Origin: Synechococcus sp. KORDI-49
GTDB lineage: Bacteria; Cyanobacteriota; Cyanobacteriia; PCC-6307; Cyanobiaceae
Direction of reading: 5' to 3'
Length of the DNA stretch: 64,000 nucleotides
Assembly (NCBI RefSeq): GCF_000737575.1
Contig: NZ_CP006270.1
Location: 1,987,163-2,051,162, forward strand
The notes below the pieces were generated by a model. It searched no databases. It saw nothing but the letters and a program-made list of their open reading frames with translations, and was not told where the DNA came from. The translations under genes were made by a program, and so were the position numbers. This document shows, one piece after another, positions 1-64,000 of this stretch. Numbering within the stretch: position 1 is the stretch's first letter; every line of letters begins with the position of its first letter.

Positions 1-85
1 TGGAGCCGGTGGTCATCACCACCTCTCCGTTGCAGATCACCTTGGCATCGGGATACCAGGTGGGATGAATGTCGGGCTTGGGCAT
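1..85 (-). CDS. rpmE: 50S ribosomal protein L31, N-terminal part (cut by window edge)
   Basis: The reverse strand from the ATG at 85-83 reads MPKPDIHPTWYPDAKVICNG and continues to the window edge, which is the typical start of cyanobacterial L31. Only about 28 residues are present. It follows rpsI by 29 bases on the same strand and is the last visible member of the long ribosomal run. L31 is a small protein of the 50S subunit; its C-terminus cannot be judged here. Confidence 0.93.
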   Translation of the reverse strand, partial: MPKPDIHPTWYPDAKVICNGEVVMTTGS

Positions 86-114
86 GGGTCGGGAGCTGGC
101 AGGAGCTGGAGTGA

Positions 115-516
115 TCAGCGTTTGGAGAACTGGGGTGCCTTACGGGCTTTCTTCAGACCGTACTTGCGGCGTTCCTTGGCGCGCGGGTCGCGGCTCAGGT
201 GACCTTCGGTCTTCAGCGGCTTGCGGTTGTCGGCCGAGAGTTCGCAAAGGGCACGGGCGGCCCCCTGCTTGATGGCACCGGCCTGGCCGGTGAGACCACC
301 GCCGCGGACGTTCACCAGAACGTCGTACTCGCTGCCCAGCCCCAGTGTTTCAAGAGGGGCCTTCACCGCGGAGATGTAGGCGGGGTTGTAGTTCAGGTAA
401 TTGTCACCAGGACGGCCGTTGATGGTGATCGTGCCGTTGCCGGGCACCAGGCGCACCCGGGCGACAGAGGTCTTGCGGCGGCCTGTGCCCCAGTAGACGA
501 CGGTGTTGCTGCTCAT
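115..516 (-). CDS. rpsI: 30S ribosomal protein S9
   Basis: The 133-residue product carries the S9 signature: a [12 protein letters not shown] start and the basic tail ending QFSKR, whose terminal arginine reaches the ribosomal P site in known structures. Length is normal for the family. The ATG overlaps the rplM stop by 4 bases, so the pair L13-S9 is translationally coupled, as in most bacteria. Confidence 0.98.
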
Positions 517-965
517 TTGGCGGAAGCGGAGGGGTTGAGCTGGAGGGGCTGGGGCTGCTGGGCGGCGTGCGGGTGATCACTGCCTTTGTAGACCTTCAGC
601 TTGCGGAACATCTGCCGGCCGAGAGCATTGTGGGGAAGCATGCCTTTGATGGCTTTCTCGACGATGCGCTCAGGGATGCGTTCCTGCAGGGCCTGGAAGG
701 TTTCCACCTTCATGCCGCCCGGACGTCCCGAGTGGCGGCGGTACAGCTTTTGCTGTGGCTTCCGGCCGCTCACCTGAATTTTCTCGGCGTTCACAACGAT
801 CACGAAATCACCGGTGTCCAGGTGAGGCGTGAAGCTGGGATTGTTCTTGCCGCGAAGCACGGCGGCAACCTCGGTGGCGAGGCGACCGAGGGTCTGATTC
901 TCAGCGTCCACCACGTACCACTGGCGGTCGATCGAATCAATCGGAGGAAGGGAGGTCTTGTTCAT
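513..965 (-). CDS. rplM: 50S ribosomal protein L13
   Basis: L13 organises early 50S assembly. The reading frame is open to 1055, but the ATG at 965 ([20 protein letters not shown]) matches the usual cyanobacterial N-terminus and gives 150 residues, the expected size, so I chose that start. The motif [19 protein letters not shown] near residue 115 is diagnostic. It lies between truA and rpsI in the conserved alpha-operon extension. Confidence 0.96.
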
Positions 966-1086
966 CACGCCGGCATGCCGGTTCGGAGGTTCTCCGCTGC
1001 TGGAACGGAGCTGGACAGCAGAGTCGGCCCGGAATCGGGCGCGACAAAAGCTCAAACAGTGAGCTTACGCTCCGACGGAGCCCCAA

Positions 1087-1980
1087 TCATGACGATGGGG
1101 TGGTCAGAGATTCTGGAGCGCTGTTCTTCGGCGGAGGAAGAGGATCCGGAGGGGGATCACAGTCCGCCAGAAAAAACCACGGTTGTGAATCATACCAACC
1201 AGCCCTGCTGAAGATCTCGTCCTGATAGCCGGCCCGCAGCAGGCAGAGCCCCTGACCCGGTGCCGCTTCCTTCACGTCGCAGCGGCGGCGTTCACGCCAG
1301 CGACGCTCGAAGTGCTCGAGGCTCAGCCGATGTTCTCCCACGGCCACCAGCTGTGCCATCAGGAGCCGCACCATGCCGTAGAGGAACCCACTGGCCTGGA
1401 TCTCCACCCTGACCATGTCTCCCTGACGTTCCACCAGAACGTCCTGCACCGTTGTGATGGCATCGGCACGGCGACTGCCTGCTTTCATGAAGGCGCCGAA
1501 GTCGTGCCGCCCGAGCATGCCTTCGAGGGCTGTCCGCATGCTGATCTCATCCAGGCGGAGCTGATAGCGGTGCCAGCTCCAGGCGCTGAGGAAGAGATTG
1601 GGGCGACGGCCGTTGTGAATCGTGTACCGGTAGCGCCGGTAGATGGCGTCGTAGCAGGCGTGCCAGTCGGCAGGACGCTCCACCGACTCCCGCACCCGGA
1701 TGCTGGCTGGCAGCCGTCCGTTGAGGGCAGGAGCCCATTTGTGTGCCGGAATGGGTCCGATGCAGTCGAAATGAACCACCTGGCCGGCGGCGTGCACTCC
1801 GGCATCGGTGCGGCCCGCAGCGAAGCAGTGAATGGGCCGGTGCGGATCGAGCTGCTCGATCGCGTTCTCCAGAACGGCCTGGACGCTGAGGCCGTTCCGT
1901 TGCCGCTGCCAGCCGCAGAATTCCGATCCGTCGTACTGCAGGCTGAGAGCGATCCGGTGGGGGATCGGCTGATCCGTCAC
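1087..1980 (-). CDS. truA: tRNA pseudouridine(38-40) synthase TruA
   Basis: TruA isomerises uridines 38-40 in the anticodon arm. The 297-residue protein begins with [18 protein letters not shown] and contains GRTDAGVHA with the catalytic aspartate at residue 59, followed by the RYRY motif of the family. The proline-rich tail after about residue 270 ([12 protein letters not shown]) is longer than the core fold needs. It lies between rplQ and rplM on the same strand, its usual cyanobacterial position. Confidence 0.96.
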
Positions 1981-1997
1981 TGCAGACGAAGATTCCG

Positions 1998-2348
1998 TCA
2001 GACCAGCTCGATGATGGCCATCTCGGCGTTGTCGCCGCGGCGGCGCACGGTGCGGGTGATGCGGGTATAACCGCCGCGACGGTCGCTGTAGCGATCCGGT
2101 GCCTTCTCAAACAGCGCATGCACGAGCTGCTTGTCGTAGATGAAGCCGAGGGCCCTCCGGCGGGAGGCAAGGCTGCCGTCCTTGGCAAGGGTGATCATGC
2201 GCTCCGCCTCATCGCGGAGCGCTTTGGCACGGGCCTTGGTGGTGGTGACCCGACCTTCTCGGATGAGCTGGGTGGTCAGGGCCCTCAGCATCGCCTTGCG
2301 TTGGTCAGCAGGGCGTCCCAGCTGGGGAACTCGGCATTGGTGACGCAT
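1998..2348 (-). CDS. rplQ: 50S ribosomal protein L17
   Basis: The 116-residue protein starts [20 protein letters not shown] and ends with the conserved GGYTRITR...AEMAIIELV segment of L17. It follows rpoA by about 50 bases, the normal alpha-operon order. L17 lines the peptide exit tunnel opening. Length and motifs leave no real alternative. Confidence 0.97.
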
Positions 2349-2399
2349 GGTTCTGGGGGAGGCGTGGTCAGGTCGTGGGAACGATCAGGCCGGACAGCT

Positions 2400-3338
2400 T
2401 CAGGCTGTCGTGCGGCTCTGGGGGATGGAGATGCCGATGCGCTCAAGCGCTTCGATCACCTCATCGGCGGACTTGGAACCGAAGTTCTTGATCTCCAGCA
2501 GATCCTCGTAGCTGAAGCCCATCAGGTCGGAAACGGAATTGACCTGGGCCCGCTTGAGGCAGTTGTAGGCCCGGACGGAGAGGTTCAGCTCTTCGAGAGG
2601 GATCTGGGCTTCTGCGGAGGGCTCCGGTTCGACACCGGGTTCCTCCACCAGAGTCACCGTGGCCAGGGGCTGGAACAGCTCGATCAGCTGGTTGGCTGCC
2701 TGTGCCAGAGCGTCGTCGGGAGTGATGGATCCATCGGTGACGATCGAGATCTTGAGACGCTCGCGGGCGGAACCGCCTTCGGCCACGGCTGTCTCATCAA
2801 TGCTGAAGTTCACCCGGATCACCGGCATGAACACGGCATCGATCTGGAGCAGATCAATGGCGCTGGTGTCCTCGTTGTGGCGGTCGACGGGGCGGTAGCC
2901 GACGCCTCGCTCCACATGCACCTCCAGCTCCAGGCTGTGGCCATCGGCAACCGTCGCGATCGGACGGTTGACATCCACCACCTGAACCTGGGAGGAGAAC
3001 TGCAGATCGCCTGCTTTCACATCGGCGGGGCCCGCGATCACAAGACGGCCGATCTCCAGCTCACCCGATCGGTTGTTGATCGACAGCTGCTTGCAGTTCA
3101 GCAGGATGTCGAGCACGTCCTCGCGAACGCCCGGAACGGTGGCGTACTCGTGATTGACGCCTGCGATGCGGATGGCGGTGACCGCACTGCCTTCCAGGCC
3201 TCCCATCAGCACCCGGCGCAGGGCGTTGCCAAGAGTGGTGGCCTGGCCGCGCTCGAGGGGGCCGATGAGAAACACGCCGGTCTGGGCGCGGTCCTCATCA
3301 ACCTGATGCTCGATGCGATCGATCTGGTACTGCAGCAC
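2400..3338 (-). CDS. rpoA: DNA-directed RNA polymerase subunit alpha
   Basis: RpoA dimerises to nucleate RNA polymerase assembly. I place the start at the GTG at 3338 ([12 protein letters not shown]), which matches the usual cyanobacterial N-terminus and gives 312 residues; an upstream ATG at 3413 would overlap rpsK. The N-terminal domain shows [20 protein letters not shown]. The C-terminal domain shows the helix-hairpin-helix region ([20 protein letters not shown], then [13 protein letters not shown]) that contacts UP elements and activators. It sits between rpsK and rplQ. Confidence 0.97.
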
Positions 3339-3382
3339 GGTCTGTGGCGGGGTAGGGAACGGGAACCTGAAACGAAGCCGGT

Positions 3383-3775
3383 TCAGACGCGGCGGCGCTT
3401 GGGCCGGCGGCAACCGTTGTGGGGCAGAGGGGTGACATCCCGGATCAACGTGATCTCGAGTCCGGCGACCTGAAGGGCCCGGATCGCGGTTTCACGGCCG
3501 GATCCTGGGCCGCGCACCAGAACTTCGATCTGGCGCATTCCCTGTTCGAGGGCCCGACGGGCTGCAGCCTCGGCAGCGGTCTGGGCAGCGAAGGGTGTGC
3601 CTTTGCGGGCACCTTTGAAACCGCTCGCCCCGGCCGATGACCACGAGATGACCTCGCCGGCGGTGTCGGTGATCGAGACGATCGTGTTGTTGAAGGTGCT
3701 CTGGATGTGGGCAACGCCGTTGGGGACGTTGCGCTTGGCCTTCTTGGGACCGGATTTCTTGGCGGGTTTGGCCAT
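3383..3775 (-). CDS. rpsK: 30S ribosomal protein S11
   Basis: The 130-residue protein has a lysine-rich N-terminus ([20 protein letters not shown]), the core [16 protein letters not shown], and the end [18 protein letters not shown]. These are signatures of S11, which forms the mRNA exit channel with S7 and S18. It lies 30 bases after rpsM and 44 bases before the rpoA start, all on the minus strand. Confidence 0.98.
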
Positions 3776-3805
3776 GGGCCGATAACGATGTGGGAGGGAG
3801 GTGGA

Positions 3806-4171
3806 TTACTTCTTCTTGCCGGCCACGGTCTTGCGGGCGCCCCGGCGGGTCCGCGCATTGGTGCGGGTGCGCTGGCCGCGCACAGGCAGACTCATGCGGT
3901 GGCGACGGCCGCGGACGCAGCCGATGTCCTGAAGGCGCTTCAGGGCCATGCCCTCCTGGCGGCGCAGATCGCCTTCGATCGTGTAGGCCTCGGTGGCCCC
4001 CCTGAGTTTCTGCACATCGCCATCCTCGAGATCCTTGACCCGGATGTCCGGATTGACTCCGGATTTGCTGAGGATGGTCCGTGCCCGGGTGGGCCCGATT
4101 CCATAGATGTAGGTGAGGGCGACTTCGATCCGCTTGTCGCGGGGAATGTCAACGCCGGCGATCCGTGCCAC
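3806..4171 (-). CDS. rpsM: 30S ribosomal protein S13
   Basis: The 121-residue protein begins [20 protein letters not shown] and ends with a basic tail containing [15 protein letters not shown]13 makes the intersubunit bridge B1 and its tail approaches P-site tRNA. A C-rich stretch immediately upstream on the coding strand (complement of 4182-4200) separates it from a terminator-like hairpin that follows rpmJ. Confidence 0.98.
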
Positions 4172-4200
4172 GAAGTTTCAATCGAGGGGGGGGGAGGGAC

Positions 4201-4225
4201 AAAAGCCTCCGTCGATCCGGAGGCT
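4201..4225 (-). terminator. Terminator-like hairpin (possible attenuator) between rpmJ and rpsM
   Basis: On the minus strand an 8-bp perfect stem (arms 4218-4225 and 4204-4211) closes a 6-base loop and is followed by TTTTG. The form is that of a weak intrinsic terminator inside the operon, 63 bases after the rpmJ stop. It could lower expression of rpsM-rpsK-rpoA relative to upstream genes. Function is inferred from structure only. Confidence 0.55.
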
Positions 4226-4287
4226 GTGGAGACTTGCGCTGCTGGCCTCCTGGCCGAGCAGTGCTTGCTGCGAACGGAGCTGGAGGG

Positions 4288-4401
4288 TCAGCCCTGACGC
4301 TGCTTGTGCTTCGGGTTGGTGCAGATCACCATCACGCGGCCGTGGCGACGGATCACCCGGCACTTGTCGCACATTTTCTTGACTGAGGCGCGCACCTTCA
4401 T
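4288..4401 (-). CDS. rpmJ: 50S ribosomal protein L36
   Basis: A 37-residue reading frame from the ATG at 4401 reads [20 protein letters not shown] and ends KHKQRQG. The C-C-C-H zinc ribbon (CDKC, then C and H near the end) is that of the C+ form of L36. It lies between adk and rpsM, the standard spc-operon place. Confidence 0.96.
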
Positions 4402-4447
4402 GAGGCGTGGCTCTCCAAATTTCCAAACGGCAACCCTACCATGCGGG

Positions 4448-4999
4448 TCAACTCAGGGCCTGAACGATCCGCTCTGAGATCTCCTCGACACTCCCCTGAG
4501 CCGGGACCTGAATCAGTAGACCCTTGTCGCGGTAGAAGCTGATCAGGGGAGCGGTCTTCTCGCGGTAAACCTCCAGCCGGTTGCGGATCACCGCTTCATT
4601 GTCGTCGGCCCGGCCACGGGCCAGCAGACGCTCGATCAGCACGGCGTCGTCAAGCTCCAGCAGCACGACGGCCTCGATCGGCTGCTGCAGATCAGTCAGG
4701 AGCGGTTCCAGTGCTTCGGCCTGCGGAACGGTGCGGGGGAAACCGTCCAGCAGCCAGCCGCCGCCGTGCAGCGTCTTCATCTGACTTTCCACGATCGCCA
4801 GGACAAGCCCATCACTCACCAGCTCGCCTCTATTCATGACGGCTTCGGCTTCCTTGCCGAGGGCTGTTCCGGCAGCCACCTCTCCGCGCAGCAGGTCGCC
4901 TGTGGAGAGGTGCTTCATGGCGTGGGCCTCGCAGAGCCGGCCGGCCTGGGTGCCCTTGCCGGCGCCGGGGGGACCGAGAAAGAGGAGGCGGGTTTTCAT
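4448..4999 (-). CDS. adk: Adenylate kinase
   Basis: Adk equilibrates ATP, ADP and AMP in the cytoplasm. The P-loop GPPGAGKGT is at residues 9-17, the AMP-binding segment STGDLLR follows near residue 32, and DGFPRT lies near residue 84. At 183 residues it is the short-lid form without the zinc-binding lid insert, usual for cyanobacteria. It sits between secY and rpmJ on the same strand, as in many bacterial spc operons. Confidence 0.97.
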
Positions 5000-5057
5000 C
5001 GTGGATCGTGGTGTGGACGTTGGTGGTTGGCGGGAATGATTGGCGCAGCGGCAGGAA

Positions 5058-6377
5058 TCACTGGCGCACCAGACCCTCGTAGCGCTGGGAGATCACATAG
5101 GTCTGCACCTGCTTGGCCGTGTCGATCGCCACGCCCACCAGGATCAGCAGTGAGGTGGCACCGAGGCCCTGGAAGGTCTGCACGTTGGTGGCGCGTTCCA
5201 CGGCTGCGGGGATGATCGCCACGGCACCGAGGAACAGACCGCCCAGCAGTGTGAGCCGGTTCTGAACCCCGGAGAGATAGGTGGCCGTGGCACTGCCGGG
5301 ACGCACCCCTGGAATTGCGACACCACCCTTCTTGAGATTCGAGGCGATGTCGGCCGGGTTCACGGTCAGTGAGGCATAGAAATAGGAAAATCCCAGGATC
5401 AACGCGAAGAAGGCCAGGGCATAGGGCCAGGGGTTCGGAGCGCCTGGATTCAGGGCACTGGCGGCACGGATCAGCCATTCGTTGCTGGTGAGATTGGCGA
5501 CCGTGACGGGCAGGAAGATCAGCGCCGAAGCGAAAATTATCGGCATCACGCCGCCGGCATTGAGCTTCAGGGGCAGATAACTCTGTCGGGTGGGCAGAAC
5601 GCCGGCCCCACCCACCTGGCGCTTGGCGCTGACGATGGGGATCCGCCGGGCTCCTTCCTGAACGAAGATGATCCCCACGATCGTGGCCAGAAAAACGAGC
5701 ACGAGCACGATGATGCCGAGCACATCGCCGCGGTCGCCGGTCTGGGCTTTCTCGATCGTGGACCCCAGAGCCGTGGGCAGGGTGGACACGATGTTGAGGA
5801 AGATGACCAGTGAGGCTCCCTGACCGATGCCGCGCTCGGTGATCACCTCGCTCAGCCACATCACCACCATGGAGCCGGTCACAAGGCACAGGGCTGTCTG
5901 AACGACGAAGACGACCTCGCTCAGTCCCTCCAGGGCGTACTGCCGGAGGATCATGGCGAACACCACGCTTTGAATCAGGCCCCAGCCCAGAGCGACGTAG
6001 CGGGTGATCTGGGCGATCTTGCGTCGTCCTGCCTCGCCTTCGTTCTTCTGGAGGTCTTCCAGCTGCGGCAAGGCTGCCGTCAGCAGTTGCAGGATGATCG
6101 AGGCGTTGATGAACGGCAGGATGCCGAGGGCGAACACGCCCAGAGTCGAGATGCCCCCGCCCGTGAAGATGTCCAGGAAGCCGATCAGCTGGCCGCCCTG
6201 GTCGATGAAACTGCGGAAGGCGTCCCGGTCGATGCCCGGAATCGGGATGTAGATCCCAAGCCTGACGAGCAGCAGCAGTCCGAGGGTGGTGAGCACCCGG
6301 TTGCGCAGCCCCGGGTTGGTGACCAACTGGCTGATCACTTCGGCGGCGTTGGGGTTGCGTCCCCGACTGACGAGCAT
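5058..6377 (-). CDS. secY: Protein translocase subunit SecY
   Basis: SecY forms the pore of the Sec translocon in plasma and thylakoid membranes. The 439-residue protein has about ten hydrophobic segments, beginning VLTTLGLLLLVRLGIYIPIP, and includes the plug region GGGISTLGVFALGILPFINA and the cytoplasmic loop RRIPIVSAKRQVGG. Length is typical. It follows rplO after a 100-base gap that holds a very stable hairpin (6411-6443). Confidence 0.98.
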   Translation of the reverse strand: MLVSRGRNPNAAEVISQLVTNPGLRNRVLTTLGLLLLVRLGIYIPIPGIDRDAFRSFIDQGGQLIGFLDIFTGGGISTLGVFALGILPFINASIILQLLTAALPQLEDLQKNEGEAGRRKIAQITRYVALGWGLIQSVVFAMILRQYALEGLSEVVFVVQTALCLVTGSMVVMWLSEVITERGIGQGASLVIFLNIVSTLPTALGSTIEKAQTGDRGDVLGIIVLVLVFLATIVGIIFVQEGARRIPIVSAKRQVGGAGVLPTRQSYLPLKLNAGGVMPIIFASALIFLPVTVANLTSNEWLIRAASALNPGAPNPWPYALAFFALILGFSYFYASLTVNPADIASNLKKGGVAIPGVRPGSATATYLSGVQNRLTLLGGLFLGAVAIIPAAVERATNVQTFQGLGATSLLILVGVAIDTAKQVQTYVISQRYEGLVRQ

Positions 6378-6410
6378 GTCCGGAAAAGGTGTGTTGGGCT
6401 GAAGCAGCGA

Positions 6411-6443
6411 AGCCGTCCGCGGATCAGGATCCGTCGGACGGCT
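6411..6443 (-). other. Long stable hairpin between rplO and secY
   Basis: Arms 6411-6419 and 6435-6443 are perfect 9-bp complements, and the inner arms 6420-6425 and 6428-6433 add 6 bp with one bulged base (6434). The 33-base element is therefore almost entirely paired. It has no T tract on the minus strand, so it is not a classical terminator. It may be an mRNA stability, processing or regulator-binding element in the secY leader. Confidence 0.6.
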
Positions 6444-6477
6444 CAGACCCTAGGGCTGAAGGGGGGGATCCCCCAGA

Positions 6478-6933
6478 TCAGGCGAGGGTTTCGCAGGTGC
6501 CGCCGGCGGCTTCGATCTTGGTGCGGGCGGAGGCTGTGAAGGCAGCGGCTTGCACGGTCAGCTTCTTGGCCTTGAGATCACCGTTACCCAGCAGCTTCAG
6601 GGGATGCTTGGGGCTGGTGACGATCCCGTCCTTGACCAGTGAATCAAGGTTGACGGTGCTGCCGTCCTTGAGGTCGTTGAGGGCCGACACATTCAGCACG
6701 GTGAACTGCTTCGGGTTCACCAGCGGGAAGTGCTTGAGCTTCGGGACGCGGCGGTAGAGAGGCATCTGACCACCCTCGAAGCCGGGGCGGGTGGGACGGC
6801 CGGAACGGGATTTCTGGCCACGCATGCCGAAACCGCAGCTGGCGCCCTGACCAGCGGCGATGCCGCGACCCTTGCGCAGTTTGCGGCGTCGGGCGCCTTT
6901 GTTGGCTTTGAGGGAGTCGAGTCGGAGAGTCAT
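6478..6933 (-). CDS. rplO: 50S ribosomal protein L15
   Basis: The 151-residue protein starts [20 protein letters not shown] and has the glycine-rich [20 protein letters not shown] segment typical of L15. It follows rpsE by 6 bases. L30, which lies between S5 and L15 in many bacteria, is absent, as expected in cyanobacteria. Confidence 0.98.
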
Positions 6934-6939
6934 CGCGAA

Positions 6940-7581
6940 TCAGGAGTAGATCTGCTCGAGGGAGATTCCCCGTTCCTTGGCCGTCTCCTTGTGGGTGCGG
7001 AGAAGCGACAGGGCCACCATGGCAGCCCGGGCGTTGTTGAGGGGGGTCTTGCTGCCCAGGCGCTTGGCCAGGACATTCTTGATGCCGGCAAGTTCCAGCA
7101 CCGTGCGGATCGAACCGCCTGCGATCACACCGGTACCTGGGGCAGCGGGGCGGATCAGCACACTGGCGGCGCCGTCGCGACCGTTGGACAGGGTCGGGAT
7201 CGAACTGTGACGGGTGAGGGGCACCTTCACGAGATGCTTCTTGCCATCGGCGACACCCTTGCGGACGGCGCCGATCACATCACCGGCCTTGCCGACGCCG
7301 ACGCCGACCTGGCCTTTCTCGTTGCCGACGACGACGATGGCCCGGAAGCTCATCTTCTTGCCGCCTTTCACGGTCTTGGAGACACGGCGGATCTGCACCA
7401 CGCGCTCCTGCCATTCGGAGTCGCGCTCCTGATTGCGGCGATCACCGCGACGACCGCGGCGTTCGCCACGCTCACCGCGGCCACCACGGCGCTGTTCCTG
7501 CTGCTGGCCTTCAGCCGCTGCAGGAACATCAGCTGCGCCGGGCACGGCGTTTGGATTGGATTGGGGGGAGGAATCGGTCAT
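6940..7581 (-). CDS. rpsE: 30S ribosomal protein S5
   Basis: S5 takes part in decoding accuracy and mRNA unwinding. The core from about residue 55 ([20 protein letters not shown]) to the end is standard. The first 55 residues are an extension: a Q-rich stretch, then an arginine/glycine run with repeated RGER and [10 protein letters not shown] keep the first ATG because it leaves 14 bases to rplR. The tail is low-complexity and RG-rich, like RNA-binding extensions. Confidence 0.97.
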
Positions 7582-7595
7582 GGGTAGAGCAGGAA

Positions 7596-7964
7596 TCAGA
7601 ACTGAAGGCCCGCTTCCCGGGCGGCGTCGGCAAGGGCCTTGATCCGGCCGTGGTACAGGTTGCCGCCACGGTCGAAGACCACCTGCTGGATGCCCTGCGC
7701 GATGGCTCGTTTGGCCACGAGCTCGCCGACGGCGACAGAGGCGTCACAGCTGCCGCCACTGGCCTTGAGGCCGGCACGCAGCTCCTTGTCAACGGTGGAC
7801 GCAGAGCAGAGGGTGCTCTGCGCTTCGTCGTTGATGACCTGGGCGTAGATGTGATTGTTGGAGCGGAACACGGCCAGCCGAGGGCGATTGGCCGTGCCAC
7901 TGAGATGACGACGCAGACGCCTGTGGCGTTTCTGGGTCTGCTGTTTGCGGGAGGTGGTGGACAT
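7596..7964 (-). CDS. rplR: 50S ribosomal protein L18
   Basis: The 122-residue product begins [20 protein letters not shown] and has the L18 core [18 protein letters not shown] and the ending [21 protein letters not shown]18 anchors 5S rRNA with L5. It lies between rplF and rpsE with short gaps on the same strand. Confidence 0.98.
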
Positions 7965-7997
7965 GGGGAAGGAAGCGGAGGAACGTCAGGAAGAGGG

Positions 7998-8537
7998 TTA
8001 TTTCTTGCCGGACTTGCCCGCTTTGCGCAGGATGCGCTCGCCCTCGTATTTGATGCCCTTGCCCTTGTAGGGCTCAGGGGGACGAATGGCGCGGACTTTG
8101 GCGGCTTCGTTGCCTACCAGCTCCTTGTCGATGCCGGAGACGATCACCTTGGTGTTGTTCTCAACCTTGAAGGTGATGCCGTCGGGCGGCTCCATCTCGA
8201 CCGGGTGGCTGTAGCCGGCACTGACGACAAGGGTCTTGCCCTTGACCTGGGCTCGGGAGCCCACACCGACGATTTCCAGACTCTTGCTATAACCGTTGCT
8301 GACCCCTTCGACCATGTTGGCGACGAGGGTGCGGCAGAGTCCGTGGCGCTCCCTTGAGAAACGCTTGGTGGTGGAGGGAGTCACCACGATGGTGTTCTCC
8401 TCCTGGCTGACGCTGACGCCTTCTGGAAGCGTGCGCTCCAGTTCCCCTTTGGGGCCCTTGACCTTCACGGTCAGACCGTCAAGGGAGACGGTCACCTTGT
8501 CGGGAAGTGGAACGGGGTTTTTGCCGATGCGTGACAT
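7998..8537 (-). CDS. rplF: 50S ribosomal protein L6
   Basis: The 179-residue protein starts [20 protein letters not shown] and carries the C-terminal L6 motif [17 protein letters not shown]. It has two similar alpha/beta halves, as the family does. It lies directly after rpsH (14-base gap) in the spc order. Confidence 0.98.
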
Positions 8538-8551
8538 GGTTCAGCTCCAGA

Positions 8552-8953
8552 TCAGTAGACGTAACAGAGCACTTCGCCACCGACGCCCTCGCGTCGGGCA
8601 TCGCGATCACTCATCACCCCTTTGGAGGTGGAGATGATCGCGACGCCGAGGCCGCCCAGGACCTTGGGCAGTCCGCGGGTGTTCTTGTAGATGCGCAGGC
8701 CTGGCTTGCTCACCCGCTGCATCGATCGGATCGTGGGAAGACGATGCTTACCGCTGTACTTGAGGGCGAGCACCAGTTCGGTGCGCACCCCTTCACCCTG
8801 TTCGCTGATCTCGGAGATGAAGCCTTCCTGCTGCAGCACCTTGGCGATGCTGCGGGTCATCCGCGAAGCGGGGATCTTGGTGGTCTCGTGACGCTTCTCA
8901 CTCGCATTGCGAATGCGGGTGAGCATGTCGGAAATGGGGTCGTGGTTGGCCAT
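8552..8953 (-). CDS. rpsH: 30S ribosomal protein S8
   Basis: The 133-residue protein starts [20 protein letters not shown] and ends with [20 protein letters not shown], both S8 signatures. In enterobacteria S8 represses the spc operon at the rplE region; whether that holds here cannot be read from the sequence. The S14 gene often found upstream is absent, as expected for cyanobacteria. Confidence 0.98.
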
Positions 8954-8972
8954 AGGTGTCGACGGGGAGGGC

Positions 8973-9512
8973 TCAGTTGCTGCGGAACGGCATTCCCATC
9001 TCGCGGAGGAGGGCCCGGCCCTCTTCGTCTGAACGGGCAGTGGTCACGATGGTGATGTCCATGCCCCTGATGGCATCGATCTTGTCGAAGGAAATCTCAG
9101 GGAAGATGATCTGCTCACGGACGCCCAGGGTGTAGTTCCCCCGGCCGTCGAAGCTCTTGGGACTCACACCCCGGAAGTCACGGATCCTGGGCAGAGCCAG
9201 GTTGATCAGGCGCTCCAGAAAGGCATACATCCGGTCACCACGCAGGGTGACGGCACAGCCGATCGGCATGCCCTGGCGGATCTTGAAGCCGGCGATGGCC
9301 TTCTTGGCCCGTGTGACCACGACCTTCTGGCCGGTGATCTGCGCCAGCTCATTCACCGAGGCCTCAAGGGACTTGGCGTTCTGGGCGGCTTCGCCGAGTC
9401 CCCGGTTGACGGTGACTTTGATCACCTTGGGGACTTCGTGGATGTTCGTGAGGGAGAGATCCTTCTTCAGCTTGGGCTGAATGGTCTCCCGGTAGCGCTT
9501 TTTGAGTGACAT
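8973..9512 (-). CDS. rplE: 50S ribosomal protein L5
   Basis: The 179-residue protein contains the L5 core [29 protein letters not shown] and the C-terminal [20 protein letters not shown]5 binds 5S rRNA and P-site tRNA. It follows rplX by 41 bases and precedes rpsH by 19. Confidence 0.98.
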
Positions 9513-9553
9513 GGGGGGTGTGGGGTGCTTCTGGTCGTGGTCAGAAGTCGGGT

Positions 9554-9910
9554 TCAGTCGATGACTTCACCGGTTTTCTTCAGCCGTCGTTTCTTGCTGC
9601 CGTCCTTTTCGACGACGATCTCCACGCGGCTGGCCACCTTCTTGTCGGTGGAATAGAGCATCACGTTGGAGGCATGCAGAGATGCCTCCTCGGTCACGAT
9701 GCGACCGGTCTCGCCCTCCTGGGTGGGCTTCTCGTGTCGGGTGCGCAGGTTGATGCCTTCGACGATCACCCGGTTCTCATTCGGCAGGGTGCGCAGCACC
9801 TCTCCGGTTTTGCCCTTGTCCTTGCCGGCGATCACCTGAACGGTGTCGCCTTTGCGGATGCGCATCTTGATGCGATCGGTGGGCTTGGCCTTGCTGGTTG
9901 CAGTCGCCAT
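9554..9910 (-). CDS. rplX: 50S ribosomal protein L24
   Basis: The 118-residue protein has the KOW motif near residues 19-36 ([20 protein letters not shown]), typical of L24, an assembly initiator of the 50S subunit. A short extension ([16 protein letters not shown]) precedes the core. It starts 2 bases after the rplN stop. Confidence 0.98.
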
Positions 9911-9912
9911 GG

Positions 9913-10278
9913 TCAGATCACCTCCGGAGCGAGGGACACGATTTTGGTGAAGCTGCGATCGCGCAGTTCACGGGCCACCGGTCCGAAGACGCGGGTGCCT
10001 TTCGGGTTTTTGTCATCGTTGATGATCACCGCAGCGTTGTCGTCGAACCGGATGGAATTGCCGGTATCGCGGCGGAGTGTGGCCTTGGTGCGCACCACCA
10101 CAGCCTTCACCACATCGGATTTCTTGACACCCATGTTGGGCATCGCATCTTTGACGGCGGCGACGATGACATCGCCGACGTGGGCGTAGCGACGGTTGGT
10201 TCCCAGCACACGGATGCACTGGATGCGCTTGGCGCCGCTGTTGTCAGCGACGGTGAGGAAGGTCTCCTGCTGGATCAC
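9913..10278 (-). CDS. rplN: 50S ribosomal protein L14
   Basis: The 121-residue protein starts [20 protein letters not shown] and contains [19 protein letters not shown] and [20 protein letters not shown], all L14 signatures. Its ATG overlaps the rpsQ stop by 4 bases, so translation is probably coupled. Confidence 0.98.
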
Positions 10279-10589
10279 GGGGTCACCTCCTCAGCGGGTG
10301 GGGCCTCGGCCTCAGGGGTCGCAGCCTTGTCCGTCTTGTCAGCCTTGGGGCTGTGACTGAGAACCTCGGCGATGGTCCAGCGCTTGTGCCGGCTCATCGG
10401 ACGGGTCTCGGTGATGCGGACGCGGTCTCCGACGCGACAGGTGTTGTCTTCGTCGTGCGCCTTGTAACGGGTGGTGCGGCTGACCGTCTTTTGATAGATG
10501 GGATGTGGGAAGCGGCTTTCCACCGCCACCACCACCGTTTTTTCCATCTTGTCGCTGACGACGGTGCCGACCCTTTCCTTGACTGCCAT
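10275..10589 (-). CDS. rpsQ: 30S ribosomal protein S17
   Basis: The core ([20 protein letters not shown] through [12 protein letters not shown]) is ordinary S17. It continues about 25 residues beyond the usual end with an acidic, alanine/proline-rich tail that includes [12 protein letters not shown]. The OB-fold protein contacts the 5' domain of 16S rRNA. It overlaps rplN by 4 bases. Confidence 0.97.
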
Positions 10590-10606
10590 GGGTACAGAGG
10601 GGGGGA

Positions 10607-10816
10607 TCAGGATGCGGCGGAGCGCTGACGCTCCGATTGCACCGTCAGAAGCTGGGCCAGCTTGATGCGGACCTCCTTGAAACGGTGCGTGTTGGCCAGC
10701 TGGCGGGTGGCCTGCTGGAAGCGGAGCTGAAACAGTTCGCGGCGCAGACCGTCGATCTGTTCAGTGATGTCCGCATCGGACAGCTGGCGGACCTCAGCGG
10801 CGTTGGGACGGGCCAT
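10607..10816 (-). CDS. rpmC: 50S ribosomal protein L29
   Basis: The 69-residue protein starts [20 protein letters not shown] and has the helical L29 core [21 protein letters not shown]29 sits beside the tunnel exit near L23. It lies between rplP (2-base gap) and rpsQ. Confidence 0.97.
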
Positions 10817-10818
10817 GG

Positions 10819-11295
10819 TCAGGACTCCACGGTGACGGCTTCAGCAGCAGCCGGTGCTTCCGCAGCCGGTTGCTCCTTCGGTTCATCCAGAGAGATGAAC
10901 TTGGTCTTCACGGGCAGCTTGTACTGGGCCAGGCGCATGGCAGCCCGTGCGATCTCGGGGGTGATTTCGGCACCACCCATCTCGAACAGGATCCGACCTG
11001 GCTTGATCACGGCCACCCAGAATTCCGGGTTGCCCTTACCGGAACCCATCCGGGTCTCGGCAGCGCGCATCGTGATCGACTTGTCCGGGAAGATCCGGAT
11101 CCAGATCTTCCCGCCCCGCTTGACGTAGCGGGTCATGGCGCGACGGCTGGCCTCGATCTGGCGCGAGGTGATCCAGCCGCATTCCTGTGCCTGCAGTGCG
11201 AATTCACCGAAGGCGATGGTGTTGCCCCGGGTAGCGACGCCGCGCATGCGGCCTCGCTGCATTTTCCGGAATTTGACGCGTTTTGGACTCAGCAT
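10819..11295 (-). CDS. rplP: 50S ribosomal protein L16
   Basis: The core starts [20 protein letters not shown] and includes ARRAMTRY-like and [20 protein letters not shown] motifs of L16. At 158 residues it exceeds the usual 135-140 because of a C-terminal tail rich in E, P and A ([16 protein letters not shown]). L16 organises the A-site architecture of the 50S subunit. Confidence 0.98.
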
Positions 11296-11311
11296 GGTTC
11301 AGGCCTCCTGT

Positions 11312-12040
11312 TCACCCCTCGTTGGAGCGGTCTTCGAACTGTTGGGGCCGACGGCTGGCCCTGCGGCGGGGGGTGGCACCCACCGGGATCTGCGGGGCTT
11401 CATCGCCCAGCACTTCCCCTTTGAACACCCACACCTTGATTCCCAGCACCCCGTAGGTGGTGCTGGCAACCTTGGTGGCGTAGTCGATGTCCGCCCGCAG
11501 CGTGTGCAGGGGGACACGACCCTCGCGGGTCCATTCGGTCCGGGCGATCTCGGCGCCGTTGAGGCGACCGGACACCTGGATCTTCAGGCCGAGGACGCCA
11601 GCGCGCTGAGCGCGCTGGACAGCCATGCGGATGGTGCGCCGGAAGGCGACCCGCTTCTCCAGCTGCTGGGCGATGTACTCAGCCAGCAGGAAGGCATCGC
11701 CGTCCACGCGCTCCACTTCGACGACGTTGATCCGAACCTGGCGGCTCTGATCCCCGACCGTCTTCTGGATGCCGGAGCGCAGGTCCTCGATGCCGCTGCC
11801 CTGGCGACCGACGAGGACGCCGGGGCGAGCGGTTTTGAGCTCGACCTCGAGTTGGTCGGCCTTGCGGGCGATCAGCACATCACTGATGCCGGCTGAGCCG
11901 TACTTCTTGTGGATGAACTTGCGAATCCGGTCGTCCTCCTGGAGGAGGGCCGGATAGCTCTTGCTGGGGGCGTACCAGCGGGACCGGTGTTCCTGGGTGA
12001 TCCCCAGGCGCAGACCGGTTGGGTTGATTTTGTGTCCCAT
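11312..12040 (-). CDS. rpsC: 30S ribosomal protein S3
   Basis: The 242-residue protein begins [20 protein letters not shown] and has the KH domain region [16 protein letters not shown]3 lines the mRNA entry channel and has helicase activity with S4 and S5. It follows rplV by 20 bases. The tail ([18 protein letters not shown]) is basic and probably disordered. Confidence 0.98.
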
Positions 12041-12060
12041 TGGGTCAGAGTCCTCGGGGG

Positions 12061-12426
12061 TCAGGAATCGGTCTGAGCTGCCACAGCGATGCTGATGTGG
12101 CAGGTCTGCTTCTTGATCTGGTAGGCGCGACCCTGGGCCCGGGGCCGGTAGCGCTTCATGGAAGGGCCCATGTCGGCACTTGCGCTGGAGATCACCAGCG
12201 AAGCCGGATCAAGACCCAGGTTGTGCTCCGCATTCGCCACAGCGGACCTCAGCACCTTGGTGATGGGTCCGGTGGAGCGGTAGGGCATGAACTCGAGCAT
12301 GATCAGGGCGTCGCGATAGGTGCGACCCCGGATCTGATCGAGTACACGGCGCACCTTCGACACGGAGCCTCGGATGAAGCGGCCGTGCGCCTGGGCGATG
12401 GGGGCCGTGGGGGTTGACGTGGTCAT
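12061..12426 (-). CDS. rplV: 50S ribosomal protein L22
   Basis: L22 lines the peptide exit tunnel. The frame is open to 12561, but the ATG at 12426 ([20 protein letters not shown]) lies 4 bases after the rpsS stop and gives 121 residues, the expected size, so I use it. The conserved end includes [20 protein letters not shown]. The order rpsS-rplV-rpsC is as expected. Confidence 0.96.
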
Positions 12427-12430
12427 GGCG

Positions 12431-12706
12431 TCAGCGGCCTCCTTTTTTGTCTTTGATGTGGCCCTTGAAGGTGCGGGTGGGAGCGAACTCCCCCAGCTTG
12501 TGCCCCACCATCTGCTCGGTGATGAAGACGGGCACGTGAGTCTTGCCGTTGTGAACGGCAATGGTGTGACCGATCATCATCGGCAGGATCGTGGAGGCCC
12601 GTGACCAGGTTTTGATCACGGACTTGTCGTCGTTGTCGTTCTGCTTTTCAACCTTGCGAAGCAGGCTGTCAGCGATGAACGGGCCTTTTTTGAGTGAACG
12701 TCCCAT
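12431..12706 (-). CDS. rpsS: 30S ribosomal protein S19
   Basis: The 91-residue protein starts [20 protein letters not shown] and has [20 protein letters not shown] and [16 protein letters not shown], all S19 signatures. It forms a complex with S13 in the 30S head. It lies between rplB and rplV. Confidence 0.98.
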
Positions 12707-12741
12707 AGCGGTTTAAGCAAGCGGCAAAACGATGGTTGGCA

Positions 12742-13605
12742 TCAGGAATCGCGTCCGCCACGGCTCCGCTTGGACGTCTTGCGACGTTTCCGGAGCACGT
12801 ATCGGTTGCTGGGCTTGTTCCGCTTGCGGGTCTTGAGACCGAGGGCGGGTTTGCCCCAGGGGGTCACCGGGCCGGATCGGCCGATCGGTGCCCGGCCCTC
12901 ACCACCACCGTGAGGGTGGTCGCAGGGGTTCATCACACTGCCTCGCACCTGGGGGCGACGCCCCAGCCAGCGACGTCGGCCGGCTTTGCCGAGGCTGGTG
13001 TTGCGGACCTCGGAATTGCCCACCTCGCCGAGCGTGGCGTAGCACTCCCGGCGGATCAGGCGGACCTCGGTGGAGGGCAGCTTGAGGGCGACGTAATCGC
13101 CCTCCTTCGCCATCACCTGAGCGCTGGCCCCTGCGGTCCGGACCATCTGACCACCGCGGCCGGCATAGAGCTCGACACAGTGCACGCTGGAGCCCAGCGG
13201 CACCGCGGAAAGCGGCATGGCGTTACCGATCTCGATCGGTACATCAGGACCGGAGACCACGGTCTGGCCCACCTGAACTCCAGCTGGAGCAAGGATGTAG
13301 CGCTTCTCGCCGTCGGCGTAGAAGAGCAGCGCCAGACGGGCGTTGCGGTGCGGGTCGTAGTGAATCGCAGCCACCTTGGCGGTCACGCCGTGTTTGTTGC
13401 GGCGGAAATCGACAACGCGGTAGAGACGCTTGTGCCCGCCACCGCGATGGCGGCAGGTGATCACACCGCGGTTGTTGCGGCCCTTGCGACGGTGCTTGGA
13501 CACCACCAGGGTCCGCTCCGGCTTGCGGCCGGTGATCTCACTGAAGTCGGTGACCACCCTGGTGCGGGTGCCGGGGGTGTAAGGGCGGAAGTTACGGATT
13601 GCCAT
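12742..13605 (-). CDS. rplB: 50S ribosomal protein L2
   Basis: The 287-residue protein starts [20 protein letters not shown] and has the essential C-terminal segment [20 protein letters not shown] with the conserved histidine near the peptidyl-transferase centre. Length is slightly above the usual 275 because of a basic tail. It is followed by rpsS and preceded by rplW. Confidence 0.98.
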
Positions 13606-13620
13606 GACGTTTCAGACCCC

Positions 13621-13923
13621 TCAGGACTCAGGGAAGAGTTGGATCGAGTTGCCCTCCGCCAGGCGCACCACGGCTTTCTTCACCTGGGAACGCTTCCCGG
13701 CGAAGCGACCCATCCGACGGCTCCGCCGGGGAGGGTTCATGGTGCTGATGCCGGTGACCTTCACATCGAAGAGCTGCTCGACGGCAGCCTTGATGTCGGG
13801 CTTCGCGGCGCGGTGGTCCACCTCGAAGGTGTACTGGTTGAACTCGAGGGCACGGGTCGCCTTCTCGGTGATCAGCGGCCGGCGGATGACATCCGCCAGG
13901 CGGCCCTGGAAACGCTCAGTCAT
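13621..13923 (-). CDS. rplW: 50S ribosomal protein L23
   Basis: L23 docks trigger factor and SRP at the tunnel exit. The ATG at 13923 ([20 protein letters not shown]) gives 100 residues, the family size, and overlaps the end of rplD by 8 bases; an upstream ATG at 13962 lies fully inside rplD and is less likely. The family motif [14 protein letters not shown] is clear. Confidence 0.95.
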
Positions 13924-14551
13924 CGCCGTAGACCTCCTGGATGGTTGCGAGAGCGTCCTCACCCAGCACCAGTGCGTTGGCGTGGAGCAGATCGAAGACG
14001 TTGAGCTGGTCCGCGGCGATCAGCTTCACCTTCTCGAGGTTGCGCACCGAGCGTCGGACCACATCGGCCGGCGTGGTCAGCACGATCAGCACCTTGGCGT
14101 CAGCTGCGATGCCGAGACGGGAGAGGGCGTCGATGATCTCTTTGGTCTTGGGGGCCTCCAGAGAAGCTCCGAAGTCCTTGACCACCGTCATGTCCTCGAT
14201 GCGGGACATCAGCGCGGTCCGCAGGGCCAGGCGACGTTCCTTGCGGTTCATCGCCAGGTTGTAGGTGCGCGGCTTCGGTCCGAAGATGATGCCGCCACCA
14301 GGACGCAGAGGGGTGCGGATCGAGCCCTGTCGTGCCCGACCTGTTCCTTTCTGCTTGTAAGGCTTACGGCCACCACCACGCACCTCTGAGCGGGTGAGGG
14401 TGCTGGCGGTGCCCTGGCGGAGATGGGCCTGCTGTCGCAGCACAGCCCGATGCATCAGATCGACGGCGGTGGTCTCCTTGGCCACCTTCAGGTCCAGGGT
14501 CGCCTTTCCGGCTTCCTTGCCCTGCCAGTCGCGAACGACACAATCAGCCAT
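13916..14551 (-). CDS. rplD: 50S ribosomal protein L4
   Basis: The 211-residue protein has the L4 core [20 protein letters not shown] and [20 protein letters not shown]. Its ATG overlaps the rplC stop in a TGATG junction; a GTG one codon earlier is possible but less likely. In E. coli L4 attenuates its own operon; no such leader can be identified here. Confidence 0.97.
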
Positions 14552-15210
14552 CACTTCTTACCTCCGTTGGCGGGCTTGGCACCCACCCGCACCGCGGGTC
14601 GGATGTTGAGCAGAGCGCCGGGTTTGCCCGGTACGGAGCCCTTGACCACCAGCAGATTGCGGTCGCTGTCCACCTTGAGGATGGTGAGGCCGCGGGTGGT
14701 GATCTTCTTGCCGCCGTAGCGACCGGCCATCTTCTTGCCCGGATAGATGCGTCCTGGCGTGGTTCCGGGTCCGATGGAACCCGGTTCCCGATGGTTCTTG
14801 GAACCGTGGGTCATCGGGCCGCGGCTGAAACCGTGGCGCTTCTGAAAACCGGAGAAACCGCGACCGATCGTGTCACCGCTGACATCCACCTTCTGGCCAG
14901 CTTCGAAATCGCTGACCGTGATGGATCCACCCAGCTCCAGGCCGTCAACGGCATCCACGCGGTATTCGCGCAGATGACGAAGCAGGTCGTCGCCGGATTT
15001 GCTGAGATGACCCTTGGAGGGCTTGTTGATCAGCTTCTCGCGGGTTTCGCCGAAGCCGATCTGCACCGCGGCATAGCCGTCGGTGTCATCGCTCTTGAGT
15101 TGTGTGATGCGGCAGGGACCGGCCTCGATCAAGGTGACGGGGACCGCTCTGCCCTGCTCGTCGAAGAACTGGGACATACCCAGCTTCTTCCCGAGAATGC
15201 CGATGGACAT
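14551..15210 (-). CDS. rplC: 50S ribosomal protein L3
   Basis: The 219-residue protein starts [20 protein letters not shown] and carries the L3 loop [20 protein letters not shown] that reaches the peptidyl-transferase centre. It is the first gene of the minus-strand ribosomal run; S10 is not upstream, as is usual in cyanobacteria, so the operon promoter should lie in 15211-15600. Confidence 0.98.
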
Positions 15211-15601
15211 GGGAGGGAAAAAACGCCAGCGGGAACAGCCACCGCCCGGCGAACCGGTCGGGGCTTGACGTGCTGATCAACGTGACGCAGTCGTGGTTCG
15301 GATCGCGCAGCACTCCGGGGAATGCGTGGATCCGAATGGAGCTAGCGATCGGTTTCAGCGAGGCTGGGACTTGTCGATCCGCCAAAGCGGGTGGGCAGTT
15401 TCCCGGCGGTCCTCACGCAATGTGGGTGACCGCACTGGCCTGGAGATCCGGCGCTATCGCCGAATCCGTTCCGCGTCCTGGAGGCCCGGCTAGCGGACGG
15501 GCACAGAAATGCAGAACAAACAAAAAACATACATCACTGCCCTTCTGCCTTCCCTGAACTCTCCCCCTCCTGCCAGACTCCCCCTCAGACATCGACCAGC
15601 C
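15211..15601. promoter_or_regulatory. Divergent intergenic region between rplC and ndhN
   Basis: These 391 bases separate the first gene of the ribosomal run (minus) from ndhN (plus), so promoters for both must lie here. I see no convincing reading frame. An AT-richer stretch (15507-15535) upstream of ndhN is the likeliest promoter zone. No clear -35/-10 pair or ribosomal leader structure could be assigned by eye. Confidence 0.5.
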
Positions 15602-16063
15602 ATGCCCCTGCTTCTCACCGGTCGGGGATTTCGCCGTGACCTCGAAGCCAGCGGATGTCTTGCGGTTCACGCCCCTCTCGAGGGTGGTGCCGAAACCCGC
15701 CTGCTCCGTCGTCTGCGCGGCGCCGGCTACCGAACCCGCCTCTCCTCGGCACGGGGTCTAGGGGATCCGGAGGTTTTCCTGACTCAGAAGCACGGCATCC
15801 GTCCTCCTCATCTCGGCCATCACAGCGTCGGCCGCGGTGCCGCCGTCGGCGAGGTTCAGGAGGTGGTGCCTCAGCTGGGTGATCTGCTTGACGGTGATGC
15901 ACAGGTCGCTCTCTGGCTGCTGGAGGGCCAGGTGCTCTCCCGTTCGGAGCTGCTGTCTCTCTGTGATCTCTGCCGCCGCGAGCCGCGACTGCGCATCGTG
16001 GTGGAGATGGGAGGAGCCAGGAGTCTGCGATGGCAGCCGATGCGCGAGCTTCTCGGCAGCTGA
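15602..16063 (+). CDS. ndhN: NAD(P)H-quinone oxidoreductase subunit N
   Basis: NdhN is a peripheral-arm subunit specific to the photosynthetic NDH-1 complex, used in cyclic electron flow and respiration at the thylakoid. The 153-residue protein starts [20 protein letters not shown] and has [20 protein letters not shown] and [20 protein letters not shown], diagnostic for NdhN. I chose the ATG at 15602 over an upstream ATG at 15509 because it matches the family N-terminus. Its 3' end overlaps ldpA by 34 bases. Confidence 0.95.
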
Positions 16064-17076
16064 GTCCCGAGCGGGCCCTGGCCGAGGGCCGCTGGGTCAA
16101 GCTCATCTGCGGAGCCAGCAATCAGGATCTGCCGGCCATCGCCGATCTCTGCGCGATCTACGGTCTCGCGGGGGTGCACTGCATTGATGTCGCCGCTGAT
16201 CCAGCGGTGGTCAGGGCGGCTCGTCAGGGTCTCGATTGGCTTCAGGGGCGGTCGGCCAACAGTCCCTGGCTGATGGTCAGCCTCAGCGATGGGTCCGATG
16301 CCCACTTCCGCAAGGCCTGGTTCGATCCGCGGCGCTGTCCGGAGGATTGCAGCCGTCCCTGCCAGAGGGTCTGCCCCGCGGAAGCGATCTCAAGCTCCGG
16401 GGGCATCGCGGCCGGGCGTTGCTACGGCTGCGGCCGTTGTCTGCCGGCCTGTCCGCTGGGGCTGATCGAGGAGCATGACCATCGGATCGGCCTCGAAGCG
16501 ATGGTGGATCTGTTGAAGGAGATCCGCCCGGATGCCGTGGAGGTGCACACAGCACCAGGCCGGGGAGAGGCCTTCTCCGTTCTGCTCTCGCGTCTCTCCG
16601 CGGCCGGGGTTTCTCTGCGGCGCCTGGCGGTGAGCTGCGGGCTGGAGGGTCACGGTCTCACCCCGGAGGATCTCAGCCGTGAGCTCTGGCAGCGCCACGC
16701 CGCTCTCCGGCGTCATCGGTTTCTGCCCCTTTGGCAGCTTGATGGCCGTCCGATGAGTGGTGATGTCGGTGCGGGGACTGCGCGTGCTGCCGTCCAGCTC
16801 TGGCGCCAGATGATTCCGATCGCTCCTCCGGGGCCCCTCCAGCTCGCTGGGGGAACCAATGCCGCAACCCTCGGACATCTCGGGATCCAAGAGCGTCCGG
16901 CAGGAATCGCATTCGGCGGAATGGCCCGCAGTCAGCTGTTGCCCCTGCTGCAGGCGGCCCGTGACCGTGGAGAGCCGCTGCGCGAGTGGCCTGAGGGGCG
17001 ACGCCTCGCCCTGGATCAGGCTGAAGCCCTGGTGCAGCCCTGGATCCGCCGCCCGGCCGGCGAGCGATCCTGCTAG
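16030..17076 (+). CDS. ldpA: Light-dependent period protein LdpA (Fe-S redox input to the circadian clock)
   Basis: In Synechococcus elongatus LdpA is an iron-sulfur protein that adjusts clock period to light through cellular redox. Here 348 residues include [19 protein letters not shown] and [13 protein letters not shown], then two four-cysteine clusters: C103, C107, C111, C115 and C131, C134, C137, C141, ready to hold two 4Fe-4S clusters. The start lies inside the last 34 bases of ndhN, so the genes are probably co-transcribed and coupled. Family assignment is firm; the clock role in this strain is by homology. Confidence 0.9.
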
Positions 17077-17098
17077 AAGGCGGTCATGATCCACCGCC

Positions 17099-18727
17099 AT
17101 GACCACTCAGCGGATCACTGACGACCTGGACCGGTTGCTTGAACGTCTGCCGGACGATGTCCGCGAGGCCCTGCAGTCGCCTGAACGCCGGGAACAGCTG
17201 CTGGAGGTGGTGCTGGATCTCGGGCGGGTTCCGGAAGCCCGCTATCCCGGTCGTGCCCTGGCGCTCGGCGAAGCCTGTCTCACCAAAGACGACCTGCAGG
17301 CGATGGTGGCCAGGCTGGGTCGTTTCGGTGCCGACAACAGGGCCGGGATCGAACGCACACTCCATCGCATCAGCGCCATTCGCAACCGTCAGGGAGAGGT
17401 GGTCGGCCTCACCTGCCGTGTCGGTCGCGCCGTCTATGGAACGGTGGGGATGGTCCGTGACCTGCTCGACAGTGCCCAGTCCCTTCTGCTGATGGGCCGG
17501 CCGGGTGTGGGCAAGACCACCGCTCTCAGGGAGATCGCCAGGGTGCTGGCTGATGACCTGCAGAGGCGTGTCGTCGTCATCGACACCAGCAACGAAATCG
17601 CCGGTGACGGCGACATTCCCCACCCCGCCATCGGCCGGGCCCGCCGCATGCAGGTGACGCGTCCGGAACATCAGCACCAGGTGATGATCGAGGCTGTCGA
17701 GAACCACATGCCCGAGGTCATCGTCATCGATGAGATTGGAACGGAGCTTGAGGCACAGGCGGCCCGAACGATCGCTGAACGGGGTGTGATGCTCGTGGCC
17801 ACCGCCCATGGCAATGCCCTCGCCAATCTGATCAAGAACCCCACCCTCAGCGATCTGGTGGGTGGGATTCAGTCGGTGACCCTCGGTGATGACGAGGCCC
17901 GCCGACGCCGCAGTCAGAAGACGGTGCTGGAGCGGGCGGCCGAGCCCACCTTCCCGGTTGCGGTGGAGATGCACAGCCGCCACCGCTGGTCGGTGCACAC
18001 CGATGTGGCGGCCACAGTCGATCAGTTGCTCCGGGGGCAGCAGCCCCGCGTTCAGATGCGGGAGCTCGCCTCTGACGGCTCCCTGCGACTGGTCGACGAG
18101 CCGGAGGAGAACCGCCCACATCGGCGTCCGGCGCTGGCGGCGGTCCCGATGCCGAACCCGGAGTTGCGGTCTGTCCCAGGGCCCCTGATGGCAAGCGATG
18201 CGTCCGAGGTGGACAACGGTCCTGTCGCCACTGAGGACCTCCAGGTGATCTGCTGTGGCATCACGTCCCGACTGGTGGATGAGGCGAGCCGACGCCATCG
18301 CTGGCCTGTGCGGGTGGTTGAGGACCTCGCGGAAGCCGATGTCGTGCTCAGCATCCGTCAGGGCCTCGGGCGACAGCCCAGCCTGCGGCGCCAGGCCCGG
18401 GACCTGAGGGTGCCGATTCTGGTGATCAAATCCGACAGCCTTCCTCAGGTGGAGAGGGCTCTGGAACGGCTGCTCCTGCGCCGGGATGTGCCGCAGGAGC
18501 CCGAGGCGGTCACGCCACCTGGCGGACAGGATGATGAGCTGGCAGGTCTCGAGGAGTGCCGGCTCGCTGTGGAGCAGGTGGTGATGCCGGAGGGGCGCCC
18601 GGTGGAACTGCTGCCGCGCAGCGAACGGGTGCGCCGCATGCAGGCGGATCTCGTCAGTCGCTACAGGCTGCGCAGCGATGTGTTCGGTCAGGCTGACCAT
18701 TGCCGGCTTCGGGTGTTTCCCCCCTGA
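17099..18727 (+). CDS. ycf45: Ycf45/SpoIIIAA-type AAA ATPase with C-terminal R3H-like domain
   Basis: The 542-residue protein has an N-terminal helical part, then an ATPase core with Walker A GRPGVGKTT (residues 133-141) and Walker B EVIVIDEIGTE near residue 205. A second, non-catalytic region follows after about residue 350, and the C-terminus (RRMQADLVSRYRLRSDVFGQ) resembles an R3H single-strand nucleic-acid binding domain. This layout is that of plastid/cyanobacterial Ycf45, whose function is unknown. It starts 22 bases after ldpA and may share its transcript. Confidence 0.85.
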   Translation: MTTQRITDDLDRLLERLPDDVREALQSPERREQLLEVVLDLGRVPEARYPGRALALGEACLTKDDLQAMVARLGRFGADNRAGIERTLHRISAIRNRQGEVVGLTCRVGRAVYGTVGMVRDLLDSAQSLLLMGRPGVGKTTALREIARVLADDLQRRVVVIDTSNEIAGDGDIPHPAIGRARRMQVTRPEHQHQVMIEAVENHMPEVIVIDEIGTELEAQAARTIAERGVMLVATAHGNALANLIKNPTLSDLVGGIQSVTLGDDEARRRRSQKTVLERAAEPTFPVAVEMHSRHRWSVHTDVAATVDQLLRGQQPRVQMRELASDGSLRLVDEPEENRPHRRPALAAVPMPNPELRSVPGPLMASDASEVDNGPVATEDLQVICCGITSRLVDEASRRHRWPVRVVEDLAEADVVLSIRQGLGRQPSLRRQARDLRVPILVIKSDSLPQVERALERLLLRRDVPQEPEAVTPPGGQDDELAGLEECRLAVEQVVMPEGRPVELLPRSERVRRMQADLVSRYRLRSDVFGQADHCRLRVFPP

Positions 18728-18840
18728 AGACACCTCCGACGTGTGTCGTGACCAGCGGCAAGGATTGACGAAGGTGAGCCTGTTATGTGTAACTATTGGG
18801 AAGCCGGAGCGGCGTCCGTATGCGGAATCGCCCGGATCGT

Positions 18841-18912
18841 TGGGCCGTCGCCAAGTGGTAAGGCAGCGGGTTTTGGTCTCGCCATTCCTAGGTTCGAATC
18901 CTAGCGGCCCAG
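18841..18912 (+). tRNA. tRNA-Gln (anticodon TTG)
   Basis: A 72-base cloverleaf is visible: acceptor arms 18841-18847 and 18905-18911 pair fully, the TTCGAATC T-loop is at about 18892-18899, and the anticodon loop reads TTTTGGT with TTG in the centre. The discriminator is G. CCA is not encoded. Confidence 0.95.
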
Positions 18913-18922
18913 TTTTTCCGTC

Positions 18923-19672
18923 ATGACGGACAGACCTCTCCTCGTCTTCGATTTCGACGGAGTCATCGTCGACGGAATGCAGGAGTACTGGTGGAGCGCC
19001 TGTCGCGCCTGCCGGCTGCTTCCCGGCGGACCGTCCGAGTCGCCGACCCCAGAGGTGCCTCAGCGATTCCGCCAGCTGCGGCCATGGGTTCATCACGGCT
19101 GGGAGATGGTTCTTCAGGCTGCGGAAGTGGAGGTCCTCGACCCCGCTGCCTGGATCGCGGACTACCCCGGAGAGCGTGAGAAGGCGCTGCGGCGAAGGGG
19201 CTGGAGCGTGCCCCAGCTGCAGGACGCTTTGGATCGTGCGCGGGCAGATGCCGTCACCCGCGATCGCTCCGGCTGGCTGGCTCTCCACAGACCCTTTCCA
19301 GGTGTGGTGGAGCGGTTGCGGGCTCTGGTGGACGAGGGAGCGGACTGGGCGGTGCTGACGACCAAGAGCGAGACGTTCACAGCCGAACTTCTGGATGATC
19401 TGGGACTGCACCCATGGCGTCTGTACGGCCGGGAGGCGGGCGCGAAGCCGGAGGTTCTCCTGCGACTCCAGCGAGAGCGCCCTCTGCGAGCCTTCCTGGA
19501 GGATCGTCGTGCCACCCTCGAGACCGTTCGTGCCACCCCCGGCCTGGAGCAGCTCGTCTGTCTGCTGGTGAGCTGGGGCTATCTCAGGCCATCCGACAGC
19601 ACTGGGCTTCCCGATGGCATTCAGCTGCTGCAGCCGGAAGATCTGGCGGCTCCCTTGGCGCAGTGGCCCTGA
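18923..19672 (+). CDS. HAD-superfamily hydrolase
   Basis: The 249-residue protein opens with the HAD motif I VFDFDGVIVD (nucleophile D10, general acid D12). Motif II is probably VLTTKSE near residue 145, with a lysine (GAKPEVLL) near 174 and an acidic motif FLEDRRATLE near 193. A cap insertion lies between motifs I and II. The substrate cannot be deduced. It starts 10 bases after tRNA-Gln, so it may be transcribed with it. Confidence 0.85.
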   Translation: MTDRPLLVFDFDGVIVDGMQEYWWSACRACRLLPGGPSESPTPEVPQRFRQLRPWVHHGWEMVLQAAEVEVLDPAAWIADYPGEREKALRRRGWSVPQLQDALDRARADAVTRDRSGWLALHRPFPGVVERLRALVDEGADWAVLTTKSETFTAELLDDLGLHPWRLYGREAGAKPEVLLRLQRERPLRAFLEDRRATLETVRATPGLEQLVCLLVSWGYLRPSDSTGLPDGIQLLQPEDLAAPLAQWP

Positions 19673-19680
19673 TCCGTTAG

Positions 19681-19694
19681 CGTACGCTTGTACT
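19681..19694 (+). promoter_or_regulatory. LexA-like box upstream of recA
   Basis: The 14 bases CGTACGCTTGTACT match the published cyanobacterial LexA consensus RGTAC-N3-D-GTWCB at all but the first position. They lie 64 bases before the recA ATG. SOS control of recA is inferred from this match alone. Confidence 0.6.
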
Positions 19695-19758
19695 ACTTGA
19701 GACGATTCCGCGCTTCCGTGGCATTGGATCTCTCGTTCCTTAGCTTCAGGTCGTTTCC

Positions 19759-20892
<1,134 letters not shown>

Positions 20893-20910
20893 ATCGTCGG
20901 GGTCCGACGA

Positions 20911-21267
20911 TCAGAGCGGTTCGGCGGTGGTCATCGGGCTGCTGCCGGCCCTGCTTCCATGCCCCTGGTGGAGAAGATTGCTCATGCGCTGAAGCTCTTG
21001 AATCGCTTCAGCGCCTTCGAGTTTCACCAGCTCGCGACCGTTGCGCGATTCCACCCAGCTGATCCCGAAGTCAGAGACCAGAAACCGCACCATGTGGCCA
21101 TCCCCAAGGTCCGCCACAAAGGATGCTCCGTGGCCATCCCTGCCATCGCCGCAGGAGTAGCAGGTGGCTGTGATTCCGTAGTCCTTCAGTCCGTTGGCCA
21201 GGGCCTGCAGGCTCATGACCAGATCCTGAACAACGGAGCGATAGTGCTCAGCGAGACGCGGAAACAT
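20911..21267 (-). CDS. DUF1815 family protein
   Basis: This 118-residue protein starts MFPRLAEHYRSVVQDLVMSL and contains TCYSCGDG and DFGISWVESRNGRELVKLEG, which I recognise as the cyanobacteria-specific DUF1815 family. No function is established. No signal peptide or membrane span is visible. Its stop overlaps an 8-bp inverted repeat (20893-20911) placed between its end and that of recA. Confidence 0.85.
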   Translation of the reverse strand: MFPRLAEHYRSVVQDLVMSLQALANGLKDYGITATCYSCGDGRDGHGASFVADLGDGHMVRFLVSDFGISWVESRNGRELVKLEGAEAIQELQRMSNLLHQGHGSRAGSSPMTTAEPL

Positions 21268-21347
21268 ACCCAGACTTATCTGAGACGACGCTAAAGGTTT
21301 TCTTCAGAATTGTGGGTTCCGATCAGGGGTGGCTGACGCAGAGCCGT

Positions 21348-21596
21348 TCAGGGCATGTCCGCAAGGCTCCACCAGCCCGCGGCGGGACCGATGAAGCGCA
21401 CGGTGATCCAGAACAGCACCATGGCTCCGATCCCGATCCAGGCACCGCGCGTGGTGACGGCCACGAAGCTTCGGGTCTGGTTCTGGGTCAGCGGCAGCCA
21501 CGGGACGATCCTGGGAGAGGTGTCGGGGCTCTGTCGCGTTGATTTCGGTTCTCGGGGCGGCAGTCCCTGGGCCGCGCGCCGGCGGGCTTCTCCCAT
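21348..21596 (-). CDS. DUF2839 family small membrane protein
   Basis: The 82-residue protein starts MGEARRRAAQGLPPREPKST, the usual opening of the cyanobacterial DUF2839 family. It has one hydrophobic segment (WIGIGAMVLFWITVRFIG, about residues 53-70) and a short C-terminal end. It is probably a single-pass membrane protein. Function is unknown. It precedes, on the same strand, the DUF1815 gene. Confidence 0.8.
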   Translation of the reverse strand: MGEARRRAAQGLPPREPKSTRQSPDTSPRIVPWLPLTQNQTRSFVAVTTRGAWIGIGAMVLFWITVRFIGPAAGWWSLADMP

Positions 21597-21650
21597 GCGG
21601 TGTTCGATGTCCTCTGTTCAACCTAAGGATGGTCTGACGGGCTGTGCCAC

Positions 21651-23096
21651 TCAGTCCGGCAGCAGCCGTTGAAGAGGGGTCCAGGGTTCGAGGCAACGCA
21701 GAACCTGCTCTCCCCAGGTACGGCCGCGCAGTCGTCCGTCCAGCACCGCCAGGCGGCCACCGCCGCGTCGCAGCGGAGCGATGGCCGGAGGGATCAGGCG
21801 CAGAGCCTCTGGAAGCAGCAGGGTGCGGAACCAGTCACCGCCCTGTTGTTTCATGCGTTCCACCCGTGCCGCCGTCAGCGGACAGCGGAGGCTGGCGATC
21901 GGCAGCAGCGCCACGATCAGCTGATCGGGTTCAGGCAGCTGGTCGCGGTGCTCCAGCCACCAGGACCAGCGGGCACTGATCACACCGTTGGTTTCCGGGG
22001 CGGTCGTCTCCTCCATCACCCGGCTGCCGAATTCACCGGCCAGACCACTGGTGAGCCAGCGCCTCAGATCAGCGTCATCGAGCAGAACCACGCTGAGGCC
22101 CGATCGCCCCAGAATCAATCGGCGGCTCTGTTCCAGTAGATGCTGGGCATAGATCTCCGTGTTCGGCAGCGGTTGACGGCGTGGTGCGTACACCGGCAGA
22201 GGCTCCATCAGCTCCGCATCCCGCAGCGTGGCGGTCACATCAGGCTGAACATCAGCAGCGTCCAGCTCGGATTCCAGTCGATCCGTCGAGCCGGCTTCAC
22301 TGAGCATCAGCACCGGTCGCTCCCGCAGCAGGCCATCCAGCAGCTGCAGCGGTTCCAGCGGCTCCAGACACCACCGCCACTGCAGCTGACCGTGATCCAA
22401 CTCCGCCCAGCTGGCCCAGCGGCCTTGCTCGATCGCCAGCAAGGAGGGCCAGGGCGCCGGCGAAGCACCGATCGTCCGCAGAAGGTCGGTCAGCGCCAGG
22501 GTGTCGCTGGCATGCAGGCGGACCCGTGCATCAGCCCCTGCGGCCTGGCGGAACAGTCGGCTGCTGAGACGGTTGTGCCACTCGAGCAGTGCGCTGTCTG
22601 CAGCGGGATGGCTCCGCCGCAGGCTTTCCCAGTCCCCAACCCCGATGTGGATGGCCATGCTGTTGCGGAGCCGGTCGCTGAGACGGTCCACCTGAGGCAG
22701 CAGCAGCTGACGCGTTCCCAGCCTGTTGTTCTGATAGGCGCGCACCAGTCCTGCTTCATCCAGAAGCCAGAGCTGGTCCCCATCAGGGGCATCGTCTCCC
22801 TCCCAGCAGGGCAGGCGGAAGCCCTGATCTTTCAGACGCGGTAACTCGATCTCCAGCAGCCGCCTGCGCTGTTGGTGATCGATCACCAGCACGGCGTCGT
22901 GGGATCCGAGACACAGAGGAACGAGGAGGCCGAGCCACCAGCGTTGGTCAGTGCCTGAGGAGAGCCGCAGCAGCGTGGTATCCCGCCGGCGCAGGCTGCG
23001 GCCCACCAACCGACTGAGGGTCAGGTGGTGAGGCCAGTCCGATTCCTCGCGGCGCAGCAGCGTCTTGAGTTGTTGGTGAGCCTGAGCTTCCAGCAT
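21651..23096 (-). CDS. DinG/XPD-like helicase-related protein, probably without ATPase motifs
   Basis: The 481-residue protein ends with RGGGRLAVLDGRLRGRTWGE and a following leucine/proline segment, which resembles the last motif of DinG/XPD-type superfamily II helicases. I find neither a Walker A (GxxxxGKT/S) nor a DEAH box, so helicase activity is doubtful. The first half is helical and leucine/arginine rich (LTLSRLVGRSLRRRDTTLLR). Picocyanobacterial genomes commonly label such genes possible DNA helicase. It is divergent from tyrA. Confidence 0.6.
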   Translation of the reverse strand: MLEAQAHQQLKTLLRREESDWPHHLTLSRLVGRSLRRRDTTLLRLSSGTDQRWWLGLLVPLCLGSHDAVLVIDHQQRRRLLEIELPRLKDQGFRLPCWEGDDAPDGDQLWLLDEAGLVRAYQNNRLGTRQLLLPQVDRLSDRLRNSMAIHIGVGDWESLRRSHPAADSALLEWHNRLSSRLFRQAAGADARVRLHASDTLALTDLLRTIGASPAPWPSLLAIEQGRWASWAELDHGQLQWRWCLEPLEPLQLLDGLLRERPVLMLSEAGSTDRLESELDAADVQPDVTATLRDAELMEPLPVYAPRRQPLPNTEIYAQHLLEQSRRLILGRSGLSVVLLDDADLRRWLTSGLAGEFGSRVMEETTAPETNGVISARWSWWLEHRDQLPEPDQLIVALLPIASLRCPLTAARVERMKQQGGDWFRTLLLPEALRLIPPAIAPLRRGGGRLAVLDGRLRGRTWGEQVLRCLEPWTPLQRLLPD

Positions 23097-23179
23097 CTGG
23101 GAACCCTACGCAGGGTTTCCATCCGCCACGGCGCATTGCAATCCATCGATCAACATGACCGCAGGACAGGGACGGGTTG

Positions 23180-24046
23180 ATGGCGGCACAGGCGGGTGTG
23201 GTCGGTCTGGGTCTGATCGGCGGATCGCTCGGCCTCGATCTGCAGAGTCGCGGCTGGCGGGTGCAGGGTCTGGTGCATCGTCAGGCGACGGCTGAGCGTG
23301 CTCTGGCCCGCGGGCTGGTGTCGGCGGTGAGCACGGATCCTGCCTGCCTGAGCGGCTGTGATCTGGTGATCCTGGCGCTGCCGATTCCTCTGCTGCTGAA
23401 CCCGGATCCCGCCCTGCTGGAGGCTCTGCCGCGGGATGCCGTGATCACCGACGTCGGATCTGTCAAGAAGCCTGTGCTCGAGGCCTGGAACGGCCGGCAT
23501 CCACGCTTCGTGGCCAGTCATCCGATGGCAGGGACCGCGGCAGCCGGGGTCGAGGCCGGCCTGGCCGGTCTGTTCCAAGGCAGACCCTGGATCGCGACGC
23601 CTGATGCTCAGACCGATCCCGCTGCGCTGGCGGTGGTCGAAGCGGTCGCCCGAGATCTCGGCTGCCACTGGCTGACCTCCGGTGCCGCTCAGCATGATCA
23701 GGCGGTCGCTCTCATCTCCCATCTGCCCGTGCTGGTCAGTGCGGCTCTGCTGCGGGCTGTAGGGGAGGAACGGGACCCGGAGATCCGACAGCTCGCGATC
23801 GCCCTGGCGTCCAGTGGATTTGCCGACACCAGCCGCGTCGGCGGTGGAAACCCGGATCTCGGCGTGGCGATGGCGTCCAGCAACCGGGAGGCGGTTCTGA
23901 AGGGACTGGCCGCCTATCGATGGAGCCTTGAGCAACTGGAAGAGGCTGTGCTCCGGGACAACTGGCCGCAGCTGCGACAGGAACTCGAGCGCACCCAGGC
24001 CCTCAGGCCGGAGTTTCTCCGAACGGCTCCCGAGGTCAATCCCTGA
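23180..24046 (+). CDS. tyrA: Prephenate/arogenate dehydrogenase
   Basis: This enzyme makes tyrosine precursors; cyanobacterial members usually use arogenate and NADP. The Rossmann motif GLGLIGGSLG is at residues 9-18. Conserved TDVGSVK and FVASHPMAGTAAAGVEAG segments and the histidine in ALISHLPVLVSAAL follow. I use the ATG at 23180 (288 residues); a TTG directly before it is possible. The 3' end overlaps the end of crtD by 11 bases, tail to tail. Confidence 0.93.
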   Translation: MAAQAGVVGLGLIGGSLGLDLQSRGWRVQGLVHRQATAERALARGLVSAVSTDPACLSGCDLVILALPIPLLLNPDPALLEALPRDAVITDVGSVKKPVLEAWNGRHPRFVASHPMAGTAAAGVEAGLAGLFQGRPWIATPDAQTDPAALAVVEAVARDLGCHWLTSGAAQHDQAVALISHLPVLVSAALLRAVGEERDPEIRQLAIALASSGFADTSRVGGGNPDLGVAMASSNREAVLKGLAAYRWSLEQLEEAVLRDNWPQLRQELERTQALRPEFLRTAPEVNP

Positions 24047-25523
24047 TGATCAGGCGCTTTCCGCGTTCTGCCAGCAGCTGACGGCTGGCATTCAGGGCCG
24101 AGAGGCTCACTCCGGCCGTTCCTTCCCCCGGATGCAAGCTGTCTCCGCAGAGCCAGAGCCCCTGCATCGGAGTGCGTCCCGCCAGACCGAACGGTCCGAA
24201 GCGGCTTGGGTGCTGCCCCAGTCCCCCGACCATGCCGCGCGGACGGCCTGTCCAGCCGGCGAAGCCTCGTGGTGTGGCCAGCTCGGCATGCAGCCACACG
24301 TCCGGCCGGAGATGGAGCGAGCGTTCCAGTTCGCCGCGGATGCTCTGCAGCGCCTCCTGCTTTCGCTGCTGATAGGCGGGTTCAGCCAGACGACACCAGT
24401 CGGCGGTCGGGGTGAACACACTGGCGATCACCGTGGCCTCTCCTTCGGGGGCACGTCCATCCCCCGCTCGGCTCACCGAGACGAAGAGTGAACCCGGATG
24501 CTCGCTACCCCGTTGCAGATGTCCCGGGCAGGAGTCCGGCAACGCCTCGCGCCGGACGGCGCCGTAGAACACCAGTGCACCACTCGGCTCTGGCAGGTCG
24601 TTCAGACGTCTTTCGTAACCGGTTGGCCACTGATCGCTCGGAATCAGATCCGGCAGGCACTGGGGCGGCAGGCTGCAGATCACGTCCTGTGCTTCCAGCC
24701 GCAACGTTCTCTGCTGCGGAGCTGTGACCGTCACCTGCCAGCCTCCATCGTGTCGCTGCAGGCCCGTGACGCGATGGCGGAGCAGAAGCCTGCCGCCGTC
24801 GCGGACGAGCGCCTCCTCCAGGTGATGGCTGAGCACCTGCATCGATCCCCGCAGGTGGAAAAGCCCCAGAGGCGCCTGCGCCATCTGCAGCACCGTCGCT
24901 CCGTAAAGCACGGCGGTCCGGTCCGCCGGCTCCTGGGAGTAAAGCTTCAACTGCAGATCCAGAAACCGCCGCAGCCGCTGATCCTCGCCGCATCCGCAGA
25001 GCACCAGCAGGTCGGCGATCGTCATGCCTGTGAACAGGCCGGAGGCGAGCGTGGCAGGTCGGAGGGCTGCCAGGAGCTGACCCAGGTCCCAGAGGCTGCG
25101 GGGTGTCACCACAGGATCCCGGCCGGCGAAGGCCCAATTGCTGCGGTGAAGCGTGTTGCAGACAGCCCAGAAGCGTTCGCTCCCGGGGAAGTGCTGCTGA
25201 CGCTCCAGCCGCCAGCGCTCCGGGTCATGCCAGAGATGGATCGGCGGACTGCCGTCGGCGAGATCGACCACGCACCCGGGATCGAGGATGTCAGCCTCCG
25301 GCAGCGGCAGGTTCAGATGTCGGAACAGACGGGCATGACTCCCCCCGGGTTCCAGCCCGGCCACCTGGGTGGCGCCGACATCGAAGGTCCATGGTCCACG
25401 CCGGAACGTTCCGGCACAGCCTCCGGTCTGGTGATGGGCTTCCAGCAGGGTCACCGGCACGCCCTCATGGGCCAGCAGGCACGCCGCCGTCAGGCCGGCG
25501 ATGCCTCCACCGATGACGATCAC
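24036..25523 (-). CDS. crtD: Carotenoid C-3',4'-desaturase CrtD-type FAD oxidoreductase
   Basis: The protein has the FAD-binding VIVIGGGIAGLTAACLLAHEG-like start, then TGGCAGTFRRG, and the C-terminal GLWLCGDSLHPGEGTAGVSL segment of the CrtI/CrtD/CrtISO family. CrtD introduces the 3',4' double bond of myxoxanthophyll-type carotenoids. The frame stays open far upstream, but that part overlaps the divergent kinase gene. The first plausible start is the GTG at 25523 (495 residues), or the TTG at 25538. No ATG fits. CrtISO or another desaturase is possible; family is sure, the exact substrate less so. Confidence 0.8.
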   Translation of the reverse strand: MIVIGGGIAGLTAACLLAHEGVPVTLLEAHHQTGGCAGTFRRGPWTFDVGATQVAGLEPGGSHARLFRHLNLPLPEADILDPGCVVDLADGSPPIHLWHDPERWRLERQQHFPGSERFWAVCNTLHRSNWAFAGRDPVVTPRSLWDLGQLLAALRPATLASGLFTGMTIADLLVLCGCGEDQRLRRFLDLQLKLYSQEPADRTAVLYGATVLQMAQAPLGLFHLRGSMQVLSHHLEEALVRDGGRLLLRHRVTGLQRHDGGWQVTVTAPQQRTLRLEAQDVICSLPPQCLPDLIPSDQWPTGYERRLNDLPEPSGALVFYGAVRREALPDSCPGHLQRGSEHPGSLFVSVSRAGDGRAPEGEATVIASVFTPTADWCRLAEPAYQQRKQEALQSIRGELERSLHLRPDVWLHAELATPRGFAGWTGRPRGMVGGLGQHPSRFGPFGLAGRTPMQGLWLCGDSLHPGEGTAGVSLSALNASRQLLAERGKRLIIRD

Positions 25524-25588
25524 TCCGTCTGGGGCCAAGGTGCGGAAGCGATCCGATCCATGCTGGCAAGCATTGGCTTCGGTCGGGG

Positions 25589-26479
25589 ATGAACGAGCAG
25601 CTGCTGCAGGGCCTGGTCTCCCCCGGGGGGGCGCTGGCAGGAGCCACGATCGAGGCCGTGACACCCGTCGGGGGCGGCTGCATCCACCAGGCCAGCCGCC
25701 TTCAGCTTGCCGATGGACGCCGTCTCTTCGCCAAGAGCGGCCCCGCTGACGCGCTCGTTCTGTTCGAGGTCGAGGCCGAGGCACTCGCCGCTCTGCACGA
25801 CCATGCCGATGAGGCGCTGTTGCTGGTGCCACGGCCTTTGGCGGTGTCGTCCATCTCCGGTGGCGCTGTTCTGCTGATGCCGTGGATGGATCTGGAGGGA
25901 TCCGATCAGCAGACGCTCGGTCGCGGTCTCGCGCTGCTTCATCAGCATTCCGGTCGTGTCTCCCCCGGACGCTTCGGCTGGGATCGCGACGGCTTCATCG
26001 GTGCCGGGCCCCAGCCCGGAGGCTGGCGAGAGCGCTGGGGAGCGTGCTTCGTCGACCTTCGGTTACGCCCCCAGCTGGCCCTGCTCGGGGATTGCGGATG
26101 TCCACCCGACCAACTGAACAGGGTTCTCAGTGAGCTGGAAGCACGGCTGGATGACCACGGGGCAGAGCCTGCTCTGGTGCATGGCGATCTCTGGGGCGGA
26201 AATGCCGGGGTTCTCTCCGACGGTCGTGGGGCGATCTTTGACCCCGCGGCCTGGTGGGCCGACAGGGAAGTCGACCTGGCGATGACCAGCCTGTTCGGCG
26301 GGTTTTCAAGGCAGTTTCGGGAGGCCTACCGGACGGTTCTGCCTCCCCGCCCAGGGGAAGCAGACCGGGTGGCGATCTACAACCTGTATCACCTGCTGAA
26401 CCACGCGAATCTGTTCGGTGGGTCCTATGTCAGTCAGGCGAGAGCCAGCCTGCAGGGACTGATCCGCTGGATGCTCTGA
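25589..26479 (+). CDS. Fructosamine kinase family protein
   Basis: The 296-residue protein has the FN3K/aminoglycoside-phosphotransferase fold: an N-terminal lysine segment (LFAKSG near residue 50), the catalytic HGDLWGGNAG near residue 192, and IFDPAAWWADREVDLAMTSL for metal binding. Bacterial FN3K relatives phosphorylate ketosamines on glycated amines to destabilise them; the actual substrate is unknown. It is divergent from crtD with about 65 bases between starts. Confidence 0.9.
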   Translation: MNEQLLQGLVSPGGALAGATIEAVTPVGGGCIHQASRLQLADGRRLFAKSGPADALVLFEVEAEALAALHDHADEALLLVPRPLAVSSISGGAVLLMPWMDLEGSDQQTLGRGLALLHQHSGRVSPGRFGWDRDGFIGAGPQPGGWRERWGACFVDLRLRPQLALLGDCGCPPDQLNRVLSELEARLDDHGAEPALVHGDLWGGNAGVLSDGRGAIFDPAAWWADREVDLAMTSLFGGFSRQFREAYRTVLPPRPGEADRVAIYNLYHLLNHANLFGGSYVSQARASLQGLIRWML

Positions 26480-26484
26480 GCTGA

Positions 26485-26880
26485 TCAGCCCAGGTATTCC
26501 TGACGGAGGGACTGGATGCGCTGAACCAGGGCATTGCGCTTGTCACTGGTGGTGAGGTTCTTCCAGCTCCACTGTCCGACCACCACGAGGCCGAGCAGCT
26601 CCAGCAGACCGGGAACGATCGGCAGCAGATTGATCGTGTCGAGGATTCCCTTGATCAGGATCTGAGCAACGATGACGGCCGCGAAGATTCCGGCGATCTT
26701 GCCGATCCGACCCATCTGGTTCCAATCCACCTTGTCAAGGGTTTCATTCACCTTGCCGATCACTTCGCTGTAGCGCTCAGCGAAGGAGGTGGTGTCCTCC
26801 GGGGATGCCGATGCGGCAGCGTCCACAACCGGAGTCTCGCCAGTGACGGCATCCTTCAGATCGGAGACGGCGTTACTCAT
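26485..26880 (-). CDS. CAAD domain protein (CURVATURE THYLAKOID1-like)
   Basis: I take the ATG at 26880 (MSNAVSDLKDAVTGETPVVD), giving 131 residues. A disordered N-terminus is followed by an amphipathic helix (YSEVIGKVNETLDKVDW), two hydrophobic helices (KIAGIFAAVIVAQILIKGIL and a LLPIVPGLLELLGLVVVGQW-like span), and a C-terminal helix with LTTSDKRNALVQRIQSLR. That order is the CAAD/CURT1 domain, which bends thylakoid membranes in plants and cyanobacteria. It is tail to tail with the fructosamine kinase gene and divergent from a JAMM protease gene. Confidence 0.87.
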   Translation of the reverse strand: MSNAVSDLKDAVTGETPVVDAAASASPEDTTSFAERYSEVIGKVNETLDKVDWNQMGRIGKIAGIFAAVIVAQILIKGILDTINLLPIVPGLLELLGLVVVGQWSWKNLTTSDKRNALVQRIQSLRQEYLG

Positions 26881-26944
26881 GGGATTGGCGGAATCCGCAA
26901 CAACGTCAGCAGAGCGTATCGGTGAGTTCCCGATCTCGCCATCC

Positions 26945-27394
26945 ATGCTGGGCTTCGATCATCGATGCCTCACGATTCTCCGTCGGTCGCTGTCCGCCGC
27001 AGAACCTGATGAGGGGTGTGCGTTGTTGATCGGAAGCTGTTCACAACGCGGTTTCTGGCGTCTGGAACAGGTCTGGCCCTGCTGCAATGTCTGGCTGCCG
27101 CGATCCGCTCGAGATCAGCGCTTCACCCTGGATCCGCGGGAGCAGCTGGCGGCGCAGCGCTGGGCCAGGCAACACCGTCAGCAGGTGCTGGGGGTGGCCC
27201 ATTCCCATCCCAGGGGTTCGGCGGAACCTTCCCCCCGTGATCGGCACTGGGGCATCCCGGGGTCTCTCGTGCTGATCCTCTCGGGGGATGGCGATCTGAA
27301 GGGTTGGTGGCTGGCTGCCGATCGCCGCGTGCGGGAGGTTCCGATCGAGGTCTGGGACACTCGTTGCGGTGATCGGCTCCCCGAAGTGCCATGA
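26945..27394 (+). CDS. JAMM/MPN+ metalloprotease (Mov34/MPN/PAD-1 family)
   Basis: From the ATG at 26945 the 149-residue protein shows the full JAMM metal site: E23 (PDEGCALL), H86 and H88 (HSHPRG), S96 and D99, spaced HxHx7SxxD. Such bacterial enzymes cleave C-terminal amides from ubiquitin-like sulfur carriers or isopeptide bonds. Its stop overlaps the start of the adjacent MoeB-rhodanese gene by 4 bases, so the two are translationally coupled, which supports a role in a sulfur-carrier pathway. No carrier gene is seen next to them. Confidence 0.88.
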   Translation: MLGFDHRCLTILRRSLSAAEPDEGCALLIGSCSQRGFWRLEQVWPCCNVWLPRSARDQRFTLDPREQLAAQRWARQHRQQVLGVAHSHPRGSAEPSPRDRHWGIPGSLVLILSGDGDLKGWWLAADRRVREVPIEVWDTRCGDRLPEVP

Positions 27395-28536
27395 CCACTC
27401 CTCAAGAGCATCCGGCGCTGTCTGCGGACGAGAAGCAGCGCTACGCAAGGCATCTGATCCTGCCGGAGGTCGGCAGGACCGGGCAGGAACGGTTGAAGGG
27501 CGCGTCGGTGCTGTGCGTCGGCAGCGGCGGCCTTGGATCACCGCTTCTGCTGTACCTGGCGGCAGCGGGAATCGGCACGATCGGCATCGTCGATGGCGAT
27601 GTGGTGGAGGTTTCAAACCTGCAGAGGCAGGTCATTCACGGCAGTGCCTGGGTCGGTCGGTCCAAGGCCCGCTCGGCGGCTCATCGCATCGCTGATCTCA
27701 ATTCCCACTGCCGGGTCGAGGTCCACGACGTCATGCTCACCATCGACAACGCCCTGGAGCTGATCCGTCCGTATGACGTCGTCTGCGATGGCACGGACAA
27801 CTTTCCCTCCCGGTATCTGATCAATGACGCCTGCGTGCTGCTGGGCAAGCCGCTGGTCTACGGCTCCGTCCAACGCTTCGATGGCCAGGTCAGTGTGTTC
27901 AACCGTGGGCCGGGGCGTCCTGACTATCGGGACCTGCTGCCGGAGCCGCCGCCTGCCGGTGAGGTGCCGTCCTGTGCGGAGGCCGGCGTCATGGGAGTGC
28001 TGCCCGGACTGGTGGGGCTGATTCAGGCGACCGAGACGATCAAGTTGATCACGGGCATCGGGGATCCGCTCGATGGTCGTTTGCTGGTGGTGGATGGATT
28101 GTCGATGCGTTTCCGGGAGCTGCGCCTGGAGAGGGATCCGGACCGGCCGGCGGTCCAGGGCCTGATTGACTACAGCCAGTTCTGCCGCGGCGAGGTTGCC
28201 CCCATGGACAGCATCAGCGTCACCGCGCTCAAGGAGCTGCTTGATTCCGGCGCCGAGGATGTGGTGCTGATCGATGTCCGCAATCAGTCCGAAGCCGATG
28301 TTGCGGTCATCGCCGGCAGCCATCTGATTCCTCTCGCCACGATTCGCAGCGGTGAAGCCATGGAGCAGGTGCGTTCGCTCGCAGCGGGCTGCCGCGTTTT
28401 CGTGCACTGCAAGCTTGGTGGGCGCTCCGCGCAGGCCGTGGAGGTTCTGTCGCAGCAGGGAATTCCTGCGAGCAACGTCGAGGGCGGCATCGATGCCTGG
28501 GCCCAGCAGGTGGATCCCACCATGGCCCGGTACTGA
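27391..28536 (+). CDS. moeB: E1-like adenylyltransferase MoeB/ThiF fused to a rhodanese domain
   Basis: The N-terminal E1 domain has the nucleotide-binding GSGGLGS (residues 44-50), IVDGDVVEVSNLQRQ and DGTDNFPSRYLINDAC; a candidate catalytic region is PSCAEAGVMGVLPG. The C-terminal rhodanese domain (from about residue 275) ends with active-site loop HCKLGGRSAQ. Such proteins adenylate MoaD/ThiS-like carriers and hand them sulfur. I do not see the CxxC zinc pairs of E. coli MoeB. It overlaps the JAMM gene upstream. Confidence 0.9.
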   Translation: MTTPQEHPALSADEKQRYARHLILPEVGRTGQERLKGASVLCVGSGGLGSPLLLYLAAAGIGTIGIVDGDVVEVSNLQRQVIHGSAWVGRSKARSAAHRIADLNSHCRVEVHDVMLTIDNALELIRPYDVVCDGTDNFPSRYLINDACVLLGKPLVYGSVQRFDGQVSVFNRGPGRPDYRDLLPEPPPAGEVPSCAEAGVMGVLPGLVGLIQATETIKLITGIGDPLDGRLLVVDGLSMRFRELRLERDPDRPAVQGLIDYSQFCRGEVAPMDSISVTALKELLDSGAEDVVLIDVRNQSEADVAVIAGSHLIPLATIRSGEAMEQVRSLAAGCRVFVHCKLGGRSAQAVEVLSQQGIPASNVEGGIDAWAQQVDPTMARY

Positions 28537-28542
28537 CCCGAC

Positions 28543-29691
28543 TCAGTAGTCGACACCGCGCTTCAGATCAACTCCCTGCTCGGCGTAGTGCTTGTGGCAC
28601 ACCATCTCGGAGTGGACACTGGCCAGATCGAAGTAGGCAGGCGGGTTCTTGCATCGTCCTGTGATGATCACCTCCGTTTCGGCCGGTTTGCGCAGCAGGG
28701 TTTGCACGATCGGCTCAACAGGCAGCAGTTCCAGATCCACGGTGGGATTCAGTTCGTCGAGGATGACGGTCTTGTAGAGACCGCTGGAGATGGCGGCCCG
28801 AGCGATCTCCCAGGCCCGCTCCGCTTCGACGTAGTCGATCGGCTCCTGCTGGCCGCGCCAGACGATGGCGTCCCGTCCGGATCGCAGATGATCCACCAGA
28901 TGCGGATAGCTTTCGCGCAGGGCGGCGATAGCGGCGTCTTCGGTGTATCCGGTGCCGCCCTTCAGCCACTGAAGGATCAGAACCCGGTGGCTCTTGTCCT
29001 GGCTGATGCCGCGTCCGATCGCCTGAAGGGCCTTGCCAAGGGCGCTGGTGGATTTCCCCTTCCCTTCGCCTGTGTAGATCTCGATGCCGCTGCTCATGTT
29101 CAGCGGGATCACCCGATCGTCCTCCATCCCGGGGCGACGGTGGGCCCGCATCTCGGAGTGCAGGTCCGCACCACGGATCAGCGGTGCGGGTGCAGCCCGT
29201 CCTGTGACGATCACCTCCATGCCGCTGGGACGCTTGCTGAGGGTTCTCACGACGTCCTCGATGTCGAGCAGTCCCAGGTCCAGGACAGGATTCAGTTCAT
29301 CGAGGACCACGACGGAATAGAGCGCGCTGGCGATCGCCCCCTTGGCGATCACCCAGCCGCGTTCCGCTTCGTCCCGGTCGAAGCGCGTGGCCTCTTCCGC
29401 CGTGAAGTGATCGGCGCGCCCGGTGCGCAGATGATCGATCAGATGGGGGAAACCCTGCTGCAGAGCTTCGATGGCGGCGTCTTCGTCGTAGGCACGCCCG
29501 GGACCCTTCAGAAACCGAAGCAACAGAACGCGGGTCCGTCGCTGCTCACAGATCCCGAGTCCGATGGTCCGCAGCACCACACCGAGGGCGGCCTGACTCT
29601 TGCCCTTTCCCTCACCGTCGTAGATGTGCAGCTGACCATGGCTGCGTTCACGGCTGTCGGCGGCGGTGACGATCCCGATGCTTCGGGGCAT
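28543..29691 (-). CDS. cobO: Cob(I)yrinic acid a,c-diamide adenosyltransferase, tandem two-domain CobO
   Basis: CobO adenosylates the cobalt of corrinoids in B12 synthesis. The 382-residue protein is two copies of the usual about 190-residue fold. Each has a P-loop GEGKGKS (residues 26-32 and 208-214), a DELNP motif (VVVLDELNPVLD and TVILDELNPTVD) and an EVI(V/I)TGR strand. Both copies look intact. It is tail to tail with moeB and divergent from larE. Some cyanobacteria share this duplication; I cannot say how widely. Confidence 0.9.
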   Translation of the reverse strand: MPRSIGIVTAADSRERSHGQLHIYDGEGKGKSQAALGVVLRTIGLGICEQRRTRVLLLRFLKGPGRAYDEDAAIEALQQGFPHLIDHLRTGRADHFTAEEATRFDRDEAERGWVIAKGAIASALYSVVVLDELNPVLDLGLLDIEDVVRTLSKRPSGMEVIVTGRAAPAPLIRGADLHSEMRAHRRPGMEDDRVIPLNMSSGIEIYTGEGKGKSTSALGKALQAIGRGISQDKSHRVLILQWLKGGTGYTEDAAIAALRESYPHLVDHLRSGRDAIVWRGQQEPIDYVEAERAWEIARAAISSGLYKTVILDELNPTVDLELLPVEPIVQTLLRKPAETEVIITGRCKNPPAYFDLASVHSEMVCHKHYAEQGVDLKRGVDY

Positions 29692-29744
29692 GGAGTCGGC
29701 TCTTACGGTTGGAGCCTACCGAGATCGACCGGGTTGAGAAGCTG

Positions 29745-30584
29745 ATGTTCCGTCTGCAGGAGCCGTTACCGACCCGAGAGGCCGACCTGCTGGAGCAGCT
29801 GCGCGCCTGGATGGCGCCATCACCCGGGCTCTGTGTGGCTTATTCCGGCGGTGTCGACAGCACGCTGGTGGCTGCCATCGCCCACGAGCAGCTGGGCGAG
29901 CGGGCCTTTGCCGTCACCGGGGTGTCGCCGGCACTGGCCCCCCATCTGCTGGAGGAGGCACGGTTGCAGGCCGGCTGGATCGGGATCCGGCATCGGGAGT
30001 GTGCGACCCAGGAGCTGGACGACCCGGCTTACAGCAGCAATCCGATGGATCGCTGCTTCGCCTGCAAACGGGAACTGCACAGCCATCTGCAGCCGATTGC
30101 GGCGGCGGCGGGCTCTGCCCAGGTGGTGGACGGGGTGAACCTCGATGACCTGGGAGACCATCGCCCCGGAATCAGGGCCGCTCAGGAAGCGGGGGTGCGT
30201 TCTCCCTTGGCGGAGCTGGGGATCGATAAGGCAGCCATCCGTTGTCTGTCGCACGCGCTTGGATTCCCCTGGTGGGACAAGCCAGCTCAGCCCTGCCTCG
30301 CCTCCCGATTCCCCTATGGAGAGAGCATCACCGGCGAGCGCTTGCGTCGGGTGGGTTATGCAGAAGCATGGTTGATCAGGAACGGGTTTCCCCGCGTGCG
30401 GGTCCGCAGTCAGGGACTGGCGGCACGGATTGAAGTGCCCAGGGACCGTCTTCAGGATCTGCTGAGGCTGGCTGATAAAGCGAGCCTCGTGCCGACGCTG
30501 CTGAACCTGGGATTCACCTCGGTGAGCCTGGATCTTGAGGGGTTGGTGAGCGGCAAGCTCAACAGGGTTCCCGTCAGCGGTTGA
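29745..30584 (+). CDS. larE: LarE-type ATP-dependent sacrificial sulfur transferase
   Basis: The ATG at 29745 gives 279 residues; a TTG at 29709 is the alternative. The PP-loop SGGVDS is at residues 34-39, [11 protein letters not shown] near residue 104, and the conserved [11 protein letters not shown] holds the cysteine that in LarE gives up its sulfur to build the nickel-pincer cofactor of lactate racemase. No larB, larC or lactate racemase gene is nearby. It is tail to tail with speD, overlapping by 11 bases. Confidence 0.85.
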
Positions 30585-31029
30585 GCCCGATGGGAGTCCT
30601 CAGATCCGTCGCCACAGCGGATGGCGTCTCTCGCAGGAAGCTCTTGAGCGCATGGCTGCCGGCCTGCAATTTCTCGCGAAGCACCTGGCAGGCCCGGTCG
30701 GGCATGGTGTGGTCACCACAGGTGAAGACATCGACGGCGGCGTAGCCGGTCTCCGGCCAGGTGTGGATGGAGATATGGGATTCAGCCAGGAGGGCAAGGC
30801 CCGTCACACCCTGGGGCTCGAATCGATGGGTGATGAGATTGAGAAGGGTTGCACCAGCACGTTTCGCTGCGGTTGTGATGGTGGTTCTCAGGAATGCTTC
30901 ATCGTCGAGCCGACTCTTGTCGCAGTCGTAAAGCTCGAGAATGCAATGTTTGCCGACCATGTCGGTGGGTTGGCCATTGGTGTCGGTCCATCCCGGGTTG
31001 GGATGCAGGTCAGACAGGGTCTGCTCCAT
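30574..31029 (-). CDS. speD: S-adenosylmethionine decarboxylase proenzyme
   Basis: SpeD makes decarboxylated SAM for spermidine synthesis and processes itself to a pyruvoyl enzyme. The cleavage site is ES84HISIHTWPE, with the serine becoming pyruvoyl. The cysteine in DVFTCGDH is also conserved. At 151 residues it includes an N-terminal extension of about 23 residues before [13 protein letters not shown], where an internal ATG offers an alternative start. Confidence 0.93.
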
Positions 31030-31059
31030 CAGGCGGAATTCAGAAAAGAGTCGCCAAGA

Positions 31060-32268
31060 CTATCCGATGTGAACCGCGCTGTTCAGGTCTTCTTCTCCGA
31101 CGATCTGAGCCTGCTGACGCCAGCCTCCGTCGAAGCCGTCGAGGTGCGTGGCGCTGATCAGGCACTGGTGATGGCAGCCGACCGCCTCCAGCAGAAGGCG
31201 CTGACGCTGGGGATCGAGTTCCGCCAGGACGTCATCCAGCAGCAGAAGCGGGGGTTCCCCGCACAGATCGGTGACCAGCTCAAGCTCCGCCAGTTTGAGG
31301 GCCAGCACAAGCGATCGCTGCTGTCCTGCTGAGCCGAAGCGACGAGCGGGGCTGTCGCCGAGCAGCAGCGCGACTTCATCGCGGTGGGGGCCGACCCGGC
31401 AGCTGCCCAGCCGCTCCTCCTCCTCCCGCTGCTGCCGGAGTTGCTCCTCGATCGACAGGCGCCAGGGTTCCTCCGCTTCCTCCTCGTCCAGTCGGCTGCC
31501 GGGCTGGTAACTGAGATGCAGTTGTTCGCTGCCGGCACTGAGATGGCTCTGCCAGCGACAGGCGATCGGTTCCAGACGCCGCAGGGCCCGCAGCCTGCGC
31601 CGGTGAATGCGGGTGCTCACCAGCGCCATCTGAATGTCGAAGGCATCCAGTAGTGCCTCCAGTCCTGTCCTGTCGCGGTTGCTGCGTTGGCGCCAGAGCT
31701 GGCTCCGCTGCCGCAGCAGACGGCCGTAACGGCTGATCAGCTCCGCATAAACGGGTTCGAGCTGCAGCACGACCCGATCCAGCCACTGCCGTCGCAGGGC
31801 CGGTTCACCCCGCACCAGATCGAGATCCAGCGCACTGAATCCGATGCAGCGCATGGGGCCGATCAGATCCAGCTGCCGGTCGAGCACTTTGCCGTTGCGG
31901 CGGGCCAGGCGTCCTCCGCTGCGCCGCAGTTCCAGCTCCAAGCGATCACCGTCTCCCACCTCCGCCCGCAGCACTCCTCTCGAGGCGTTCCACTGGATCA
32001 GGTCACGGTCACTGCTGCAGCGATGGGAGCGCAGGCTCCCGAGCAGTTCGACCGCCTCCAGAAGATTGGACTTCCCGATGCCGTTCGGGCCGATCACCAG
32101 CAGCCGCGGCTGGTTCAGCTCCAGCTGCAGCGCCGTGTGGTTCCGGAACCCCTGCAGATGGAGCTTGTGGAGCCGGATGGGTCCGGGAGCGGTCTGTGGG
32201 TAAGGTACCTGGAATGGAGCGGCCTCCGGGTCGTTCTCCTGCTGCGGCTCAGGCCGTTCAGTGGGCAT
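31060..32268 (-). CDS. recF: DNA replication and repair protein RecF
   Basis: RecF loads RecA at gaps through RecOR. The protein has Walker [10 protein letters not shown] (residues 60-68), the signature region [18 protein letters not shown] and Walker [13 protein letters not shown]. The family core starts near [14 protein letters not shown] (residue 31). The only canonical start upstream of that is the ATG at 32268, which lies inside the first bases of tRNA-Arg on the other strand. The N-terminal about 30 residues are therefore unusual, or a non-standard start (for example the ATC just before the core) is used. Confidence 0.92.
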
Positions 32269-32336
32269 GTAGCTCAGCTGGATAGAGCATCAGATTCCGG
32301 TTCTGAGGGTCGGGGGTTCGAATCCCTCCATGCTCG
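32263..32336 (+). tRNA. tRNA-Arg (anticodon CCG)
   Basis: The 74-base cloverleaf has acceptor arms 32263-32269 and 32329-32335 (one G-T pair), a D arm GCTC/GAGC, an anticodon loop TTCCGGT, and a T arm GGGGG/TCCCT-type with TTCGAATC. The discriminator is G and CCA is not encoded. The recF start codon on the minus strand overlaps its first six bases. Confidence 0.95.
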
Positions 32337-32344
32337 TGTTCATA

Positions 32345-32812
32345 TCAGGTCTGAGGTGATTGAAGCCTCAGGCCCATGGCTCGGATTCCACTCGGGTCGA
32401 TCACAAAACCGCACGACTGAAGCGACTCGATCGCCATCGACGAGGCGGACACCGAAAGGCTGCATCCAGGCAGATCCCTGCGGAGGATGTGCAGGGCTCG
32501 GTGCACCAGCACGGTCAGCAACACCCCCTGGTCCGGGCCAGGCCGCGCCGAGAGATTCCAGAGGTTGGCGTTGAGGGCGAGATCGCTTGTGGCCCGCACG
32601 AAGCCGACAAGCTCACCGCTGGATTCCTCGAGAATGCTCAGATGCCAGAGGCTGCGGGCGAGAGCCTGCGGCCAGAGAGCTTCGGCATGGGTGCTCTCCT
32701 GGCAGGAGGCCAGCAGCTGGTTGATCGCAGCAGCAGAGGGAGGCTCAACAGTTTCCAGCCGGTATCCGGTCGGAAGCTGGGGGGTTGAGGACTGCTGGAA
32801 GAACGGAAGCAA
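32345..32812 (-). CDS. GNAT-like N-acetyltransferase
   Basis: The 155-residue protein has the strand-helix pattern of a GNAT domain: SLWHLSILEESSGELVGFVR, then LWNLSARPGPDQGVLLTVLV and the terminal strand-turn ESLQSCGFVIDPSGIRAMGL. The acetyl-CoA loop (QGVL) is degenerate relative to R/Q-x-x-G-x-G/A. The substrate is unknown. It lies 6 bases after ppc on the same strand, the end of a trpE-gshA-ppc run. Confidence 0.65.
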   Translation of the reverse strand: MLPFFQQSSTPQLPTGYRLETVEPPSAAAINQLLASCQESTHAEALWPQALARSLWHLSILEESSGELVGFVRATSDLALNANLWNLSARPGPDQGVLLTVLVHRALHILRRDLPGCSLSVSASSMAIESLQSCGFVIDPSGIRAMGLRLQSPQT

Positions 32813-32818
32813 GGAGAC

Positions 32819-35800
32819 TCAGCCTGTGTTGCGCATGCCGGCGGCGATGCCGTTGAGGGTCAGCAGAGCACCGCGGAGCAGCTCACTGCGGCTGTAGGTG
32901 CGCCGGTCCTCCGGCACTCCAGGTGCCTCGCTGATGGGTGGTTGACGGTTCTGATCGCGGAGGCGCTTCAGCAGGGCCACCTGCAGGAAGCCGAGGGGCA
33001 CGATCGTGCGGTTGCGAAGGTCGACGGACAGCTGCAACGCCTGATCGGCTCCGAGCAGGCGTTGCTGCCCTGTGATCTCCAGCACCAGCCTCAGTGTGAG
33101 GGCGTATTCATCCGCGATCGACTGGAAGATCGCTTCGAAGGCCTCCCTCTGCTCCGGATTGCCCAGGCTGGTCATGTAGTGATGAGCAAGGTCCAGATCC
33201 ACCTTGGAGAGGGTCATCTCCACCTTGGAGACCAGCATCCGGAAGAAGGGCCAGCGCTGATGCAGGCGACGCAGCAAATCGAGCTGCTCAGCATCGGAAT
33301 CCACCTCGGCGGCGAGAGCCGTTCCCACGCCGTACCAGCTGGGCAGCAGGAACCGGCTCTGGGTCCAGCCGAAGACCCAGGGGATGGCTCGCAGGCTGGA
33401 GAGATCGCGCGCTCCGCTCTTACGGCGGGCCGGGCGGCTGGAGATCTGAAGTTTGCTGATCTCCTCGATCGGAGTGACCTGCTGGAAGAAGGCGACCAGA
33501 TCCGGGTTGTCATGCACCAGAGCCCGGTAATGCTCCCTGGAGCGGGTCGCGACACGGCTCATCAGCTGATTCCAGCTGGGTGTCGCATCCAGCTGGTTGG
33601 TGACCAGGCTGTTCTGCACCACAGCGGTGGTGACGGTTTCGAGGTTGTAGAGGGCCAGCTCCGGCAGGCTGTACTTGGAATTGAGCACCTCGCCCTGCTC
33701 GGTGATCTTGATCCGTCCCTGAAGCGTGCCGCTCGGTTGGGCAAGGATGGCCTGATAAGCCGGTCCACCGCCGCGACTCACCGATCCGCCACGGCCGTGG
33801 AAGAGCCGAAGGGCCACACCATGGCGACTGGCCAGCTCCTGGAGGGCGATCTGGGCCTGATGGATCTCCCAGTTGCTCGAGAGGAAGCCTGAATCCTTGT
33901 TGCTGTCGGAATAGCCGAGCATCAGTTCCTGCAGCGGCTGTCCCTGGACGCCGACCGCGGGCAGCAGTTCGCGGTATTGGCTGGTCTGAAACAGGCTCTC
34001 CATCACAGCGGGGGCCTTCTGCAGATCCTCCACCGTCTCGAACAACGGCACCACCAGAAGGGAAGCCTGCTGCGCCTGCAGATCCACCAGGCCGGTCTCC
34101 TTCGCCAGCAGCATCACCTCCAGCAGATCGGAGCCCGTGTGGCTCATCGAGATCACGTAGGAGTGGCAGATCCGTTGCCCGAACTCCTGCTGGAGGCGAT
34201 GCAGCATGCGGAACACCGCGATCGTCTGGGCCGTGGGCTCCGACCACTCCACCGCGGCGGGGATCAGCGGGCGACGCGTCTGCAGTTCCTGAAGCAGCCA
34301 GGAGAACCGTTCGTTTTCCTCCATGGCGCCATAGGCCTTGGGCAGCTGGAGGTAGCGGGTCAGCTCATCGATCGCATCGCTGTGACGGGTGCTTTCCTGA
34401 CGGATATCAAGGCTGGCGAGCGAGAACCCGAAGATGTGCACCTGGTGCAGAAGGGTGTCCAGGGGTTCGCAGCTCAGCTCTGTAGAGACCAGGCTGTTGC
34501 GGATCAGTTCAAGGTCGCTCCGGAACTGATCGATCGAGGTGTAGTGAAGGGCCTCATTGCCCTGTAGACCGTCCTGAGCCTGGGCAGGGCTTTCCTGCGG
34601 GGTCTGCCAGCCCGCTTCCGAGAGCTGGTTGTTGCGCACCAGCGTGAGTTCCAGGCGCTCGAGGATGTAGCTCAGCTTCAACCGGTACGGCTCCAGGCGG
34701 TAGCGGGCCGCCCGTTCCTCGTACACCTCCGGGAAGCGAAGCCGGTCCATTTCCAGCGATTCGAGCAGCTGAGGCGCCACCTGACTCCACTGCATCGAGA
34801 TGCTGAGCTGATTGCGCAGCGCCTGAACCGAGCCGATGTAGAGCTCGAGCATCAGCTGGCGCTGGTAGCAAGCGGTGCGCCAGGTGATCTCCGGGGTCAC
34901 CGAAGGGTTGCCGTCCCGGTCCGATCCAACCCAGGAGCCGAAGGTGCAGAACGATGCCTGGGGGAACTGCACATCCGGGTAGTGGCGGCTCAGAGCAGAC
35001 GTGAGTCGTCGCCGCAGCTGAGGCATCGCCGCGAACAGCACCTGCTGGAAGTAGTGGAGGGTTGAGTCCACCTCATCCAGAACCGTCGGCTTGAACTGAT
35101 GCAGCTCGTCGGTGCGCCACCACAGCCGGATCTCTTCCTCCAGCTGGCGCCGCAGATTCTCCTCGTCCTGACGGGCGATCGGCAGGTCCGACTGCAGCCG
35201 CTGCAGCAAATGGGCCACACGCCTCTGCTTGTGACGAACGGTGTGGCGAACGATCTCGGTGGGGTGAGCGGTGAACACCAGCCGAATGTCGAGTTCCTGC
35301 AGCAGGTTCTCCACCTGGCCGGGTGGGACGTTCATCCGGCGGAGCCGCTCGAACACTTCGCCGAAGGTGGCCGGATCGGTCTGGCTGGCCAGGGGTGGTG
35401 CGAAGGGATCGAAGTGATCACCCGCATCGGGTTGCTGGCTCCAGCTGGGCCTGAGGCTGTCGAGGTAGCTGTCCTCTTCGATGCGCTGCTCGAGGATGTT
35501 GATCAGCTGGAAATAGAGCGAGAAAGCCCGGGCCGCGGCGATCGCCTCGGAGAGGTCCATCGCCCGGATCAGCTCGACGACCGCTTCGCTGGTGCTCTCC
35601 CCGTCCCGACCTTCCAGGGCCACGGGATCACTGAGCTGCTTGAGACGCAGCAGTCTTTCGCTCTGCTCCGGCGGGCACTCACTGCGCAGCACGGTCTGCC
35701 AGAGGTCCTCCACCAGCTCAAGGCGGTTCTGCAGCAGGCGGCCAGCTCCTTGGCCTCCACCGCTGGCCCTGGGCTGTTCGCCGTCGGGAGCTTGGGCGGT

Positions 35801-35848
35801 GGACTGGGGCATCGAAGCTCCGCTGGACGGGTGACTGGCCATGATCAT
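32819..35848 (-). CDS. ppc: Phosphoenolpyruvate carboxylase
   Basis: The enzyme adds bicarbonate to PEP to refill oxaloacetate, a major anaplerotic step in cyanobacteria that lack a normal 2-oxoglutarate dehydrogenase. The 1009-residue length is typical. Visible motifs are [20 protein letters not shown] with the catalytic histidine, [12 protein letters not shown], and [18 protein letters not shown]. The C-terminus ends [11 protein letters not shown] as the family should. Its ATG overlaps the gshA stop by 4 bases. Confidence 0.98.
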
Positions 35849-36987
35849 CCCAAAGCGGGGCTCGGTTCGTGGAGCAGCTGCTCCTGGTGCTCCATGGCAT
35901 CACTGCCGGCACGCAGCAGATCAGCGATCGAGCTGCCGCGGGCATGGGCCTCACGCCAGCGCATCGCCTGATTCCCGCTCGCCAGGAGACCCTCGAGCGG
36001 CAGCAGTCGCTGGTGCAGTCCGAGCTCTTCGGCGAGGGGGGTGATGCTTTCAATCAGGTCCTGTATCCAGCGGCGGCACAGCACAGGAGCCCCATCCCTC
36101 CAGTGGTGCAGATCCGCATCGAGGCTGAGCTGCGCCGCCGCAGCATCGTTGCCATCGGCGAGCTCCGCCAGTTCATCGGGGCTCAGGCTGCTGCTCTGCA
36201 GTGGATCAAGCTGCTCGGGGTGCCTCGCCAGGCTGAGCACCCGCAGTTCCAGAAGGGTGGTGATCGCCAGCAGTTCGGCCGGATCGGTGACCAGGTCGCA
36301 GATGCGCAGTTCGAGCCGATTGAGGTCGTAGGGCCGTCGGGGGCCATTGGGGCGTACGGAGGTCCACAGGTGTCGCTCGTTGCGCATCGATCCGATGGCC
36401 AGTTGCTCTTCCACCCACTGCTTGTAGTGGTCGTGATCAAGGAACAGGGGCACCTTGCCGGGCGTGAGAGGGAACTGCTGCCAGCGCTGGGAGTGGTGAT
36501 CACAGAGCTGACCTCCCAGGAACGGTGAACTCGCGCTGAGGGCCAGCAGCAGGGCGGCTTCACAGCGCACCAGCCGCAGGGCTGCGAACAACAGTTGAGG
36601 GTCAGTGAGTCCGAGATTGATGTGGATGCTGGCGGTCACCACCCGGGTGCCGTAGCTGTTCTCGATCAGAGCGTGATACGGGTTCTCCGGATCGGAGCGC
36701 TCAAAACGGCTGGGGTCCCCGAGGCTGAGGGTGCTGCCTGGGAGCAGCGTCAGTCCACGCTCGGCGAGCCAGGTGCGCAGGATCCTTCGGGGGGCGAGCA
36801 GCGCCTCCGTCAGAAGCGCGTAGTCCGCGATCGGCGCTGTTGTGTATTCCAGATTCCGCTGATCCGGCTCCGTGACGAAATCAGGAAGGTCCCGCACCAC
36901 CTCAGTGGCGACACCGACGTTTTCACCGTTCGGGCGGCCGGTGAACAGTTCCACCTCGAAGCCTTTGAGCAGCAGTGAATCGCTCAT
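35845..36987 (-). CDS. gshA: Glutamate-cysteine ligase (cyanobacterial type)
   Basis: This is the first step of glutathione synthesis. The 380-residue protein starts [20 protein letters not shown] and has [20 protein letters not shown] and the metal/substrate region [13 protein letters not shown] typical of the cyanobacterial GshA group. Both ends overlap neighbours by 4 bases (trpE upstream, ppc downstream), so the three genes form one coupled operon. Confidence 0.9.
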
Positions 36988-38504
36988 GACGGGAGCGGAT
37001 TCAGGCAGGCCAGCGCTGTGAGCATGCCGCGGGCTTTGTTGAGTGTCTCCTCATACTCCGCCGCGGGTTTCGAATCAGCGACCACACCAGCCCCCGCCTG
37101 CACGCTCACCCGGCAGCCGCCCTGTTCGCCGGGGCGCACAACCATCGTGCGGATCGTGATGGCGGTGTTCAGGGCGCCGGCAAGATCCACCGAGCCATAG
37201 ACCCCGGAATACGGACCGCGCGCATCCGGTTCGAGATCGTTGATCAGCTGCATCGCCCGGATCTTCGGGGCCCCGCTCACGGTTCCGGCCGGGAAGGCGG
37301 CCATCAGCAGGTCCCACACATCGTGCTCAGGTGACAGGCGCCCCTCCACCTGACTGACGATGTGCATCACGTGGGAGTAGCGCTCGATCACCATCAGATC
37401 CTTGACGGTGACGCTTCCCGGTTGACAGACCCGTCCCAGGTCATTTCGGCCGAGATCCACCAGCATCACGTGTTCGGCACGTTCCTTGGGGTCTGCCAGC
37501 AGTTCCACCTCCAGTTCCCTGTCCTCCAGCGGGTTCCGTCCTCTGGGACGCGTGCCGGCGATCGGCCGCAGGCTGGCGTGGATCCCATCCGCCGCTGGTT
37601 CCGCCTGCACCATCACCTCCGGGCTGGACCCGATCAGCTGCCAGTCTCCGAAATCGAAAAAAGCCATGTAGGGAGACGGATTCACCATCCGCAGGCTCCT
37701 GTACAGCTCCAGGGGGGACTGGGGGACCGATGCCTCCAGCCTCTGACTGAGAACCAGTTGGAACACGTCCCCCGCGGCGATGTGCTCCCGTGCGGATTCC
37801 ACCGCCGCTTCGAAGTCGCTCCGATTGCGATTGCTGCTCACGTCCGGCAGCACATCCGCGTTCGGGCTCCACTGGAGAGGTGCGACCGCCGGCAGGGGGG
37901 CATCCATGCGGCGTCGCAGGTCGGCGATGCGCGCCAGAGCTGACTGCCAGGCGGCCTCCACGTCGCAGCCGCCGCTGAGGTCGCCATAGGCCACCGCCGT
38001 GATCAGACGTTTGACCTGATCGAAGATCAAGATGCCGTCCATCAGCATCCAGATGCCATCCGCTGGTGCGGTGTCGTCCTGCGGATGAATCGGAACGGTG
38101 GGCTCAATCCAGTGGATCAGCTCGTAGCCCCACATGCCGTAAAGCTGTCCCAGTGGAGGCAGCCCAGGCAGATTCGCGCACCGGTACGGAGACAGGCAGT
38201 GACGCAAGCCGTCAAAGGGATTGCCCTGATGGACATCTGACGCTCCATCACGCCACCGACGGGTCAGACGGTCACCGCGGGCGGATGCTGTCCACAACGG
38301 ATCGCAGGCGATCACACTCCAGCGGCCCAGTGTTTCACCACCTTCCACGGATTCGAGCAGCACTCCGGGGGGACGACCTGCTCCCACCTTGATCCAGGTG
38401 GTGAGGGGGGTCTCCAGGTCCGCTGGCCAGCTCTGGGCCAGTGGAATCAGATTGGCGCCGGAGTCTGCGGCCTTTTGAAAGGCGGCGCGATCAGGACTGA
38501 ACAT
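36984..38504 (-). CDS. trpE: Anthranilate synthase component I
   Basis: TrpE converts chorismate to anthranilate with ammonia from TrpG. The 506-residue protein has the chorismate-binding signatures [38 protein letters not shown] and [20 protein letters not shown], and the C-terminal [20 protein letters not shown]. The N-terminal domain carries a possible tryptophan feedback element near [17 protein letters not shown]. It is first in the trpE-gshA-ppc run and lies downstream of psaD. Confidence 0.96.
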
Positions 38505-38573
38505 GAGCGCATCCTCGCAGCACCTGCCCGAAGGGGGATCCCTCCGGGCGACGGCTCTGCCGTCGGGACGCGA

Positions 38574-39005
38574 TCAGGCGTCGTAGGTGTTGCGACCGCT
38601 GAACTTGATGTTGGCAGGGTTGGTGTTCTGGCCGATCCGGCGAGGGTTGTGACCGACCATGGCGCGACCCTCGTTCACCTTCTCGGAGAAGACGCCGTCC
38701 TTGGGATGCAGGAACTCGGTGTCTCCACCGGGGAAGATCCGGTAGATCTTGTAGTCCTCGATCCGGGGCTTGAACTTGGTCCGCAGCTGAGTGCCGAGGG
38801 CAAGGCACTGCTCCTTGCGCGCGAAATACATCAGGTTTTCGCCGGCGTTCATCGTCGCGGCACCGCCGGTGGGCAGCTCGAAGACCTGAGCGATGCTGCT
38901 GGTCCAGGTGATTGCGTATTTCTCTTCGGTCTCAGCGGAATTCAGCAGACCGCCGGTGCTGCCGATGTTCTGTGGAAGTTGACCGTTCAACGCCGATGCT
39001 GTCAT
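38574..39005 (-). CDS. psaD: Photosystem I reaction center subunit II (PsaD)
   Basis: PsaD sits on the stromal/cytoplasmic side of photosystem I and docks ferredoxin. The ATG at 39005 ([20 protein letters not shown]) gives 143 residues; a weak upstream start is at 39050. The conserved [20 protein letters not shown] and [20 protein letters not shown] segments are diagnostic. It has no transmembrane segment. The 114-base leader to the next gene should hold its promoter, though none is clear by eye. Confidence 0.98.
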
Positions 39006-39119
39006 TGGCTGCAGGACTCCAGACGGGCCGATACGGCTGGAAAGTAGCACTGTGAGCAGGCCAGGATCCGCGCTGGGACAGCAACCTTCACACCAGTCAA
39101 CAAAGGGATCCCGGAGGCT

Positions 39120-40496
39120 TCAGCCGCTCTCCTCGGCCACTGGAAAGAACACCGTCAGCTCCCGTTCGCGGCGAGCGTGGTATCTACCTCCGAGGCTGGC
39201 CAGCAGCTGTCGGGTGGCCTGCTGGCTCAGTTGCAGGCTTCCTGTGGTCGGATCCCAGCTGAGCACGGGGCCGACCTGCTCAGTCGTGTCACCGTCCGCT
39301 GCACTCCCCTCAGAGCCGGGAGGCGACTGATCGCTTGATTCCACAAGCAGTTGCAGCTTGAGGCGAGCTCCGGCTGCCCGCAGAAGCAGGATCAGCTGAC
39401 TTCCCGCCGGCAGTCCTCGACCGCTGCGATCGATCAGGCCTCCGAGCATCGGCTCCAGCCGCCGGGGATCACTCAGAACAGGAGGCAGGTCAGCCTCCAG
39501 ATCAAGCACCAGGCCAATGCCCCGGCGCTCCAGCTGATCACCCCAGCCCGGAGCCAGGGATCGCAGGATCGTCTCAAGGTCGGTTCTGGCCAGGCTGGTT
39601 TCCTGCGGCTGACGCTGCAGTTCGGCGGCGTGGAAAATCAGTCCGAAGCGGTCGATCTGTTCACTGCACTCCACATCGATCTGGCGCAGACGGCCCTGAA
39701 CGATCGAGGGCAGATCCCTGCGACGCAGCAGGGAGCGGATCAGCGTTCGGATCGTCGCCAGTGGGGTGCGCACTTCATGGGTCAGAGCCTCCAGCAGGCT
39801 GAGGTCATCCTCCCGGTCGCTGGCGTCCGGCACAGCCTGCGGTGATGAGGCCTGCGGTGATGAGGTCTGCAGGGTGAGGCTCGGTGCCGTGGTGGCCAGC
39901 CGCTCGGCGAGTCTCGGCCAGAAGCGCTGCTGCAGCTCGTCATCACTGTGCAGCGGCCCGAGGTCGGCCAGTTTCTCGGCGAGTGTCTCCGCTTGCAGCG
40001 GGTGCTCCTGCTGCAAACGATGGCCCAGCAGTGCGAGCGCGTCGGAGAGGGTCTCCGGATCACTGCGCATCAGCAGCTGACGCTGTCCGGGATCTCCGAT
40101 CAGCGCCAGGGCCAGCTGCAGCGTCGGCGTGATGACCAGCAGGAACGGATCCTGTCCATCGCTGTCCTGAAGCGGCAGTCGCTGGAAGTGCGAGCCCTGC
40201 TCGAACGACGCCTCCCGACCGGCGGCCGGAAGCGCCGTCTGACCCGGTGCGAGACGGTCGAGGCTCTCCGGAGCCCAGACCCATCCATTCAGGTGGCGCA
40301 GCAGCTCCGGCTCATACAGCGCCGGCAGTGGTGCGGCCAGCCACAGACCGCCAGAACGTCCGTTGCTGAGCAGTTCCTGCTGCAGCGTTTCCAGGGCGGC
40401 CCACCAGAGCCGCCGGACGCCGGTTTCATCACAGGTGCCGTGAACCTGGTCCCTGGCCAGAAGCCGGCGCAGGTCGTTGAAGCTGGTTCCGCTCAC
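39120..40496 (-). CDS. Sensor histidine kinase-like protein with degenerate ATP-binding domain
   Basis: The 458-residue protein has an N-terminal GAF-like or unknown sensor region (1-200), a linker with a tandem SSPQA repeat, and a HisKA domain with phospho-acceptor H240 in EALTHEVRTPLATI. After it I cannot find the N box asparagine, nor the G1 (DxGxG) and G2 (GxGxG) loops: the corresponding part reads DPRRLEPMLGGLIDRSGRGL. No transmembrane segment is evident. The ATG overlaps the rodA stop by 4 bases, suggesting a link to cell shape control. Catalytic competence is uncertain. Confidence 0.75.
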   Translation of the reverse strand: MSGTSFNDLRRLLARDQVHGTCDETGVRRLWWAALETLQQELLSNGRSGGLWLAAPLPALYEPELLRHLNGWVWAPESLDRLAPGQTALPAAGREASFEQGSHFQRLPLQDSDGQDPFLLVITPTLQLALALIGDPGQRQLLMRSDPETLSDALALLGHRLQQEHPLQAETLAEKLADLGPLHSDDELQQRFWPRLAERLATTAPSLTLQTSSPQASSPQAVPDASDREDDLSLLEALTHEVRTPLATIRTLIRSLLRRRDLPSIVQGRLRQIDVECSEQIDRFGLIFHAAELQRQPQETSLARTDLETILRSLAPGWGDQLERRGIGLVLDLEADLPPVLSDPRRLEPMLGGLIDRSGRGLPAGSQLILLLRAAGARLKLQLLVESSDQSPPGSEGSAADGDTTEQVGPVLSWDPTTGSLQLSQQATRQLLASLGGRYHARRERELTVFFPVAEESG

Positions 40497-41734
40497 CAGT
40501 GACCTGCCGACGTCGATCGGCTCTGTCTCAGAACGGAGAGGCTGAGGCCGAGGGCGATGAAGTTCACCACCATCGCTGAGCGTCCGTAGCTGAGAAATGG
40601 AAGAGGGATCCCTGTGACAGGCCCGAGACCGATGGTCATGAAGATGTTGACCACGACCTGGAACATCACCATGGTGCCGATGCCGATCACCACGAGGGCT
40701 TCGAAATCGGTGCGCGCGGCGCGGGCCACCTGCAGCATCCGGGCCATCAGCAGCGCGAATCCGATCACCACCAGCAGACAGCCGATGAATCCGGTCTCCT
40801 CACCGAGAGCGCTGAAGATGAAGTCGGTGTGCTGTTCAGGGATGAAGCGCAGCTTGGTCAGTTGCCCCTGGAGGAAGCCACTGCCGAAGAGTCCTCCCGA
40901 ACCGATCCCCACGGTGCTCTGCAGAAGGTGATAACCGCCGCCGAGTGGATCCTTGGCGGGATCGAGGAAGAGCACCAGACGATCGCGTTGATAGTCCTTG
41001 AGGCCATGCATCCAGAGCCATGGGGTGACCGCTGCCATGGCTCCGTGGATGGTCACGGTGATCAGGGCTGCCAGCCGCTTCCAGGGCAGAGCCGAGTAGG
41101 CCAGCACTCCCATCAGGGGAATCCATGCCGCCATGGCCCAGGGCAGCAGCCCGGAGAGCAGGGCTGTGATCAGCGGTGAGAGCAGCAGCACCAGCCACTC
41201 GAACGGCATGCCGGACCAATACAGCATGGTCAGCATCAGAGCGCCGAAGACCAGAGAGGTGCCCAGGTCCGGCTGGATGAACACCAGCAGCCAGGGGACG
41301 GAGATCACACCGAGTGGTCGCAGGAGATCCACCGGTCGTTCCACGGGGTGACGGGCCAGCACGGCGGCCACCAGCAGGATGGCGGCGATCTTGGCGAACT
41401 CCGAGGGCTGCACATGCACCCCTGCGATGCTGATCCAGCGCTGAGCTCCGAGGGCGGTGGTGCCGATCAGCCGCACCGCCACAAGGCTGGCCACGGTGAG
41501 GATGTAGATCGGAATCAGCAGAGGTCGCAGCCGGCTGAGGGGAAGCCTCTCGAGCATGAGCGCGATCACCGTGCCCACGGCTGCTGTGACCCAGTGCTGA
41601 TACCAGTTCGCATAGTCAGCCTGACGCTGCGTGCTGGCGATCAGAACGCCCGCGACCGCCACCATCGCCAGGGGAACACCCCAGAGCACCCATTCCCGCT
41701 GTCTCCCCCGTCGGCCGCGGCTGGTGCTGAACAT
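40493..41734 (-). CDS. rodA: Peptidoglycan glycosyltransferase RodA (SEDS family)
   Basis: RodA polymerises glycan strands with PBP2 during elongation. The 413-residue protein has about ten hydrophobic segments and the SEDS landmarks GAQRWISIAGVHVQPSEFAK, IFSALGEETGFIGCLLVV and GPVTGIPLPFLSYGRSAMVV. The choice RodA over FtsW rests on length and the absence of an ftsQ/murG context. It starts 2 bases after mrp and overlaps the downstream kinase-like gene. Confidence 0.93.
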   Translation of the reverse strand: MFSTSRGRRGRQREWVLWGVPLAMVAVAGVLIASTQRQADYANWYQHWVTAAVGTVIALMLERLPLSRLRPLLIPIYILTVASLVAVRLIGTTALGAQRWISIAGVHVQPSEFAKIAAILLVAAVLARHPVERPVDLLRPLGVISVPWLLVFIQPDLGTSLVFGALMLTMLYWSGMPFEWLVLLLSPLITALLSGLLPWAMAAWIPLMGVLAYSALPWKRLAALITVTIHGAMAAVTPWLWMHGLKDYQRDRLVLFLDPAKDPLGGGYHLLQSTVGIGSGGLFGSGFLQGQLTKLRFIPEQHTDFIFSALGEETGFIGCLLVVIGFALLMARMLQVARAARTDFEALVVIGIGTMVMFQVVVNIFMTIGLGPVTGIPLPFLSYGRSAMVVNFIALGLSLSVLRQSRSTSAGHW

Positions 41735-41736
41735 CC

Positions 41737-42831
41737 TCAGGTCGGCTGCCCCACCGTGTCCGCCAGGGAGGCCGCATGGAACACAGCTTCGGCCAGCTGT
41801 CGGAACTCCTGGGCACTGGTGGAATCAGGTCGGCTGGTCACGATCGGCCGGCCGGCATCGCCTGCTTCCTGCAGTGGCATCTCCATCGGGATCTGAGCCA
41901 GCAGTGGCACGTCGTAGTCCTGAGCGAGGGTGGCCCCACCGCCACTGCCGAACAGGGCGTAGCGGCGGTCGGGCAGATCCGGAGGGATGAAGGCGGTCAT
42001 GTTCTCGGCCACGCCAAGCACGGGGATTCCCAGCTGGCGGAACATCGCCAGACCCCGGCGGGCATCCTGCAGAGAGACCTGCTGCGGCGTGGTCACGATC
42101 ACAACGCCCGCCATGGGCACGGCCTGTGCCAGAGACAGCTGGGCATCGCCCGTTCCGGGGGGCAGATCCACCACCAGGACGTCCCGTTCCCCCCACTCGG
42201 CCTGATAGAGAAACTGTCGGATGATTCCGTTCAGCATCGGACCCCGCCAGATGACGGGTTGGTGCTCGTCGATCAGAAGCCCCATCGACACCATGGCCAC
42301 GCCGCAGCTTTCGATCGGGATGATGCGCTGCTGATCACCGCTGCCTTGCACCTCCGGGGTGCAGTCCGCCACCCCCAGCATGGTGGGTACGTTGGGGCCG
42401 TAGATGTCGGCGTCGAGCAGTCCCACGCGATGTCCCTGCTGGGCCAGGGCGCAGGCGAGGTTCACCGCAACGGTGCTCTTGCCGACACCGCCTTTGCCGC
42501 TGCTCACGGCGATCACCTGCCGCACGCCTGGAATCGGCTGACGCTCCGCCGGCTGACCATGTCCGGCCTGGCCGATCCCCCCCTGGCTGGGGGGCTGTCC
42601 CACTTCGATCTGAACCTCTTCGATGCCGTCGAGCTGGGTGAGCAGAGTGCGCGCTTCGTCGGCAATCCGCTCCCGCTGACTCTGGGCGAATCCAGGCAGC
42701 ATCAACCGGAACACCACCCGTGGAGGCGCGACGCGCACCTGATCGATCCAGCCGAGCTCCATGACCGGTCGGCCGCTGCCGGCATCCTTCACCTGTTCCA
42801 GGCAGCTGACCGCCTGCTCCGCCGTGACCAT
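41737..42831 (-). CDS. mrp: Mrp/NBP35/ApbC-type iron-sulfur cluster carrier ATPase
   Basis: The 364-residue protein has an N-terminal MIP18/DUF59 domain (to about residue 80), a linker, and a P-loop ATPase with deviant Walker A SSGKGGVGKST (residues 110-120), DADIYGPNVPTMLG and LVVDLPPGTGDAQLSLAQAV. The CxxC pair that bridges a cluster in many Mrp/ApbC dimers is missing: the region reads GVAENMTAFIPPDLPDRR. It is first in the mrp-rodA-kinase run. Confidence 0.93.
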   Translation of the reverse strand: MVTAEQAVSCLEQVKDAGSGRPVMELGWIDQVRVAPPRVVFRLMLPGFAQSQRERIADEARTLLTQLDGIEEVQIEVGQPPSQGGIGQAGHGQPAERQPIPGVRQVIAVSSGKGGVGKSTVAVNLACALAQQGHRVGLLDADIYGPNVPTMLGVADCTPEVQGSGDQQRIIPIESCGVAMVSMGLLIDEHQPVIWRGPMLNGIIRQFLYQAEWGERDVLVVDLPPGTGDAQLSLAQAVPMAGVVIVTTPQQVSLQDARRGLAMFRQLGIPVLGVAENMTAFIPPDLPDRRYALFGSGGGATLAQDYDVPLLAQIPMEMPLQEAGDAGRPIVTSRPDSTSAQEFRQLAEAVFHAASLADTVGQPT

Positions 42832-42947
42832 GTTCAGAGCTGATGCGAGCGGATCCTAGGGGTGGCCTTGCGTGACAGTCCCTGTCGGGATCTTGTCGGG
42901 GCCTCACCCGGGCTGTTTAGGTTCACAGATCCGAACCCGTCACTTCC

Positions 42948-44045
42948 ATGGTCCGCAGCCTGCTTCAACGCGTTCTCGGTCGTTCCGGGAGTCCGGCGTC
43001 TGGAGCCCCGCAGGCTGCGCTGGAGCGTCCGCCTGCCGATTCCCGCGACCGGGCCAGATCCATGGTGATCGGCCTCCAGGACGAGATCTGCGCCGGCCTG
43101 GAGGCCCTCGATGGAGAGGGGCGTTTCGTCGAGGAGTCGTGGGTGCGTCCTGAGGGCGGAGGGGGCCGGTCCCGGGTGATGCGTGAGGGACGCGTGTTCG
43201 AGCAGGGAGGCGTGAACTTCTCCGAGGTGCAGGGAGACCAGCTTCCTCCCTCGATCCTCAAGCAGAGGCCCGAAGCCGAAGGGCATCCCTGGTTCGCCAC
43301 CGGAACCTCCATGGTTCTGCATCCCCGGAATCCCTACATCCCAACGGTTCACCTCAACTACCGCTACTTCGAGGCCGGCCCGGTGTGGTGGTTCGGTGGC
43401 GGTGCTGATCTGACGCCCTATTACCCGTTCCTCGACGACGCCCGTCATTTCCATCGCACCCATCAGGCGGCCTGTGATTCGGTGCATCCGGATCTGCACA
43501 AGGTGTTCAAGCCCTGGTGCGATGAGTACTTCTTCCTGAAGCATCGCGATGAGACCCGGGGGGTCGGCGGCATTTTCTACGACTATCAGGACTCCAACGG
43601 ACTGCTCTACAAGGGCCAGGACAAGGGCGGTCCGGCCGCGGCCATCTCCTCGCAGCTGGGATCCTGTCCGCTGGGCTGGGAGCAGCTGTTCTCCCTCGGG
43701 CAAGCCTGTGGACGCGCTTTTCTCCCCTCCTATTCCCCGATTGTCGAAAAACGTCAGCCGTTGACCTACGGCGATCGGGAACGCGACTTCCAGCTCTACC
43801 GCCGGGGTCGCTACGTGGAATTCAATCTGGTCTGGGACCGCGGCACGATCTTCGGTCTGCAGACCAATGGCCGTACGGAATCCATCCTCATGTCCCTGCC
43901 GCCCCTGGTGCGTTGGGAGTACGGCTTCAAGGCCGAGGCCGGGTCCAGAGAGGCTCTGCTCACTGAGGTGTTCACCAAGCCTCAGGACTGGCTGGGTGAT
44001 GCCTCACTCGAGGATCGTTGCCGTCCCCACCAGGCGGTGTCCTGA
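42948..44045 (+). CDS. hemF: Oxygen-dependent coproporphyrinogen III oxidase
   Basis: HemF carries out the two oxidative decarboxylations to protoporphyrinogen IX for heme and chlorophyll. The 365-residue protein has [30 protein letters not shown] and [20 protein letters not shown], all HemF signatures. It also lies in the pathway feeding phycobilins. Divergent from mrp and tail to tail with an amidase gene 3 bases away. Confidence 0.97.
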
Positions 44046-44048
44046 CGC

Positions 44049-44933
44049 TCAGCCGCGTCCGACTCCCCGTTCCAGGGCATCGACGACGCGCAGAGCGAGG
44101 CATTCCACGGTCTGATCGCGCCGTGCGGGATCCCTGAGGCCCTGCTCGAGAGCGCCCTGAAGCATGCCGATCTCAAGGATGCCGATCCCGCGGCGCGGTC
44201 CTCCGAGCCCACCCCGGAACAGGCGTGGGAAGCGGCCGAACGCTTCCGCCAGGCTTTCATCCACAGTGTTGAGCCGGCGGTTGACAGCCGGGATCAGGCC
44301 GGAACCGAAGCCATAGGGGCTGTAGGCGTCGAAGTGGATCTCCAGGACGTACTCCCCTCGGGCTGAACGTCGTTTCGCCTGGGACCAGTTGGTGGCAGGG
44401 TTCGCATGGTTGCGGATGGTCAGAGACGGTGGGGTGTAACCGCTGATGTTCAGCCCACGTGCCTGGCCGAGACGCACGACAGCGTCCTGCACCTTGAAAT
44501 TCCAGAACAGTTCGTCCCGCATGCGGGCGTCCATGGGCGCCTGCTTGAGAACATCCACCGCGTATCCCGGAGTCCCTGCTCCGTCCATGGCCTGGGAGTC
44601 GGCATGGCCGGCCATCACAACGATCGGCAGATCCTGGCTCACCGGATCGAGGCCCCGCCAGCTCCCCGGCATCCGGGTTCGGGCTCCGAGCAAGGGATCG
44701 GGATCCGACGGCCTGGGGCAGTTTCCCTTGACCGCAGCAGGGGAGGGCGTCTCTGCCGCAGGCGGATCCGGTAACCAGTTGCGACCGGCAACCGTCAGGT
44801 TCTGCTGCCCTGAATCCTTCGGCTGCAGGGGGCCTTCCCCGGCGTTGGCCAGAACAAGTGCGGCCAGGGACAGCGTCGTGACGGCAAAGCTCACGGACGT
44901 GCGGCGACGGCACATCCAACCCGGGAGAGGCAT
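44049..44933 (-). CDS. N-acetylmuramoyl-L-alanine amidase-like zinc hydrolase, probably exported
   Basis: The ATG at 44933 (MPLPGWMCRRRTSVSFAVTT) gives 294 residues with a basic stretch and then a hydrophobic signal or anchor ending near AALVLANAGEG. The Amidase_3 pattern is visible as VVMAGHADS (zinc His), a second conserved region YVLEIHFDAYS (zinc His), and GIGILEIGMLQ (catalytic Glu). It probably trims peptidoglycan in the periplasm. It lies 10 bases after a CCB-type gene on the same strand. Confidence 0.7.
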   Translation of the reverse strand: MPLPGWMCRRRTSVSFAVTTLSLAALVLANAGEGPLQPKDSGQQNLTVAGRNWLPDPPAAETPSPAAVKGNCPRPSDPDPLLGARTRMPGSWRGLDPVSQDLPIVVMAGHADSQAMDGAGTPGYAVDVLKQAPMDARMRDELFWNFKVQDAVVRLGQARGLNISGYTPPSLTIRNHANPATNWSQAKRRSARGEYVLEIHFDAYSPYGFGSGLIPAVNRRLNTVDESLAEAFGRFPRLFRGGLGGPRRGIGILEIGMLQGALEQGLRDPARRDQTVECLALRVVDALERGVGRG

Positions 44934-44943
44934 CGGTTTGAAG

Positions 44944-45498
44944 TCAGATCGGAGAGGACAGCAGGGATCCATCGCTGGCCAGTTCAAGCGGGCCTGCCAG
45001 CTCCTGCTCGATGGCGATCAGCTCGTCGCGGTGGGCCCGCAGGCGCAGGGCACTGCCCCCTTGAGACGTTTCCTCCAGCAGCCGCAGTTCAAGCTGTTCG
45101 GTGCGGGCTGCCCGTCGGATGTAGATCACACCGGCCAGAGGGCCGAGGGCGATCAGAAGCAGAGGCCAGGCATGAAGCCCGGGCGCCAGCTGACGGAGGA
45201 CGAGAGCGAAGCTGCCGGCTCCTGTGGCCGCCAGCAGCGAGAGGAGCACGGCTAGTGGGCGGCTCGCGGAGACCTCGCCGCTGAAGCGCAGCAGCTGGCG
45301 TTCAGCGTCTCCGCCATCCCGGTTCCATCCACGGGCTTCCAACCAGTGACTGAGCCCCTCAAGCACTTCCAGCGGAGGCCTGGGGGACTGGATGTCCACC
45401 ACCGTGGTTCGATCCTTGCTGGCCGCCCGGAGGAAAAACACCAGGCCGATGGCCAGGAGCACCGTGAGCAGAAGTGTTGATTGGAAGCCCGGCGGCAT
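44944..45498 (-). CDS. Cofactor assembly of complex C subunit B-type protein (CCB2/CCB4)
   Basis: The 184-residue protein opens with a membrane helix (FQSTLLLTVLLAIGLVFFLR), then VVDIQSPRPPLEVLEGLSHW and a second hydrophobic hairpin near residues 80-125 with WPLLLIALGPLAGVIYIRRA. That arrangement fits the cyanobacterial homologues of CCB2/CCB4, needed to attach heme ci to cytochrome b6. The assignment is from general resemblance and would need a profile search. Confidence 0.65.
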   Translation of the reverse strand: MPPGFQSTLLLTVLLAIGLVFFLRAASKDRTTVVDIQSPRPPLEVLEGLSHWLEARGWNRDGGDAERQLLRFSGEVSASRPLAVLLSLLAATGAGSFALVLRQLAPGLHAWPLLLIALGPLAGVIYIRRAARTEQLELRLLEETSQGGSALRLRAHRDELIAIEQELAGPLELASDGSLLSSPI

Positions 45499-45550
45499 GG
45501 TGGGCCTGAATTCGCTGAAACCCTACTCAGGTGCTCCGCACTTCCTGGAA

Positions 45551-45934
45551 TCAGGAGAGCACCAGGCTGTGGGAATCAAGCCAGCTGTGCCAGGGCTCCA
45601 TCAGCCGTTCGGCTTCCCGTCTGGCGTCGGCCTGCAGATGCAGCATCCGCCGTGGACGGCCCCGGCTCGGGCAGCGTTGGGTGTAGGTGCTGATCGAACC
45701 CTGCTGCTCGAGAAAATCGAGGGCCTGTTGCAGCACGGTTTCGGAGAGCCGCAGCTGGGGCTTATCCCTGTTCAGCTTCTGCAGCAGTCCGGAGGGATAG
45801 TTGTCGTCTTTGAGCAGGCATTCCAGAACCCAGCAGACGGCCAGTTCCAGGTCGAGGAACTGCGGCGGCGGCTGACGGAAATACTGTTCGATATCTGCAA
45901 GGCAGGTGCGTGAAGGCTTGCGGCGGGAGAACAC
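45551..45934 (-). CDS. Winged-helix (PadR-like) protein
   Basis: The 127-residue protein has the size and pattern of a small winged-helix regulator: a helical start (CLADIEQYFRQPPPQFLDLE), ELAVCWVLECLLKDDNYPSG, LRLSETVLQQALDFLEQQGS as a recognition helix, and a wing with RGRPRRMLHLQADARREAER. The clock protein Pex of S. elongatus belongs to this PadR-like group, so a Pex relative is possible, but I cannot confirm it. No neighbour clearly shows its target. Confidence 0.6.
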   Translation of the reverse strand: MFSRRKPSRTCLADIEQYFRQPPPQFLDLELAVCWVLECLLKDDNYPSGLLQKLNRDKPQLRLSETVLQQALDFLEQQGSISTYTQRCPSRGRPRRMLHLQADARREAERLMEPWHSWLDSHSLVLS

Positions 45935-46049
45935 AGCGGCTGAGTCGCTGACTCCATGAAAAGCGATCTCATTTTGAGATTCAAGAGGGAGTTTGTGATT
46001 CGGCTGGCCGCGGGCCCGCCAGACTCGAGCAGTTGCCGGGAACTCACCC

Positions 46050-46694
46050 GTGGCTGATTCGCCGACTAGCCCTGCTGAATTCGCTGTCTTTGACAGGGAC
46101 CTTGATGAAGCCTGGACCGACCGCTACCTGCAGACGGATGCCCTGGCGGTCGACACCGAAGCGATGGGACTGGTGCATGGTCGCGATCGCCTCTGTCTGG
46201 TGCAGATCGCTGATCAGGACGATCGCGTCGCCTGCGTGCGCATTGCCCTCGGTCAGAGCGAGGCCCCCCAGCTGCGCAGGTTGATGGAGGCTGAGACGGT
46301 GGAGAAGGTGTTTCATTTCGCCCGATTCGATGTGGCGGCTCTGGCCAGCGGGCTGGGGATCGCCGTTCACCCCTTGTTCTGCACCAAGGTCGGCAGTCGG
46401 TTGGGCCGCACCTATACCCCTCGCCATGGACTCAAGGATCTGGTGCAGGAACTCGTGGGTGTGGAGCTGGACAAGGGGGCCCAGAGCAGTGATTGGGGTC
46501 GCGTCGACGAACTCACCGATGCGCAGCTGGCCTATGCCGCCAACGATGTGCGCTACCTGCTGCCGGCACGCCGGAAACTGGAGACGATGCTGCGCCGTGA
46601 GGGGCGCTGGGAGCTGGCCCAGCGCTGTTTTGGCTGCATCCCTGTCGTGGCTGAGTTGGATCGTCTGCGCTTCAACCAGACCTTCGAGCACTGA
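46050..46694 (+). CDS. rnd: RNase D-like 3'-5' exonuclease (DEDDy)
   Basis: The 214-residue protein contains only the exonuclease domain: DTE in ALAVDTEAMGLVHGRDRLCL, EKVFHFARFDVAALASGL, and the third motif QLAYAANDVRYLLPARRKLE with the DEDDy tyrosine. The HRDC domains of E. coli RNase D are missing, so it is a short single-domain form common in cyanobacteria. It probably trims tRNA or other RNA 3' ends. Confidence 0.9.
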   Translation: MADSPTSPAEFAVFDRDLDEAWTDRYLQTDALAVDTEAMGLVHGRDRLCLVQIADQDDRVACVRIALGQSEAPQLRRLMEAETVEKVFHFARFDVAALASGLGIAVHPLFCTKVGSRLGRTYTPRHGLKDLVQELVGVELDKGAQSSDWGRVDELTDAQLAYAANDVRYLLPARRKLETMLRREGRWELAQRCFGCIPVVAELDRLRFNQTFEH

Positions 46695-46708
46695 CGGGGG
46701 CGGACAGC

Positions 46709-46957
46709 TCAGTCCTCGAGCATGAAGTCGGCATGCCCTTCGCTGGACTGCAGCAGGGCTCCGAGTTCCTGGCTCCGGGATGTGTCCAGCTCATCCAGCA
46801 TCTCCTGAGCCACCCGACGGCGGTCTTCCACAGCCTTGCTCCCAGCACGGGCTGATGCCATGTCCACCTGGCGTCGGGCACTGGCAAGGCTGATGCCGAG
46901 CCCGCTGGCGAGCCTGGCGCACAACTTCACGTATTCGGGATCTTGAAGGGCGGCCAT
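46709..46957 (-). CDS. Conserved small hypothetical protein
   Basis: The 82-residue product (MAALQDPEYVKLCARLASGL through EGHADFMLED) is helical and charged with no cysteine clusters or membrane span. ISLASARRQVDMASARAG and DRRRVAQEMLDELDTSRSQE suggest two or three helices. I have no function for it. It is tail to tail with the exonuclease gene and 19 bases downstream of the stop codon side of a glycosyltransferase-like gene's end. Confidence 0.6.
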   Translation of the reverse strand: MAALQDPEYVKLCARLASGLGISLASARRQVDMASARAGSKAVEDRRRVAQEMLDELDTSRSQELGALLQSSEGHADFMLED

Positions 46958-46976
46958 CTCTGCTTACCGGATGCCT

Positions 46977-48218
46977 TCAGTATCCGTGCAACCGGTCCAG
47001 GACCAGCCGTGCCAGGCGGGCACTGCCTCCTGGAGGTCCCATCCGGTGCCGTCCGATGCCACCAAGCTTCGTCCGCAGTGCTGCATCATCCAGCAGTTGA
47101 GCGAGTCGTTCGGCCAGCTCGGATGGAGTGCGACAGGGCCGCACAGCACCTCCCAGCAGCCGGCTCTGACGGACTGCAAATCCCCACTGGAACTGGGGTC
47201 CCGGTCCCGGCAGAGAGACGGCCGGAATGCCCAGCCCTACCAGCTGTTCCGTGGCGGTGCCCGCGGTGGCCACTCCGGCTTCCGCCCAGCCGGCCCATCG
47301 CGCGAAGCACCCGGGGCCGATGAGGATCATGCGACGTCCGCTCACCCAGCAGGCCGCCGCCTCGAGTGACTCCGACGGGGGCAGGCTGCGGCGATAGCCC
47401 TGATCCAGCAGCACCCGCTCGAGCGCTGACAGGGGCGGCTGCGATCCCACCGCCACCAGCACCGCCAGAGGGACCGGGGTGTGCATCGAGGACAGGGACC
47501 CCAGCAAGCGCCGGAAATTCTCCAGGGCCTCCGGCATGCGGCTGCCACAGAGCAGCAGCACGCGACGGCAACGGCAGAGCGCTGTCGGGACCGCGACTCT
47601 TTTAAGACCATCCATCATCGGATTGCCGGGAGCGAGGGCGTCAATCCCGTGCTGACGCAAGCCCCGGGCTGTGAGTCGGTCGCGCACCGCCACGAGCCGG
47701 CAGCGGTCACGCCGCATCAGAGCCCACTCCCAGGGATCCCATTCGCTGCCTTTGACGCGGTGGTAGCGGTCGCTGATGGAACGCCCCGGACCGCTTCGCC
47801 AGGTGTAATCGCTCTTCGGTGTGCCAATGAATCCGTACGGAGCACCGCTGCTGAACGCCAGGGCCAGCGGCAGCAGATCGCCCACAGCCAGCATCCGCCG
47901 CCCCTGGCTGGCCAGGCGTTTCACCAGGCGCCACTGATTCCAGCTCAGCAGCGGCAGACCGGCGGCAAGATCCTCCAGCAGTCCGCGGAGACTCTGATTG
48001 CTGAAGCCCCCGCTGGGGAGGCTGGCGTTGGGGCCGACCCTCTGCAGCCATCCAGCCTGGATGGCGTTGCTGAACACACTGCCACCGCCCACGAGAGACA
48101 GCACCTCAAGGGGCAGTCCCGGGCGGAACCGGTGGATCTCCTCCAGGACCCGCAGGGCGATCAGATCCTCGCCGTGGCCATTGCTGAGAACGAGAAGTGC
48201 AGCTTCTTCGCGGCTGAT
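46977..48218 (-). CDS. Lipid-A-disaccharide synthase-related glycosyltransferase-like protein
   Basis: The conserved part begins LVLSNGHGEDLIALRVLEEI and resembles LpxB/GT-B folds, with GSVFSNAIQAGW, WRSGPGRSISDRYHRVKGSE and the C-terminal nucleotide-sugar region GTATEQLVGLGIPAVSLPGP. Cyanobacteria often carry such a paralogue of LpxB. The frame stays open to an ATG at 48347, but that segment is antisense to the whole tRNA-Cys gene. Between the tRNA and the conserved core no ATG, GTG or TTG exists in frame, so I mark the first non-standard candidate (ATC, 48218). The real start is unresolved. Confidence 0.7.
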   Translation of the reverse strand: MSREEAALLVLSNGHGEDLIALRVLEEIHRFRPGLPLEVLSLVGGGSVFSNAIQAGWLQRVGPNASLPSGGFSNQSLRGLLEDLAAGLPLLSWNQWRLVKRLASQGRRMLAVGDLLPLALAFSSGAPYGFIGTPKSDYTWRSGPGRSISDRYHRVKGSEWDPWEWALMRRDRCRLVAVRDRLTARGLRQHGIDALAPGNPMMDGLKRVAVPTALCRCRRVLLLCGSRMPEALENFRRLLGSLSSMHTPVPLAVLVAVGSQPPLSALERVLLDQGYRRSLPPSESLEAAACWVSGRRMILIGPGCFARWAGWAEAGVATAGTATEQLVGLGIPAVSLPGPGPQFQWGFAVRQSRLLGGAVRPCRTPSELAERLAQLLDDAALRTKLGGIGRHRMGPPGGSARLARLVLDRLHGY

Positions 48219-48251
48219 ACGATCCCCTGATGGGAATGGCGATTCCCGATC

Positions 48252-48322
48252 GGCGGCATGGCCAAGTGGTAAGGCAGAGGATTGCAAATCCTTTATCCCC
48301 AGTTCGAATCTGGGTGCCGCCT
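48252..48322 (+). tRNA. tRNA-Cys (anticodon GCA)
   Basis: The 71-base cloverleaf has fully paired acceptor arms 48252-48258 and 48315-48321, the anticodon loop ATTGCAAA with GCA, and a T loop TTCGAATC. The discriminator is T, as required for cysteine tRNA. CCA is not encoded. Confidence 0.95.
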
Positions 48323-48405
48323 TCGAATGCTCACCAACGTCTGACATCCCCGTTTGGATGCCCCCGACTCTCGCAGCCGGTGGTCATCACGTCGATCCCT
48401 GGAAC

Positions 48406-48573
48406 TCAGTAGTCGTTGTCGGCGACGCACATCCCCAGGCAGCGAATTCCATTGCTGGCCGTGCGGCGACAGTGGTTGCAGAGGACCGGCTCCCGGTCCT
48501 CGCTCTTCTGGCCGGTTCCGGCGGATTGATCCGCAGCCTCGCCAGTGCCGGAGGAAGATGGGGCGGAGACCAT
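48406..48573 (-). CDS. Small cysteine-rich conserved protein (zinc-ribbon-like)
   Basis: A 55-residue reading frame from the ATG at 48573 ends with VLCNHCRRTASNGIRCLGMC and VADNDY. The four cysteines in CxxC-x9-CxxxC spacing look like a metal site, and I recall closely similar C-termini in other picocyanobacteria. The N-terminal half is low-complexity (SSSGTGEAADQSAGTGQKSE). An in-frame ATG at 48600 is an alternative. Its start codon overlaps that of the divergent aldo/keto reductase in a single CATG. Confidence 0.6.
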   Translation of the reverse strand: MVSAPSSSGTGEAADQSAGTGQKSEDREPVLCNHCRRTASNGIRCLGMCVADNDY

Positions 48574-49582
48574 GAACGGTTCGGATGATGGGGCGATCAT
48601 GGCGCGCAGGGACGCGGGGCGGTTGAACGGGATCGGCTTCGGCACCTGGGCCTGGGGCAATCAGCTGGTCTGGGGGTACCAGCCCGAACGGGATGACCCT
48701 GTGCTGGAGGAGACGTTCCTGGAGGCGGTCAGGTCAGGCCTGCGTCTGGTGGATACCGCGGATTCCTACGGCACCGGGCGGTTGAACGGGCGCAGCGAAG
48801 CTCTTCTCGGTCGTTTCGTTCAGGCCTTGCCGGCCAGCCTGCAACGCGAGCTTCTGGTCGCCACGAAACTGGCGCCGTTCCCCTGGAGGATCGGCCGACG
48901 CGGACTGGATCGAGCCTTCGCTGCCAGCCGTGACCGCCTCCAGGGGCACCTTGAGAGAGTCCAGCTGCACTGGTCGACGGCTCGGTATGCCCCCTGGCAG
49001 GAGGTGTCGCTTCTGGATGGACTGGCTGATCTCGTGCTGAACGGTGCCGTGCGCGAGCTGGGCGTCTCCAACATGGGGCCCAGGCGTCTCGAGTGGATGC
49101 AGGATCGACTGGAGCAGCGTGGCGTGCGTCTGAGCAGTGTTCAGGTGCAGTTCTCCCTGATGGCTCCCGGGGATCACCGACTGCAGGACCTGCTGGCGAT
49201 CTGCCGGAAGCGGAGCATCGAGGTGCTCGCCTACAGCCCTCTGGCCTTCGGAGTGCTCGGCCAGCCTCCCGATGCGCAGCCTCGTCCTGGAACGCTTCTG
49301 CGTCGCAGGCTGTTCAACCGGTTGCTGCCGGCCAGCCTTCCGTTGCGGCAGGAACTGAAGGGGATGGCAGATCGTCGCGGTGTCTCGATGGTTCAGGTGG
49401 CTCTGAACTGGTGCCGAGCCCATGGAGCAACACCGATCCCCGGGTTGCGCAGCCCTGCCCAGGCTCGCGAGGCGGCCGCTGCCCTGAGCTGGGAGCTCAC
49501 CCCAGAGGAACAGGATCGGCTGGACACGCTCCGCAGCAGGTGTCCGGTGAGAATGCCTGCCAATCCGTTCGAGAGTGCCTGA
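48572..49582 (+). CDS. Aldo/keto reductase
   Basis: The protein shows the AKR barrel: IGFGTWAWGNQ near the start, LRLVDTADSYGTGRLNGRSE with the catalytic Asp and Tyr, LLVATKLAPFPW with Lys, and the His in VQLHWSTAR. NADPH-binding is suggested by GATPIPGLRSPAQAREAAAA near the C-terminus. The start is ambiguous (ATG at 48545, 48572 or 48599); 48572 has a GGAG 5 bases upstream. Substrate unknown. Confidence 0.88.
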   Translation: MNGSDDGAIMARRDAGRLNGIGFGTWAWGNQLVWGYQPERDDPVLEETFLEAVRSGLRLVDTADSYGTGRLNGRSEALLGRFVQALPASLQRELLVATKLAPFPWRIGRRGLDRAFAASRDRLQGHLERVQLHWSTARYAPWQEVSLLDGLADLVLNGAVRELGVSNMGPRRLEWMQDRLEQRGVRLSSVQVQFSLMAPGDHRLQDLLAICRKRSIEVLAYSPLAFGVLGQPPDAQPRPGTLLRRRLFNRLLPASLPLRQELKGMADRRGVSMVQVALNWCRAHGATPIPGLRSPAQAREAAAALSWELTPEEQDRLDTLRSRCPVRMPANPFESA

Positions 49583-49591
49583 GCGAGACGA

Positions 49592-50224
49592 TCAGGCCTC
49601 GGCGATGTGATCCTCCGGATCAGGACTCACCACCACCGGCAGGCTGTTGGCGGCCTCGCTGCGCAGTGGGACAACCTTGTCTTGGTCAGGCTTCGGAGTG
49701 GCTTTGGCGGCTTCCAGTTGCCGCTCGCATGCGCTCAGAGCCTCCTGCAGCAGTGAGTCGAAGGTGGCACCGGGCAAACGGTGTCGGGCTACCTCGAGAA
49801 AGGTGCGTGGCAGGGACTCCCCAGCAGCGTTGCGAAGAGCCGGATTGCTGCGTCGTTGCTCCTGCTCCTCCTCGATGGCCCGGATGAACCGATGGGTCAC
49901 ATCCCGTTTGGTGGTGGCCTTGATCAGGGTGTCGCGATCCTGAGGTGCCTGCCCGAGCTCCTGCTCAAGGTCCTTGATCCGGCGTTCAAGGCTGTCAAGG
50001 ACCTCTGCGGCTTCCTTGCTGATGTGCGCCAGTTGTCCGTCAGAAAGGTGCGGGAGATCAGCCACGAACACCTTGCCGTGATCGCGCAGGGTCAGAAAGG
50101 TCGGTCTCGGTCCTTGTCGGTGTCCGTTGGGTCGTTCGTGGGAGGTGGAGATGGGGCGTCTAGGAGGCGTGGGTCCCGCAGAGGACCGACGCCGCGTGGT
50201 GCGCTGGGGTCTATCAAGAGGCAT
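49592..50224 (-). CDS. Hypothetical protein of picocyanobacterial type
   Basis: I do not recognise a function. The 210-residue frame has an arginine/proline-rich N-terminus of about 40 residues, then TFLTLRDHGKVFVADLPHLS, a coiled-coil-like stretch (SKEAAEVLDSLERRIKDLEQ), DVTHRFIRAIEEEQEQRRSN and LPRTFLEVARHRLPGATFDS. No membrane span, cysteine cluster or catalytic motif is visible. The first 40 residues may not be translated. It is tail to tail with the aldo/keto reductase. Confidence 0.6.
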   Translation of the reverse strand: MPLDRPQRTTRRRSSAGPTPPRRPISTSHERPNGHRQGPRPTFLTLRDHGKVFVADLPHLSDGQLAHISKEAAEVLDSLERRIKDLEQELGQAPQDRDTLIKATTKRDVTHRFIRAIEEEQEQRRSNPALRNAAGESLPRTFLEVARHRLPGATFDSLLQEALSACERQLEAAKATPKPDQDKVVPLRSEAANSLPVVVSPDPEDHIAEA

Positions 50225-50345
50225 CGGATTTGTCCGGATGTATCGACGCTGCTATCGGAAAAAGATCCGATGTGCTCTAGGTAACTTTAATCGATTGAAA
50301 TTGAAGACGCTCTCCGGGCTGCGCTGATGTTGGAAAGCGAAGCAA

Positions 50346-51383
50346 TTACTGAGGAATTCCGCTGATCTCAGGTGGATCACCCGCTGCTCGGGAGAGGACT
50401 TCCCCGATGCTCCAGGCCTGCTGCTGCTGCTCACGGCAAAGGTCCAGCACGGCGTTCTCCTGATCGGAGGGAACCACCAGGCAGTAACCGATGCCGAGGT
50501 TGAAGGTGTGCCACATGTCCCGTTCTGGGATGTCTCCTGCCTGCTGAAGCCATGCGAACAGATCCGGTCGCGGCCAGCTTCCTGGGTCAATGGCGATGCG
50601 TGTCGCCTCGGGCAGGCAGCGAGGGAGGTTCTCCGGCAATCCACCTCCGGTCACATGGGCCATGCCGTTGACAGTCAGTCCGTTCTTCAGAAGGCTCTGC
50701 ACCACGCCTGGATACAGCTGCGTCGGCGTCAGCAGGTCCTTGATCAGCGGCCGCTGTTGTGAGCCGTAGACGGTGGAAGCGTCGGCCTCCATCCGCTCCA
50801 GAACCCTGCGGACGAGGCTGTAGCCATTGCTGTGGACACCGCTGCTGGCCAATCCGATGACCCGGTCACCGGGGTGGATGCTGCTTCCATCGATCAGTTT
50901 CTCAGCCTCGACGACGGCGACACAGAAGCCTGCAAGGTCATAGCGGCCATCTGGATAAAACCCAGGCATCTCAGCGGTTTCCCCCCCCAGCAGGGCACAG
51001 CCGCTGAGTCGGCAGCCCGCGGCGATGCCTTCCACCACCGTGGCCATGGCGTCAGGGGAGAGGGCGCCCGTCGCCATGTAATCGAGGAAGAACAGGGGGG
51101 AGGCGCCGGAGGTGATCACGTCGTTCACGCACATCGCCACCAGATCGATGCCGACACCGTGATGCCCGTGGTGCTGCTGGGCCAGTTCGAGCTTCGTGCC
51201 GACTCCATCCGTCCCGGCCACCAGCAGGGGCTGGCGCAGCCCCTCTGGAAGCCGCATCATTCCGCCAAAGCCGCCGAGGCCTCCCATCACCTCGGGTCGG
51301 TGGGTTGCCTCCACAGAGGTTCTGATCCGTTCCACGAAGGCGCGACCCGCTTCAACGTCGACGCCGGCGCTCTTGTAGTCCAT
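50346..51383 (-). CDS. purM: Phosphoribosylformylglycinamidine cyclo-ligase
   Basis: PurM makes aminoimidazole ribotide in purine synthesis. The 345-residue protein starts [20 protein letters not shown] and has [54 protein letters not shown] and [15 protein letters not shown], all family signatures. The 121 bases beyond its stop hold no gene I can support. Confidence 0.97.
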
Positions 51384-51692
51384 GGGTCTGAGCCGATGTT
51401 CTGATCCTGCCCCGGCGCCGTTGTCGTGACGGTGCAGACAGCGTCAGCCTGCCTGATCAGGTGAGCTGATCACTGTGAGAAGTGCGGCTGATCAGAAAGA
51501 CTTCGGATCCTGCGGAGCAACCTCAGTGTTCATGCCGGACCTCGTCATGGCAGCAGCCTGTCTTTCGCTGCCATGACCGCGATGGAGGCGGGGCGTGATC
51601 GCAAGAGATGCTCCCTAGGTTCCTTGTGACGAACTTCTAAGCAGGCCTGTTCTGACGATCAGCCTCAGGGCAGATCGCGAAGGCCATTCAGG
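51384..51692. other. Intergenic region with an 11-bp inverted repeat
   Basis: This 309-base gap between divergent purM and rlpA holds no convincing reading frame. Arms 51544-51554 and 51567-51577 are perfect 11-bp complements around a 12-base loop (half-sites GTCATGGCAGC and GCTGCCATGAC). A cluster of CTGATCA-like words lies at 51457-51500. There is no T tract, so an operator or small structured RNA is possible; none is proven. Confidence 0.5.
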
Positions 51693-52220
51693 ATGCGAAC
51701 CTTTCTGACCCTTTTCAGCCTGACCGGAGCGATCTCGGCAAGTGCTGCCGTCATCCCGGTCGTGGCGAGCGATCTCTCCTCACTGGACGGAGGCGAGCCG
51801 TTGGAGGTTTCTTCCGAGATGTCGTCCGAGCAGGGCCCGATGCTCCTCCCGGACGATGTGGTGGAGACTCCGGAACCACCTGTTGCTGTCTTGCCGAAGC
51901 CCAAGGTCAAGGTTGTTCCTGATGTTGCGAAGGTGATCACAGGTGAAGCCAGTTGGTATGGCCCGGGCTTCTACGGCAATCGCACGGCCAACGGTGAGAT
52001 CTACCGCCCGGGAACGATGACGGCTGCCCACCGCACACTTCCCTTTGGAACCAAGGTGCGCGTGACCAATCTCTGGAACGGTCGCTCCGCCGTGATCCGG
52101 ATCAACGACCGCGGTCCCTTCGTGGCACATCGGGTCATCGACCTGGGGCATGGAGCCGCAAGCACTCTTGGTCTGACTGGCTCCGGCATCGCTGAAGTCC
52201 GCCTCGAGGTGCTGCGCTGA
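51693..52220 (+). CDS. rlpA: RlpA-like septal/cell-wall DPBB protein
   Basis: The 175-residue protein has an N-terminal hydrophobic export signal (FLTLFSLTGAISASAAVIPV), a spacer rich in E, P and V, and a double-psi beta-barrel domain with GEASWYGPGFYGNRTANGEI, AAHRTLPFGTKVRVTN and VIRINDRGPFV. RlpA proteins act on peptidoglycan, some as lytic transglycosylases on denuded glycan. The SPOR domain of E. coli RlpA is absent. It ends at the very start of the panC-cmk gene. Confidence 0.88.
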   Translation: MRTFLTLFSLTGAISASAAVIPVVASDLSSLDGGEPLEVSSEMSSEQGPMLLPDDVVETPEPPVAVLPKPKVKVVPDVAKVITGEASWYGPGFYGNRTANGEIYRPGTMTAAHRTLPFGTKVRVTNLWNGRSAVIRINDRGPFVAHRVIDLGHGAASTLGLTGSGIAEVRLEVLR

Positions 52221-53737
52221 AGCCACACCTGCTGCGATCAGCTGCGGAACTCAGCGTCTGGCGTCGAGGCCTGGATCGTCCCCTTTCCTTTGTCCCGACG
52301 ATGGGAGGACTCCATGGGGGACATGGTCAGCTGATGCGATCTGCCCGTTCCTCGGATCAGGGCCCGGTGCTGGTGAGCATCTTTGTGAATCCGCTGCAGT
52401 TCGCTCCCAACGAGGATTTCGCGCGGTATCCCCGCACTCTGGATGCTGACGTTGCTGTGGCCGAATCCTGTGGGGCCGATGCGATCTGGGTTCCGTCCGT
52501 TGCAACGGTTTATCCGGATGGGCCTGAAGATGTGATGCGCATTCAGGTGCCGGATTCTCTCCAGCGGTCACTCTGTGGTGGCGGTCGCCCTGGCCACTTT
52601 GATGGAGTCGCCACCGTCGTGGCCCGCCTTCTGGCCATGGTGCGCCCGGATCGTCTGGTGCTGGGAGAGAAGGACTGGCAGCAGCTGGTCATCCTCCGCA
52701 GGCTTGTGGCTGATCTGGGTCTTCCGTTGTCCGTGCTGAGCGTTCCGACCGTGCGGGAGTCGGACGGTCTGGCTTTCAGCTCTCGCAATCGTTATCTCTC
52801 CGGGGAACAACGCGAACGGGCGGCTGCTCTGCCACGGCTGCTGCGGGCGACGGACGATGGCGCCATCGATCGACTTCCCAACGCACTCAGGGATGCCGGC
52901 CTTGAGGTGGAGTATGTAGAGAGAGTGGATCCCGTCACCCTGCAGCCCTGCGGTGAGGAGAAGGCGATCTCTCTGTTGGCCGCGGCGGTTCGTTGCGGCG
53001 GTACCCGTCTGATTGATCACGTTTTTCTGATGAGCCGAGCTCCCCTTGTCGCCATCGATGGTCCGGCCGGGGCCGGTAAGAGCACGGTGACCAGAGCCTT
53101 CGCCGAGCGATTGGGTTTGACCTATCTCGACACCGGGGCGATGTATCGCTCCGTGACCTGGCTTGTGAGGAGCCATGGGGTGGACCCTGCCGATGGGGCG
53201 GCGATCGAGCCGCTGCTGGATGGTCTTGATCTTCAGCTCAAGTCGCTTCCTTCGGGTGGTCAGCAGGTTCTGGTGAATGGAAAGGATGTGAGCACCGTGA
53301 TCCGTTCGCCGGAGGTCACGGCGTCCGTGTCCGCGGTGGCGGCCCATCGGTGTGTGCGTCAGGCGCTGACCAACCAGCAGCAGGCGATGGGGGCGAAGGG
53401 AGGTCTGGTGGCGGAGGGACGTGACATCGGCACTGCCGTGTTTCCCGACGCCGAGCTGAAGGTGTTTCTCACCGCCACGGTCGCGGAGCGGGCCCGCCGT
53501 CGGGCCCTGGATCTGGAGCAGCGCGGCTTCCCCGTTCCAGAGCGCTCTGAGCTGGAGGCGCAGATCGCCGAGCGGGACCGGCTGGACAGCACCCGGGAGG
53601 AGGCCCCGTTGGTGAAGGCTGCCGATGCGGTGGAGCTGATCACCGATGGCATGAGCATTGATGCCGTGATTGATGAGCTGGTGGGGCAGTTCCGCTCGCG
53701 GGTGGGTGAAGAGGTCTGGCCTACGCCTGGGAACTGA
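52217..53737 (+). CDS. panC/cmk: Bifunctional pantoate-beta-alanine ligase / cytidylate kinase
   Basis: This is the cyanobacterial PanC-CMK fusion. PanC motifs are LSFVPTMGGLHGGHGQLM, VSIFVNPLQFAPNEDF and the KDWQQL/SSRNRYLSG region; the CMK half starts near 53040 with VAIDGPAGAGKSTVTRAF and DTGAMYRSVTW. The PanC N-terminus (RSAAELSVWRRGLDRPLSFV) is open upstream of the first ATG (52301), but no ATG, GTG or TTG precedes it in frame. A CTG at 52217, overlapping the rlpA stop, would give 506 residues, the usual size, so I mark it. Activities are sure; the start is not. Confidence 0.9.
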   Translation: MKPHLLRSAAELSVWRRGLDRPLSFVPTMGGLHGGHGQLMRSARSSDQGPVLVSIFVNPLQFAPNEDFARYPRTLDADVAVAESCGADAIWVPSVATVYPDGPEDVMRIQVPDSLQRSLCGGGRPGHFDGVATVVARLLAMVRPDRLVLGEKDWQQLVILRRLVADLGLPLSVLSVPTVRESDGLAFSSRNRYLSGEQRERAAALPRLLRATDDGAIDRLPNALRDAGLEVEYVERVDPVTLQPCGEEKAISLLAAAVRCGGTRLIDHVFLMSRAPLVAIDGPAGAGKSTVTRAFAERLGLTYLDTGAMYRSVTWLVRSHGVDPADGAAIEPLLDGLDLQLKSLPSGGQQVLVNGKDVSTVIRSPEVTASVSAVAAHRCVRQALTNQQQAMGAKGGLVAEGRDIGTAVFPDAELKVFLTATVAERARRRALDLEQRGFPVPERSELEAQIAERDRLDSTREEAPLVKAADAVELITDGMSIDAVIDELVGQFRSRVGEEVWPTPGN

Positions 53738-54200
53738 GCTCGTCCAGGAGGTTGCTGCAGGCGTCCTCCAGCAGATCCAGCACATGCTCGAAACCGGCTT
53801 CACCTCCGTAATAGGGATCCGGAACTTCGGTTTCAGTGAAGCGCTGGGCGTAACTCAGCATCGGCCGCACGGTCGCTGTGGCGCGGTGTCCGGCTTCCCG
53901 GGCCAGGCCCTGAACGGCCGTCAGGTTGGCGTCATCCATGGTGAGGACCAGATCGAAGTCACTCAGGTCGTCCAGGCTGATTTGACGAGCACGGCTTGGC
54001 AACTGGATTCCGCGACGGCCGGCGGCCGCCTGCATGCGCCGGTCAGCGGGGTTGCCGGTGTGCCAGCCACCGGTGCCGGCGGAATCCACCACGAACCGGT
54101 CGCTGAGTCCCCGCTGATTCAGCAGGTGCAGGAACACCCCTTCGGCGGCTGGCGAGCGGCAGATGTTGCCAAGGCAGACGAACAGCAGCTTCTGAGTCAT
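53721..54200 (-). CDS. Low-molecular-weight protein tyrosine phosphatase
   Basis: The 159-residue protein has the catalytic loop VCLGNICRSP (C9 to R15) and the acid loop VPDPYYGG near residue 125, so it should be active on phosphotyrosine. It is last in the run cpcT-cpcE-cpcF-phosphatase; its start overlaps cpcF by 4 bases. A phosphatase at this end of the rod region is known in marine Synechococcus, but its role in phycobilisome biology is unproven. It overlaps panC-cmk tail to tail by 17 bases. Confidence 0.93.
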   Translation of the reverse strand: MTQKLLFVCLGNICRSPAAEGVFLHLLNQRGLSDRFVVDSAGTGGWHTGNPADRRMQAAAGRRGIQLPSRARQISLDDLSDFDLVLTMDDANLTAVQGLAREAGHRATATVRPMLSYAQRFTETEVPDPYYGGEAGFEHVLDLLEDACSNLLDELSSQA

Positions 54201-54832
54201 CCGATGGACAGGCGTTGGAGGGCGAGCTGGGCCCGCAGACGCACCACCTTGACATTTTCACGGCATTCCTCTGACAACTCCTGCAGGAGCGCGCACCCCC
54301 GATCTGCCAGGGGCTCTGGCGGTGGCGTCAGGCTGAGCCGTCGTTCCAGGCCGTAGGCAGCCGCATATCGCACCACCCACTCATCGTCACGGGCAGCGCG
54401 AAAGAGGGCGAGATAACAGCGCGACAGATCAGCCGGTGCCGTGGAACCGACGAGGTCGAGTTCAGCGAGCCCACGGGTCGCTGCACGTCTCACACTGGGA
54501 GCGATGTCTGCCTGGAGGGCGCGATCGAGCAGCTCCAGGCCCCTGGGATCCCGCAGGGCGGCGATGACCCGCACGACCCATGCTCTCGCGCCATAGTTCT
54601 GAGCATCAAGGCTCATCAGCAGGGTGGGGACGATGGCTCGGCCCAGAGCGATCAGCCCTTGCGTGGCCACGGCGGCAACCGCTGGATTGTTGTAACCGAG
54701 CACCTTGATCAAGGTGGGAGCCGCCGCTGGATCTTCCAGGGCGCAGATGGCCTGAGTTGCACGCACCAGCTCGGGAGTGGTTCTGGCGTCATCCAGGTGA
54801 CGGATGGCACTGTCCAAGGCAACCGATGGCAT
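54197..54832 (-). CDS. cpcF: Phycocyanin alpha-84 bilin lyase subunit, CpcF/RpcF type (HEAT repeat)
   Basis: The 211-residue protein is built of HEAT/PBS-lyase repeats (APTLIKVLGYNNPAVAAVAT, APSVRRAATRGLAELDLVG, DDEWVVRYAAAYGLERRLSL). With its partner at 54832-55602 it forms the heterodimeric E/F lyase that puts a bilin on Cys84 of phycocyanin alpha. Whether it attaches phycocyanobilin (CpcEF) or phycoerythrobilin (RpcEF) cannot be decided here. Start and end overlap the neighbours, so the four genes are coupled. Confidence 0.85.
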   Translation of the reverse strand: MPSVALDSAIRHLDDARTTPELVRATQAICALEDPAAAPTLIKVLGYNNPAVAAVATQGLIALGRAIVPTLLMSLDAQNYGARAWVVRVIAALRDPRGLELLDRALQADIAPSVRRAATRGLAELDLVGSTAPADLSRCYLALFRAARDDEWVVRYAAAYGLERRLSLTPPPEPLADRGCALLQELSEECRENVKVVRLRAQLALQRLSIG

Positions 54833-55602
54833 CAGAGCAGCCTGTCCATCACATCGAGAATGGTGCTGTCACCGCTCTGTTCGGCAAGACCTCTCAGCGC
54901 CACCAGTTTGAGACTGCTTTCAACCGTTGCCGCCTCAATGGCCGGCAGCGAAGCAGTCCAGCCCGTGGCCCCGAGATCAAGCAGGGCTCCGCGGCGTACC
55001 AGAGGTTCCGGATGCAGCAGCAGTTGCTCGAGTTCGGAAGCCCATCGCTGGTCTCCGGTGATCTGGAGCAGGGCCCGACAGGCGGCTGCGCGGATCAGGG
55101 GTCTTGGATGCTGGGTGAAGGGAGTGATCGTCTCAATGACGCTTGGCGTTGCCACCCCGATGGCTCCGAGAGCTTCCAGGATCGCTTCGCAGGGTTCCTG
55201 GAGCAGGGCCGATCCAGGTTGCTCCCGGCCCGCCTGCTCCGGCCCTCCGGCAATCAGATGGCACAACGGGCCGACGGCTTCGGTCGCCCGATGGAGCCCC
55301 AGGCTGCGTGCCGCTTCCTCACGGACGGAGTAATCAGAGGATCTCAGCAGAGGCAGCAGGGCGCTGAGAGCCGGTGCGTCCTGCAGCATGCCGAGAGCAC
55401 GGATGGCATTCAGAGCCACACCTCGGCGCTCTGGATCAACGGGAACCTGACTGAGCGCAGACAGGGTGTCGAGCAACAACGTCACCGCCTGCGGGTGTCT
55501 GCTGCGCATCCTCCCCAGCCACCAGGCTGCGTAGTACTGAGCCGGAACGTCCTCGGTCTGGCGGAGGTTGGCGATCACCTGAGCTTCGCTCAAAGGTTCC
55601 AT
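54832..55602 (-). CDS. cpcE: Phycocyanin alpha-84 bilin lyase subunit, CpcE/RpcE type (HEAT repeat)
   Basis: The 256-residue protein contains several HEAT repeats (PALSALLPLLRSSDYSVREE, AARSLGLHRATEAVGPLCHL, PLVRRGALLDLGATGW) as in CpcE. I use the ATG at 55602, in a TGATG junction with the cpcT stop, over a GTG at 55611. It should pair with the product of the next gene. If the strain makes R-phycocyanin II it would be named rpcE. Confidence 0.85.
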   Translation of the reverse strand: MEPLSEAQVIANLRQTEDVPAQYYAAWWLGRMRSRHPQAVTLLLDTLSALSQVPVDPERRGVALNAIRALGMLQDAPALSALLPLLRSSDYSVREEAARSLGLHRATEAVGPLCHLIAGGPEQAGREQPGSALLQEPCEAILEALGAIGVATPSVIETITPFTQHPRPLIRAAACRALLQITGDQRWASELEQLLLHPEPLVRRGALLDLGATGWTASLPAIEAATVESSLKLVALRGLAEQSGDSTILDVMDRLL

Positions 55603-56192
55603 CACAACCACTCCGCCGGCAAGTCATCACCCCAGCTTGAGGTCCGCTGGAATCGAAACGCTCCAGCGACCGACCCCCAGCATTGTTCGTTGGAGACGGG
55701 GTCGTGGCCTCGATCCAGGGTCGTCAGTTCATCCCCCCAGAGGTGAAACGTGCTGAAGAGCACGGTGTCCTTTCCGTTCCGATGCACGATGCACCGGCAG
55801 CCAGGTTCGATGGCTCCGTGGTAGCCATTGTCCTGTTCCAGTACCTGGTAGTGGCACTGGTCAACGGCAACAAGATCACCCTCGACAATCTGCCGTCGAC
55901 ATTCGGGATCAAATGTCGCAGAGGCAAAGCGGGACGGATCGCGGAAGGCGTGATTCCAGAGTTTGATCACACCTGGGGATTGCTCCTCAGCCCGGATCAT
56001 CCGCAGCCTGTAGGGATTGCTCGGATCAACCGCGTAAGTCTGTTCCAGAAGGATGGATCCGGGCCTGAGATGGTCCAGTGGGCGATAACGCAGAAAGATG
56101 TGGGAATAGAGCGGTGGGTTGTCGAAGGCCTGCTTCTGATTGCTGTATTCCCCACAGAGCAGGCTGAGAAAACGACGCACGGTGGAAGTCAT
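55602..56192 (-). CDS. cpcT: Phycocyanin beta-153 bilin lyase, CpcT/RpcT type
   Basis: CpcT attaches a bilin to Cys153 of the phycocyanin beta subunit. The 196-residue protein starts MTSTVRRFLSLLCGEYSNQK and shows YSHIFLRYRPL, LLEQTYAVDPSNPYRLRMIR and the C-terminal SNEQCWGSVAGAFRFQRTSS of the CpcT/CpeT family. It lies just after the cpcBA terminator and heads the lyase run that serves the same protein. Confidence 0.88.
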   Translation of the reverse strand: MTSTVRRFLSLLCGEYSNQKQAFDNPPLYSHIFLRYRPLDHLRPGSILLEQTYAVDPSNPYRLRMIRAEEQSPGVIKLWNHAFRDPSRFASATFDPECRRQIVEGDLVAVDQCHYQVLEQDNGYHGAIEPGCRCIVHRNGKDTVLFSTFHLWGDELTTLDRGHDPVSNEQCWGSVAGAFRFQRTSSWGDDLPAEWL

Positions 56193-56223
56193 CTCAGCTC
56201 AGCTGGGCTTGATAGACAGGAAC

Positions 56224-56253
56224 AATAAAAAAAGCCCCCCGGTGGGGGGCTTT
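56224..56253 (-). terminator. Intrinsic terminator after cpcBA
   Basis: Arms 56244-56253 and 56231-56240 form a 10-bp stem with six G-C pairs in a row around a 3-base loop. On the minus strand the stem is followed by a run of T. It sits 19 bases beyond the cpcA stop and before the cpcT start, where it would end the abundant cpcBA message and leave partial readthrough to the lyases. Confidence 0.9.
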
Positions 56254-56271
56254 CAACGCATCGGGACCTGA

Positions 56272-56760
56272 TCAGATCAGGGAGTTGATGGCGTAATCGA
56301 TGTAGCTGTTGGCTTCGGTGGCGGCGTCGCCGCTGAGCCCATGATTGGCTTTGATGTGCTTCAGAGCTTCCACGTACCAGGAGGGGGAGAGCTCGAAGGT
56401 GCGGTTGATTTCTGCCAGACCGGCAATCAGGTAGTCGTCCATGGGGCCGGTGCCACCTGCCACCAGGCAGTACGTGATCATGCGCAGGTAGTACCCGACG
56501 TCGCGGGAGCACTTGGCCTTGCCTTCCGGGGTGGCGGAGTAGTTGGACCCCTCCATCTGGGTGGTGTAGGGGAACTTGCTGTAAACGGCCTGAGCAGCGC
56601 CGTTGACCAGAGAATCAGCTTTCGAGGTCAGTGCCTTGGCAGCTTCGAGGCTGGCCTTGGCACGGCTGAAGCGACCGGAAGCGGCCTGCACTTCGGTGTT
56701 GCTGAGGAAGCGTCCCTGGGAATCGGCAGCTGCGACAGCTTCGGTGAGGGGGGTTTTCAT
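56272..56760 (-). CDS. cpcA: Phycocyanin alpha subunit
   Basis: The 162-residue biliprotein starts [20 protein letters not shown] and has the bilin cysteine Cys84 in [20 protein letters not shown]. Length is that of CpcA/RpcA. It pairs with the beta subunit just upstream (44-base gap) to form rod hexamers at the core end. Type (C-phycocyanin or R-phycocyanin II) depends on the bilin attached at Cys84, which sequence alone does not show. Confidence 0.95.
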
Positions 56761-56804
56761 GATGAAAGAAAGAAGCGGTTAGACGAAGAGGGCTGATGCC
56801 TGGA

Positions 56805-57323
56805 TCAGGCCACAGATGCGGCTGCGCGGTCGAAGTAGGTGCCGATCTCGCTGCTCAGAGAGGCGCAGTCACCGGAGGTGATGCCGTTGCGGTCGTTGAC
56901 CATGGACAGAGCGGCGTCCTTCATCAGGTTCACGCCGGCTGCAACGGAAGCACCGGGAGTGCCGAGGGCGAGATAGGTCTCACGCAGGCCGTTCAGGCAG
57001 CGGTCCTCCATCACGGAAGCGTCACCGGTGAACACGGAGTAGGTGACGTAGCGAAGGATGATCTCCATGTCGCGCAGGCAGGCAGCCATGCGACGGGAGG
57101 TGTAGGCGTTGCCGCCGGGGGCGATCAGTGCAGGCTGCTGAGCGAACAGCTGGCGGGCTGCATTGGCAACGATTGTGGAGGCGTTGCTGGAGATGCGGTT
57201 GACGGCATCCAGACGCTTGTTGCTGTCAGAGACGACGGCGGCGAGAGCGTCAATCTCGCTGGTGCTGATGAACTGTCCCCGGGCGTCGGCCTGGGCGACA
57301 ACCTTGGTGAAGGCGTCGAACAT
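56805..57323 (-). CDS. cpcB: Phycocyanin beta subunit
   Basis: The 172-residue protein starts [20 protein letters not shown]. Bilin cysteines are Cys82 ([13 protein letters not shown]) and Cys153 ([13 protein letters not shown]), exactly at the canonical positions; Asn72 (GGNAYTS), the methylated asparagine of the family, is present. A GAGGAG ribosome site lies 7-10 bases before the ATG. It is followed by cpcA and terminated at 56224-56253. Confidence 0.96.
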
Positions 57324-57465
57324 TTGGAACTCCTCTTGGCAGCGTCTAAATGGGTGTCACAGACACCGGAGGGACATCGTAAGGAAGGTCCCGTCGGGGT
57401 CGGTGAGATTCTCGCCAAGGCCCAGCGGGCGCCCCGACGGCTGTTCATAATGCTTAACTCCCTTG
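57324..57465 (-). promoter_or_regulatory. cpcBA leader with long-range inverted repeat and candidate promoter
   Basis: In this 142-base gap, arms 57391-57399 and 57432-57440 are perfect 9-bp complements on both sides of a 32-base loop, which would fold in the cpcBA mRNA leader. A 9-bp stem (57457-57465 with 57472-57480) straddles the pebB stop. A weak TTGTCG-16-CATTAT promoter-like pair lies at about 57448-57475 on the minus strand. All functions are inferred. Confidence 0.5.
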
Positions 57466-59581
<2,116 letters not shown>

Positions 59582-59584
59582 GGA

Positions 59585-59800
59585 TCAGGCGTTTGCCATG
59601 GTGTCCCGTTGCTTGAGCAGTTGCTCGAGCACCTCTTCCAGCCTCTGAAGCTCAGCGTGTTCCGCGACCGTGGCGTCAATCCTCTTCTGGGGGAGCTTCA
59701 GCTTCTTGCCCATGGCGATCACGTCATCGCGCAGGCGGTTCCGGTAGGCCTCGAGCTCTTCGATCGAGTCTTGAAGCTCCTGAAGCGTGGGTTCAGCCAT
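59585..59800 (-). CDS. Small coiled-coil protein of unknown function in the rod region
   Basis: The 71-residue product (MAEPTLQELQDSIEELEAYR to LKQRDTMANA) is almost entirely charged helix with heptad-like leucines, and has no cysteine or membrane span. It is the first gene of the run leading to the lyase, pebA and pebB and is divergent from cpeB. Small unknown genes are reported in this region of marine Synechococcus; its role is not known to me. Confidence 0.7.
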   Translation of the reverse strand: MAEPTLQELQDSIEELEAYRNRLRDDVIAMGKKLKLPQKRIDATVAEHAELQRLEEVLEQLLKQRDTMANA

Positions 59801-60738
<938 letters not shown>

Positions 60739-60782
60739 GTCAATCGGGTTTTCCCATTTCCTCAACACCAACCTCCATCTAA

Positions 60783-61289
<507 letters not shown>

Positions 61290-61318
61290 GCTGCGAGTTC
61301 AAGTCATTCATCAACCAG

Positions 61319-61344
61319 AAGGAGGCCTTCGGGCCTCCTTTTTT
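61319..61344 (+). terminator. Intrinsic terminator after cpeBA
   Basis: A 9-bp stem (61319-61327 with 61332-61340) is capped by the stable TTCG tetraloop and followed by a T run to 61344. It would sharply end the cpeBA transcript before the linker gene, implying that the linker has its own promoter. Confidence 0.95.
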
Positions 61345-61631
61345 GTTGCCTGGTTTGTCTTGTCGTCTTCCTTAGTCTCGTTTTCTATCATCGAGAACTG
61401 TGAGATCTCGATGGAGAAGAGTTTCTTGAACTGTCGCGCATTGGAGCGTGGCAAACCCCAACGCCTCCTGGGAGGCATGGCTGGATTCTCTTGTGGCTTG
61501 GAAAGAGAGTGGTTTTCAGATGGATGTTGCCAGTATTTTCACAAAAGTATGAGCTGCGTACTTTAAGTAGCAATAAGAATCCCGAAAAAATTCTAGTTGG
61601 GTAATAAATTGCGTGTAGTCAACCAATCTCC
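61345..61631 (+). promoter_or_regulatory. AT-richer leader region of the rod linker gene
   Basis: No supported gene lies in these 287 bases. The base composition shifts to more A and T than upstream. A TAATAA box at 61602-61607 is a possible -10 but has no good -35, so control may depend on an activator. There is no purine-rich ribosome site before the linker ATG. Short reading frames here are poor in cyanobacterial coding character. Confidence 0.45.
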
Positions 61632-62501
61632 ATGCCTGCAATTAAGCTCAAGCGAGACTTTACCGATCAGAATCGGGTTTCGTTCGCGGTTTCAAACTCT
61701 CGGGATGCAGTCAAGAGTGCTGCATCGAATCGGGGTAAGGCTTCCAAGAGCACCGCTGAGTACAAGGAGAACCAGTGTGGCTCCATGGGGATTGGAGCAG
61801 GTCCCCGCATTCATGAGATCTGTCCGTTCTCTTCCGTCAATCATTCCTATGCGGCAACGGGAGATGGCGCTCTGAATAATGCGATCTCGGCTGCTTATAA
61901 GCAGGTGTTCGGTAATATTGGAATCGCTAATAATCAAAGGCTTTCCTCCCTTGAGGCTTTTCTGCGGGATGGCCGAATCACGACCCGCGATTTCATGGCA
62001 GGCCTTGTGAAGTCTGACCTTTATAAGGAAAAGTTTTTCTTCGCTGTCTCGCCGATGCGTGGCGTCGAGTTGACCACCAAGCATCTTCTGGGTCGTCCTC
62101 CGATCAGTCAAGAGGAGGTTGGTTCCGCGATCAAGCTGATTGCTGATCATGGATTTGATGCTTTTGTTGATCAATTGGTCCGATCTGAGGAGTATCTGGA
62201 AACGTTTGGTACGGATACAGTCCCATACCTGCGTGGATTCAAGTCAGAGGCGCGTTCCTACTGCTCGACATTTGTCAACATGGTCGAAATATCGCCTGCT
62301 AATGCCAGCGCTGATCATGTGATGTACTCAGGACCTCTGCTGGTGAAGCGTTTGACTAAGGGGCGTTCGGCTCTTTCGGCGGCAGCCTCCGGATTTGTTG
62401 CCGATACCACGGAGTTCTCCTACACGAATGCCGTCAACAATCCTAGAAATGCTGCTTTCCGGCGGATGTACGCAGGAAAGTTTGACTACAGGCTTTATTG
62501 A
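61632..62501 (+). CDS. Phycoerythrin-associated rod linker, gamma-subunit type (MpeC-like)
   Basis: The 289-residue protein has a PBS linker (Pfam PF00427-type) domain from about residue 75 to 240 (AAYKQVFGNIGIANNQRLSS, GRITTRDFMAGLVKSDLYKE, FFFAVSPMRGVELTTKHLLG). It has an N-terminal extension with Cys49 in KENQCGSMG. Cys49 is the published bilin site of the gamma subunit of phycoerythrin II in Synechococcus WH8020, so this linker probably carries a phycourobilin. It is AT-richer than its neighbours and flanked by terminators. MpeC, MpeE or another gamma-type linker cannot be told apart here. Confidence 0.87.
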   Translation: MPAIKLKRDFTDQNRVSFAVSNSRDAVKSAASNRGKASKSTAEYKENQCGSMGIGAGPRIHEICPFSSVNHSYAATGDGALNNAISAAYKQVFGNIGIANNQRLSSLEAFLRDGRITTRDFMAGLVKSDLYKEKFFFAVSPMRGVELTTKHLLGRPPISQEEVGSAIKLIADHGFDAFVDQLVRSEEYLETFGTDTVPYLRGFKSEARSYCSTFVNMVEISPANASADHVMYSGPLLVKRLTKGRSALSAAASGFVADTTEFSYTNAVNNPRNAAFRRMYAGKFDYRLY

Positions 62502-62512
62502 TTTGCCTGTGA

Positions 62513-62547
62513 GCTTAAAAAAGCGGGCATGGCCCGCTTTTTTAAGC
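62513..62547. terminator. Bidirectional intrinsic terminator after the linker gene
   Basis: A 16-bp perfect stem (62513-62528 with 62532-62547) has a G/C-rich apex and A-run/T-run flanks on both arms, with a 3-base loop. It ends the linker transcript and would also stop any leftward transcript. Confidence 0.93.
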
Positions 62548-62733
62548 TGTCTCACTGTTGAGGTGCAGGAGAGTCAGGCGATGTTTGAAGTTGACAGTAT
62601 CTCTTTGGGGCTTCCCGTCTTGATGTTCGTCATCATGCTTTGCCCCCTCGAAGATTTTGTGATCTGTTGACGGTGCGCCATCAGTTTTGAGAGATTGACT
62701 TTTGGCCCCTGAAGTTGTTTGAGCCTTGCTCTG

Positions 62734-63387
62734 ATGGATAGTCAACCGAATGTTTCCGGCTTGGAGATGACTTCGCCGGCGCAGTCCGTCCGTCCGGATC
62801 TGGATGCGTTGTTTGCGGACCTTGCTCACCCCAATCCGCATCTGCAGACCCAGGCCTACCTCGCGATGGTGGACCACTGGCCCGATGAAGCACTGCAGAG
62901 GCTGCTGACCCTTCTGGATCAACCTGATGTTTCCCTGCGCCGTGCGGCAGTGCGAGGCCTCGGGGCCTTTGGCGCGGTGGCCCTGCGTCCTCTGGCTGAG
63001 CTGTTTGGCATGAGCCCGGATGGAACGGTGCGGGCCAGTTGTGTGAAGGCCTACGCCCAGATCGCATCCAACTATCCAGATCAGAGCTTTTCTCCAGAGG
63101 CGATGGCTGTTCTTGAGACCGCACTCTCTGATGAGTCTCCAGTGGTTTCTCAGTCAGCCGTGATGGCACTGGGGCAGGTCGGCATTCAGGCCCTCCCTCT
63201 TCTGATCCGCATTTGCAAGGGAGACAACATCGCCCATGTCCAGTCTGCGGCCATGGCTCTCGCCGAGATCCCTGATCCCCGGGCTGAAACCTGCCTGCGG
63301 GAGGTGTTCGACGACCCTGCGACGGATCCGTTGTCCCGTCAGATGGTGGAGGCATCGCTTGGACGTCTGGACAGCCGCCGCTCATAA
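62734..63387 (+). CDS. cpeZ: Phycoerythrin bilin lyase subunit/chaperone CpeZ (HEAT repeat)
   Basis: The 217-residue protein consists of HEAT/PBS-lyase repeats (DVSLRRAAVRGLGAFGAVAL, GTVRASCVKAYAQIASNYPD, SPVVSQSAVMALGQVGIQAL) and ends with EASLGRLDSRRS. CpeZ assists CpeY-type and other lyases in attaching phycoerythrobilin and helps fold phycoerythrin. ATG at 62734 or 62767 are both possible. The upstream 186 bases hold three TTGAC words (62591, 62667, 62695) but no clear full promoter. Confidence 0.85.
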   Translation: MDSQPNVSGLEMTSPAQSVRPDLDALFADLAHPNPHLQTQAYLAMVDHWPDEALQRLLTLLDQPDVSLRRAAVRGLGAFGAVALRPLAELFGMSPDGTVRASCVKAYAQIASNYPDQSFSPEAMAVLETALSDESPVVSQSAVMALGQVGIQALPLLIRICKGDNIAHVQSAAMALAEIPDPRAETCLREVFDDPATDPLSRQMVEASLGRLDSRRS

Positions 63388-63422
63388 AAAACGGGAGGTC
63401 AGCCCCTCAGCTGCCCTCCCGT
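63386..63422 (-). terminator. Intrinsic terminator for the leftward CpeY-type gene
   Basis: Arms 63415-63422 and 63391-63398 form an 8-bp G/C-rich stem, and on the minus strand the stem is followed by six T. It lies about 70 bases beyond the stop of the CpeY-type gene and abuts the cpeZ stop, so cpeZ and that gene converge on it. The plus strand has no T run after the stem. Confidence 0.87.
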
Positions 63423-63491
63423 GGTTGCGCATGCAGTGCTCGACGCGAACACTACATATTGACATTACGTTAAAGAACGGAACAAATCCGC

Positions 63492-64000
63492 TCAAGCGTG
63501 CCTTTCAAGTTGGTTGACCGCGAGACGCAGAATCGGTTTCACGGCGTCATCGGGTTCGCTCTCACAGCGGCTTTCAAGAGCCTGGATCGCAGCCGGATCC
63601 TCGAGTTTCATCAGTGAGAGAGCCGTGTTCTTGCGAACCAGTGGCGAACCATCGTTCAGGTTTGGCAGAAGCAAGGGCAGGGCCCACTGGCTGTCGTTCA
63701 GCTTGCCCATCAACGTGCTTGCTTCAGCGCGCACTTCCTCATCCTCGTCTTTCAGTGCATCCGTCAGGAGCTGGCGGGCATCTTCGTCCCCCAGGTTCTG
63801 AATTTGATCACCAAGGGCTCCGATCGCTGCGGTGCGGATGCGTGCATGAGGGGAGCGGGCGGCCTCTTTCAGGGCCTCAGGCGCTCGAGCTCCCACAAAA
63901 GACAGTCCCCAGCTCGCCAGCCCCGTCTGCATGGGGGTGTTGGAAGGGTCCACAAGAATCTCCAACAGACCCTCAACCGCATCCGCCCCGATCACGGCCA
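63492..64000 (-). CDS. cpeY: CpeY/MpeY-family phycoerythrin bilin lyase, C-terminal part (cut by window edge)
   Basis: The reading frame runs off the right edge; 167 residues from an internal ATG at 63995 are visible. They are HEAT/PBS-lyase repeats (ARIRTAAIGALGDQIQNLGD, EEVRAEASTLMGKLNDSQWA, PLVRKNTALSLMKLEDPAAI) ending NQLERHA. CpeY puts phycoerythrobilin on Cys82 of CpeA; MpeY and MpeZ are close relatives of about 400-440 residues. Convergence with cpeZ supports CpeY, but MpeY is not excluded. Confidence 0.75.
   Translation of the reverse strand, partial: AVIGADAVEGLLEILVDPSNTPMQTGLASWGLSFVGARAPEALKEAARSPHARIRTAAIGALGDQIQNLGDEDARQLLTDALKDEDEEVRAEASTLMGKLNDSQWALPLLLPNLNDGSPLVRKNTALSLMKLEDPAAIQALESRCESEPDDAVKPILRLAVNQLERHA

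Follow-up and report, generated by a model that had tools for sequence, protein, structure and literature searches.

The gene at 61632..62501 (+) of the window, the 64,000-nucleotide stretch analysed here (1987163-2051162 of the single 2,585,813-base contig of this genome), is almost certainly mpeE, which encodes a PEII-associated rod linker of low-phycourobilin (type 3a) marine Synechococcus and occupies the locus that it has in strain WH7803. A gene of this kind at this place is known biology. The open reading frame starts with ATG and codes for 289 amino acids with a single match in the Pfam scan, the PF00427 domain at residues 80-201 (E 2.8e-41; 140.9 bits against a cut-off of 28.7), and at the level of sequence the linker fold is settled. 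The N-terminal extension that precedes the domain carries a cysteine at residue 49, in agreement with the sequence-only reading of a gamma-type linker with the Cys49 bilin site.

The upstream neighbours are indeed the phycoerythrin I genes cpeB (60184..60738, +; beta subunit with histidine at residue 141; NCBIfam equivalog NF058508, 334 bits, scanned on 60187-60735 with the start at 60184 checked separately) and cpeA (60795..61289, +; alpha subunit; NF058506, 300 bits). Downstream lie a gene for a HEAT-repeat E/F-type protein (62719..63387, +), a putative cpeZ judging from its position and size, and a CpeF/MpeV-family lyase gene on the opposite strand (63492..63998, -), likewise named from position and size, which is cut by the window end and in full encodes 306 amino acids (genome 2050654-2051574). 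The same order, cpeBA-linker-cpeZ-CpeF, is found in WH7803 (L059) and in the MAGs CO36386bin_29 (L058) and G032 (L057), whose linkers at this locus share 76%, 77% and 84-85% identity with the window linker, respectively.

The name was anchored on WH7803. Its genome has ten PF00427 hits, of which three fall within one 1008-aa frame (ApcE by size) and two within one 562-aa frame (MpeD). CpeC, CpeE and CpcGII were recognised as BLAST relatives of genes from the present genome, CpeE being named by position, and an unlinked 254-aa frame is CpcGI by elimination. Table 2 of Six et al. 2007 (PMC2246261) gives for WH7803, besides apcC, only the linkers apcE, cpcGI, cpcGII, cpeC, cpeE, mpeD and mpeE. 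Because the cpeBA-cpeZ linker is the sole one left once the names in that table are assigned, it must be MpeE, and by sequence the window linker is its orthologue. The two share, in addition to the locus, 76% identity over 286 residues, both bilin-motif cysteines and the same upstream box, and the same GC content (0.512 in WH7803); the WH7803 protein is three residues shorter, and no functional difference is visible.

In a tree of 42 linkers of our choosing, where MpeE was identified through the WH7803 gene and MpeC by position instead of through labelled reference sequences, the window linker falls inside the MpeE clade (27 rows, support 96/89), which includes neither MpeC nor the MpeD N-terminus; the linker phylogeny that the sequence-only reading had proposed as a check thus places the gene with MpeE. 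The group of rod-locus MpeE sequences is moderately supported (94/93 in the 42-linker tree, 73/83 in an MpeE-only tree). MpeC is a PEII gamma/linker with a bilin at Cys49. It shares with the window protein the PF00427 domain and a C-x14-C motif but forms a separate clade, and in other genomes its gene adjoins mpeA, at a site that has no linker here. The MpeE proteins encoded outside the rod cluster (G012, G021, MU1642 and others) show 69-73% identity, the cysteines and the upstream box, whereas their neighbours differ and their GC content is higher (0.57-0.62).

The region is an intact PEI and PEII rod cluster that continues beyond the window. Among the 13 phycobiliprotein-family matches in the genome, two form a second phycoerythrin pair, mpeA (genome 2053828-2054325) and mpeB (genome 2054367-2054918), located 2.7-3.8 kb past the window end at 2051162. 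Their names follow from their position and from comparison with the equivalently placed pair of WH7803 and G032 (identity 99-100% for MpeA, 96-97% for MpeB); in the NCBIfam scan, the two matched the models for CpeA and CpeB. Together with a fused two-domain MpeD-like linker, mpeBA lies within 12 kb of mpeE. Farther along the cluster there are genes presumably of the CpeT, CpeS, CpeE, MpeD, CpeC and CpcG types, named by position and similarity; the CpeT- and CpeS-type genes have no NCBIfam match. The earlier impression that mpeBA is missing was therefore a window-edge effect, and since the pair lies just beyond that edge, a PEII-type linker beside phycoerythrin I genes is ordinary: no blue-pigment linker is stranded here without its phycoerythrin.

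Nor is Cys49 peculiar to this protein. All 40 PEII-type linker rows of the alignment (27/27 MpeE, 5/5 MpeC, 7/7 MpeD N-termini and one unlinked linker) have Cys49 and Cys64 (C-x14-C) and neither of two CpeC rows does, so that Cys49 characterises the PEII linker family and its presence here is expected. In MpeD, phycourobilin (PUB) is held by thioether links to two cysteines of this N-terminal region, and the PEII linkers of WH7803, including the mpeE product, were detected by mass spectrometry (Six et al. 2007, PMC2246261). MpeE is thought to carry one phycourobilin, a blue-light pigment, and the same is predicted for this strain; for WH7803 MpeE this is taken from what that paper says of PEII linkers in general and from the legend of its Figure 5, not from a table cell. 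By this account, the PF00427 domain would sit inside the PEII hexamer while the C-terminal part joins the hexamer to the next disc. One phycourobilin would be attached via Cys49 and probably also Cys64, absorb blue light and hand the energy down the rod.

mpeE probably forms a transcription unit of its own, as the sequence-only reading had suggested in noting terminators on both sides. By inspection and folding, a hairpin followed by a T-run, characteristic of an intrinsic terminator, lies both after cpeBA (61319..61345, +) and after mpeE (62512..62548, +), with folding energies of -21.7 and -27.5 kcal/mol for the 40- and 45-base stretches that contain them, respectively. A consensus terminator scanner missed both, in our opinion because their T-runs pair within the stem; the four terminator-like sites that it reported are at chance level (mean 2.9). 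As the sequence-only reading noted for the ribosome site, there is indeed no Shine-Dalgarno-like tetramer upstream of mpeE. Of 32 orthologue rows, in which some genomes are counted twice, 30 lack it as well, and neither of the two that have it belongs to the cpeA-cpeZ locus.

A candidate promoter element, the 15-base box TTAAGTAGCAATAAG, is located at 61563..61577 (+), 69 bases before the mpeE ATG. The pattern T[TG]AA[GC]TA[GT]NN[AC]TAAG occurs 69-74 bases before the start of close MpeE orthologues at either location, that is, in 4/4 rod-locus rows and 12/12 close rows outside the cluster as opposed to 0/14 other rows, and in 3 of 32000 mononucleotide shuffles, the sole type of control. This pattern was widened after the sequences had been viewed, so its 16/16 is post hoc, and many of the rows are near-identical relatives; an earlier, narrower pattern matched 3/4 rod-locus rows, 2/12 close rows outside the cluster and 0/14 others. 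The box is present in a single copy in the window and absent from the loci L012, L013 and L106, and is thus not seen ahead of other rod genes there.

The base composition of mpeE departs clearly from its surroundings. Its GC content is 0.509-0.510, whereas 867-bp windows taken every 50 bases across the stretch average 0.637 (sd 0.031), and the 16 of 1263 such windows that are equally AT-rich all overlap mpeE, which bears out the earlier description of the gene as AT-richer. That description had been coupled to a proposal that a foreign phycourobilin-bearing linker was inserted by transfer beside phycoerythrin I in a genome without PEII and places phycourobilin on phycoerythrin I rods. The AT-richness, the adjacency to cpeBA, the separate terminator and the empty site found in two relatives (G012 and G021, below) fit such an event, but the mpeBA pair and the MpeD-like linker in the cluster refute its premise, and the same gene with similar base composition occupies the same place in WH7803 and the two MAGs, where mpeE has GC contents of 0.512 (WH7803) and 0.522 and 0.515 (the MAGs) beside cpeBA genes of 0.59-0.63. 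We therefore regard this proposal as very improbable. AT-richness and the missing Shine-Dalgarno tetramer are no sign of recent insertion, because the former is common to the same-locus orthologues and the latter to 30 of the 32 rows. What stands of the insertion is that the gene has changed place. As for an ordinary local linker, the outcome named at the time as speaking against insertion, phylogeny and composition do match those of the locus linker in three other genomes, although the gene is not always there.

Even less probable is that mpeE is a silent, unexpressed relic. The lack of any sigma-70-like site in 59800-63500 would agree with this, but cpeBA has none either; the AT-richness and the missing Shine-Dalgarno tetramer could be read in the same way, yet the tetramer is missing from nearly all orthologues as well. 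Against decay speak the frame, which is intact at (near-)full length and 66-85% identity in the 15 closest relatives of the genus, the conserved upstream box, the gene's own terminator and the detection of its product in WH7803 (PMC2246261).

The identification as mpeE leaves its relocation to be described. In G012 and G021, the cpeA and cpeZ matches are separated by 175 and 174 bp, versus 1343-1490 bp in four genomes with the linker. Both carry mpeE elsewhere, and their clusters resemble the one described here; that of G012 has four HEAT-repeat lyase-type genes with 68-86% identity and an MpeA with 100%. Since close relatives with a similar cluster have an empty cpeA-cpeZ site, mpeE has changed place within the group; on sequence grounds, the empty site shows this change, not its date or direction. 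By eye, a similar hairpin follows cpeA in G012 and G021, though no linker is present there. The 12 close MpeE orthologues outside the cluster have GC contents of 0.57-0.62; paralogue hits (L092, L105, L002) were left out of MpeE in this comparison, and L104 has no linker. In G015 and G016, mpeE lies at the opposite end of the rod cluster beside aplA, has a GC content of 0.48-0.50 in AT-richer loci and lacks the box. At the loci L076-L083 and L093, where mpeE stands outside the cluster, no other rod gene was seen within 9-10 kb around it. At three of these loci in G012, G021 and G022 (L076, L077, L080), the gene lies ~3.4-4.4 kb from an open reading frame that resembles an orange carotenoid protein, as judged by eye from its N-terminus. 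Yet another location for this type of gene is seen at ~4.2-5.2 kb of the loci L090 and L091 (G006 and G005), where an MpeE-like linker that is deeply diverged and forms a long branch by itself lies beside rpcA. A search for a vacated native site with the open reading frames that flank mpeE in G012 placed their relatives in this genome at 126655 and 195349, not adjacent, the second query being only part of a 283-aa frame.

The box, being kept inside and outside the rod cluster, suggests that mpeE moved with its promoter. On our reading, mpeE has changed place in this group and seems to have taken its promoter box along, and the order cpeA-mpeE-cpeZ accompanies one of the versions of the type 3a cluster. 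A further possibility, to which we lean slightly, is a block transfer of the type 3a cluster, including mpeE between cpeA and cpeZ, between the lineage of WH7803 and that of this genome; mpeE would then be a passenger, and foreign in no other sense. This concerns the origin of the gene and not its function, and is compatible with its identification as mpeE. In the RpoB tree, WH7803, CO36386bin29 and G010 stand on one side (99/95), and this genome groups with G032, G015, G020, G024, G005 and G006 (98/97), apart from WH7803. In the MpeE tree, a clade of 17 rows (100/100) unites WH7803 with this genome and leaves out G020, G003 and G001; similarly, the MpeD N-terminus of this genome clusters with those of WH7803, G012 and G032 (100/99), those of G020, G015 and G003 falling elsewhere. 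Such a conflict between RpoB and MpeE over WH7803 is expected if rod clusters are exchanged, and the abstract of Six et al. 2007 (PMC2246261) states that rods evolved independently. On the other hand, an AU test with a single constraint, a genus-only MpeE group, did not reject trees that keep 15 genus rows, including this genome, apart from WH7803, CO36386bin29 and G010 (p 0.183), and G010, from the same genus as this genome, also groups with WH7803 in RpoB.

The sequence features of the cluster point to the low-PUB pigment type 3a. CpeB and MpeB both have His141 (numbered from the MLDAFSR start), a combination described as the type 3a signature (PMC9705338). No linker lies between the CpeF/MpeV-family gene and mpeA, and mpeC is thus absent there; the unlinked linker of the genome falls outside MpeC in the tree, though on a long branch. 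The search for mpeU and mpeZ elsewhere in the genome, which the sequence-only reading had recommended, revealed no further CpeF/MpeV/MpeU-type gene, other matches being partial (30-32%), and only two CpeY/MpeY/MpeZ-type genes, both in the cluster and 28% alike. Against the CpeY model (cut-off 600), the 444-aa lyase gene beside mpeA scores 313 bits and the 441-aa gene after mpeB 187 bits, and because of its higher score the former is better called CpeY-type and the latter MpeY-type. At 54197-54832 and 54832-55611 there are two separate adjacent open reading frames, the first with 214.7 bits against the CpcF cut-off of 220.

According to Six et al. 2007 (PMC2246261), type 3a PEII most likely has a PUB:PEB ratio of 1:5, the PUB site not being settled at that date. 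Some PUB-attaching activity is therefore expected in type 3a strains. Mahmoud et al. 2017 (PMC5318389) describe no lyase for PEII linkers as known as of 2017, and among the titles and abstract openings covered by our literature search none names one. A tentative suggestion, which we rate somewhat below even, is that type 3a MpeE carries PUB even though the searches turned up no isomerase gene of the MpeU or MpeZ type and the histidine at residue 141 of both beta subunits marks CpeF as a plain PEB lyase, with PUB made by an enzyme encoded by a neighbouring gene (CpeY-, MpeY-, CpeF-, CpeZ- or CpeS/T/U-type) or by MpeE itself.

The unlinked PEII-type linker (genome 610966-611985, -; 340 amino acids from the first ATG; G000:C1, loci L002, L106 and L156) combines the two-cysteine bilin motif with an unusual end. 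Its C-terminus matches the hydrophobic tail of the CpcGII of this genome with a local score of 93, attained in 0 of 5000 shuffles, whereas the tails of four other linkers score 12-22 in the same comparison, and 8 of 33 other genomes of the genus have a 59-61% relative that matches to the last residue. Used by itself as a query against solved structures, the tail gave nothing relevant. The protein may correspond to the MpeF or MpeG described in Six et al. 2007; the sections of that paper (PMC2246261) available to us make no mention of a CpcGII-like tail on either, and no title or abstract opening in the literature search reports such a tail on a PEII-type linker. Hydrophobic tails of the CpcL type are considered to attach rods to the membrane or photosystem I (PMC10053587), and, judging from its sequence, the unlinked linker could hold PUB-bearing PEII rods there.

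Combining the two-cysteine motif with a CpcGII/CpcL-like tail, the unlinked linker is a better lead than mpeE. For its part, mpeE can be traced as a single gene that moves as a unit and may bring its own promoter, and a type 3a genome such as this one leaves fewer candidates for the enzyme that attaches PUB to PEII linkers.
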